Assembly (NCBI GenBank): GCA_963921795.1
Contig: OY997657.1
Span: forward strand, 32,078,071-32,142,070
Origin: Nannobrachium achirus
Taxonomy: Eukaryota > Chordata > Actinopteri > Myctophiformes > Myctophidae
Direction of reading: 5' to 3'
DNA: 64,000 nt
The notes under the pieces are model-generated. The model ran no database searches. It saw only the letters and a program-made list of their open reading frames with translations, and had not been told where the DNA came from. Positions 1 through 64,000 of the stretch are shown in pieces. Within the stretch, counting starts at the first letter, position 1, and every line of letters begins with the position of its first letter. The position numbers and the translations under genes were made by a program.

Positions 1-158
1 TTAGCCAGCTTTCTCACTCTCAGCTCAGCTGGCATTCTCTCTGGTGTTGTGTCCTGAAGGGAACGCAGTGGGGAGATAAAAATGTAGGGAGGTTCGAGGT
101 TGAAGACCAAGCTTGCTACAGCATAATGGATCAGATAGGGGGTTTGATGGGCATGACC

Positions 159-245
159 TAGCCTCGTAAACCGCCCTCTTCCGGAAAGCATTTTCAAATC
201 TTCTGGAATCCTTCTGGATTACGAAAGTTGGTGGTTTCTAGGCTA
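159..245. mobile_element. 87-bp MITE, TAG...CTA ends, 9-bp target duplication
   Basis: The ends are inverted repeats: TAGCCTCGTAAACC on the left and, reversed, TAGCCTAGAAACCACC on the right. Flanks are GGCATGACC (150-158) and AGCATGACC (246-254), an 8 of 9 match that reads as a target-site duplication. There is no coding capacity. The same end bases and duplication length recur at 2111-2735, 34991-36316 and 36633-36723. The duplication length fits Mutator-like elements, but the superfamily is inferred from that alone. Confidence 0.6.
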
Positions 246-479
246 AGCATGACCAGCAATTGCAATAGTCTAAATCCTGGTGGGCGAGGTTAGCAATAGT
301 CAGGTCATGCATATTTAGGGCACATACCAGTTACCACATAGGCTGTACTGCCTGACAGCGAGTCCTCAGTTCAATTCTCTCACCAGGCTGACAATTTGCT
401 GCATAGTCCATACCCGCCATTTCCCCAGTAGGAGCGAGATCATTTAGCGACCTACAACTGGGTTGCAACCTGGTCGGTA

Positions 480-1172
480 GTTTTCACCGACTGGGTCGCT
501 AAATCTACCGACTGGGTCGCTAAATCCACCGACTGGGTTGCTAAATCTACCGACTGGGTCGCTAAATCTACCGACTGGGTCGCTAAATCCACCGACTGGG
601 TTGCTAAATCTACCGACTGGGTTGCTAAATCTACCGACTGGGTCACTAAATCTACCGACTGGGTTGCTAAATCTACCGACTGGGTCGCTAAATCTACCGA
701 CTGGGTTGCTAAATCTACCGACTGGGTCGCTAAATCTACCGACTGGGTTGCTAAATCACCGACTGGGTTGCTAAATCTACCGACTGGTCGCTAATACCGA
801 CCAGGTTGCTAAATCTACCGACTGGGTTGCTAAATCACCGACTGGGTTGCTAAATCTACCGACTGGGTTGCTAAATCACCGACTGGGTTGCTAAATCTAC
901 CGACTGGGTCGCTAAATCACCGACTGGGTTGCTAAATCTACCGACTGGGTTGCTAAATCTACCGACTGGGTCGCTAAATCACCGACTGGGTTGCTAAATC
1001 TACCGACTGGGTCGCTAAATCTACCGACTGGGTCGCTAAATCACCGACTGGGTTGCTAAATCACCGACTGGGTCACTAAATCTACCGACTGGGTCGCTAA
1101 ATCTACCGACTGGGTTGCTAAATCACCGACTGGGTTGCTAAATCTACCGACTGGGTCGCTAAATCTACCGAC
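480..1172. repeat. Minisatellite, 20-21 bp unit, left arm
   Basis: Tandem unit CTAAATCTACCGACTGGGTC with a 20-bp variant lacking one T. Copies differ mainly at one C/T position (GGGTCG or GGGTTG). It forms the left inverted arm of the 426-1937 element. Confidence 0.9.
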
Positions 1173-1213
1173 GGTTAGGGTTAGGGTTAGGGTTTGGGTT
1201 AGGGTTAGGGTTA
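1173..1213. repeat. Interstitial TTAGGG-like repeat
   Basis: About six GGTTAG units, one of them TTTGGG. It continues at 1532-1571 beyond the inserted MITE. It is internal to a transposon bounded by target duplications, so it is not a chromosome end. Confidence 0.85.
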
Positions 1214-1531
1214 AGCCCTTTGCACACAGGCGCGTTTAACCGCACGGATAAAACGGACAATATAATTTTTTGAAAAGAAAACAATGATTCTCTATGACCT
1301 CATGCACACCGGCTCCGAATTAGCTGTGCGACGAGTGGCTGCCGCTTTTTTCTCGATCGAACCCAGTTCGATTCGTGCGTCTTGTCGCATGCGGTAAAAA
1401 ACTCATCACTCCTTTTATGACTCCTTTTTGGATCCGCAGCGCCGATTCGGCACAGCCTTGCACACCAAATCCAATGCGTTTTATTCATGCCGCAAACGAA
1501 AAAAACGCAACTGTCCTGTGTGCAAAGGGCT
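1214..1531. mobile_element. 318-bp Harbinger-type MITE nested in the TTAGGG-like core
   Basis: The terminal inverted repeats begin AGCCCTTTGCACACAGG at both ends. It is flanked by TTA (1211-1213) and TTA (1532-1534), a 3-bp duplication typical of PIF/Harbinger. The sister element at 18279-19018 has an uninterrupted TTAGGG-like core at the equivalent place, which serves as an empty-site comparison. No transposase is encoded. Confidence 0.65.
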
Positions 1532-1573
1532 TTAGGGTTAGGGTTAGGGTTTGGGTTAGGGTTAGGGTTAGCA

Positions 1574-1890
1574 GCCCGGTCGGTGGATAAGCGACCCTGT
1601 CGGTAGATTTAGCGACCCAGTCGGTAGATTTGACAACCCAGTCGGTAGATTTAGCGACCCAGTCGGTAGATTTAGCGACCCAGTCGGTAAATTTAGCGAC
1701 CCAGTCGGTAGATTTAGCGACCCAGTCGGTAAATTAAGCGACCCAGTCGGTAGATTTAGCGACCCAGTCGGTAGATTTAGCGACCCAGTCGGTAGATTTA
1801 GCAACCCAGTCGGTATATTTAGCGACCCAGTCGGTAGATTTAGCGACCCAGTCGGTAGATTTAGCGACCCAGTCGGTGAAAACTACCGAC
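1574..1890. repeat. Minisatellite, right arm (inverted)
   Basis: Tandem GCGACCCAGTCGGTAGATTT units, the reverse complement of the left arm. It has about 15 copies, fewer than the left arm, so the palindrome is unequal. Confidence 0.9.
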
Positions 1891-2110
1891 CAGGTTGCAA
1901 CCCAGTTGTAGGTCGCTAAATGATCTCGCCCTCTCTCCATTTCCACCCACTATTCGTCCGGGCTATGGAACCACCACAACCACGACTACAGATTCCATAG
2001 CCAGCGAGGACAGTTCACAGAATAAACAGCTTAAATTTGGGAAAAGTGAAATGTTTCATATGCCAATAACCAATACCTGCAGTGTGTAAGTTCAGATCAA
2101 CTGTTCAACC

Positions 2111-2735
2111 TAGCTCCTTTCGGAACCCCTCACTCCACTGCTACGCAGCTCCGAGATGGGGTTCCTACTGGTCGGCTGCCGAAATCCTGTTGTTGGATCC
2201 ACGATCCGCCGTTAGCGATCACTTCTTACCTTTGTTGAACACTCTATCCAAAAAGTAACCGGCCTATGTGAACGTATAATCGTTTTACTTTTTAAGCGTG
2301 GAACAACCTCGATGTACTGGGGTGAAATGAAGACTTTATATCGCTCGAAAGACCAGCCGGCTCTGTGTTTACCCGTGTTTTCCCCCGTTGTAGTCTCGCG
2401 TGGCCAGACTGTTGCCTCCGCGATTTGGTCAAATGCTCACAGCCACGCGAGACTATAACGGGGGAAAACAAGGGTAAACACAGAGCCGGCTGGTCTTTCG
2501 AGCGATATAAAGTCTTCATTTCACCCCAGTACATCGAGGTTGTTCCACGCTTAAAAAGTAAAACGATTATACTTTCACATAGGCCGGTTACTTTTTGGAT
2601 AGAGTGTTCAACAAAGGTAAGAAGTGATCGCCAACGGCGGATCGTGGATCCAACAACAGGATTTCGGCAGCCGACCAGTAGGAACCCCATCTCGGAGCTG
2701 CGTAGCAGTGGAGTGAGGGGTTCCGAAAGGAGCTA
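2111..2735. mobile_element. Fold-back transposon, 625 bp, arms about 290 bp, 9-bp target duplication
   Basis: The left arm (2111 to about 2390) and right arm (about 2456-2735) are almost perfect reverse complements, starting TAGCTCCTTTCGG and ending CCGAAAGGAGCTA. TGTTCAACC is present on both sides (2102-2110 and 2736-2744), a perfect 9-bp duplication. The low divergence between arms suggests recent insertion or arm conversion. The apex (2391-2455) is itself a small TAG...CTA element. No transposase is present. Confidence 0.8.
2391..2455. mobile_element. Nested TAGTCTCGC...GCGAGACTA MITE at the fold-back apex
   Basis: It starts TAGTCTCGCGTGGCCAGAC and ends CACGCGAGACTA, related to the free-standing element at 36633-36723. 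The interior CTGTTGCCTCCGCGATTTGG is also shared with that copy in reverse orientation. Confidence 0.65.
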
Positions 2736-2967
2736 TGTTCAACCCAAACAACCCACTGAGGAGAAAAATGTATAGGAATACAGATTTTATAGTAGGATGC
2801 CACTCCCCAGCTCTCTCCTAGTTCCTGTCTCTCTTCAGTGACCATAAAATAACAAAAAGTCTTGAGATGAATAGGCCTGGATAAGGAGCTGGGCAGCTTT
2901 GGTGAGGAAGGGTCTGGATCGAGTGATCACTGCCTGAAATTACACAACTTTTTTTAAATCTGCAAAT

Positions 2968-2969
<2 letters not shown>

Positions 2970-3032
<63 letters not shown>

Positions 3033-3033
3033 T

Positions 3034-3114
<81 letters not shown>

Positions 3115-3116
3115 CG

Positions 3117-3147
<31 letters not shown>
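2970..3147. repeat. Compound microsatellite (AG)n(TG)n
   Basis: (AG)n spans about 2970-3030 and is followed by (TG)n with a few TGCG units to 3147. Confidence 0.95.
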
Positions 3148-3482
3148 ATGTTTTTTTTAAACATTCAAACATACAGTAAATCAGTTGTGTGCAAACTTTG
3201 CAAAGCCCCTTTGATTATTCATGGATGGTGTATACTGTATAGGCTAACTAGGCTACTAACTATAACTTGATTATCTATACCATTTGTCTATGGGCACAGA
3301 AGAGAAGCAATTAAAATATTTGTCAATAATGATGCATACAGCTTGCAAGCTAGTTCAGGCAGTTTGTTTGCTCCCACCACCAGTGAGCTCTGCTTTCCCT
3401 GAGGGTTCTGTTTTCCCCTGGGTTGTCATGTATATTATCTCCCTGCTCCTAAATGATTGTCTTCTAATATGCTGAGCAGAGA

Positions 3483-3700
3483 GTAGATAGATAGATAGAT
3501 ACCTGTATTATCCCACAGGGGAAATTCAGTTGCCCAGAGGCAGCACAGCAGTTAAGGTTACAAGTTACAGAGAAGTAAGAAAAAGAAAAAGATTACTGTA
3601 GTATACAGTCCAAAGAGCAAGCACAAAAAAAGATAAATAAAACATAAAGTGTCGAAAGCTATCGCAAAAAGAGAAGAAGAATATATACATAAAGTGAGAG
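3483..3700. repeat. Dispersed repeat with (GATA)n head
   Basis: GATAGATAGATACCTGTATTATCCCACAGGGGAAATTCAG resembles a very common teleost interspersed repeat (GATA head, then a TTATTGATCCC-like stretch). A weaker relative lies near 49160. The family name was not determined. Confidence 0.45.
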
Positions 3701-3786
3701 CCTGAATGCCTCTACTATTAGATCAGATATAATATTGACAAGAGCCTGAATGCCTCTACTATTAGATCAGATATAATATTGACAAT
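3699..3786. repeat. 44-bp unit tandemly duplicated
   Basis: A block beginning GAGCCTGAATGCCTCTACTA occurs twice in direct succession with almost no divergence, a recent local duplication. Confidence 0.9.
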
Positions 3787-3817
3787 TGTATTTATATTTC
3801 ATAGATGCCCATGTTGT

Positions 3818-4168
3818 GTCCCTGATGTGACTGTTTTGCCACTCAGTGTGCCCCTCCCTTGCCCTGCTCCCATTTCACCTCAGCCAATCTTCTGCCTGAG
3901 GCCAAGAGTCTGATTGCCCTGAGTCTGATTGCGCTGGTTGGGTGACGAGCTCCTGAGACTATAAATACTGTGTTTTTCTGTGTGTTCAGTGCTGGGTCAT
4001 AAGTGTATGTCAGATTCTCTGTTGCCAGTGTCTATATGAGTTCAGTTATTGTTAGTGTTTCTGTGAGTTGTATTATTCTACGTCTTTTATTAGTAAACTT
4101 AGGTTTGTTATCCTCATCTGCTGCGTTTGTCCTGCACTTGGGTCCTACAACACCACCAGTTCCTGACA
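3818..4168 (+). mobile_element. Solo-LTR-like fossil, probably Ty3/Gypsy
   Basis: The stretch has a TATA-like CTATAAATAC near 3960 and ends CAACACCACCAGTTCCTGACA, which resembles the 3' end of teleost Gypsy LTRs. No internal coding part lies beside it, so it would be a solo LTR. The boundaries are approximate and no target duplication was confirmed. Confidence 0.35.
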
Positions 4169-4397
4169 GTTACAGAATCTTTCAAATTAAAAGCCATTAA
4201 AAGCTCCACAACACAAAATCATGTTTGTCTGTATAGTACAAAATGTATGCATGCATCGCATGGGACTCAACCCTTCTCTTTACACTTTTTCTCTTTGCAC
4301 CGTGCAAGCAAGCTCCATAAAGATCCATAGCCCATCATTCTGCTGATATTGTTGATCATTAATCATTAATTCCATGCATGTATCATTCCATCCATAC

Positions 4398-4562
4398 CTG
4401 AGTAGACAGGTTCATGGACCTGAGGAGAAATCCAAGCACACAGCCCGTAACCACGGCTAAGACTGAGAGCGTCAGCAGTCCGTTCCTCTTGCAGAAATCC
4501 TTCACATACTCCCAGACTTTTACTGACACAACACTCTTAACTGCCTTCTTTAACATCTCCAT
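4398..4562 (-). CDS. slc1a7: First coding exon of a glutamate transporter, EAAT5/SLC1A7 type (partial gene)
   Basis: The exon reads from ATG at 4562 to a donor CAG|GTATGG at 4398, giving 55 codons in phase 0. The peptide has a cytosolic head (MEMLKKAVKSVV...), then CKRNGLLTLSVLAVVTG and CVLGFLLRSMNLSTQ, which match the start of the first transmembrane helix of SLC1A transporters, most closely EAAT5 (RRNGLLILSVLSVIVGCLLG from memory). The family couples Na+ flux to glutamate uptake; EAAT5 also has a large chloride conductance and acts in retina. Later exons should lie at lower coordinates on the minus strand, but none was recognised in 1-4397, so they are probably beyond the window. An orphan exon or another SLC1A paralogue is possible. 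Confidence 0.6.
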
Positions 4563-6858
4563 TGTGATCCCGGTCCAGTCAGTACTCTAGCTACACTCTG
4601 GGTGACCAGTGCCAGTGTGGTCTTTTTATGAAATTAGGTGGATGTGTGCGTATTCCCAGCGGAGGACAGGTTGTTGTCTGAACAGGTAAAAGTTCTCACA
4701 GTGAAGAGCTCATCTAGTCTGATGGATGACTAAACGTTCCCCTGTACATCAGACCCTAACAGGATTAGCTGCTCTGGGCATATTCAGGGCTTCAGCCACG
4801 CAAGCTTGAAGGGTTTAAGGGCAAGACAACAGCACTGATTAGTGACTTAATTCATTACACTGCAAGTTATTACTACTTGTCTCTCAGGTCACTCCATTCA
4901 TAAAACACCTGCTTTCATGGTCAAGAGATGCCATGAAGTTACATTATATGAAGAGCTTTTTTTTACTCAGTATGTAATGTATAAATACAGTATGTGATAT
5001 ATAGACATACTGTACATCGCATGTATGTATGTTTATTTTCATTGCGCTGTCGCTGATGCATCTTTGCATCTTACTTTAATAAGAAAACCTGTCTGTAAGT
5101 AGGGGGATGGCTGATTTAAGCAGTCACTGGCCTGGGTCAGACTAGTGTAGATAGACGTTAGGTGTGACTATACATCTGTTGTGCGTCGACGCACACATGA
5201 TATACCAGGAACAAATTCACGTTAAAGGAATTATATGTAACTTTTAGACTATTAAAAGATATATATGTATATACATTTTTAGCAGTCATTTCCCTTCATC
5301 AGTAACTATATTATTGTGCTGGGGTGTTTCCTTGCAGAAAGACACATCCCCTGGCTGTATTTCTATTCTGTTCCACTCTTTATGTTGACACTAAATGTAA
5401 ACAGAAACAGTGGAGGGACGTTTTTGTCAGGGGGAGCTCAGCCAGGGCTCTTAATTGCTCCCTTTAAACTTCAAAGGGGTTGTGCACAAAGGTAATTGAT
5501 TGGGACATAAAAGTGTCAAGTCCTCGTTAGTGATCTCTCTAATCAATGAAAGCATCAAAGACAACTACTTGTTTGATGCCTGTCATAGAGGGGAGGGGGA
5601 CGGGGGAATGTTTTTTGTGTACACACAAGCTAGCATATTTTTCCTTTAACTGTACATTATTTGCTCTTCCCTGTGCCATTTTTATTGTTCTGTGTGATAT
5701 CTACCAGAGGTTTATGTCTGTGTCAAGGCAAGCACAGAGTTATGCAATCACAAAGAATAATTTAAAAATAGTTTTGTTGTTGTCGTTGTTGTTGAATATT
5801 CTTATCAGGCTTTTGGTCATTTTAGACAGGACAGGGGAGAGGCACAGGAAAGCAAAGCTCCTCATGAGGCGGGAATCAAACCCATGCATGTTGATGCACT
5901 GCCTGGTGAAGGTGGCCATATATGGACAACCCATTCGAATGATATCAACGCACTGAATGGGAAGCCCTGATGTCATTTGTGACCATATTTGGGGATATAT
6001 GCCCACATGGGCATATCGGTCAGATTGGCGGTTCTGGACAACAAGATCTCCATTCCTGTACGTATATGGCCAAATGCAAGCTTAACGGTTGGATCTGCCT
6101 TTCTTGACAAGACAAAGTTCTGCCTATCCAACTGACTTAACCCTGTGCACCGCACTCCCTCAGATCCTCAGTGATACAATTAGTTAATTAGTCAGCTAGT
6201 TCTCAAAGTATGATTTAACTCAGACCTTTTACACTTTCAGAGTTAACACTGGACCGTGAATTGGATTTTGAAAGTGGTCAGTTGGTGATCATAGAAAAAG
6301 GCTTAGCTTTACCCATGTTGCTATCAGCCAGGTTAATTATGTAGCTTATGTGTGTTTGCTGACACCAAAGGATCCATGTCAGGCAGGGAAAAAGGTCGAA
6401 ACTTCTCTGTCCTGCAAGACAATGGCTTTGTACGTCACCCATAGCCAATCCAATAACCTTTAATCCCTATCTTGGACAATGGTTAGAGAGTGCTTCTGGG
6501 ACACTCAGTGTCAATCAATGCAGCTACACGCATACCTACAGTACATACATTGTACGCACGCACAAATGCACGCACAGTGCTGCAAGACAAGATCCCCGCT
6601 TTCTTTCCCTTCGAAAAAGACATTGTGCATATAAGTACACATTCTGAGAACATAAATTCAACTTTAGAGTCAACACAGCACAAATGGGATACCTGCAAAC
6701 TGCTTGGCATCCTACAAATATGACATTCTGTGGTATTTCATTATTTGCTTTTTAAATGTTGATTTATTTTTGAAGCCTGACAATCTGAACTACCTGCTGC
6801 ATGCTAAGAACTACACTTAGTGTAATTACTGTAACCATGAAAAACAGAGTTATATTAA
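4563..6858. other. Intergenic, no gene recognised
   Basis: No conserved coding exon was seen. The stretch has a (GTT)n tract near 5775-5795, a degenerate tRNA-like B-box (reverse strand, GGGTTTGATTCC near 5870) suggesting an old SINE, and around 5915-6070 a CATATATGG/GGGCATAT motif that recurs near 26250, 31020-31140, 37180-37330 and 43860. Confidence 0.5.
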
Positions 6859-7342
6859 AGTGATCCCTGACTAATACGACAAATATGCCTTAATACATTA
6901 TAATTGTCCTCTATAACTACAATGTAAAATTAAAAACACCTTAAATATTTTATTTCTTCTAGAAATAGCTAATCTTTCACTCAGTAGGGGAAATGCCTGT
7001 CGCAAGTTGATGATGTCATAAATGTCATGTGTAATTTTTATGGCATACAAAAAAAAAAAAAAACACAAACACATTTGAAATATTGATTTGATGCTCATAT
7101 TAACCATAAGAAGTATTACGTTTGTTTTTATTTTCACATGCATGCCATAAATTCCATAGATATAGATCACACATGACATTTATGACATCATCAACTTGCG
7201 ACGGCCATTTCCCCTACTGAGTGAAAGATTAGCTATTTCTAGGAGAAATAAAATATTTAAGGTGTTTTTAATTTTACATTGTAGTTATAGAGGACAATTA
7301 TAATGTATTAAGGCATATTTGTCGTATTAGTCAGGGATCACT
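6859..7342. mobile_element. 484-bp fold-back element with arms of about 200 bp
   Basis: The left end AGTGATCCCTGACTAATACG is matched by the reverse complement at 7323-7342, and the match extends inward about 200 bp to the A-rich centre near 7050. Arm identity is high. No convincing target duplication flanks it, so the superfamily is unassigned. It lies directly beside the 3' flank of light-chain V1. Confidence 0.65.
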
Positions 7343-7475
7343 ACACATGTCCAACACTGAATCAAAATGACACTTTTAGAAACTGTGTTCAGTGGTCTGT
7401 GTCAGAGTCTCTTCCCCTTGAACAGCTGCAGTAGGTTCCTGCTGTAACAGGTGTCTATGCAGTCTGACTGATGGA

Positions 7476-7503
7476 GGTTTTTGTACGACTCTAAATCACT
7501 GTG
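7476..7503 (-). promoter_or_regulatory. V1 recombination signal, 12-bp spacer
   Basis: Read on the minus strand: heptamer CACAGTG (7503-7497), spacer ATTTAGAGTCGT of 12 bases, nonamer ACAAAAACC (7484-7476). Both parts are consensus, so the signal should be usable by RAG. Confidence 0.95.
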
Positions 7504-7975
7504 TGAACATATGGACACTGTTTATGTAATGATAACTCTGACAGTAGTAAACGACTGTATGGTCTTCAGTCTGAACTCCACTGATGGTCAAACTGAAGTC
7601 AGTGCTGCTTCCACTGCCACTGAACCGAGCTGGTGTTTGGGATTCACGCTGACTTACAAGTTTTATCAGAAGCTTAGGGGGCTCTCCAGATTTCTGTTGA
7701 TACCAGTGCAGATAATCTCCATATGTAGAACCTCTATAAACAGCTGGGTTAGTTTTACAGGTCAGAGTAACAGCAGCTCCTGGAGTAACTGTCATGAATG
7801 GAGGCTGAGTCACAGTTACTTGACTGCTGGATCCTGCAGACAGAAACAAAAATATTGATTAAATCTCAGAATAAAATATGAATAATAAACTGTGAAAAAG
7901 ACATTCTGTTTACCCATACTGACCTATGAAACAGCAGCAGACCAGTGTCCAGATGAGGATGGTGATGAGAGTCAT
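7504..7975 (-). CDS. Immunoglobulin light-chain V segment V1 (L1/kappa-like)
   Basis: There are two exons. The leader, 7975-7924 ([16 protein letters not shown], a signal peptide), ends at GTCAGT. The V exon, 7833-7504, is joined in phase 1 (G|GA). The V domain reads [20 protein letters not shown], with first Cys in LTCKTN, core Trp in [35 protein letters not shown], and second Cys in [10 protein letters not shown]. Both disulphide cysteines and the WYQQ tryptophan are present and the frame is open, so it looks functional. The 12-bp signal fits kappa-type (teleost L1/L3) genes. It is transcribed opposite to J and C, so V-J joining here must be by inversion. Confidence 0.93.
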
Positions 7976-8016
7976 GGTTGCTGTGGTTTCTGTTGTGTTG
8001 AGTGACAGCTCAGAGG

Positions 8017-8053
8017 AATATAAACCTTCTTAGAATCAGCTGACAATGCAAAA
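8017..8053 (-). promoter_or_regulatory. V1 promoter: octamer-like and TATA-like boxes
   Basis: On the minus strand an ATGCAAAA octamer variant (complement at 8046-8053; consensus ATGCAAAT) and a TTTATATT box (8024-8017) precede the leader ATG at 7975. The same order is found upstream of V2. Confidence 0.6.
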
Positions 8054-8638
8054 CCTCCTCTCTATGGAAATTATCTATCTGCTCTCAACACACTGAACGT
8101 TACAGTATGTGGAAAACTGAATGGATGGGAAATACTGTAGTAAAATAAATTCACTGGAATAAAAATACTTTAAATTAGATATATTAACATTAACATATCA
8201 CATTTAGATTATAGGGGTTGCATCAAAGGCCTCTAAACTTCTCTGTCAGTTGACAACGAGGATTTTTCTATAACACTATAAAGTTTCCCATTTATTAAGT
8301 GAATTAAATAAATACATTTAATTGAATTTAATAATTTCAAATAAAAAATACATATTTGATCAAACTATAATGACAATATTGGATTAGCTGCATTATCATT
8401 GTAGCTATCATAAAAGACAATACTTATGTATTTAACTATGACTAATGTTTCCTATTCATTAAACAAATAGGGAAATCAAAGTACAGCATTAAATAAATCA
8501 ATTGTATTTTATTAAATAATATCGATTAACATATTTGATAAAACTAACCACAATATTGGATTATTTGCATTTTTATGACACAACAGATTTTGTGAAACTG
8601 TAGCGTGAATTGTAAAGAGGTGTGTTTTAAGTGCAGGA

Positions 8639-8677
8639 GGTTTTTGTACGGCCGCTCAATGAGTCTGTATCACTGTG
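8639..8677 (+). promoter_or_regulatory. J recombination signal, 23-bp spacer
   Basis: Nonamer GGTTTTTGT (8639-8647), spacer of exactly 23 bases (8648-8670), heptamer CACTGTG (8671-8677), directly abutting J. It pairs with the 12-bp V signals under the 12/23 rule. Confidence 0.95.
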
Positions 8678-8715
8678 GTGGACTTTTGGTGGAGGCACCA
8701 AACTCACCGTTGACT
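8678..8715 (+). CDS. Light-chain J segment
   Basis: It encodes [12 protein letters not shown] with the FGGGT motif of light-chain J regions and ends in a donor GACT|GTAAGT at 8716. It splices in phase 1 to the C exon at 10200 (T|TG, Leu). It is the only J segment I could find in the cluster. Confidence 0.95.
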
Positions 8716-8901
8716 GTAAGTACAACTGATTATTTACTTATTACAAACAAACCCATACTTTTAAGTGTGTGTGTGTAAGTAAATATTTATATACCGTATA
8801 TTTCAGTTTTATTTCCTTTCATTTAGAACAAAATTCTTAATCTGAGCCCTTTCATCAGCAATGTAGTTATAGTTATGTGCATCACAGCATCATTCACTTT
8901 C

Positions 8902-8915
8902 AATATATATATGTA

Positions 8916-8980
<65 letters not shown>
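8902..8980. repeat. (TA)n(TG)n microsatellite in the J-C intron
   Basis: A TA-rich array from about 8902, interrupted by GTAGATG, is followed by (TG)n to 8980. Confidence 0.9.
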
Positions 8981-9383
8981 CCCAGCGCAGCTGACGGCTA
9001 GTCATTGCATTTTTTTCCTCATTTCCATTTTTTTTTTTAAAGCTGGGGATCATAGCTACAAAATGATATATTGGTTGTGGAGATTGACCTAACAGTTTTG
9101 AAGATAATGGCTTATAGAATGATGCCATGCTGAAATAGTACTTTTGAGATATTCAAGTTCTAAATAAATGTCTAACCTGCAAATGACCTGACGATCTCTC
9201 ACATTAATTAAAAAAAGTCTTATACATGCAGAGTTAAGCTCTGGCGTTTAAGTAAAATGTAGCCTAGATATTTTGAGATGCATTTGTGGCTTTTTTCATT
9301 TTAGGAAAAAAAAAAAAAAAGTCATATTAGCAGTAGTGAAAAACCCTGCCTTCCGAAATGACTGCCCCTCAGTCACGCTGAGT

Positions 9384-9529
<146 letters not shown>

Positions 9530-9881
9530 CGGATTTCTAAAGATGCATATCAATATATGGATTTTCAGATTTAATTTGATAATCTCATTAAATAAATGTG
9601 ACAGCTAAACTAAGAACAGATTGTAATGTGTTTTCATGGTTGAATAGTTTGGATGTACTGAAAGGGAAGTGAAAGAGACAGGGATGACTGTATCAACTGA
9701 AGTCTTTCACTATGACACCTTTGTCAACCTTCAGTCACCTCTGAGAGGTTCAATATTGGTCAAGCACTGTAAGGCAGGAACATGGAACTCATTCTATATT
9801 ACTATGATGAACTAATATTACATTTGATATCATTTAGTTTATGCTCAGAAACATTTACAATGAGCTACTGCGTGTCCTCTC

Positions 9882-10126
9882 ATATCGTCGTTGTCGAGCG
9901 GAAACCTTGTATCTCCAAGTTTCAAATTTTTACTTTACTTTTGTAAAGTACAGCCCTGTACTTTACAAAAGTACAGCCCTGCTTCATCATACAAGGCGGT
10001 CCCACAAAAGTAGTGAATACAGCAGATCTACAAGAACACAACGCCTCGTTGTGTGTATTTTTTATATGATAAATACAAAACAAACAGTTTTGGACATACA
10101 AGGTTTTCATCCGACAACGACGATAT
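9882..10126. mobile_element. 245-bp MITE with ATATCGTCGTTGTCG ends (copy 1)
   Basis: The left end ATATCGTCGTTGTCG is inverted at the right (CGACAACGACGATAT). The interior matches the reverse complement of 25706-25968 over nearly its whole length. It includes CAGTTTTGGACATACAAGG and an internal copy of the GATCTACAAG hairpin repeat at about 10014-10060. No clear target duplication was found. Confidence 0.65.
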
Positions 10127-10199
10127 TGTAACGCATGCATCTCTCTTCTCCCTGCTCCTCTCCATTCCTCCTCTCTTCCTCTCTCTCTCTCTCCTCCAG

Positions 10200-10525
10200 T
10201 GGGTTTGGTGCGGCCCACCCTGACCGTCCTCCCTCCCTCCAGAGTGGAGATGGAGCAGGGCAGTGCCACACTGGTGTGTCTGGCCAACAGGGGCTTCCCC
10301 TCCACCTGGACTCTGGGCTGGAAGGTGGGGGGCAGCAGCAGGTCCTCTGGGGTGTCAGGCAGCCAGGAGGTCCTGGGGGGGGATGGCCACTACATCTGGA
10401 GCAATACCCTGACCCTCACTGCAGATGAGTGGAGGAAGGCGGGCTCAGTGGGCTGCGAGGCCAGTCTGAGTGGCCAGACCCCTGTCACTCAAACCCTGGA
10501 CCCTGGACAGTGTTCTTCTGTGTAG
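10200..10525 (+). CDS. Immunoglobulin light-chain constant domain (L1 type)
   Basis: A single C exon after a strong polypyrimidine tract and acceptor (CTCCTCCAG|T at 10199/10200). It encodes [20 protein letters not shown], first Cys in [12 protein letters not shown], Trp in LGWKVGG, second Cys in [11 protein letters not shown], and a C-terminus LDPGQCSSV whose Cys forms the bond to the heavy chain. Length, about 108 residues, is normal for CL. The start [11 protein letters not shown] closely resembles teleost IgL type 1 (kappa-like group). A polyadenylation signal AATAAA lies at 10702-10707. Confidence 0.94.
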
Positions 10526-11082
10526 AGAAAAGACAGCAGTGATATTGTGGAGCGCTTACGGCTTTTATTGGTACAAACATCTTGATATAAATCTGTTCTT
10601 CTTTCTATTTACCAACCTGAATTGATAAAATATACGCATTTGCAATTCAACTAACCTTGTTTCTGTTTCTGTGCTTGGATGAATTGCAAAAAGAATGTGC
10701 TAATAAAGTGTGATATTTTAGGAAAAGTCTATGTTTTGTGCAATTACTTTAGAAGCAGCATAATGTTTGTGATACATGGCTGTCAGCAGTGAAGGGGTAA
10801 TTTAATTATAAACATGACTTGAGTAGGTTGAACATGTGGGGAAAGAGATGTGCTTATCTTGAAATTACAGTAATTCCCTATTGTGTTTGTTCAAATCCAG
10901 AGCATTATGATTGTACATTGACATTTAGAGGAAAAGGATTGTGAACGATTGATTATTTGGGGAATGTATGCTTTGAAATCGTAGTTTTGTGTTCAGTGGT
11001 CTGTGTCAGAGTCTCTTCCCCTTCAACAGCTGCAGTAGGTTCCCGCTGTAACAGGTCAGTGATATGCGGTCTGACTGAGGGA
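10526..11082. other. C 3' untranslated region and V2 3' flank
   Basis: 10526 to about 10730 is the 3' UTR of the constant gene with AATAAA at 10702. 10990-11082 matches the 3' flank of V1 (CAGTGGTCTGTGTCAGAGTC), showing that V segments were duplicated with their flanks. Confidence 0.7.
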
Positions 11083-11110
11083 GGTTTTTGTACGACTCTA
11101 AATCACTGTG
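11083..11110 (-). promoter_or_regulatory. V2 recombination signal, 12-bp spacer
   Basis: Heptamer CACAGTG (11110-11104), spacer of 12 bases identical to V1, nonamer ACAAAAACC (11091-11083). Confidence 0.95.
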
Positions 11111-11598
11111 TGAACACACCGCCACTATGATAACTCTGACAGTAATAAACTGCTGCAAGGTCTTCATTCTGAACTCCACTGATGGTCAAAGTGAAGTCAG
11201 TGCTGCTTCCACTGCCACTGAACCGAGCTGGTGTTTGGGATTCACGCTGACTTATAAGTTTTATCAGAAGCTTAGGGGTCTCTCCAGATTTCTGTTGATA
11301 CCAGTGCAGACGATCTCCATATGTAGAATCTCTATGAACAGCTTTGTTAGTTTTACAGGTCAGAGTAACAGCAGCTCCTGGAGTAACTGTCATGAAGGGA
11401 GGCTGAGTCACAGTCACCTGACTGCTGGATGCTGCAGACAGAAACCAAATATTGATTAAATCTCAGAATAAAATATTAACAGGACAAATAGGAAATAGGA
11501 AAGAAATAGATTAAAGATTGATGAACATTTTGTTACACATATTGACCTGTGAAACAGCAGCAGACCAGTGTACTGATGAGGATGGTGATGAGAGTCAT
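11111..11598 (-). CDS. Immunoglobulin light-chain V segment V2
   Basis: Leader exon 11598-11547 ([16 protein letters not shown]) and V exon 11431-11111, joined in phase 1 (G|CA). The V domain [56 protein letters not shown] and [12 protein letters not shown] has both cysteines and the core tryptophan and is open. It is close to V1 and differs mainly around CDR1 and CDR3. Octamer-like ATGCAAAA (11666-11673, complement) and ACTATAAACC upstream form a V promoter. It lies downstream of C and is still in reverse orientation, so its use would invert the J-C segment. Confidence 0.93.
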
Positions 11599-11827
11599 GG
11601 TTGCTGTGGTTTCTGTTGTGTTGAGTGACAGCTCTGACTATAAACCTTCTCAGAATCTGCTGACAATGCAAAACCTCCTGTCTATGGAAATTATCTGTAT
11701 GGTCTCAGCACACTGAAGATAGGAGGAACACGCAAAGATAGAACAATGTTAAGATATCCTGTTTGGAAAAGTAAATTGCTACTTACTCTATGTGGTTTGT
11801 ATGATTTCATGAAAACTACTGTTGCAA

Positions 11828-12080
11828 GTAGAGAAAAGACACAATCGATATTATGGAGTTGCTGTTTTTGGTACAAACACCTTGATGTAAATCTGTTCTT
11901 TCTATTTTCCAACCTGAAATGGTTTCAGCTATAGAATTGATCTAAAATACTATACCCATATCATGCAATTCATCTACCTGGGGTTTGCTTGTTTCTGTTA
12001 TTTGTTTGAATGAATTGCATGATACATTTGCTAATAAAGTGTGATGTTGTAAGATATATGAATGTTTTGTGCGAGTACTT
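11828..12080 (+). pseudogene. Relic of a second light-chain C gene 3' UTR
   Basis: This stretch matches the sequence beginning at the stop codon of the C exon (10523 onward). Shared blocks include GTAGAGAAAAGACA, TTGGTACAAACA.CTTGAT, TAAATCTGTTCTT and GCTAATAAAGTGTGAT, with AATAAA at about 12032. No C-domain coding sequence precedes it. A V-J-C unit therefore seems to have been duplicated and its C exon lost, leaving the 3' flank. Confidence 0.65.
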
Positions 12081-12376
12081 ATGTAACATCTGTTTGTGGT
12101 ATATCATGCCTGTCTGCAGGGGGTAAATTATAAACATTGACTGGTGGAGGTTGAATCATCTGGGGACAGAGATGTGCTTTAAGGAGTGACAGTAACTCTA
12201 ACTAAATTGTACATTGACTTTTAGTGGAAAATGATTGTGACCAATTGATTATTTGGGGAATTCTTTTTGAAACGATAGTTTTGTGTTCAGTGGTTCAGTC
12301 TCTTCCCCTTCAACAGCTGCAGTATATGTTCCCGCTGAAACAGGTCAGTGTCTATTTATGCAGTCTGACTGAGAGA

Positions 12377-12404
12377 GGTTTTTGTACAACTCTAAATCAC
12401 TGTG
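12377..12404 (-). promoter_or_regulatory. V3 pseudogene recombination signal, 12-bp spacer
   Basis: Heptamer CACAGTG (12404-12398), spacer ATTTAGAGTTGT, nonamer ACAAAAACC (12385-12377). It is still consensus although the V exon is damaged. Confidence 0.93.
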
Positions 12405-12736
12405 TGAACACAGCAGCACTGTTTCTCTCATGGTAACTCTGGCAGTAGTAAACTGCTGCATGGTCTTCAGTCTGAACTCCACTGATGGTCAAAGTGAAGT
12501 CAGTTCTGCTTCCATGCACTGCCACTCAACCGAGCTGGTGTTTGGGATTCATGTAGATTTGTAAATGTTATTAGAAGCTTAGGTGGCTCTCCAGATCTCT
12601 GTTGATACCAGTGTAGATAATGTCCATTATAATTTCTATGAACAGCTTTGTTAGTTGTACAGGTCAGTGTAACAGCTGCTCCTAGAGTAACCTGTCATGA
12701 ATGGAGGCTGAGTCACAGTCATCTGACTGCTGGATG
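12405..12736 (-). pseudogene. Light-chain V pseudogene (V3)
   Basis: It aligns with V1 and V2 along its whole length. It carries a 4-base insertion in the framework-3 region (TGCATGGAAG on the minus strand) and an extra base in the framework-1 region near 12690, so the frame is broken. No leader exon resembling MTLITIL was found upstream at 12780-12900. The recombination signal is intact, so it could still rearrange unproductively or donate sequence. Confidence 0.85.
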
Positions 12737-13257
12737 CTGTAGACAAAAACAAAATATGAATTAAATCTCAGAACTAACCATGTAATTTCCATGAAACAAA
12801 CATTAAAAAAATATTCTGTGTGTCTTTCAGTGGGACATTTTTCATTTTTAATTAATTAAATTGGGGAAGAACATCTGTGTCTGTCTGGTACTGTTCAATT
12901 GTTAGAGGGAGAAAAAAAAATCACCATCATGTTTATTCAAATCTGTGTTTCACTTCCTCTTTTGATTTCAGATGACGATAAAGGGGATGTACAGTATACA
13001 GCATTTATACTGAGACACAGGACCAATGGTCCATGTCAGAGTTTTTGAGCGGCTCCTGGAACAAGAGCTAAACATCTGGCTTTGTCCGGTGTCCAAACTG
13101 GTGGAGAAAACCATGTTCAAAAAGTAAAGCTTAAGTAAACGAAGCGTGGCCAGATGTAGGCCACGCTTACTTAAGGTCCGGAACACGTAAATAGCACCAC
13201 TCACTCCACACTAGGTGTGATTTTTACTACACTGGTGTGGTGTTGGGGCAGGTTAAC
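12737..13257. other. V3 upstream region, no gene
   Basis: A hairpin with arms TAAGTAA..AAGCGTGGCC and GGCCACGCTTACTTA lies at about 13131-13174. Near 13021-13040 CCAATGGTCCATGTCAGAG weakly resembles V 3' flanks. Confidence 0.4.
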
Positions 13258-13285
13258 CATTTTTGTATTGCTCTAACTCACTGTG
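13258..13285 (-). promoter_or_regulatory. Orphan 12-bp-spacer recombination signal
   Basis: On the minus strand: heptamer CACAGTG (13285-13279), 12-base spacer, nonamer ACAAAAATG (13266-13258; 8 of 9 to the V nonamer). Orientation matches V1-V3. No V exon is recognisable at 13286-13600, so this is either a fossil V end or a cryptic signal. Confidence 0.45.
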
Positions 13286-13929
13286 TGCGTAGCACTGTCT
13301 GGATTATCAAGTGTAATATAAAGAGTACACAATGTAAAATGTTGAACACATTACTGTAACTTAACACTATAGCTCATAATAAAAGTTAAATTGCACTGCT
13401 TTTTTATTAAGGCTCAAATAAAGTCATACAATAATAGTATTTCACCTAACTATTCCAATTATAGGAATAGGCTATTAGTTTGGTTATCAGTGAAGCATAA
13501 CAGCCATTCAAATGGCTTCCACCATAGGCAAATACACACCTGTATCCACTGATGTGGGAAAATGTATGACTGTGCAGTTGAAATGGTTAATTAATTTTCA
13601 GTTCTTTTTTTGATGGGCCCTGGAGCCATTGTAGCCCCAAAGCGAGATCCCACTGTACTCTTATGAGGTGAGGTCTTATTTTGGTACATAGAAGAGTCAA
13701 TTGCCTTTCCAGTGCAGATACTAGGACCTTTTTCAAAAGCAAAGGACATTTTCCCTAAACACACATATGCAACAATCACTCAATAAGTTCTTCATTAGTT
13801 CATATTGGCAAGTACATTCATGTTGAAAAGTACTATTTAATTGATTTTGCGAAGGAGTAACTTAGTAAGTCCTTTCACCAGAACAGATAGTCAGGCGGCA
13901 ATTCTGGAAAAAGGCCTTCTATAAGCAGG

Positions 13930-15652
13930 TTAGAGGCATTTGGGGGTAAAAGTGGGTAACCAGGCCATTTTACATAATTCAGGGGTGCAGAATCTGAAAA
14001 ACCTGGTTACCAATCAAAATTTTGAGTTTTTGACCTTCTAATTTGCATAACAAAGTGGCTACCGAATTGTACATTTTGAACTATTTATTCAAGCAATATT
14101 TCTCTTTCAAAAAACTTTTCATTATTTTATCATATAATCAGGGTTTTGCGAACACCCAGGACAGTTTTTGAGTTGCTTGATTCAGTTTATATTTAGATAT
14201 TTGATATTCATTGTATCAGACACGCCCCCTTCCTATACAAACCCATTGTAACTTCAAACTCCATTTTAACCATGATAGATTTTATGAAAACACCCATCCT
14301 TTTTTCTGGTGACTCCTGACGCCCTCCTAAAACGTGAGCAGGCCGTGTTCTTTCGATAACTCCTTTCATTTCTTTTAAATAATTTATTTTTTGTATTTAT
14401 TTATTTGTCATTTTCCCAAATAATTATTAAAAAGAAACTAAAAAAGTTATCGAAAAACACTGCCTGTTCGTGTATTAAGAGGGCGTCAGGAGTCACCAGA
14501 AAAAAAGGATGGGTGTTTTCATTGAATCTATCATGGTTAAAATGTTTTTGTATTTAAGTGAAATATCTCTTTTAAATAAAAATAAAACATTTTAACCATG
14601 ATAGATTCAATGAAAACACCCATTCTTTTTTCTGGTGACTCCTGATGCCCTTCTAATACACGAACAGGTAGTGTTCTTTCGATAACCTTTTTAGTTTATT
14701 TTCTATAATTATTTGGGAAAATGAAAGAAATAAAATACAATTAACACATTCCCCGCCATTTAACAATACCTTCGTACTCTACCATGCCTCCAGTCTCCAT
14801 AGACTTCCATGTAATTCATAGTGCACGGATCATGCACACCCATGCCTAGATAATGCACCACGTGTGTCCACATTGCTCACAGCTTTCAAACAAAAAAATC
14901 CGAATGGAAATCCGTTCAGGCATTCATGAGATAGAAGCCATTATGTTTTCCTAAAATGTAAACAAAGATGGCTGCCATGTTTGATAGATGGGGTTGCTAT
15001 GGGGGTTAAACATGCAATTTCGCGATTTCTATCATTCTTTGGGGTCAAAAAAAATTTTGAAAAAAAAAATGTTTTGATTTTTTTTTTTTTTTTTTTTTTT
15101 TTCAAAATGGCGGAAATTCTCGGGACTATCGGGCCTGGCAGGGAAAGACATTGAAATAATCTCGGGACTATCGGGCCTGGCATGCAATGAGTTAAGAACT
15201 TATTAAAGATAAATGAAAAATGTTATTGACAAAACATAACCTGCTCACGTATTAGGAGCATATCAGGAGTCACCAGAAAAAAGGACGGGTGTTCTCATTA
15301 AATCTATCATGGTTAAAATGGAGTTTGAAGTTACAATGGGTTTGTATAGGAAGGGGGTGTGTCTGATAAAATGAATATCAAATATCTAAATCTAAACTGA
15401 ATCAAACAACTCAAAAACTGTCCTGGGTGTTCCCAAAAGCTTGATTAGACGATAAAATTACTAAAGGTTTTTTGAAAGTGAAATATCCCTTGAAGAAATA
15501 GTTTAAAATTGACAATTCTGCAGCTATTTTGTTATGCAAATTAGAAGGTCAAAAACTCAAAATTTTGCTTGGTAACCATTTTTTTCAGATTCAGCACCCT
15601 TGAATTGTGCAAAATAGACTGGTTACCAACTTTTACCCCAAAATGCCTCTAA
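13930..15652. mobile_element. Nested fold-back repeat, about 1.7 kb
   Basis: Outer arms 13930 to about 14360 and about 15240-15652 are reverse complements starting TTAGAGGCATTTNGGGG. Inner copies of CATCCTTTTTTCTGGTGACTC occur near 14295, 14494 (inverted), 14622 and 15276 (inverted), so the centre is a second palindrome. A separate TTAA-flanked element (14745-15191) interrupts it. No target duplication was recognised and there is no coding capacity. Confidence 0.6.
14745..15191. mobile_element. TTAA-flanked MITE 1 (piggyBac/Kolobok-like)
   Basis: TTAA lies on both sides (14741-14744, 15192-15195). The right end reads inward CTCATTGCATGCCAGG; the left CACATTCCCCGCC. Near the right end GCCAGGCCCGATAGTCCCGA occurs twice, about 43 bp apart. 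Two other elements (50114-50713, 59757-60254) share this layout. Confidence 0.55.
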
Positions 15653-17302
15653 CAATCAAATTTTTCAGAAATACCACTAGACTAAGAAGAGATTAGATCA
15701 GATGACAAGTGAGAGGGAAGTAATTTTATTTATTTAATAGCGTATCAGTTCAATAGTGCCACCTGGAGTCCAAAAATGTTACTCACACAGCAATGACAAT
15801 AGAGTATTCCATGAAAAATGCTGTGATTTCACAAGGCTTCGATTCACAAGTAGGGGTTCTTGGCTTTATTATTTAAAACAAACAGTATTGCTAACCTTTT
15901 GACTGGAATATGTGCTCTGGCCTGGAATCTTATGTCACTTAATAGTGTAATATTCCTCTCCATGACCAAGTGAGTTCTTCAAAACTGGCTAACATGAGCT
16001 CTGTGAAAACATAATCAAATGGGATTTCTGAGGGGTTCAATGGTCCTGACCTGTGTAGGTTACCAGATACAGTAACTGGGGTTTGCTGCATCAGAGCGGT
16101 TGTGATAGTTTCTGGTAAATTGCCAACATAATAAGTAGATGAAATTTACTTTCAAATTCTTTCATACAGTATAATGGTCTCACTGGGAGTGTTTATCCTC
16201 GGTGGTAAATCCCACCTGTTACTCCAAGCACATTAAAAATACAAACACAAGGAATTATGACTTTTTTCTGCCCTGTTCTGATGCCGTCACTTATCAATCC
16301 AGTTCATTGTGAGTTAATGAACATACAGTGAGATGGAACTGATGTGAAAAACAAATAATGTGGTTCATAATATGGACATCTTTCATATTAGTTAGTAAAT
16401 ATAACACAATGATAGAAAAACTTGCTGAAAGTACATAATATACAAAACAATGCAAATAGTCCTCCAGTTCTGTATTAAAAAAGAGAGAAGAAAAACAACT
16501 ATTTGCATTCAAAGGGACACTGTTATACAACATGTGTTGCACTTAACCAACAAGGCATGGCATGTACAGGATATAACAAAATACAACATCCTTTACAAAC
16601 ATGATGGTGAGGAAAAACGTAGATTCTCCAACGATGGCAGTCAGAACTGAGCAACAGTTCTCACATAACAACCGCTACGTTAACATTTGTTTCCGTGTTT
16701 GACAGAAGGAATGAATTAAGTCTGTGTTGGTTTGAGATTAAAAAAATTGTGTTTTTGTGCATCAACTCTTCATGAAAAGAAGAAGTGCGGAGTGCATGAG
16801 AGTTGAATGATCTGAATCAACTGGCACTGCAGACAAGTGATCACTAACACAAATATGCAGGTAAGAAGGGACACATGAATTGGAAACGGACAGACAAAAT
16901 GTGGAGTAGAGAGTTTGGCTGCATGAGTCTATGGAACATGGCACAAAAGGCACACAGACTAAAAAGGCACATTGGCAGAAAGGGAACATTGGGCACCAGT
17001 TGAGAAACCCTTGAGATTGTGTGAAGTCATTTGAAGATCAAAATCAGAGACACAAACAAATGATCGGACACGAGAATCATTCAAAGTTGCTAAGCTAAGG
17101 GATGTCATCGGGGTAGAAAATTAACTCCAGCCTCCAGCAAAAAACTAAAAACAAGTAGTCGTGGTCTTTTGGCTGGTGTTACAGTACGTAGTAATTTTTA
17201 TTTGAAGGTTCTCCTAGTCTGTAAAGTTCGATTCCTGCTCTGATTATCATAAATAGACCAGTAGAAGATGAGAGTTAGCACAGTATCCACTGGCATTGCC
17301 GC
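15653..17302. other. pak2 3' untranslated and flanking sequence
   Basis: No coding exon was seen. On the minus strand an AATAAA lies at 17202-17197, about 100 bases past the pak2 stop, with other candidates further away near 15870 and 15725, so the transcript end is uncertain. Confidence 0.45.
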
Positions 17303-25618
<8,316 letters not shown>

Positions 25619-25705
25619 CTACACACATGTACACCTGTGAGATAAAGAGATTCGGACACGTAAATGCACGATCACACACAGAGATATGCACGCACGCCAC
25701 CCACT

Positions 25706-25968
25706 ATATTGTCGTTGTGGCGTGAAAACCTTGTATGTCCAAAACCGTTTGTTTTGCATTTATCATTTTAAAAAGGATTTAAAATTGTGAAAACAGCCGA
25801 TCTACAAGCACACAACGCCTCGCACCGCGAGGCGTTGTGTGCTTGTAGATCTGCTGTTTTCACTACTTTTGTGCGATGGCCTTGTACGATGAAGCAGGGC
25901 TTTACTTGGCGAAAGAACGTACAAATTTGAAACTTGGATACACGGTTTCCACCCGACAACGACGATAT
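25706..25968. mobile_element. 263-bp MITE with ATATCGTCGTTGTCG ends (copy 2)
   Basis: Its reverse complement aligns with 9882-10126 nearly end to end: GTCGTTGTCGGGTGGAAACC, AAGCCCTGCTTCATCGTACA, TTTTGGACATACAAGGTTTT. The insert at 25787-25863 is a near-perfect hairpin. It lies about 90 bp upstream of the pak2 start codon, in the 5' intron. Confidence 0.65.
25787..25863. repeat. GATCTACAAG hairpin repeat, near-perfect long form
   Basis: Arms of about 36 bp, GTGAAAACAGCCGATCTACA and inward ACAACGCCTCG, pair almost perfectly around CACC. It is the best-preserved copy of the family. Confidence 0.85.
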
Positions 25969-27139
25969 GTCTACAGACGCACACATCCTAAAGAGAATTT
26001 TGAGACTGTCAATCTCTAAAATAAATACCGTAAAAGCACAACATCTCTGCCTATGTGCGTATCTGTGCTTTGCGTATCCCAATAATCGATCGACCATTGA
26101 CTGCAAACTGTGCAGTGGCCGAGATCCGAGAGGTTGGTCTCCAAAGAATATTGATGAACCTGCAAATACGCATCTATGGTCGACTCGAAACAGCTGTTGG
26201 CATCTCCATAAATGGGCATACAAGGGACACAGACATGCAGACAGATGCAGAGATTTCCATATATGGGCATCTCCATATATGGGCATAAAAGACACATGCA
26301 GATAGACAGATAGAGAGATCTTCATATATGAGCATAAAGGGACACAGAGGCATATTACAGCTAGCCTGACAACGTGTACAATGTTGCATAACTGGAGGGG
26401 CATGTTTGGCAGCGTTCCCAACGGCATCAGCCTAGTCAATCATAGATACTTAACCTGCGCCATAGCCAACTTAGTATACTAATAGCCAACATTCAGCAAA
26501 AATAGGCAAAGATTTGGAAATAATTGGCAAACCTTTGGCAAAAATAGATCTACAGGCTCACATGGCTGTTGATATACAACAAACTAAGTATATATGGTTT
26601 AAGTTGTTGAAGTATACAACCAGAATACAATCTAAGGTAACAAAGAAGCACAAGAAGCAGTGCTCCATACATCTACATTTAGCCTTTATCCAAAGGATAA
26701 AAACAACAACCAAGCAACAAGACAACAAGGTCACAGCAGAACTATACCGTTATCAAAACAAGCTGAACCAGACACACTTAAGTACAGAGACAAGACACAC
26801 TCAAACTCACACCTACTACGTATGTCTGCCAGCCACACTGCTGTCTGGTCTGGTCTCCTACTCTATGTTTGAAAGAAGGGAACAGAAAGAGATAGCAGGA
26901 AGTATAGTTGACAGGGTGATGTGACGTGTTGTGTCTCGTTCATGTCTTTGCAAATGAATGAGGAAGGAAGAGAGCGAGACAGAGCAAAGAATATCACTGA
27001 CTCTTGAGTGAGAGACTGGGTTTGTTGAGGGGAGTAAAAGATAGAACGAGCAAGGAGGGAAGACCAGGGATGTAATACAGAGCAGTGTGGGGAAGACAAA
27101 GACTATGAAAGAAGTACATAAATAAAGTTAGACTATTAT

Positions 27140-27215
27140 TGGGTGCCTTGTTGGTGCAGTGCACGGACCGCGTGCTCCTTGTGGGCCGCGTGGACCCGGG
27201 TTTGAGTCCAGCCGC
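27140..27215 (+). repeat. tRNA-derived SINE head
   Basis: It has an A-box-like TTGGTGCAGTG and a B-box-like GGGTTTGAGTCC about 40 bases apart, as in a pol III promoter. The stem arms do not fold into a normal cloverleaf and there is no clear discriminator or acceptor stem, so it reads as a SINE rather than a tRNA gene. The tail continues GTTAGGGTTTGGGTTAGG near 27280. Confidence 0.55.
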
Positions 27216-27406
27216 CGTTGGGGAAATCTCGCTATTTCTACGTCCCATCATTTCGACTAAGGGAGTCAGCAGGTTAGCTAGGTTAGGGTTTGGGTTAGGT
27301 TTAGGCATAGAGGTTAATATTCACCCACGTCGGCAGGTTAGCTATTCACCAGGTTAACATTCACCTGTGTCGAAAGAATGAACCATCGAACAGATGCTAT
27401 GTCACA

Positions 27407-27830
27407 TTATTACCCGGCTTGTTTGGATGCTTGATTCCGATTGGTCGAGCGCTGAAATCAGCGGTGAATTATGAGCGTATAATGACCGCTCCGCTCTATA
27501 ATTCACAGCTGCCTAATCAACGGCTCAGAGCAGCTGCTGCATTCAGGCTGAGCTGTGTGAATGTATCCAACATTTCTACCATGTAAACAAACACACAGCG
27601 TCATTTACAACCAAACTTTGCCCTGAAGAATGTCTTTAAAAACATTTTAGGCGAGAAATAGACGACGCAGTAACAGAAAATGGATTCTATTTGACCAGCA
27701 CTTCCTTGTTTTCCAAGGCGACCGTGTTACGCTGGGGGGACGCACTTTCAGCCGTCTGTAAACAAGGAAATACTTTGTTGTTTTTAGTTTTTAGTCAAAT
27801 TATTAATTTTATTTAGTAGCCGGGTAATAA
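27407..27830. mobile_element. MITE with TTATTACCCGGCT ends
   Basis: TTATTACCCGGCT at the left is inverted as AGCCGGGTAATAA at the right. The type is widespread in teleosts. No target duplication was assigned. Confidence 0.6.
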
Positions 27831-27832
27831 GC

Positions 27833-27936
27833 GGGATAACATCTCGCTCAGCAGTCATTATCGAGTGACAGGAGCCCTTCATCAACCTGTCGGGCTCCTA
27901 TCACTCGATAATGACTGCTGAGCGAGATGTTATCCC
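27833..27936. repeat. 104-bp perfect-stem hairpin
   Basis: GGGATAACATCTCGCTCAGC and its reverse complement enclose a short loop near CCTTCATCAACC, with arms of about 45 bp and very few mismatches. It abuts the 27407-27830 element and is probably part of the same family. Confidence 0.8.
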
Positions 27937-28526
27937 TTGCATATCGACACGCTCCCGCCGCCGTCATTCTCTCATCTGTCTACCCTTGGATTTGTGTCTA
28001 ATCTCTACACTCTCCTAATTTGAGCAATGAAGCATAACATTTGCACTCAAGGTTGAGTCTCTGAGTATTTATTAGTTGTCCTTATAAAAAGGTGAACTTA
28101 TGACAACCTGCTTCGAACACATATACGCCTCCATAGTCCATAAACACATGTACACGTGTGTATTTGGTTCAAAAGACTGCTGATGACCGACAAGGCAGTC
28201 AAGGGCATGGTACTACGCATTACTTTCAAGGCATGATGCACCCTTGACCCTACAGTTGCTCTGTATACACAGTAGTCTACTAGTCTATGCTAAATGCCAA
28301 AATTGTAGATTAGACACACACACGCTTGAGCCCCTGCCCTTTTATCCGTATCTAAAAAGTTCCCTCTCCACTCCAGACCATGAATGCATTTTTGAGCGGT
28401 GGTCACACGGTCTCCATAGCGTTGCCGTGTGTGTATCTGTCTGTATGTCAGTATGTAGCCTGAGTACTCCTGGGTGACCAGAGAGGGTGCTGTTGAGTCT
28501 AGCCTGAGCATCAACTGCAATGCAAT

Positions 28527-28686
<160 letters not shown>

Positions 28687-28978
28687 AATGCATGTATTTT
28701 ACCCATATACCTCAACCCCTGCTCCACTCACCCAGCGGTGCACAGCCTCCACCGCTCAGTTCACAAAGGTGTGATTTTTTTACTATGGTGAAAGAAATGC
28801 AAATGCCCCCTTTCCATGCCATACCTGAAGGCAAGAGAATTGCCTTGTCCAAACTCTCCTGAACTTTAATGCAGCATCTTATGTTGAAAGAATTGCCCTC
28901 TCTGTGTAGAAATCCATGTCGTACACCACATCTCCAGTATTGACTTGATTATGCTTAGTTCAGTGTGGTATCATGCAC

Positions 28979-29040
28979 CGAAAATAGCTGACCTCCAAGC
29001 TCTGCGACATGTTGTGAGCTTGGAGGTATGCTATTTTCAA
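28979..29040. repeat. GATCTACAAG hairpin repeat
   Basis: CGAAAATAGCTGACCTCCAA pairs with TTGGAGGTATGCTATTTTC. Both arms carry the same ACCTCCAAG variant, a compensated change in the stem. Confidence 0.75.
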
Positions 29041-30384
29041 TATTTCCACCAAAAGGCCCTTTAGAAATGTCAGCCCCTGCCTCTCTAACATTCTCTGCAC
29101 GTCCCCCCCACACACACGCACGCACACACACACACACACACACACAAATTGCCAACTACACAGCCTACATTCTTAGTGACATCACAGACAAGAAACAGGA
29201 AGCAAACAAAGGTTTCCTCACTTCCTGTGTCTGATCCCGCTGACACAGTCTCTCTGGATAACAAATGTGGCTTCTGAGTCAGGTGGGCTGGCCCAGTACT
29301 AGGTAAGCCACAAATATTGCATGGAGCAAACATGTTAGCATGCAGGCTGCCTTGTACTGCTACCTACTATGCTTCAAACTTAATGCAAATTCTGAAGCAG
29401 TGCAGGTCAATTCAGCGAGCCAAACATGCCGGTCTACATTCCACTGAGGGGGTGATCTCCTTGCTACAGGCTTTGCTTTGTGCGTTTCTCATTGTCAGTA
29501 TTTAACAATGTATTACACTACAATGTACTACAAATTGACCCTTGGGGGTAAGAAAGATAACCTTGAACAGTGACTCAACATCAACAGTATAGGCCTAATC
29601 TTATGAAAATGCCACGAGTTTATTCATGTTGGATTATTTGGCTGATATAATAACCTATTCCTCAGCCTATGAGCAGAATGTACAGTTCTGTTGTGAACCC
29701 CAGGAAGAGTAGCTGCTGCTAAGGTAGTAGCTAATGGGGATCCAAATAAACAATAAACTCAGACGTAATATTCTACTCTGAATATTCCAACAACTATTTC
29801 ATGTAGTGTAAGCTTATAAGTTGTAAACCTAAAATAGGTCAGTAGTACCCTGGTACAGTTCAGAATCAGGATAACTATGTGATAAGACAGCCTGTCTGCA
29901 ACAGGTTGTGACAGTAGCATTAATTGTTAGTCAAATCTTGAAATACAGCAAAATTACACCAAGCCATGACATTGGAAAGAAAGCACTCAGTCAACGTACA
30001 TACCATGCTCTCCTAAAGTACCTCTTGGTCACCTTCCTCCTTTTCAAGGAAGAAGGCCATTAGTTGAGCTAATGGATACTAGTTGGGCTAATGGATACTT
30101 ACCCCTTTGTTCCCTCTTCTGTGCCTTACAGAAGACTAGTAAAAACAATAACAGCTTTTGTTATATTCCCTGGTCGAGTGTACAGCATGTAGGGTCTTCT
30201 CCTTCGCTCCTTTATCTAGCTCTCCCTTACTACTTCCTTCTAGGTCTCTCTCTTTCTCCCTATTCGCAGGGCAGGTTATAGCAGGCTGGCTCATTCCTCA
30301 GTGGTCCAGGAGACAACAAGTACTGTCTTGTCCCTGCAAAGTAAAATTAGAGCCCAGCCCAGCCTTAATGTGCATCTTCAAATT

Positions 30385-30391
30385 GTGTGTG

Positions 30392-30454
<63 letters not shown>

Positions 30455-30455
30455 A
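30385..30455. repeat. (TG)n(TGCG)n microsatellite
   Basis: TG units followed by about 11 CGTG units. Confidence 0.95.
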
Positions 30456-31264
30456 TGCTGGACTGACTAATGGGTGCTGGTGGGCCAGGCTGAGACATGT
30501 TGTCTCGGGAGGAATTCCATAGCTGCAGGGGAAGGGTGGGTGTGTCCTCCATGATGGCCATAAAGTGTATGCCAAGCCCCAGCTCAAGTGCATTCACTTG
30601 CTGCAAGAGTGCAGAAACCGGGGGGCTTGCTTAGTTCAGTCAGTGTTCATCGTGTTTCATGTTTCTGTTGATTCAACAGAAACAGCACATTCTCAAGGTG
30701 AGCAAGCAGGTGAATGGTTGCAACATTCTTGGGATGTCTAAAAACCCAGTGGTTCTCTCAGGTTTCCTTTTTAAGGCATGGCTCCTACTAGAAGGTGTGA
30801 CATCTGGAAGAGGGTCTATCTGTGTGTCTGTGATGAGTCTGTCTTTGTCTGCAGCAAATCACACAGTTCTTGTGCATGCTGCCAGTAGGTCAAGGAAGTA
30901 AATCCCAGAATATTTTGTTATTTTGTACACAATGTATTTTTTTTAATTTTATAGAACTTTATAAGTTCGGGCCACTATTCAGCCCTACGCTGCACCGCCA
31001 ATCTGACCAATATGGCTATATATGGAGATCTCTGTATCTGTCAGTCCTTGTCCCTTTTATGGCTATTTATATGGAGATTGCTTATGTCATCAGCATGTGC
31101 CCATATATGGCCCTTTTGTGCCCATATAGATAGATACCTTTATATATGGAGCAGACTTACAATAAATGCATCTGATGCCATCCATGACTGAGGTTAGACA
31201 ACACATATTTAGCCATAGCTGCATTGGGAACTCCTTATATGGTTATGACTGAGTCATAGCATTT

Positions 31265-31724
31265 TACTTATTACTTATAAAGCCCTGCATGGCCTGGCCC
31301 CCGCCTACATACGGGATATGCTGCCCCCGCGTGAATCAGGGCGCATCCTTAGGTCTTCGGACAAGGGCCTTTTAAAATGCCTAAGTACTAACCTGGTAAC
31401 CCGGGGCGATCGTGCTTTCGCCGCTCGGGCTCCCAGGTTGTGGAATGAACTGCCAGTGGAACTACGGCTAGCACCGTCCCTGCCAAGGTTCAAGTCATTT
31501 TTGAAAACCTATCTTTACACCAAATGTTTTACATAAATTGTGTAAAGTAGTGTTCTGTTATAGTATACTCTTGTACATTGATATCTGTATATTATAATTG
31601 TTCTATGCTTTGTTGTAACTTTTTGTGATTGTTGTGTGATTTTTTGCTGTATGTTGTTTTTAACCATGTTGTAACTTTGTTTGGAAAAGTGCTATACAAA
31701 TAAAATTAATTATCATTATTATTA
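31265..31724 (+). mobile_element. 5'-truncated LINE (L2/CR1-like), ORF2 C-terminus and 3' tail
   Basis: An open frame encodes LITYKALHGLAPAYIRDMLP, RSSDKGLLKC, GDRAFAARAPRLWNELPVEL and FKSFLKTYLYTKCFT, stopping at 31536. This is the end of the reverse-transcriptase ORF of L2/CR1-type LINEs. The 3' UTR ends TGCTATACAAATAAAATT followed by (ATT)n, the microsatellite tail of that class. The first several kilobases of the element are missing, as is usual for LINE insertions. Confidence 0.8.
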
Positions 31725-33703
31725 TAGCAACACAAGCGTGACAACGTGGTCTGGTTCTGGTCCCCTCTCAAGCCAACTTTAAAATACGATTTCATACTGG
31801 AAGTCAAATGGGGTTAGACTGGGCTGAAACTTTGGTCAAATATGAAGATGACTGTCATCCTAGAGATAGAACTGATGCCATAATAATAACATCATAGATG
31901 ACTGACATCATAATACTAACACCATAGATGACTGACATCATAGACTGCCCACTTGTCAGAGATCCACAGGCATGCCACACCGTTATTAGGCCCTGTCTTA
32001 CTTATACTTTATATCCCCTGAGATTTAGTATACTGTATGCTTAAAAAAGCGCTTGCTCAATGGACAGAAACTGCCACGCTAGCTGTTGCAGTGCCAACTT
32101 TTGGCCTCCAACGGCAACCACCCCACCACATGGCTTCTCTCAAATCATGGCATTTTAGAAAAAGGAATGTTCACTCAGACGCTGCAAAAACACCCCAACA
32201 TTCTAACCTCCTTCCCTTGCCCAACGCTAAAATTATATTCTTTCTGATTTCTATTCCTCATTCCTCTGCTCGCTCTGTTCTGCTGCTGCACTTTCGATTC
32301 CCTGTGCCTGGCGGTCTCTAAGGGTAGCCCACTTCCTCATCCTGGAACTCCCTGACCACCAGAGGGTCACACGGCCATGCTGACCAACGGAACGAGAGCA
32401 AACACAGACGTTGAGCTGTTTACAGGAAGTGAACTGAACAGCAGGCTTTTGTATTTGGCTTCTATAAAAGGAAATTCTGCACAGGACTTCCTGGAAGGAG
32501 TGATGTAGTAGGCCTGCCCGCTACCGCCGCCCATCAGAACTCTCTCAACTCACCTCCCCCCTTTCATTCACTAACAGAAACATATGCATAAGTGACACAC
32601 GCACACTCACACTCACACAGTACAACAGAAGACTTGTCACTAATTAAGGGCCTGGCAACACCTTATACACTAAAGTTTAGTGTATAGCTGGCCAGTGTGT
32701 TTGTTGCTGCAGGTGTTTAGTGACTAAACATCTTATCCTGTTATTCAAACAACTGCCACTCCCCTATGTCAACAGCTTGATTGATAAAATTACCAACCTG
32801 GCAGCCAGCCTGAGCTCTCCAACCAAAGCAGCCTGCCTCCTGGCAAGATACAGACCCAGGTGGGCTCATTTTAGGCTCACGTAATTCATATCAAATGAAC
32901 TCAATGTGTGTAGGCATATCAATATTATTGATGTACTGTTATATACATTTCCTAAAACAATGCTTGTTGAATGCCATGCACTTCCACAGAGCATAGAAAG
33001 TCAAGTATCTATATACAATGTTGTTTGTAATTGCAAGTAAGGACAACTTGTCTTGTTCTGACAGTAGGCTACATTAAGCAGAGTTATTCAGAAGTAAACA
33101 CTACTACCTGAGTCAAATATTTCACTTTCCTTCTCTTGTACTTGTAGGTTCTATCCCAAATGAAAAGCTCCATTCGTGTCATACAAGACAAGGAGTCCGT
33201 ACAAATACAATCACAGAGGGGTTGTTATTACTATATTAATAGCCTACTACAGGCTACAGACAATCCCCTGGTCTGTCATTAACTTTGAAAACCTGCCTCT
33301 GGCTCCTCTCTGAACACGGTGCTATAGGACCGACAAGATCAGCCAGGGTCGTTACTATCTGTCTCTGCATCCACTTATATTTTATTTAAAGGGCTTTGCT
33401 CATGTACAACTCGATGTAAAACGTTGCTGGTGTAAAACCTAATTTCCACGTGTCAAGAAATGTGCAGTCTCGGACTCTCGGAGCAAAACGTCAAGGAAAC
33501 ACAATGCTATTTGTGATCAGACAGATTGATATAAATGATCAAGGAATAAATAATCACATCAGGTGATCAAAGTTCAAGCCAGTCTGATAATAAGTATTAA
33601 AGTAAACGAATGAGGAACACGACTCACTCACCATTATGTATAAACCCCGCTATGATGAGTGCTATCCCTTCTTCATTGATTCACAAACAAAGCCAAAACT
33701 CAC
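31725..33703. other. pak2 5' intron, no gene recognised
   Basis: No conserved exon was seen. An ATAGATGACTGACATCATA unit is repeated in tandem at 31890-31943. The remainder is unique-looking AT-rich sequence. Confidence 0.45.
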
Positions 33704-33780
33704 CAGTTTGTCAGACGCGAAAAAGAAGAAGTGGAAAAAGGCAAACTTTTGAAACCCCGCCCCGGCCACGCGCGCTGATT
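33704..33780 (-). promoter_or_regulatory. pak2: Probable pak2 non-coding first exon and GC-box promoter
   Basis: On the minus strand a GGGGCGGGG box (complement near 33757) precedes GAAAAAGGGTCTGACAAACTG-like sequence that ends in a strong donor CTG|GTGAGT at 33704. The coding exon at 25618 has an acceptor CTCACAG about 20 bases upstream of its ATG, so a spliced 5' UTR is required. The start of transcription cannot be placed from sequence. Confidence 0.45.
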
Positions 33781-34497
33781 CTTCTCGTAAAAAAACACCC
33801 CTCTGATTTGGTGCAGATTTCTAGTGGCTTATGGCAGTCAGTCAGACACTGAAGCAGGGACACATGCGCCGAAAAATCACTAATCATTAATTTCCAGTGC
33901 TGCTATGCTACCACTGCTAAAGCCTGCCCTGCTTTGTTGGTGCGGAAATAACTGAATGATGACGTTTGCCTCGGTTATAGTCACGTGTCTGTGTCTGGAT
34001 TGGAGCTTTAAACATTAAGGTTCACATTTGGCGAAGAGCAACATTTATAGCAGTTCTCTCATCCTTTTATGCCGTTTCCCCCCCAATCAGTGTTTTTTTT
34101 TGGGGGGGGGATGGGGGGGGGGGAGCCTTCCAGGTGGTCCCCAGCTAAATGATGGAGAAACAAATGGATGGAGACATGACATGGACCATTTGGTTTCACT
34201 AAACATCTGATTGATTGAAAACTTTATTTGCATAGAAATGGTACAGTACAGTTTCATGACATACAGGTTCCGTGGCTCAAATGCAGAATAAATAATGGTC
34301 CCTGATGTGAAATGGACTTGAAAACCACTGATAAATGTTGTGTTTTGACGTTGACGTCAAAACATAACCTTAATACATTTGTGCTTTTTTTAACGTTAGT
34401 CCGATAACTCAGATGATTGGTGCAGTTAGTGGCACTGGTAAAAATAAATAACTCTCTTTTTAGTTTTTTCACATCTTCATGGCCCAGGAGGCATGAG

Positions 34498-34555
34498 GGG
34501 CGTGGTGGGCAGGGGGCTGGGCGGCGTGGTGGGCAGGGGGCTGGGCGGCGTGGAG
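34498..34555. repeat. 24-bp GC-rich tandem repeat, 2.4 copies
   Basis: Unit GGCGTGGTGGGCAGGGGGCT plus GGGC. Confidence 0.9.
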
Positions 34556-34990
34556 CGCAGTGAGCTACTAAACAAACGGTGTAAGACTCGAATTATCAAA
34601 CAAACACTCAAGTTCAATGAATGAGCGAATATTCAACGATTGAACGAAGTACACAATATGAAGACTTCTGCTACACACAAACATAGAAAATCAAAGAAGA
34701 AGAAAACTGGATCAGAACAGGTTGGTGAAATCACAACGCTTCAAATCAATCGACCACTGGTTTGAAACCAGTTGGTAGACTACAAGCACTATAAGCATAG
34801 GCCTACTGTAGTCTGTAGACTAATAATATGAAACCAGTTCAAACACTCGTTGAAACAGTTGTTGGTACACTCAACACTATACTGTAGCTTCAAAGTAAAC
34901 CAAAACACTGGTTTAAAAACAGTCTGCTACAACAATCACTACAATATACCGTGCAGGCCTAGACACTGATTTGAAACCAGCAGTAGGATT

Positions 34991-36316
34991 TAGCCGCAAA
35001 TTGCAACACTAGATCTTTTTATAATCGGATGAATCTAGCCGCAAATTGCAACACTAGATTTTTTTATAATCGGTTGAATAGGGTTGCAATACCTCCCATA
35101 GGCAGCAAATGCATCAAAACAGTTTTTTGCTATCTGATTGTATTAAACGACTTCAAACTCACCAATATTGTGGCTCTATGGAAAGCTTGGAATTTACTCT
35201 TTCTATCTGCAAAGTGTTTGTTTCAGAAAAATCCACAGTAGACATGTTATGAGTTACTTTCTATCCTAGAAATTTGGTTCAGGTGATAATTTTCTAAGTC
35301 CTGGAGTTTGGAAGCGCTCGTGGAAAATCCCTCAGCGGTCCTGTGACCACCTGGTTCTAAATGTCACATTATGCAGGAGGCAGCGGGACGTTGCGATATA
35401 GAAGACGAGCGCTTCCGAAGTTCAACACTTAGAAAATAAACCGTGTCTGCTCGGATTTCTTGACAGAAAATAAATCATAACAATTATACGGTGGATTTTT
35501 CAGAAACAAACACTTTGCAGATAGCAAGAGTAAATTCCAAGCTTTCCATAGAGCCACAATATTGGTGAGTTTGAAGTCGTTTAATACAATCAGATAGCAA
35601 AACACTGTTTTGATGCATTGGCTGCCTATGGGAGGTATTGCAACCCTAGATTCAACCGATTATAAAAAAATCTAGTGTTGCAATTTGCGGCTAGGATGAA
35701 TCTAGGGTTGCAATACCTCCCATAGAGATTCAATGCATCAAAACAGTTTTTTGCTATCTGATTGTATTAAACGACTTCAAACTCACCAATATTGTGGCTC
35801 TATGGAAAGCTTGGAATTGACTATTTCTACCTGCAAAGTGTTTGTTTCAGAAAAATCCACAGTAGACATGTTATGAGTTACTTTCTATCCTAGAAATTTG
35901 GTTCAGGTGATAATTTTCTAAGTCCTGGAGTTTGGAAGCGCTCGTGGAAAATCCCTCAGCGGTCCTGTGACCACCTGGTTCTAAATGTCACATTATGCAG
36001 GAGGCAGCGGGACGTTGCGATATAGAAGACGAGCGCTTCCGAAGTTCAACACTTAGAAAATAAACCGTGTCTGCTCGGATTTCTTGACAGAAAATAAATC
36101 ATAACAATTATACGGTGGATTTTTCAGAAACAAACACTTTGCAGATAGCAAGAGTAAATTCCAAGCTTTCCATAGAGCCGCAATATTGGTGAGTTTGACG
36201 TCGTTTAATACAATCAGATAGCAAAATAACGTTTTGATGCATTGGCTGCCTATGGGAGGTATTGCAACCCTAGATTCATCCGATTATAAAAAATCTAGTG
36301 TTGCAATTTGCGGCTA
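34991..36316. mobile_element. Palindromic transposon, internally duplicated, one 9-bp target duplication
   Basis: It starts TAGCCGCAAATTGCAACAC and ends GTGTTGCAATTTGCGGCTA. AGTAGGATT flanks it perfectly (34982-34990, 36317-36325). Inside are two head-to-tail copies of a unit of about 620 bp (about 35036-35693 and 35695-36316), each a palindrome with arms of about 200 bp (TAATACAATCAGATAGCAAA and so on). The two units are nearly identical, so the duplication is recent. No transposase is encoded. Confidence 0.8.
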
Positions 36317-36632
36317 AGTAGGATTGGATATAGCCTATCATTTGTGTATGATTTGTGTTTTATTCAATAGCAGGCCTAGATCATTTATTGTTGTTGCTGT
36401 TGTTGTTGTTGTTGTTGTTTTTATTATTGGACTATTATTGCCTATAATGACATGCCCAAAGTTAGGATACTCTGATGCCAGGGTTCATGTAGTATAGGCG
36501 TAGGCCTAATTTTAAGAAAGGCTATCCCACCACATTTGTTGAATGTTTTGAGTTTTTGTTTGAAATTAAATTTGTTATTGAAAACAGGAAATAGGGAAAG
36601 GAACTGTGGTAAGAAGACCATCACCTTCTTTA

Positions 36633-36723
36633 TAGTCTCGCATAGCCAGACAACTATTCCACAATCTCTGAATGGGAGCATTTGACCAAATCGCGGAGGC
36701 AACAGTCTGGCCACGCGAGACTA
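36633..36723. mobile_element. 91-bp MITE, TAGTCTCGC...GCGAGACTA, 9-bp target duplication
   Basis: Perfect CCTTCTTTA duplications flank it (36624-36632, 36724-36732). Ends are TAGTCTCGCATAGCCAGAC and GTCTGGCCACGCGAGACTA. A related copy forms the apex of the 2111-2735 fold-back, and a diverged half copy starts at 63494. Confidence 0.85.
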
Positions 36724-36782
36724 CCTTCTTTACTATGAAACCCGGCATATCCTGTCCCTACGTCAGTGTCAGTGGGTCAGTA

Positions 36783-37098
36783 ACGCGTGATTATGGATCC
36801 CACTGGGAAAGATGGATGGAAACGGCATAGAGCGCTCGTTTTCACAGTTATTGTCCACGACACTGCAAGCGGCGCGAAGGCCAGCGCGAGTTACGAAGCC
36901 GTGGTGAATGCAATCGTTCTATTTACGGCCTGGGCAAGCGCACGATAAACGCAATGATAATTGGGGTTTGGTGCACCTCGCGCGGTCCAAGAGACTACAA
37001 CGGAGCGCTCCCTACGTCCGGTTCAGCCAATCACAAGCTTCAAAATGAGTCCGGGGCGTGGTTATCCATCTTTCCCAGTGGGATCCATAATCACGCGT
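36783..37098. mobile_element. 316-bp MITE, ACGCGTGATTATGG ends, 5-bp target duplication
   Basis: Inverted ends ACGCGTGATTATGGATCCCA of about 36 bp. CAGTA lies on each side (36778-36782, 37099-37103). The interior is CpG-rich (GGCGCGAAGGCCAGCGCGAG), which suggests recent arrival. The superfamily was not determined. Confidence 0.65.
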
Positions 37099-37103
37099 CA
37101 GTA

Positions 37104-38486
37104 ACGCCTCAATGTCTCTAGCTGACCTGTTGTGAGATCACATGTTGACCAAGACAGCCTCTTCTGGTATTCATACATATATGTAATGTAGATCCCTGAT
37201 GTCATCAATATTAAGCCCATATTTGGCAATTCCCTTGGACTCTCCATATGGCCAAGACAGAATTCATTTGCAAATCAAGACTGCCGACTATCATCATCTG
37301 CATATTCATATATGAAGATAACGACACTGACCTCATCAAACCCTGGATATCCATGGATGGAGACGGCTGGATCATCACTTAGATCTCCATATACATCAGC
37401 TGACCACTACATCTTATTCCCAGATGATGCCCTGTTAGGCCAACCACACTAATAGAATCCCTTTTATTCCAATAAATCAATATAAGCCCAAATCTGGGAT
37501 TGCCCATACGATCATCGCCAGCCTGGAGCTGGTCAATACCTTTACATCTGATCTCAGACTCCTGGATAAAGCTGGGTATACATCATACATGCCAAAGCAG
37601 CCACGTGCACGTGACCATATGCACGCACCTATGTGCACGACCTCGACCTTTAGGGTGAGGTTGCTTCTCGCCCTTAGGGTGTCTTACTGGTATGTGATAG
37701 TACCTTGTTAGGGTGACATTTGACTTATCTTATTATTAATGGATATTTTGTTTTATTCTCCTTTGTTATTTTGTAGATGCCGTGCCGGAACAAAAGAAGT
37801 CTTGCTGCCAAAAGAAGATGGCTGAAACGTCAAAGGCAGAAAGGCAACTCTACTTCTAAAATTTCCATTTGGTGGACCCATTTTGAACTCTTAGTATTAC
37901 CCTTAGTTGGTAACTTCAGTATATACTACTCTGGCTCAAGTATCCTAGTGAGGTTGAGTTATTTGGCTGTCAATGATGATGTATTAGTATTACTGAAAGC
38001 CAAGGTAAACTATTTTAATCATAAAGGAGTGTATCAAATTAGTTGTGTGATTAGTGGATCCATCAAGAAAGTTTGGGAAATCGTCTGATTCACACTGCTT
38101 TACATTTTGTCCTCATCACTCCTATGCATATGTAAACCCCGGGATTCCCAGGTGGGAGATAGACAGTAGACTTTTGAGGCCAATCAGGTTCAGGTTGCTG
38201 GCAGTGAGTCAGCTCTGAGACTGCTGATACACACACTCCCCTCACCCTGTAACATTTATATGAACGCAAGCATCCCTCCCACACCCCATCAACCAGTCAA
38301 TCGCAAATCAATCAAATGTCAATTAATCTTATTTGTGAAGCGCATTTCATAAGACAAAATGTAAGTCCAGTATTATTTCACTTCCAAGACTCTTCCAAGA
38401 GAAATCTCCCATCTGCTGCGCACTACTTCCATCTCACCACTAGATGTCATTAACATGCAAGTAATTACGTTATTTGTCAGACATTC
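37104..38486. other. Intergenic between pak2 and hltf
   Basis: 37180-37400 carries degenerate CATATATG/ATCTCCATATAC blocks of the dispersed family also seen near 26250 and 31020. No gene was recognised. A 103-codon plus-strand frame at 37777-38088 is discussed under rejected items. Confidence 0.45.
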
Positions 38487-38760
38487 ATTGATTGATTGAT
38501 TGAAGGCTTTATTAGAAGTTTGCATAGGAAAATGTACAGATTCATGACGGTACAGTTCACTGGTACAAGGTCTACTAAAAGGAGATCCATGAAAAGACTA
38601 AGCTTATTTCAACAGGAAACCATTAAAGTATCTCATATAACATTGAATGACAGACAAATAGAACACAGTACTATGCAGTAGATATGTAAAGAAAAAAAGA
38701 AAACAGTAGGTCTATACAATCAGTAAGTACAGTATATACAATATATACAAGGAAGGGGCA
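38487..38760. repeat. Dispersed repeat with (ATTG)n head
   Basis: GATTGATTGAAGGCTTTATTAGAA and TTCATGACGGTACAGTTC resemble 34206-34270 (GATTGATTGAAAACTTTATT, GGTACAGTACAGTTTCATGA). TAAGTACAGTATATACA is repeated in tandem at about 38720-38800. Confidence 0.5.
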
Positions 38761-39059
38761 GGTAACAGTAAGTCTAAACAATCAGTATGTACAGTATATA
38801 CAAGGAAGGGGCAGGGAGGGTAGGGTTGGGCTAGGTTTTTACCAGTTGTGAACGGCTGCTGCCGTTTAGGTTTGCCCTGGCCAAAAGTTTAGGTTTGCCC
38901 TGGCCTGGCCATTACTACACATTCCACAAAATTGTGATACTAAACTAAACTGTCTCGTGTCAAACTAGTTCAAGTCTGACTGTAAGCTTTTTTTGTTTAG
39001 TTTTTATCCTTTTCTGTTGGACTGGGGAGAGGAATCCAGGGAAACCCGGACAGGGCGGA

Positions 39060-39263
39060 AACGGAATGTCGTTGAAAAGTCATTGTGAGATTTCTGACCA
39101 ATGAACGTGAAAGGAACTGAATCGCTCTGTGCATTCATTGGTCAAAACTCCGCTGGGAGGAGAAGGCGGGTAAACGTGGCTAATAGCAAAACAGCTAATT
39201 CTAGAGTAGAGCAGCTGAGCTGACTGAGTGGAGTCAAAACAACCATAGCTGGCTACTAAAACC
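39060..39263 (+). promoter_or_regulatory. hltf: hltf promoter and non-coding exon 1
   Basis: Two CCAAT elements (GACCAATGAACG near 39096; reverse ATTGGTC near 39137) and a GGAGAAGGCGGG box precede a probable first exon ending TACTAAAACC|GTAAGTGAG at 39263. The coding exon begins after GTGTGTGCCAG at 40935, leaving GCCCAGACATA before the ATG, so the leader is spliced. The transcription start is estimated at about 39150-39200. Confidence 0.5.
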
Positions 39264-39715
39264 GTAAGTGAGCTTATTAATTAACTAATTTACTCAAATA
39301 CATTGTACAATGCAGGGTGAACGATATTAAAACCCAAGGGAAATCGCATTGTTGATAGAAACAGGGACACAATTTTCGTTAATACATACTGTTTTGCATG
39401 TTTTCCACTGGAGGTAATACTACGGTATTTTAAAAGTTGTTTACTTGACACGTGAATAAAGGTAATAAACAGCACCTGCACATGACGCATCTGAGACAGA
39501 CACCGTTTTTCGAGTAAATGCAAGCAATAAATGTAGCCCTTTGCTTTAGAATAAAGTGGTTTACCTGAAGTGGGTTAGCTGGTAGTTGACTTAAATTAAC
39601 TGCAGCTGTGTAACATACGTTTAATTCATACTCCATCAGAGAGCCATAGTGATAGCGTTAAGGTGAACACCTTCAAACGCTATATGAACCAGAGCTAGAA
39701 ATAACTGATCTACAA

Positions 39716-40113
39716 CAGTGCTTCTCAAACATTTTCATGTCAAAGATCCCCAAATTGACACTTATTACAGTTATTAGCCCACAGACCCCCATTTGAAAAG
39801 ATATGCCAGGAACCCCCATAATAAGAAAAATCTTCTAGCAGTGATGATACGGTATACCCAACCAATTTTAATTTCAAGGACCCCCAGTTTGACATGCATG
39901 GCTACGGACCACCATTTAAGGGCATTTCTATCTGAGACCCCAATTGTTTTTGTGAAATCAATTTCAAATTTGGTTCCATTTGTACACTCTGAGTTACATA
40001 CCCATAATAAGGATAAGGGTCCATTTGGTTCCTAACATCATTTAGCTGTGGGGCCCCCTGGAACTAGCTCAAGGACCCCTGGGGGTCCCCGGACCACACT
40101 TTGAGAACCAATG
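39716..40113. mobile_element. hAT MITE (Charlie-like ends), 398 bp, in hltf intron 1
   Basis: Ends CAGTGCTTCTCAAAC and reversed CATTGGTTCTCAAAG resemble the classical hAT end CAGTGGTTCTCAAA. A perfect 8-bp duplication ATCTACAA (39708-39715, 40114-40121) flanks it. The target was a GATCTACAAG hairpin repeat, whose two halves remain on either side. Confidence 0.8.
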
Positions 40114-40946
40114 ATCTACAAGCTATCGGTTATAGATCAGTTCCTTTGGGTAAGTGGCACCGTTGTACAGCGATGCATAAGGCAGGTATTAGACCCGACT
40201 ATACTAATTTCAATTTTTCTGGCCCTGTTACAGATGTTGTCCAAAAATCATGCAGATCGGTACACAGTATCTCTGTAGCCGTTAAATGGAACGGGTATTT
40301 CTTACATTGATGCTCCTACATATTTAGCATGCAAGCACCAGTTAAAGTTACTTTCCATCCCTCATAAACTGTGTGCACAGTGCACATCCCATAACCCACA
40401 CACTGCACATCATTTCGGAGCTCATATCTTTGAACGGGTAAGGGCTAGTCATCATCAAAAGGATGGACACAAAAAAATCCTTTTCGGAGTACAAACAATG
40501 AATTAAGATGTCGAATGGAATTGAAAATAAATGGCTTCGTAATTTGAAAAGAGGAAAAGCATTTAGCCTAAATGCACATAGTTGACCCATTGTATTTGGG
40601 TTATCCGACTGACTGTAATAACAAAAGTTTGAGCTTGAGAGAGCTTGAGAGTTTATTCATTAGTTATTATTAGCAGTACTAGTTTACAGTGTTTTTATGG
40701 TTGTCATAGGTTACTGCTCTGCTGCAATGTACCTTTTCACAGCAAACATTGTGATGCACAAAGAAAAATTCTGATTCACTGACATATCTTTTAAGCTACA
40801 ATGGGCCCTACCAACCTTATCTTTGATAATTAATAGTTTACATCATTCCATTTCACCCATGTTTACTGCACAGCTCTGATTACTGTTTTTCTTTTTTTCT
40901 TTCTTCCTTTCCGTCTTTTGTTTTGTGTGTGCCAGGCCCAGACATA

Positions 40947-43900
40947 ATGACTTCTCGCAGATGGCACTTTGACAGGGACAGTTTGTATAATGTGGACATC
41001 TACACCGACCGGCATGAGGTCACAGAGACCCTCTCCCAGGCTATAACCGCTGCACTGTCTGAGGAGCCAGATGCAGATGGCAGTGTGCAGTTTGGGCAGA
41101 TGCAGGGCACCGTGGTTGGCATCAGATATTATACTGGAGAGGTGAGTACGGAGTGGACATTTTGGCTTTGCTCACAATTGAATTCAGGTCAACCAGTTGA
41201 TAAACAACAACAAAATGAAGTTTATTTTGCAACAGTTAGGCCTTTGGTTAATTGTTGGAGCAGTGCTGAGACCAGAATACCTTGGTTGGACAGGACATTT
41301 TAACAGAAACAAAGCAGCATGTCACCAATCAGTTAAACTCTAAAAAGGTGGTTCCACAGTAGCTGACTGTAGCCCACTCTGCAGTAAACCAGTTACCCAG
41401 TTAATTTTGGTTCCCTTTCAAACCTCTGCATTAAAAGTTTGTTCTTTGTGTCTCACTCTTGACAGGTGAACCCAGGGGAATTGGTCGCTCTTGTACGGGA
41501 ACCACGAAATCCATATGATCGTAATGCTGTAATGGTGGCTAACATGTACGGCAGCCAGGTGGGACATATCAAACGAGAGTTGGCAGCAGCCATGGCATCT
41601 GTCATGGACAACAACTTGGCAAAGATAGAGGGGTAAGTCAGTTGAGTGTTGAGTGTATTTGTCTCTATTTGGGGTTTTTCTTTGGACACAAACGTTTTAA
41701 ATTTTCGTATATTAGGACATTGTGCTAAAGAAGTGGGAGCTTGACTGTGTGATTGCTCTTCCAGGTTGGTGCACAAGGGAAAAACCAACGCTTTCAATAT
41801 GCCAGTGATGTTGACTTTCTGGGGGAAAGAAGAGCACAAAGATGCTGTGATTGAACGAATGGCACGGCATGGATTCAGACTAAACCTACCTGGAACTAAA
41901 CCAATGGGGGGTGCGCACACACACACGCACACTCAAACGCACACTCACAAACTATCACACTTTCACACAGCCTCCCTCAGCAGCAGACGTATCTATTCTT
42001 AGAATATGTGTTAAAACTGTTATTTTGTTTGGTTTTAGGTAAGTTAATGACGACTGGTCCCAATGCCCGGGGTCTGCGTGCTCCCCCGGCCCGACGTGTA
42101 ATTATCCCACTGTCTGCAGAGGAGGTGAGACAATAAAATAAATATAGCTATTTAGAGCTGTGCATTAACAGTGAAACAAAAGGTTGTGTGTTGTACTTTT
42201 AAGGTATGGGTATTTCCACTGGAGGTGCTTGAGTCACAGTTTATAGGCGTACATGTATTTGTCCCAGAGACTTTATTTTTTTAACTTAGCTACTTGACTA
42301 ACAAAATGTACTCTTTTACAGTTGAAGAATGCCTTTGACAATCTATTTGAAGGTCTGATGGAGAGTAAAGAAGGAGAGAAAGAAGCTGCAGAGGTGAGAG
42401 TCTGTTAGTAGTTAACCAGTAGGTCTATGTGGTGAGCAGCAGTTAAAAGCATAATCCTACTCCATTTGGATTATTTTAGATAGGATTCATATAATGGCTT
42501 CAAATTGCCTTTCTTTATATTACATCAGCTTTTGTATATCATTGCTGTTCGGCAGAAAAACCTTTTGTGTTTTGTAAATGCTCTATTTTAGTCCTACTAC
42601 AGCATCACTCAAAAGAAGCAGATCCACAAGCCCAAAACGTGGCACATTTTGAGCTGCCACTTTTGCTATTTTTGAATTTAAATCCTGAAGAGTAACAGTT
42701 TTGGACTTATGAGGTTTCCACCCGAAAGAGAGTATGGCCCTCATTTATTAAAGTGGTGTGTAGACAAATAATGGACATACGTTGAGATCACCGTAATTGT
42801 CCTTTGTTTCGCAAAACTCAGTCTCCACTCAGCTGCTAAGGGTTAAATTAAACCCAAGCTTATTCCAATCATGATGATGTGATTGGTGTTATTCAACAAC
42901 GTAGGCCTACGGGAAACAGACAGCATGTAGGCCATTTATATTATTTAATTCATCATTCAGGGTTTTGTTTAGGATATATCCTGATAGTTACTGTATTGTA
43001 GGTAGAGTTGACATGAGCGCTGTTGTGGCCCTATTTGTTTTATTTGTTATATTTTCTTATTGGATGTGTCTGTATCGGGTCTGACTGCCCATTCATATGA
43101 TAGGCGTGTGTTCTGTGTGAATCCACGGAGATGATTGGTGGGTTAACTTCACACAGAAGTTCGTCTTCTCAGCCGTATTCCGCTTCTTTGGGGCAAGGCT
43201 GCGTCACATTTATCAACATTGGACGGTGGACATGTGTGTAAGCTCATTCCTGGGCTCAAATATAAGTACACTTTGCGGAACAAGCCCGCTGCTTGTACTT
43301 GTATAAGTTAGTGATGAAACCGTCTTGCTTCTTGTCTGTTTATAATTTGCCATGCTCTCTATGCATCTTTCTGACTGTCTCTGTCTCTCCACCTTTGACT
43401 ATCTGTCTTTCTGCTTGTCGGTCACTTCTATTTCCTACCCTGCCATCTTTCTGTAGTCGGTGTGCACTCCTTTGTTGGCCCACCAGAAGCAGGCTTTGTC
43501 CTGGATGTGTGCATGTGAGAACAACACTGGTCTGCCACCATTCTGGTCCATGAAAGGAGAGTTATACTACAACAGCATCACATGCTTCAATACCAAAGAA
43601 AGGCCCCAGAGAGTCCGTGGGGGTATACTGGCTGATGACATGGGACTGGTAAGACAAACAACATGCACAAAAGCATAGCTTTTTATTTTGTACATTTTAA
43701 CCACGCCAATTCCCACTGTGAACGATGCACGCTAGGAAGGCATGCCGCTCTGGTTAAGCATTTCCAGTTGTATCTGTACCCCTTGTCAGAGTACTTAATA
43801 CAGCAACCATTATCATACTACTTGGAGGCCAGTCTTAAGACAGACAGACAGATACAGGGATCTCTATATATGGGCATGAAAGGGACGGACACTAGGACAG

Positions 43901-46900
43901 ATACAGAGACACTTGGATTGTCGGTTCTGGATAAGTGCTGATCCAACAGATTTCTCAATCGAATACACTTTGTGATACACGTGGCAAGTTTGAAGTCGAT
44001 TAGTCAGACAGTCCTTGAGTTATGTGAGAGACAGGCACACACATACAGATTCCTTGCATTTATAGATTACTTTGAAATGTATTTCTAGAAGACACACACT
44101 TGAGATAAATGACTGGGCATCCACCATGTAATCAGACAACCTTAAACTGACTTATCTGACAACTTTTGTGTTTCAGGGTAAAACTCTGACAACCATTGCT
44201 CTAATCCTCACTAACTTCCACAAGGGAAAGCCCCTGCCTCTAGAGAAGTGTGTAAGTATATGCTGATTGGGATTTTAATTCTTTTCGAGAAGTATTTTTC
44301 ATGGCTGCATTGATATAATCAGGATTCATGGGACTGGTGGTAAGCAATTATGTTAGATCACCATTATTCATTTTAATTGAGTGTGTTGAGGATTTGTTTT
44401 TTCAATATAGGGGGCACAATCTGCCAGCCCAAAGAAGGCGCTCAAACCAGATGGTAGTCAACACTTTTTTTCTTATCTTTTTTATTCAAATTAAATTGTA
44501 CATGTGTTCACTGTATAGGAGCAATAACAGATGTGGTTAATGTTTTCTGTTGCAGGAGTCAGTGATCAACAGGACAACACTGAAGTGAAAAATGCAGCAT
44601 CAGGCTCTGTCTCTTTAGACCAGTAAGTACTGTATATATTTTCTAATATGGCACTAAGATTATGCATTGGTTGTTGACTTTTTTTTATTGTATTATCCAC
44701 CTGTTTCCGCAAGACTTTACTGTAGCATTATCTGCGGGACACTTCTGGTTAATAGCAGACATACAAGCTTGCATCGCAGATGCAACCGTTGTGAGCTTGT
44801 AGATCACACTCAGCTGTGACGCTGGAAATGCCGCTCGCCTTCTGCGCAATGCACGATGGGATGTTGGAAAGTTGTGGATAGATGTTGAATTGAACCCAGC
44901 CTTGGTGTTTCTTGTGGTCACTAGAGGGGTTGGTTGAGCTACTCTAATGTGTAGTACTACAGTGTTTTACCTGGCTCAGAATGGGCCTTTGGGGTGTGAC
45001 TATGTATGAGAGTAAAGCATGATGCGTTTGGGTCATGACTATGTGAAACAGTAAAGGCAATGAGTCTGCGTTGCCTTATTTGACAGAAATCTATGCATTT
45101 TCCTGTTATTTCTGACAAAAAAAATCTATTTATGCTTAAGTAAATGAAAACCAATGTTGTGTGTCAGTGCCAGTTCTCAGGATGTGGTGTTCGTCAACTC
45201 ATCAGAGGTAGTTGGTGCCAGTTGCCAGGATGAAGTGGTGTTCGTCAATTCATCAGAGGTGGTTGGTGCCAGTTGCCAAGATGATGTGGTGTTCGTCAAT
45301 TCATCAGAGGTGTTTGACGTTTCTGGCAAGCCACAGAAAAGTAAGGATTAATATTGCCCATGATCACTGTCTTACATTCACAAGTTAGTGTTCTTGCTAC
45401 ATGAATGTTTCTTAAACCTGAATACTTAACTTGTCCTTTCCTGTTCTAGAAAAGAACAAGCGTAAAGCCACCAAGTCAAAGGCCAGTAAAGGTAAAGTAG
45501 AATGACTCATCATAGGAACCATCCACACTCCCAGCTCTTTGTGTCACAGCAGCCGTCATTGAAATGACAAAGTAGCATATTGCAAAGCTTTTTATAGTGT
45601 GATAGCAGTTTTGCTGCAGTTGTACTTATGTTTAATCTTCATTTAATTTAGCTTTGCTACATTTAAAACGGTACACTACCAAAAGGTGACCATCTGCCTG
45701 ATTTCAATTGTCTTACTGATGAACTCTGCATGTCTGACTTGCAGAGGCCCCAGCATTGCACGAGGATGTAGAATTTATGCAAGTGCTGACTGGATTAACA
45801 TCAGATGGAAGCTCAAAGACCAAGAAGGCTGCTAAGAGGCCCACTCCAAATTCTGGTGCGTTCTGACATTCTCTTTGTACCATTCTGCCTTTTCCTTAAA
45901 AATGAAAGACTATTTAATAATACAAATATTTGTGTGGGTGTAGGTGTGGAATGTGTCACTGACCCTGAAGAGGACCTGTCAGCCCGAGCCACTCTTATCA
46001 TCTGCCCTCTGTCTGTGCTTAGTAACTGGCTGGTAAGTGTGCGTGCACACACTGTAGTGTGTACACTATCACGTACACATGTGTTATAAGTGCTTCTGAA
46101 AACTTGCTTCCATTGTAAATACTGTTCTATAGGCTATCCTTTCTATGGAACAGACCTGAATTTTAGTATCCCACTTTTGGGAGCTCAACCCTACTGCTAT
46201 TTTTTTTTTTTTTTTTTTTGGCAAAAGTTCCGTCCCAGGATAATGGATGTTGGGGATATTTTGATTATCACGATAATATATCATTATAATAATAATATAT
46301 AATTTTGGCAGTTTGGCAATGATTAAATGATTTAAATAATTAATACGAGTCTGTAACTCAGGGAGTATACATATGGAACCAAATTCATTTGCACATTCTG
46401 TTAGATACAAAATTGTATGGAATGGTGCTCTGTGTGGCCTAATGCATATCAGACTTTGGGGGTCCTTGAAAATAGGTTGAGAATAGGTAAAAAAAAAAAA
46501 AAAAAAAGTTGACAATCAATAAACTAGGCCTTTTCATCCCCTTCCCTCTGGTGTGTTCAGGACCAATTTGAGCAGCATGTTGATCCTGATGTGAAGCTCA
46601 ATGTGTATCTGTATTACGGGTCGGACCGCAACAGAAACAAAGCCTTCCTGTCCTCTCAGGACATTGTGCTGACCACCTACAACGTCCTCTCTGCTGACTT
46701 CGGGGTGAGTGGAAGCCAGGTTACATGTATGTACAGTAGGAACTTTGTGGAAAATGTATACTTTGCTCTTTTGATAAAAATGAAAAACTGTAGATGGTAC
46801 TCTAAGCTAGGTTTAACTACAGACAGACCTGTTATTCATTGTGGTGCACACAGCATAAACTAGCCACCCCCACACACTCAAGTTATTTTGTATTAATTAT

Positions 46901-49758
46901 ATTGTAAATAATTAACCAAATAGAGAACCTGCTCTCACCTGAAGAATGCTTTTATTCATGTTGAGCGGGAACGACAGGGAGCTGTTTCACATGCTTTTAA
47001 ACAATGCATTGTTTCTCTCTCTGTATCTAAGAAGAGACCTTGAGCTCATGTTCTTTGAAATAACTCTTTATCTCTGACGGAAAGGGAGTATAACTCCCTA
47101 TGTCTCCAGATAAAATGTTCCTTTTAAACGTTTTAATTAACTGAATGTCCTCTAAATGCAACATTGAAGGATGTGGCCTGCACAGAATGATTACACAAGC
47201 CTTTCCATCTACACCAGTAGCAATTTCATTACACTCGTAGTTACATCAGTATGCAGTTATACACCACATAAATCTTTGTTTTATAGCAATGTTGCTATTG
47301 TTATATAAGAGAATTAAATTAGCCATTGATTATGTTCTGGACCACCATCTAATGGCTACAGTATTTATTAGATAGTGACCATTCTAATTGGCCTGAGGCT
47401 AAGCTTACTTGCCAAACCCTGCTGTACATGATTTTTGCCATCTGTTCAACTGATTTGAACTGACAAATATATTGACACTTTTCTGTTGTTGACTGATATC
47501 AGTTGTACATTAGCCTTTAGGGACAGAATGGCGCTGTACTGTATGTCCCTTCTGTTAAGAAGTATTACCGGTATTATGTTTTTTAACTGATTTTATTTAT
47601 TCTTTCTACCTTTCAGAATAACAGTCCCCTCCATGGGGTCAATTGGCTGAGGGTGGTGTTGGATGAGGGACATGTCATACGGAACCCCAATGCACAGATG
47701 AGCAAGGCTGTGCTTGCGCTGAAAGCATATCGCCGCTGGATACTCTCTGGTACAATTGGAGACACACACACTTAACATTGCCACCTGTATGCATATGTAC
47801 ATTACATACCTATATAAACAGGTCTTCAATAATGCAACACGGACACATTGTAGCCAGAACTACATTCTGAGGAATACACACACATTAACACTATACTGGT
47901 ATCATAAGTCAGAGTGCTGGTCAGGTCTAAGCCAGCCATCAATGGAAAGTGTCAAAGTTGGTAAATATTGTAATTAATACCCAACCAGCAATAAGCACAT
48001 AACACAATATGACAACAGCAAAACGCCTGTGTAAGACCCTGAACAAGATACAAATGACCACAGGGTTCGTATTTTTACCGGTACTCCCTGGATCAAGTCA
48101 GTTTGTCTGTCAGTTGTCCAGCAAGATAAGCCCCGAAGGACAAATCCCTGGGTAGACAAACACTTCCTTCTTCTTGATCGCTTCCCATGACCAGCTGGGA
48201 ACACGGGGAGTGTGTAGGAACAGACCATTTTATGAACCGGTGTGTGGATGGGGCGTCAGTCACAATGTACTGTATTCATTCAGTATAAATCACACAGTAC
48301 CACTGTTAAAGTTGCAATCCAGATCTTATTTTAATGAATACAAGTTTTTTGTTTTTTTCTGTATGGTAGAGTCTAGAGTGTTGCTAATATAACTAGTACA
48401 TCTGCAGTAGTTGGACTTGGATGTGGCCCCCTCCTCCAACACTGAGAAATGTAGACTCTGGTGGTTGTGTAGGGCCACCTGCTGGTTGATAAATGGTATT
48501 GCTTCAAGTTTTTAAGCACAATATCTCCCCTGGCCAAGCTGGGATTCCATCTTGACTGAGGTAGGTTGGTATTTCCAATCACAGGTAGCACATCAAACAT
48601 ACAGATTGCAGTTTAACACTGAGGATTTTACTCTGTTCATCCGTCTAGGTACGCCCATCCAGAACAGTGTGAAAGACCTGTGGATGCTGCTGGCCTTCTT
48701 ATGTCTGAAGCCCTTTGATGTGAAGGAGTGGTGGGAGAGGGTCATCCAGAGACCTGTCCAACAGGGAGACAGGGTTGGCCTCAAGTGAGTGGCTGTCACT
48801 ACATTACATTACAGTTACATATTAATTCATGACTTTGTTTATACCCCACTCTGTCCTCTGTGTGAACATCTGGATCTTAAAGGACAGACAGGGTGGGAGG
48901 GTGGGTCTTGTGGGTCTTGTCAATATACCAATCCAACTTTGGTACTTAGAACTTTCTTGTTGATGTTGATCCAGGCTGGGACATTTAACAGTGCCCAAAC
49001 TTTACTGGGGTGTAAAGTATTACCAGGTAATAGGCTTGTTAAATATAGCAATGACTAATGTTTACAAGATGATTTTGAGTTTTCAGTGATCTCCAGTCAT
49101 GTTACCACCAATTATGTTATGCTACTCAATGTGCAAATATATAAATTAATTAATTAATTTGAATATATGAATAGATAGACAGAAGTTTATTGATCTCACC
49201 CCACTACTGTATGTAAATAACATACTAAGGGAAAAGACATTACTCAACAACTTTCAGGTTACTGAGACTTGGAAGGAGCCTCCATAGAAGAACTGTCTCT
49301 ATGCTTGTACAGAAAAAGATGACCACCGCAAGAAAAGATGACCACAAAGTCGGATTATACTGAAAATGAGATGATGATGCAGAGATACAGAGACCTCTTT
49401 ATATTAATGCCTTTAACCTGGATGCCCTGTGCAGGAACCTCCAGACTCTGGTGAAGTGCATCACCCTGAGGAGAACCAAGTCCAGCACGGTGAATGGGCA
49501 ACGCCTGGTGTCGCTGCCTGAAAAGACGGTGTGTGTGGAGCAGGTTGAAATGACCTCTCAGGAGAGAAACGAGTACGAGCTGGCACGCAGTGAGGGAAAG
49601 ACCATCCTTAACAGGTAAGGGTACAAGGATCTTGAATGTGTGTCAACTTTGCAAAAAATAGTTATTTCTTAGTGTGGGTTGCATCAGGTGTTACCGTTCA
49701 CTAAACGCCTTGTTATGAGGTTCTTGAATTAGGGCTCTTGAAAACAACTGTGTGTGTA

Positions 49759-49802
<44 letters not shown>

Positions 49803-52800
49803 CGAGGCTGAGGGGTCCGTGATGAGGAACTATGCTGATGTGCTGGCCATCCTGATGAGGCTTCGACAGCACTGCTGCCACCCTGCTTTGGTGGCCAAAA
49901 TTCTCAAAGAGCTGGGTAAAGACGGGATATTTTGGTTCATTTGTTGGTTCGTTGTTTTTTTTTTTTATCATTGGATAGCTTCATATGGGGCCCGTTACAC
50001 AAAAGTAGAATTAAATAAGCCAGGATTTAAGCCAAATCCAGGTTTGACAAAGCCTGCTTCGTCGAGCCAGGATCATAAAGCCAGGCTGAATGCGTGTTCA
50101 CATATTCCTTTAACTCACTTAGCACCGATCGACTTCTAAATCGACATTGTTATTATGGACGTCCCTGCCGATCGACTCTCAAATCGACTTTTATATAAAA
50201 GCAATTTTTTAGCAATTTTTTCATTGTATTAGCGGCGCAAACGGTTCCCCCTACCTTGTACTGGTTGAGACGTTAGACCGTGGAAAAAAAAGGATAAGCT
50301 GATGATGTCACTGGTTTTCAGTCCTTGTCTATGTAAGATGGCAGCTCCCAGCCGTTAGCCTGCTAACATACTGTCCATATCCATAACACTGCTTCAGTAG
50401 GTCGGATTTTCATTCCGATTCTTTTGTGTGGCGTCTGCATCCGACCATTTGCCCGGACGATAGGTCAATGTGAACGAAATGCCACGAATCGTGCAGATCC
50501 AGCGCGTAGTGTGCTCCGGCCCGCAGCCATTTAAAACCCATAGAGGAGGGGCTGGGAGGGGATCTTCACACAGCTGTGATGTTTACAGTGTTACGATGGC
50601 GCGCTCTGGTGGTGGTTGTTTGTTCAAACTCACACAATTGATCACATTAAAATATTAATATTTCCTGGCGTTATTAGCGCACATCCATATTTTAAGTTGG
50701 CTGGGAATGGGTTTTAAAAGCCCATGAGGTAGATAGTAGAATCCTTCGTGACCAATCATAGAACCAAAGACCAGAGCAGCGTTTTTCTGCTTCTTACACT
50801 ATTTCTGTAATAGCTCAGTCAAGTTTATGTCATGTTTGCACAGATTTCGTTCTGGATTATTGTGGGAGCTCTGCCAAAAAACAAACAACTGTGTAACATT
50901 GTTGCAATAAATAGTTTATATTTTGATGAGTGTGTTCTGGCGTAAATTTAAAAAAAGTGACAGTTATTCCATTAACCGTGCATCCCTCCCTCCTCCGTCA
51001 AGGTGAGTCTGCCACGCCGTCTGAGCTGCGAGAGCGTCTGATAGAGAAGCTGAGGTTGGTGCTGGCCAGCGGCTGTGACGAGGAGTGTTCTGTGTGTCTG
51101 GATTCGGTGCATCTGCCTGTCATCACACACTGCGCCCACGTCTACTGCCGCGCCTGCATCGCCCGGGTTATCAGCTCCGAACAGGTTTGTGGGCAGAGCA
51201 GGTCCTCACGCACGGTTAAACCAGTGGTTCTCAAACTTTGTTATGTAATGGACCCCACAAAAAATAAATAGCAGATGTGATGTACAAGCTCGCAGCACGG
51301 CACAAAGTGGCACGCTTTGAGCTTATATCTGCTATTTTTGAATTGCCAAATGTATAAAATATGGAATGGATATGGATTAAGTGATTAAAATGATTGTGAT
51401 GATGTGTTAACACATTTAGCTGGGGGCCCCCTGGTCTGCAGACCCCACTTTCAGAACCACTAAAACCAAAGAGTATTTTTTGTTTTGTTTTGTAGGTCAG
51501 TCTGTGTGCCATGTGGATGTAGTCAGGCCTTCTTTAATTGAAAATGTTTCTGTCAATAATGATTACCCTCTTTGTTTTCCATTATCATGTGTGTCCATGT
51601 GCATGTGGGTATAGGACAGGGCACGTTGTCCTCTCTGTCGAAGTGACATTAAGACCAACCAACTGGTGGAGGTTCCACCAGAGGAGTTGGAGGAGAAAGA
51701 CGAAATGCAATTGTGGAGGACCAGTTCAAAGGTACACACAAACACACCTCTGTGAGAGCTGGAGCTGTCAGCTTTCTCATGATGAAATCCTATTTTAATT
51801 CAATTCTATTAAAATGACCAAACATTTTATTGATGTGAATCCTAATCAATAGTTTGGTAAATGAATGATTTGAATCCTAATCAATAGTTTGGTCATTAAT
51901 ACATTCCAAGAAGAGAGAAGAAAAGTCCAAGCCAGAGAAATGCATTTCACCTACTTAACCTACTTACCTGATACACCATGAAATTTCACTTTTCCTATTT
52001 TAAAACCTTTTTTGGGGGTCTCACTAGCACCTTCTAAGTCCCATTTCTGACCATTGTGTCTTTCTCTGGTTTTGGGAAGGCGGAGGTTAAAAGCATCCCA
52101 CGGGTTCTCAAAACAGGCTGTCCAGATTTGCTGACGTCTTTTTTCAAAAATAATTTGGGGGAGTGGTGCAGTTCAGGCCAAAGGTGGTACTGCAGCTGAA
52201 AATGCTCTGAGAGCCATTCAAAAATGAGAGAGGCTCTATTCAGGAGTGGTAATTTAGCCTCAAACCTTTTGAAAAACTTTTTTTTGGGACATAAACAATA
52301 TGACATAAATACTTTTTAAATGCATGGTGTATCACCTTTAAAGGTTCATGAAACCCCAAATCACTTTTTCTATAAATATATATTATATCAATGAGTCACT
52401 TGTGATAGGGAGCAATGATATGATGCAATTTTCCCATAGGCTTGTGGATTCAGGGATATGATAAGCACGCACAACTCCGCCCCCTCCCCCCACAACAACA
52501 GATAACTACCCATACATTTTAGATTTCATATCTGAATTCTGATCAAATAAATAAAGAGGAGGGGTATCCTGACCTTTGGTCTGTCTTGTCATACCTTTTA
52601 AACAACTGGGGTGGGGAAATGTAGCTGATCTACAAGCTCACAGTGCGTAGTATTGTAATGTGTTGAAAGCCCCCTCTGGTTTACTAAGCCTAGTCTTCGT
52701 CTTAATATATCCTTCCCCTTTTTCCTTGCGTGCTGCGGATGGTGTGTGTACAGGTGGACGCTTTGTTTGCTAATCTACTCCGTCTGCGGAATGAGGACAG

Positions 52801-55800
52801 CACCATCAAATGTCTGGTTGTCTCTCAGTTCACACGCTTCCTCAGTATACTGGAGATCCCACTCAGGTAACACAAGCACCTTCAACCACCCATTAAACGC
52901 GGGAAAGCATTTGTGTCATTTTAGATTTTCCGTTGGCTTTTCAGACAAATTAGTGGAGGAAAAAAACACAGCTCATCTGCCGGTAGACTTGGGTGAGGTG
53001 CTGGAACCAAAAAGTAAATCAAAGGAACAATTAAAGGGAGCCTGGCATCGGCACTAAGTATAACTGTATTGTATATGGGCAGGTTGTAGACGAGTGGGTA
53101 GAGAGCCTTGGAAACAAGGTCCCTGATTCGTGTCCCGGCCCTGGTCTATATTGGATTATTTAATTTGGTGCAATACAGACGTATAATGGTGGGATTGTTC
53201 CTGACTGAAATGACTTGAGTGTAATGATAATTTGTAGATTTCCTGTTTTTGAATATAATAATTACATTAGTTTATTTTTTAAGATGGGTCCTGTTTTCTT
53301 TGAGGCAGACTAAAGGGAGGTCAATCTCAGAACCCAACAGCTAATCATTTACCATATTGTTTTTCAGATGATTAGCCTCTGGGGGTAATGGACAATTTTG
53401 TGGGATAAAGTTTAGTGCTACTGCCACTTCCTCTTTGTGACACCATTCTCAAATAGTATTAATTTCATAGACATCTTCTGTCAACTCAACTCCAACTCAA
53501 TTCTCGCATTTCAAGTTGTAAACGATGACCTACAGTATGCAGGGAAGAGGAAGTGCCCATAGCCCCAGAAGCAAAAATATTGAACAATTCAAGTACCGGT
53601 ATTAGCCAATGATTTCTGAGATTGACGGGAAGTTGACCGAAAAGTCTTGTGGCATGATTTAAACTAATACCAGCAAGAGGCATGTTGGAACAGGCGAGCA
53701 CATTAACGTCCCATACTAAGACACTCTCTTTTCTTTTACCCAGGGAGCAAGGCTTCAGCTTTGTTCGTCTTGATGGCAGCATGAGCCAGAAGAAACGTGC
53801 CCAGGTCATCAAGGATTTCCAGAACCCCGCTCCCGACAGCCCTGTCATCATGCTGCTGTCTCTCAAAGCCGGTGGGGTGGGGCTTAACTTAACTGCCGCA
53901 TCTCACGTCTTTCTCATGGATCCGGTGAGTTCTCTGACTGAGAAGAAGCCGGATAATTTGATGGGTGGCCGTGGCAAATGATATATTGTTTCAAATAAAA
54001 TGGTCATTTCAAATAAATTCTAATATGATACATTTTGAGCTATTATTAGATATCAGTGTTTCCCCAACAATTGTACAGGCCTGCTGTGCCATGAGGCCAA
54101 CAAAAACAATTGTGTGATACGATTGTGAGGCTTCAGAAGTGTGGAACCTCTCAGGCAACACTTCTTTGACTGGCACAAATCTCAACTCCCTTCAGTAGGC
54201 ACCCTGAAGCCAAATCTATACTTGGTTGTACGTACATATATAAATACATATTTGTACGTACGACGTATAAATGTGTGTTGCTTGTCAAAAAGAGCTGATC
54301 CAACCTCATCACATAGCCGGAGAGGTTATTGTCCCAACCCTATAGATTTGCATTGCTTAATTTGTATGCCACAAATGGACTGCATTAGTTATCCTCTCCC
54401 TGTAGTCGCTTTAAGTCTTGAACAATAAGCGAATAAAAGCCATCCTGATTGCTGTACCTGCTACGGTTTGTTTAGGCTCCTACCACAAGGCCTGAAGAGT
54501 GGAACACTGCATTTGTTTTAAAAAGTGTGTGTGTTGTATGCGTTTTGTGTGCTAGGCATGGAATCCGGCAGCTGAGGAACAATGTATTGACCGCTGCCAC
54601 CGCCTGGGCCAGACGAGGAAGGTCGTGGTCACAAAGGTCAGAAACTAGTGGATGATTTGCAACTATTCTCAGTCGCCATGATTGATTTCAGTCATTTGGC
54701 ATGTTGTGCAGCTCTCCATTGTTAGATTTTTGGTAATCTCTTACAAATTCTGTGTATTATATATTTATTGCCTCCCCAATTTAGTCGTGCCAATTAATTC
54801 CTCCCCACACACATTTGTGTTGTCACTACTGTTGATCCTACTGACTCAGCTGTGAGTCACAGCCCCCATCCATCACTCCCTGCTGACAGTTGCCGCCCCG
54901 GCCCGTAGGGCTACGTGCACTGCCAATCATCACCCTCTCCGCCCGGCTTCTCTCACGCTAATCTCTCAAGACAGATTCTCTGAACAAAACAGAGAGGGCG
55001 CTGTTTTTGGAGCGGTGAAAGCGCTCCCAATAGACAGGTATGTCCGTGGGTATGTCCCTGGGTGGCTGGGTGGCTGGCTGGCTGGCCGTGTCCGTAGCCT
55101 GGCAATACCTTGAGTGGCTTGTGCAGGCCAGGCACACTCACCACTCACTCACAGGCACAGTTTACAGTTTACAGTTTAGGCATTTAGCAACACACACAGG
55201 GTATAGCTGCTCAGATTCACCGCTCCACTTCGAACCGAGGTTTGATTTTTCATTTGACGATGGGTTCCCAGATTGCTCTCACCCAAACAAGTGTTCTGTG
55301 TGTAGACGTTTGTCAATGCCGGATGCACCACGGTCTGTGGTGCTGGGCAGCTACTTTACCACTGCACAAACCAAGCTGGTTATTTAAAGATTACAGCATT
55401 TGAAGTGGTCAAACTAGCAAGATGTTCAGAAGCATCTTCTATAAAATCTTAAGTCTGTGATATTTCATAAAAGCTAAGGTTAAAGCCCCAATCTGTGATT
55501 TCTTCACCTGGTTGGTAGTATGTAGAACGGCAGTACATTATTACTAAAACGTCATTTTACATATTGCTTTAATAATGTTTTGATATATGCTATACAAGTA
55601 AATAAATGAAGTTTATTATAAATTCTTATTTCTACGCCTTAAACCAAAAAGCTTCCCTGCAGACCACATGGATTAAGCAAAAATAAAATCGCTCAAATTA
55701 AAATGATTGTATGACCAAGTCCTAATTTGAGTTTTTGAGTTCTCCCCCACACAGTGCTTTACAAAATACAATAAGTATACTACTGTATATGGTTTGAAAA

Positions 55801-56566
55801 TGGAAGTGAAACACTGAGGCATAGATTACTAACACAATAAGTAAAGGTAAAACTCTCTGCTCTCCTGGTTACTGAAATGGCAAGCAAAGCAAGCTGGAAG
55901 GTTTATTTTTAATTGTTCAGTTGATAATCACATAAGAGTAACACTTGCTCAAATCTGGCCTCATACCGTGTTTTAGTGTAATAGGAGACTGATCAAGATT
56001 TTATTTTAACATTTTCGCTATACCGTGTACATTTTCCCACTGGGCCCAGCCATTGTTGTTTATAAGCCGTGAACTTTGAAATCTCATCTTGCAAGACATC
56101 TGAATTCTATTGGATCTGCGCAGCTGCTCTTATGGCGGCACTCTGTTGGAAACAAAAGTCTGTATTGACTCATTGAAGTCATTATGTATGATATCTACAG
56201 GGACAAAAAAGAAATACACAGATGTAACCAACTGTACCGGTCAGACTCAGGACCTGTGGTCGGGTCGGGCGAATGGACAGGATTGCCTGTTTAAAAAAGA
56301 AAACATCTGGATCAGTCTTTTGGGGAGTAAATAAAACCAACTAACTGTAAGAAAGGCTTCTAGGCTGGAATTCTCCTTTAAAAGATTTGAGACTAATTAG
56401 ATTTTCTATTCACTGTCTCCAGTTCATTGTGAAGGACTCGGTGGAGGAGAAGATGGTGCAGATCCAGAGGCAGAAGCAGGACCTGGTGGAGAAGGCCTTC
56501 GGTAAGAAGAATGCAGAGAAGACGACGTCACGCATTGATGACATCAGAGCCCTGATGGAGCTGTAA
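40947..56566 (+). CDS. hltf: Helicase-like transcription factor (HLTF), complete coding region
   Basis: Twenty-four coding exons with GT-AG borders and matching phase: 40947-41141, 41466-41632, 41765-41910, 42039-42124, 42322-42393, 43457-43648, 44177-44251, 44411-44453, 44556-44622, 45168-45340, 45450-45491, 45745-45855, 45944-46032, 46561-46704, 47617-47749, 48649-48784, 49435-49614, 49800-49915, 51003-51184, 51615-51731, 52754-52866, 53744-53924, 54556-54636, 56423-56566. Total 2985 nt, 994 residues (human 1009). The HIRAN domain (about 50-165: [19 protein letters not shown]) binds DNA 3' ends. The SNF2 ATPase has [12 protein letters not shown] (279-289) and DEGH (550-553). An inserted C3HC4 RING (Cys751, 754, 766, His768, Cys771, 774, 788, 791) is the E3 part that polyubiquitinates PCNA. 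Motif VI is HRLGQ (935-939). It acts in the nucleus in fork reversal and damage tolerance. Exon 4 has a weak donor (GTGCGC). Confidence 0.96.
42608..42735. repeat. Partial ATATCGTCG-type MITE with hairpin copy
   Basis: The hairpin AAGCAGATCCACAAGCCC...GCTATTTTTG (42608-42675) is followed by ACAGTTTTGGACTTATGAGG and TTTCCACCCG, matching the right half of 9882-10126. The end is decayed. It lies in a hltf intron. Confidence 0.55.
44697..44880. mobile_element. MITE CCACCTGTTTCCGC...GTTGTGGATA (copy 1)
   Basis: It aligns along its length with 62619-62806, sharing TTTACTGTAGCATTAT, GGGACACTTCTGGTTAA, GCAATGCACGATGGGATGTT and an internal GATCTACAAG-type hairpin (44753-44810). It lies in the hltf intron before exon 11. 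Confidence 0.6.
45168..45340 (+). repeat. hltf: 51-bp in-frame tandem repeat inside hltf exon 11
   Basis: The block encoding [16 protein letters not shown] plus one acidic residue occurs twice in full and a third time in part ([14 protein letters not shown]). VVFVNSSE starts at residues 354, 371 and 388. The DNA units are almost identical, so the expansion is recent. The exon is 173 nt and lies in the insert between ATPase motif I and the rest of the SNF2 core. Confidence 0.9.
49748..49797. repeat. (TG)n tract forming the hltf exon 19 acceptor region
   Basis: About 24 TG units run directly into the acceptor TAG|ATACG at 49799, so this 3' splice site has no ordinary polypyrimidine tract. Confidence 0.9.
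50114..50713. mobile_element. TTAA-flanked MITE 2 in an hltf intron
   Basis: TTAA flanks at 50110-50113 and 50714-50717. The left end is CTCACTTAGCACCGATCGAC; the right end, reversed, has CCCATTCCCAGCCAACTT. CCGATCGACTTCTAAATCGA and CCGATCGACTCTCAAATCGA are repeated about 43 bp apart near the left end. The terminal bases and layout match the elements at 14745-15191 and 59757-60254. Confidence 0.5.
51222..51462. mobile_element. hAT-end repeat (CAGTGGTTCTCAAACTTTG) with internal hairpin
   Basis: The left end CAGTGGTTCTCAAACTTTG and right end CCCACTTTCAGAACCACTA are typical hAT-Charlie termini. No clean 8-bp duplication was seen. It contains a hairpin copy at 51268-51340. It starts 38 bases after hltf exon 20. 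Confidence 0.6.
53078..53150 (+). repeat. Degenerate tRNA-like SINE head
   Basis: GTAGACGAGTGGGTAGAGAG and GATTCGTGTCCCG sit at A- and B-box positions. No intact cloverleaf forms. Confidence 0.35.
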
Positions 56567-57110
56567 TAGCTGCCGCTCACGCAAAATCCTGTGTTAGTTC
56601 GTTCATTTTACAGTGAGGGATTTCAACAAATCAAAGTTTAACATAAATGCCTGTCAGTTGCTTATTCAAAAAAAGTTTTAACACTGTTTAGTTCATTCAG
56701 TACACGTTTTGAGATCTGCCAACTCGTTTGAGACTTTGCGAAATGTTTGAAGGTCTGATTTATTTTATGCTTTGTCATTTAATTACATGCTGTATTCAGT
56801 TATTTCTTTGCTTTAACATTTTATTTCTGTTCAGTTGTGATCCTTAAGTGTACTGAATATTGTGTAATTCCAGTTATTCTTTGCATGTGCAAGATTTTTA
56901 CTTTAACATTTTATTTCTGTAATGCTACTGACGTAGGGGATGGCAGACTGGTCCAGTATTAGTTGACTTGAGGGATTTTGACTTCCCACGTGTTACGGTA
57001 CAAATTGCCTGTTAAGAAAAGACCATTAGCGTGTTTTGTTTCCATCGCTGCAAACAGGCGAACTTTTTTTTTTGCAACACTAAATTCCCTTTACAAGTGG
57101 AAATAAAAGT
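56567..57110 (+). other. hltf: hltf 3' untranslated region
   Basis: It follows the TAA at 56564-56566. The first good polyadenylation signal is AATAAA at 57102-57107 (GGAAATAAAAGTTG), giving a 3' UTR of roughly 550 bases. Confidence 0.7.
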
Positions 57111-58715
57111 TGTAATAATCAAAAAATGAGCAGGTTGTGGGTGTTTATTTTGTATGTGCCAATTAGGGATTGGCAATTATCGGCCGATGTTGGCCTTGAA
57201 TGCAATCTGATTTAGCTGATATTTGAAAAAAAATCCTTGTGAAGGCTACAGATTCAGTGGGTCAACAAGTTGGAACCGGTTTAAAAATTAAGCTGTTTGT
57301 TGGGATGTGGGTCAACATTCCAATAACGTGCATCCCTTTACTAAATTGAGATTGACAGTTTCAGTTATTGGCCATAACGGCAATTAACATCGGATAGAAA
57401 TTTCCATTCCTAATTCCAACAATATAAGAGTTGCTTTGCACAAAATCTTCAACTGTACGTAAAGTGGGTTTGACATTTCACTATCAAGTATGATATTGAG
57501 TCATGACGTGGCTTCACCAGTTCTTTATTAGCGCTTTTAACAGAACTTATACAGCAAAGGGGAACAATAGTGCAGGAATATCAATTACAATGTTCCACTT
57601 TTCAACACTTGCCTACTCAGTTTTCAGTAGTCTGACCACACAAAAATAACATACATTTCCCTGACCCCCTATGTTGCCAGCATGTGGGGTGTGTTAAGAG
57701 CAGTTAGGAGTGATACAAACCAGTACGACTCCCTGATCGGGAGATAAGCGACAAATTAGGACCAACTGATGGGAGCACAGAGCTACTGTGTGGAGGTGTT
57801 TTGTCAAAATAGAAAGGAGCTGTCAGGTTGGGATATTTTACTTGTGCTATAACAGTAGTTACAGGAAGTGAGGTTTTGTAAACGGTGAAGAACGGTAAGG
57901 CAGCTGGTTGCATTATTATAGACCGGGACAGGAGGTGATGAAATAATCATGGCACAAATGTAAAACCACGTGTGGGACTGGCTGCAAAAATGCCTTTAGA
58001 CGTTCACAAGCGGAAATGTACATGCACAACCCAAATACAGTTTATAGATACAGAATTCTTGGGACATCATGAATGTACTCTACAGTATCACAGATGGAAA
58101 ATAACACCTTTCATGTGAGATTTGAAATCCTTTAGTAACTGACCCATGGGGTCACTACTATATGTGCCATGCAAAGAACAATACTACATCTATTATAACA
58201 TGGAGGCAGGTTTACAAGGCTAGAGTCACAGGCAGCTGGTCAAAAGTCTCTAAGCCACAGTTACTGCTCCAAATCTGCGTTCTGGTTGAGGTGAACACTG
58301 TTGGGAGATTGCAAAGTGGCCTGTGATTGTTTTTTGGGGCAAAAAAAAAGGAGGAATAATCGGTACTGCAATGGGGAATCAGGTGAGCTGCTTCAAACTG
58401 GTATTTAAAACAGCTTGGATTGTCTATTGGAAGACTAGTTGGTTGAGACCATGAATGTGCACCACAGAGACACCCGATTCCATCAGACACTGACAAGAAA
58501 CACTTCAGAGAGAAATGGAGGTGAGGGCGGGGAGTGCACGAGTCGCCATTTTCACTCACTGGACATTCTGACAGAGAGCGAGGTTCAATCGGTCACATCA
58601 AGATTTTCTGATTGGTCGAGCTGGCAGTTGATCCCCCACCACCACAGAGCTGTCTGTGGCTTACGATTGGTTCCCGCTCTCTCTCTGTTCGTCTCTGTCT
58701 CCCACGCATGGTCCC
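57111..58715. other. hltf-gyg1 convergent interval, gyg1 3' UTR
   Basis: Two convergent genes end here. The sequence next to 58716 should be the gyg1 3' UTR on the minus strand. No coding exon or full transposon was recognised. Confidence 0.45.
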
Positions 58716-61700
58716 TTACTTGAGGAAGGTATCAATTTTGCGTTCAATGTGGACGAAGGAGTCGTCGCCCATGTAGTCTGCCTGACCAGCCTCCCACCTC
58801 TCTTTCCTCTCCTCTGATGACAACTGCCGGGCAGGGGGAGGCGTGGGGGCTGACGCATCCTTCATGGCCGCCTGAGCTGTATCCTGTAAGACACACATGG
58901 AAGGGAGAATAAGCATTGGTGCATTGGTGAAGTGTAAAACGCCAAGGATAGATTAAATGGATAGTTGCATTTTAGCAACGCTAACGGAAGGGCTCTAAGG
59001 ATGGCAATATCTGTGGGCCCTGTCCAGAATGCTGTAATCCCTGTGACTATCAAGGGTCTCTGGCTGTCTAAAGAGTTTGTGAAGTAACGCAAGCCAATTG
59101 GCAGGACTAATAACCAGCCATTCCAAGGATTCAACGTAGCACAGCAGAGTCTGACCATGATGCCTATAAACAATAGTACAATTTAGCAGATACTCCAGAG
59201 CAAAGGGCACAATCTGAGTAAATGGCATGAATGGTAAATGGTCAAATACACCAAGAAAACAGTCCAAGAAAACAAGTAAATGCTACCAAGTAACTAAGGT
59301 AACAGGTAGATATAACCCACATGCATGTCACATGTTCACAAACACAAGGAACATCTCAGACAAACACGGGAAAACACTCACGCAGCCAGTGTGGAAGGGA
59401 GTCTCTCCATATGCCAGACGTAGTGGAGGCAGCACTGAGGCAGAGTAGAGCTTCCACCACAAGACCAGGAAGTCACTCTGCTGCTCAGGGGTCATGGAGT
59501 GACCTCGGACCTCCCCAGTCTGTGCGTCATAGGAGTAGTCCCATGGCTTCACTTTGCCCAAGAAGTGTGCCACCTTGGCCTCACGCCCGTACCTGCAGGA
59601 ATGATAATATCAAATGCGGTTGAATATGAAGGTGAGTGTGAGAGACAGAAGGAATAGTATAATGACGAAATTGCAGGCAGAGAGGGGGAAGGAGATGCAA
59701 TAACATTCTCCTGACTGCTGGGGATGTTGGTCAGCTACCGGCGCAGCCCATCTTAACCGATTTAGTGCCATTCCCGAGATATCTCGCGAAATGTACTCGA
59801 GTATCTGTAGTGCCATTCCCGAGATATCTCGCGAAAAGTAATATATTACTGTAACGGCGGATACATTACCGAGTACAATGGGCGGAGGTCCGGAGACGAA
59901 ATCCGCCGCTGATTTCGCATCATCACGGCTCCTCCAGCACAAAATAGTCCCATCCATAACATTGAGGTGGACGGGGGATCTCATCTTTAATGTCCATTAT
60001 CTCAAAACTACACTTTAGAAGCTAGGATGGAGGCAGATGCTCGCTTATGTTACACAGTTATAAAAGCTCCCGGTCGGCCATTACACAACTCCACGTGGAC
60101 AATGATCGGTTCCGGCGCACGACCCGATGACGTCAGACCGGAAGTGATTGCGCTGTGGACTTCTGGCCTTCAAAATAAGACAACGCAAGTGAATGGGACC
60201 TGAAGGAGGCACTTTGGACATTATAATCCGTTAATGTCTGGGGCTCAGAATGAGTTAAATGGGTATTAGATTTGATCATTAGAATTTCAAATATTTTGCA
60301 ATAGTGATACCTTAAACTCTGATGATGTACAAGAATCTCAGTGTCATGCAAATAAAGGACCCATTGAGTTGAACTGACAGGAATGGGCAGCGATTAAAGA
60401 GGCAGACAACAGAGTATAACAGAGCAGAAGGCTGCTCCATTTCTAGGCAGGTGAAGATAGACTACATTTGGTCAGAGTCTCAGCAACTCCTTGTAATTAA
60501 ACACCCAGGCACAAACAAACGCACACCCCTTCAACTGACCGTGACTGGCCTTACAATACATACTGATATATATGGGGCATTAAGGACACAAAGACTGCAA
60601 AAAAAGAAGGAATTTGAGCAAACTGTGTGCGTGCGTGTGTGTATACACTGACTGTTTGAAGGCTGGTAAGTAGGAGTAGATGGCGATACTGCTGAGGTTG
60701 TAGATGAAGGGGAGGTGCTTGGAAATATCTGCCGTCGCCCAGGTGTTGAAGAAACTGTTAAGAACGCCCTGGTCTCCACCTGCACATATGGATGGATGGA
60801 CATACACAGTTACAATTACAGGATTTAGCAGACGCCCTTATTCATAGCGACGTGTGTCTAATGCATCATTACTGCCAACGATCGCCATCTGCATTCTAAC
60901 TGGCAAACACATATTATATCCCTCTTCCCCTTTATTTGGGGAACCACGACAACTGGATAATACCCACAGACCGAAATGCAATCGAGGGTGTTTTAGCATT
61001 GGTGTGATGCACCCAAAATAGCAGATCTACACGCTCACAATGCATCGCTACCAAGTAGAACTCAGGCTTCCCTGTTCCCTGCGGTGGGTTGTCTCTTTTT
61101 CACACGGGAAGTCTTGTGTGATATACTGCGACAAATGAATACGAAGGGTAGGGGTGAACCAGTGCTGAAAAATGCAGGCCAAGGTTAGGTCGTGTCAGAC
61201 CATAAAAGCAACCGGGTGGCGTCTACACAGGTGTGTCTGTCTGTGTGTGGGGGTCCTCCAAGGACAAAGTCTCCAGTTCAGTTGACTGCAACTGACCTAT
61301 GTGGCCACGGTTATCACATCTACTAGAAGACAAAGACATGGCCGGGAAACAATATTTACATAGGGCTTGGGAGATGAAAATGGGTCATAATGTCATCAGT
61401 CATTGTGCAATATATACGCTTTCCATACAATTCCCTTCTCAAAAGTTCTCATAATGGGCCTCAGCTATAGCCTTTATCAAGGTAGTTGGTGTGAACCGGA
61501 GTACAAACAATAAAGCAATGCGACAAGTTGTGAGCTTGTAGATTAGATCTGCCATTTTCAGTGTGCGACACTCGCGCACACCTAAGTATACATTCAGTCC
61601 TAGTTATCTCACCGTCAAAGCTGCCGTTCTCGCTGCTGAATGTGAGCAACTTCTGATATGTCTCATTGGATGGCCTGAAGACGAACACACCCGAGTTGAA

Positions 61701-64000
61701 ACAGTCTGGCCAACCAGGATCAGGGGCTGCAGATAGCTCCTCTCTCTCAAACAGCTCGTCTATGTTTGATAGAACCTGTACAAGATTTATAAAGACATCC
61801 TTAAATGTAATGCAAATATCTCAAAATACAATTCCCTTGGCTCTGTGTATCACTTTACTAATAAATAACCTTGGTTTAAAAAAAAACTAAAGTAATGGCA
61901 TTCAACACAAAGGGGGGGGGGGGGGACCATTGCTTCTGACAGTGCCAGCAGGATGGTGCTCGAGGTAGTCAAGGATTTTAAATATCTCTGTGCCTGGACT
62001 GCCATGATGGAACATGATCTGAATGTCCGGAAGAGGACACTTGCCTAGAATATATTGTACGGGATGAGGCGACTTTTCGTGGCTATAGTAAAATCACTAC
62101 TGCTGTACAGTACAGAAGGAAAAGGTCTTGGGTGGCGTCTACACAAGAATGTTACGAACGGCACTTGATGTCAAATGGGCAGAAAATTGTGACTTGTATG
62201 CAGGCCTCCCACATGGACAAGGTCAATGAGATAGGATGAGGCTGGCTGGAAGCTGAAACTGATGGCGAGCAAACTGTGGGAGCCAACCACCAACAGTATA
62301 CTGTAGACACACTTTAGAGTGATAGTGGAGCTAGCAACACTGCAGCGCTCCCGACTCCAATGTTGGATAGCTGAGATCCAGGAGTCACTTGCATCACAAT
62401 ATGCACTCTCGCATCACATTGCATATCCATAACACACTTTGATATTTTGACTCAAAAAGAAAATCCCTGCTACTAGTAAATAAGTTCAGCACTGGTCAGC
62501 TTCTAATTTGTTTCATGTCTACACATAATGTTTATTAGTCTGGAACTTTGGTGTGGAAGAAAACCGATTCAAATGTTACAGAAAAAAAAGGGGGGGGGGA
62601 GGGATCCCACTTTTTATTCACCTGTTTCCGCGAGAATTTACTGTAGCATTATTTGCGGGACACTTCTGGTTAACAGCAGACATACAAGCTCACGTCGCGT
62701 CGCAGATGCAACCGTTGTGAGCTTGTAGATCACCCTCGGCTGCGGCGCCGGAAGCTGCCTGCACATTCTGCGCAATGCACGATGGGATGTTGGAAAGTTG
62801 TGGATAATGGGCTCTGATTGGTCACTCGCAACTCTGGGGTGAGCGAACTGTAATTCACACAGAGGAGTTCCAGACCAATCTGGAAATTTATTCTAGAGTA
62901 ACATGGGATTCACGCAGGTGAATTAAATAATGATTCATACCTGATGTCATCACAAATTACATTGTTTAACATAATACACAAAAAATGAATCGTATGAAAA
63001 ACACATTTTTCATTTAATTCTAAATACTTTATTTACAAAGCCACCTTTTTCAAAAGGCCTTTTACAGCATGGTGCCTAAGGTATGTGCTGTACAGGTATG
63101 TCCCCACAAAAGCAGACCATCTGTACTGAACATCCCCCAAAATAGAATAATCACAGCGCAGCTCAAGCTGCAGTGTGCTGTGCCTGTGCATAGAGCAAAC
63201 AACACAGCTCAGCTGACGCTGCTATGCCAATCACAGCTCAGCAACACTAGCACACAGCTGACATTGCAATGCCAATTAAAGCTCAGCAATATGAACACAA
63301 AGCACATACTTGGTGATGTGTAGCCAGCTTAACCAGTGTGTAGTTAATCAAATTTATTTTTGAAATAAACTTCTACCTAGTGACCTGTGGCCTGGACCTG
63401 TGACCTAGGTCACCAAAACCTGCTACCATGTGTTCATGTCAATACAGATGGATATAGACAGACGTGGCGTGTGTGTTGAGCCAAAGTCAAAGTAGTCTTG
63501 CATGGCCAGACTTTTGCCTCCCACAATTTTCAAATGCTTCCGTCATACAGTCTGGAGAACAGAAGCTCTGATCACGAGTAAAATATAAAACGGATGTGAA
63601 GCCTCCTCCCCACTTCTGTCTCGTCTTTACAGTCGCGCAAAATGTATCTGAATATGAATCAAAATCGTCTAAGAATATATATATATATAGCTTGCCAATT
63701 AGCAGAAATTGATATTTTCAAATATATTTCTGTGAACGGAAAAGCCAACTTCTGTCACTCTGATTTCGGGAAAGTGTAGTCTTAGCCTGGTGTTCCAAGT
63801 GCCAAGCTGCCTGAAACCTTTTCAATTGTGTGTCATTTTATGTTGGTGTGCATAAGAATTACTTTTATTTAGTACCGTAAGTATTAACTTGAAGTTAACA
63901 CTGACATGAAATTCAGCGCATCCTTGAGTTGACAGCTGGTTGTGCTTGTAGGACAGAAGAGGCAGTAGTAATGTTGCTCACCAGTGTGTCTGCATCCATA
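58716..64000 (-). CDS. gyg1: Glycogenin-1, 3' part of the gene (cut at window end)
   Basis: Five exons are visible: 64000-63982 (partial), 61775-61613, 60779-60653, 59592-59382, 58883-58716 (TAA). Translation: MDADTL (the DxD metal/UDP-binding motif of GT8 enzymes), [68 protein letters not shown] (the segment with the autoglucosylated tyrosine), [32 protein letters not shown], and the C-terminal [19 protein letters not shown] and [10 protein letters not shown] that bind glycogen synthase. Glycogenin primes glycogen by attaching glucose to itself. The region between catalytic domain and tail is much shorter than the main human isoform. The N-terminal exons lie beyond 64000. Confidence 0.95.
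59757..60254. mobile_element. TTAA-flanked MITE 3 in a gyg1 intron
   Basis: TTAA at 59753-59756 and 60255-60258. The right end, reversed, reads CTCATTCTGAGCCCC; the left CCGATTTAGTGCCATTCCCG. TGCCATTCCCGAGATATCTC occurs twice, 45 bp apart, next to the left end, each with the palindrome CGAGATATCTCG. It is CpG-rich and so probably young. Confidence 0.6.
61013..61045. repeat. GATCTACAAG hairpin repeat, half copy
   Basis: AAAATAGCAGATCTACACGC followed by TCACAATGCATCG; the matching arm is missing. Confidence 0.55.
61935..62400 (+). mobile_element. Decayed LINE fragment, C-terminus of a reverse-transcriptase ORF
   Basis: Broken plus-strand frames give [45 protein letters not shown] and [17 protein letters not shown]. 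These resemble the tail of teleost non-LTR ORFs (VEDFKYLGSW, VRKALAW, LWEPTHG, FVDTLxxDTG from memory). Stops and frameshifts are frequent, so it is old. A G-run precedes it at 61912-61925. Confidence 0.6.
62619..62806. mobile_element. MITE CCACCTGTTTCCGC...GTTGTGGATA (copy 2)
   Basis: The counterpart of 44697-44880 in the same orientation. It is more CpG-rich (CACGTCGCGTCGC at the hairpin loop), so copy 1 is likely the more decayed one. Confidence 0.6.
63155..63300. repeat. Imperfect tandem repeat of a CACAGCTCAGC unit
   Basis: About three diverged copies of a block of roughly 50 bp: ACACAGCTCAGCTGACGCTG, CACAGCTCAGCAACACTAGC and AAAGCTCAGCAATATGAACA, spaced through 63205-63300. Confidence 0.5.
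63494..63560. repeat. Diverged half copy of the TAGTCTCGC MITE
   Basis: TAGTCTTGCATGGCCAGAC and TTTTGCCTCCCACAATTTTC match one side of 36633-36723. The other terminus was not found. Confidence 0.5.

Follow-up and report, generated by a model that had tools for sequence, protein, structure and literature searches.

A probable family of non-autonomous fold-back transposons carrying telomere-like repeats in the genome of Nannobrachium achirus

The window analysed here, by which we mean the whole stretch of 64,000 nucleotides (G000:C20:32078071-32142070), belongs to the 1.66-Gb genome of Nannobrachium achirus, assembled in 564 contigs. It holds two copies of a repeated element, and between them we find immunoglobulin light-chain-like exons of the V-set and C1-set (7496-7858, 10073-10525 and 11103-11462), the first two called with Pfam and the third by its similarity to the first, which are domains that fit a vertebrate. 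Other coding traces are a protein kinase exon at 21425-21733, probably PAK-like, RING and Helicase_C exons at 50930-53981, which appear to be HLTF-like, and a glycogenin-like frame at 61461-61820 with no match in Pfam. The parts of the two copies, together with a separate MITE, are listed in the table.

Table. Features of the two element copies and of a separate MITE (positions are those of the window; TRF marks arrays delimited with that program)
Feature	Position	Strand	Basis or remark
Copy 1, left target-site flank CATTTCCC	418..425	.	7/8 vs right flank
Copy 1, rarer CTGGG subfamily, 1512 bp including nested 318-bp MITE	426..1937	+	
Copy 1, left terminal domain; inverted match to right end from base 9 on	426..504	+	
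Copy 1, left array, 21-bp unit ACCGACTGGGTTGCTAAATCT, ~33 copies	486..1172	+	TRF
Copy 1, (TTAGGG)n core, left part, with one TTTGGG	1173..1213	+	
Nested MITE in copy 1, 318 bp, 17-bp perfect TIR AGCCCTTTGCACACAGG, target duplication TTA	1214..1531	.	
Copy 1, (TTAGGG)n core, right part	1532..1571	+	
Copy 1, right array, unit ACCGACTGGGTTGCTAAATCT inverted, ~15 copies	1568..1877	-	TRF
Copy 1, right terminal domain	1859..1937	-	
Copy 1, right target-site flank CATTTCCA	1938..1945	.	
Copy 2, left target duplication ATAGAAAG	18271..18278	.	
Copy 2, common CCGGG subfamily, 740 bp	18279..19018	+	
Copy 2, left array, ~6 units	18339..18470	+	TRF
Copy 2, approximate turning point of the arms (CTGCCTGCAG loop)	18476..18490	.	
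Copy 2, inner inverted units, left of telomere-like core	18485..18599	-	
Copy 2, core GGTTGCGTGGCAGGTTAG...GAGGTTAGGTTTAGGGTTAGGGTTAGGGTTAG, alignable to interior of MITE L101; TTAGGG run 18,643-18,672	18600..18675	+	
Copy 2, right array, ~12 units	18700..18956	-	TRF
Copy 2, right target duplication ATAGAAAG	19019..19026	.	
Separate MITE, 312 bp, 33-bp perfect TIR, 9-bp duplication GTCAGTAAC	36785..37096	.	

As the initial annotation had described, both copies (426-1937 and 18279-19018) share the same ends, running from CAGTAGGAG at the left tip to CCTCTCTC at the right tip with no difference between them, carry inverted arrays of a 20-21 bp unit, and lie between 8-bp target duplications. The latter match at 8 of 8 positions in copy 2 and at 7 of 8 in copy 1, where they become 8 of 8 as CCATTTCC, by eye, if the boundary is shifted one base. 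The perfect inverted repeat of the two ends begins at base 9 and extends about 80 bp inward, and the outer 8 bases differ between the left and the right end (CAGTAGGA vs GAGAGAGG) in the same way in both copies. The unlikeness of the arm units was also correctly noticed, with CGACTGGG in one copy and CGACCGGG in the other. The arms were further thought to meet at TTAGGG-like sequence, which holds for copy 1, of the rarer type, but not for copy 2, whose arms reverse near 18,480 at a hairpin loop and whose TTAGGG block sits within the right arm, among reversed units. Folded as single-stranded DNA, copy 2 reached -278.2 kcal/mol, in comparison with -132.2 +/- 5.3 kcal/mol for 20 shuffles. The core of copy 1 is interrupted by a nested MITE, presumably PIF/Harbinger-like. 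A 39-bp direct repeat at either side of this MITE was considered as an odd target duplication and rejected, since it corresponds to (TTAGGG)n core with TTTGGG variants, repeated TTTGGG also being present in uninterrupted sister copies, and a TTA duplication is simpler.

That these two copies represent a transposon family with fixed ends was borne out at the scale of the genome. Exact matches to the 27-bp ends amount to 559 for the left and 740 for the right, and the reversed-pattern control gave 0 in either case. Among 99 left ends fetched on contigs C1-C4, a sample biased toward intact young copies because it relies on exact ends, 79 had a right end in the fetched stretch when up to three substitutions were tolerated. 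The 8-bp flanks of these 79 loci were identical in 62, matched at 7 of 8 positions in 7 and at 6 or fewer in 10; when the left flank of one copy was set against the right flank of another, only 4 of 1,975 comparisons reached at least 7 matches. The target duplication is thus constant in size, as expected for fold-back elements, and the family stood on both points where it could have fallen, namely the conservation of the ends beyond the first two copies and the presence of duplications around the others. The 62 perfect duplications display a weak palindromic preference, aCAnnnnTGt. Mutator-like elements (MULEs) leave duplications of about 9 bp, and here an extra base matches in 10/62 cases (the base before the left duplication against the last element base) or in 4/62 (the base after the right duplication against the first element base), which speaks against such a size.

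The 20 left ends with no partner in the fetched stretch are heterogeneous. One of them (L088) is complete at 3,268 bp with GAAAAAAG/GAAAAAAG flanks; three others (L032, L042, L092) keep 8/8 duplications beside damaged right ends, and a further one (L085) a 7/8 duplication although its right end is damaged, as judged by eye in the four cases. Another left end (L039) runs into an assembly gap, and at L084 (C3:23366166) the two exact ends are separated by 6,205 bp. In L088, read together with L099 (C3:48050755-48054022), the inverted repeats continue deep into the element across microsatellites and repeats of other kinds, and a degenerate TTAGGG array sits in the loop of the fold-back. Elsewhere, at C1:84825530-84839514 (L100), five right ends at an exact spacing of 3,496 bp reveal a tandem repeat whose unit includes a left-truncated family copy with a decayed TTAGGG block. 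Two pattern scans for relatives in viral contigs gave 0 matches each.

No transposase ORF was found in either copy of the window, in L088 or at those left-only loci that were read. L088 was considered as a long coding copy and discarded, because it is a non-coding fold-back in which TIR-like homology continues deep into the interior. Similarly, a transposase-bearing copy was not found among 49 coordinate pairs of listed ends from C1 to C3:28 Mb, of which one pair lay more than 1.5 kb apart, its read portion being a retroelement insertion; nor was an autonomous copy present in the 10-kb stretch behind a bare left end (L034, extended as L098). The frames read at left-only loci appeared to be a Gypsy-type integrase next to L012 and, within L084, a frame for reverse transcriptase and GIY-YIG, the rest being repeats; Pfam was applied to the L084 frame only. 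The family would then depend on a transposase made elsewhere, which may cut and paste the element through its terminal domains, leaving the 8-bp target duplications observed.

Which superfamily could supply such an enzyme is a matter on which the evidence is divided. The initial annotation had pointed to a hAT transposase sharing these ends, and a place for the family among hAT non-autonomous elements is possible, though we regard it as less likely than not. hAT elements begin with CAG at both ends read inward and prefer nTnnnnAn targets. The 8-bp duplications of the family, the CAG with which its left tip starts and the plentiful hAT transposase domains in the genome (150 scored of 1,653 candidates) all agree with this affiliation. 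However, the right tip read inward is GAGAGAGG and not CAG (left CAGTAGGAG, right GAGAGAGGG), the target is aCAnnnnTGt instead of nTnnnnAn (T at position 2 in 14/62 and A at position 7 in 8/62), and none of 25 scored matches on C1-C3 fell within 53 kb of the listed exact ends, in what is a sample of both matches and ends; a hAT transposase with the family ends was not found among the loci examined. Mobilisation by a Zisupton/KDZ transposase appears rather unlikely. Zisupton elements also make 8-bp duplications, as described in the accessible part of PMC12730594, a size shared by the family, and they occur in fish, according to the accessible part of PMC9297572. Moreover, the genome contains KDZ domains (68 matches of 118 candidates), but of the 12 KDZ loci on C1-C3 none is closer than 291 kb to a listed exact end.

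The terminal domains and the arms speak of a family shaped by subfamily amplification. Copy lengths cluster at 740-770 bp, and, with gaps left out of account, 40 of the 53 common-type copies of 690-830 bp have another copy at a distance of 1% or less, which points to recent activity; copy 2 itself is 0.56% from its nearest relative. The mean pairwise difference among the same 53 copies rises to 5.6% because some of them are older. The two arms were compared in the 64 copies whose terminal domains could be aligned without gaps at either side, from a starting set of 81 (79 fetched, 2 of the window). A 24-bp variable stretch was identical on both arms in 51 of the 64, being of the CCGGGTCGCGACG type in 41, of the CTGGGTTGCAACC type in 9 and of another type in one. 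The mean arm difference was 0.52 within copies and 1.90 between copies, a value as low as the former appearing in 0 of 10,000 permutations; since these permutations ignore descent, a single matching event in each subfamily founder would be enough. In four older-looking copies, of the TCCAAC type, 2-4 of the 24 positions are mismatched between the arms.

The unit arrays were proposed in the initial annotation to evolve by expansion within each element, and an independent growth of every array after insertion, which we consider very improbable, would be the full form of this idea. It would agree with the variation in unit counts inside a single type, since nine CTGGG-type copies, copy 1 included, were parsed to 27-39 units at the left and 6-15 at the right, and with the TTAGGG runs, whose length also varies between copies. 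Nevertheless, the same nine copies have in common, by eye, the order of unit variants and the core junctions, and many common-type copies are nearly identical. Such a common order with the same core joins suggests that the array was mostly inherited from a shared parent and then altered by gain or loss of units, so that expansion within copies has a minor effect. The difference between the arm units of the two window copies is in turn a subfamily mark, and alone no evidence for expansion inside each copy. Short copies of 99-528 bp were taken for a short subfamily on account of their clustered lengths, a candidate that we abandoned because their junctions are private, by eye, which favours separate deletions. 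Of the 11 copies below 600 bp, 10 are devoid of TTAGGG and 7 have perfect duplications, indicating that insertion requires neither the block nor a long array, provided that they were already in this state when they moved. The 20-21 bp unit contains the near-palindrome AGCGACC(C/G)GGTCGCT, and a related TTTAGCGACC motif is found near the tips, in the terminal domain. With this motif in common, the likeliest role of the arm units would be that of clustered transposase-binding sites.

Interstitial TTAGGG is usually taken as the scar of a chromosome fusion or of telomerase-assisted break repair. In the family, at least two consecutive TTAGGG are present in 65 of the 68 copies of at least 600 bp and at least three in 57, and the proposal that it disperses telomere-like DNA is upheld by the genomic counts. 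Strict (TTAGGG)3 starts, counted after a non-G base, number 1,884 across the genome (control, 2); the family lead-in GAGGTTARGT precedes 451 of them (24%), to which 43 CTGGG-type cores with another start sequence are to be added. The share of the family in the strict sites is then roughly one eighth to one quarter, the majority being outside it. An alternative origin of the TTAGGG blocks, as interstitial telomeric sequence that double-strand-break repair or chromosome fusion would have left behind, with an incidental association to transposons, is hardly tenable, though it may apply at some of the sites outside the copies read: the flank is absent at 1,433/1,884 strict starts and 60/72 TTAGGG loci of C1 are more than 1.5 kb from any exact end, but a single flank is common to 451 starts, the other 12/72 loci are within 1.5 kb of an exact end against 0.16 expected, 10 of 20 flank-bearing sites of C1 adjoin an exact end (tallied by eye), and in the copies read, for which this origin is refuted, the block does not lie directly in unique sequence but inside a repeated element with target duplications.

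Such cores also host other insertions, observed in three cases: the MITE of copy 1, a retroelement with reverse transcriptase-like and GIY-YIG domains, probably Penelope-like, that abuts the TTAGGG core at L084, and a family copy inserted into the TTAGGG core of another family copy at C4:3594900-3598300 (L097). In the window itself, a TTAGGG-like stretch GGTTAAGTTTAGGGTTAGGG at 19700-19850, with a TTAGGG pair at 19,777, occurs in an apparent small inverted-repeat element, a possible third carrier.

The origin of the block may be traced to another element. The stretch before TTAGGG in L088 is itself repetitive, as the best 40 of 835 candidates, those scored, were 40/40 at 99-100% identity. Ten of these 40 matches cluster at C11:55.57-56.03 Mb, where KDZ domain matches are also found. 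The copy of this repeat that was read, L101 (C2:6667343-6667720), is a 378-bp MITE with 32/33 matched TIR bases and, in this one copy, a 9-bp duplication CTACTGCCT. Its interior reads GCGTCGGCAGGTTAG...ACTGAGGTTAAGG(TTAGGG)n and is 87-90% identical over 68-80 bp to four older-type cores of the fold-back family (L061, L070, L073 and L084). Both elements thus share the lead-in GCGTCGGCAGGTTAG...ACTGAGGTTA followed by TTAGGG, but the MITE has its own length and TIR, a duplication of 9 bp and neither 21-bp arrays nor such fold-back arms. For a 24-bp signature of this MITE there are 3,946 matches (control, 0), part of which recur within a single place every 39 or 45 bp. The telomere-like block is not peculiar to the fold-back family, and a much more numerous MITE carries one too. 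To judge from this homology, the core probably came from another element, an L101-type MITE that inserted in the fold-back ancestor and was later trimmed, although the capture could have run in the reverse direction or from a third source. The separate MITE of the window matches the interior of L101 at 91% identity along 101 bp and has different ends, which suggests mosaic elements.

Altogether, the explanation that we favour, with a probability of about four in five, is that of a non-autonomous fold-back DNA transposon family whose ancestor captured a telomere-like block and whose subfamilies were recently amplified. The ancestor would have gained the block as described above, probably by nested MITE insertion and trimming, and subfamilies with matched arms would then have multiplied and taken it to hundreds of sites, the numbers of units and hexamers drifting through slippage or unequal exchange. 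With respect to the initial annotation, what it observed is partly confirmed and what it interpreted is partly supported. In a wider reading, which is unlikely as a whole, DNA transposons would be a main route for the spread of telomere-like DNA in this genome, and the (TTAGGG)n module would have passed among unrelated non-autonomous families and may be kept as helpful. The families sharing it would be the 8-bp fold-back, the 9-bp L101 MITE and perhaps the small element at 19,700-19,850 of the window, and the help to its carriers might come from telomere-binding proteins, G-quadruplexes or easy nested insertion. If this were true, a large part of the interstitial telomeric signal on which karyotype studies rely would be cargo of transposons. 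In the present case TTAGGG is carried by datable cut-and-paste insertions, at 451 strict sites with the family flank, in 43 cores of its second type and, for the other MITE, at its 3,946 signature sites, so that transposon cargo is a concrete and testable source of internal telomere-like DNA. The family is moreover a clean system, with young copies, known age classes and two arm types, for the study of minisatellite arm growth and arm matching.

Fold-back elements are known from flies, sea urchin and plants, as stated in the accessible part of PMC4079207, and the long terminal inverted repeats built of short tandem repeats place the present family in this class. Tandem repeats in fold-back arms, with a suggested role in transposase binding, are described in the accessible parts of PMC4079207 and PMC3573991. 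Tetris of Drosophila virilis, FB and the sea-urchin TU, the last two as cited in PMC4079207, resemble the family in their long inverted arms of tandem repeats in variable number without a transposase, in duplications of 8-10 bp and in an arm repeat that is similar to part of the terminal domain, as far as the accessible part of PMC4079207 describes them. The family departs from Tetris, on the same source, in its unit of 20-21 bp vs ~220 bp and in duplications of 8 bp only, and from the three elements, FB and TU being compared by their description in the accessible part of PMC4079207, in its telomere-like core and its hundreds of near-identical copies. Galileo of Drosophila also has long TIRs with internal repeats, subject to expansion and contraction, many copies reduced to two TIRs and suggested extra transposase-binding sites, but it belongs to the P-superfamily, with 7-bp duplications and ~210-bp repeats in place of the 8 bp and 20-21 bp found here (accessible part of PMC3573991). 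On the side of telomeric DNA, the short interstitial sequences of PMC8537989 and PMC7215372 are likewise short TTAGGG arrays at internal sites; the accessible parts of both papers describe insertion at breaks, whereas here the array lies within a mobile element with constant flanks and target duplications. The break-repair route refers to sites of a different class in different species, and nothing found here contradicts it, yet the two routes contrast. A survey of the open-licence literature, mostly by titles and the beginnings of abstracts, did not bring up any description of TTAGGG cores in fold-back transposons, and the family itself is apparently new, at least to us. Its architecture is of the known fold-back kind, and it is the telomere-like cargo that is unusual.
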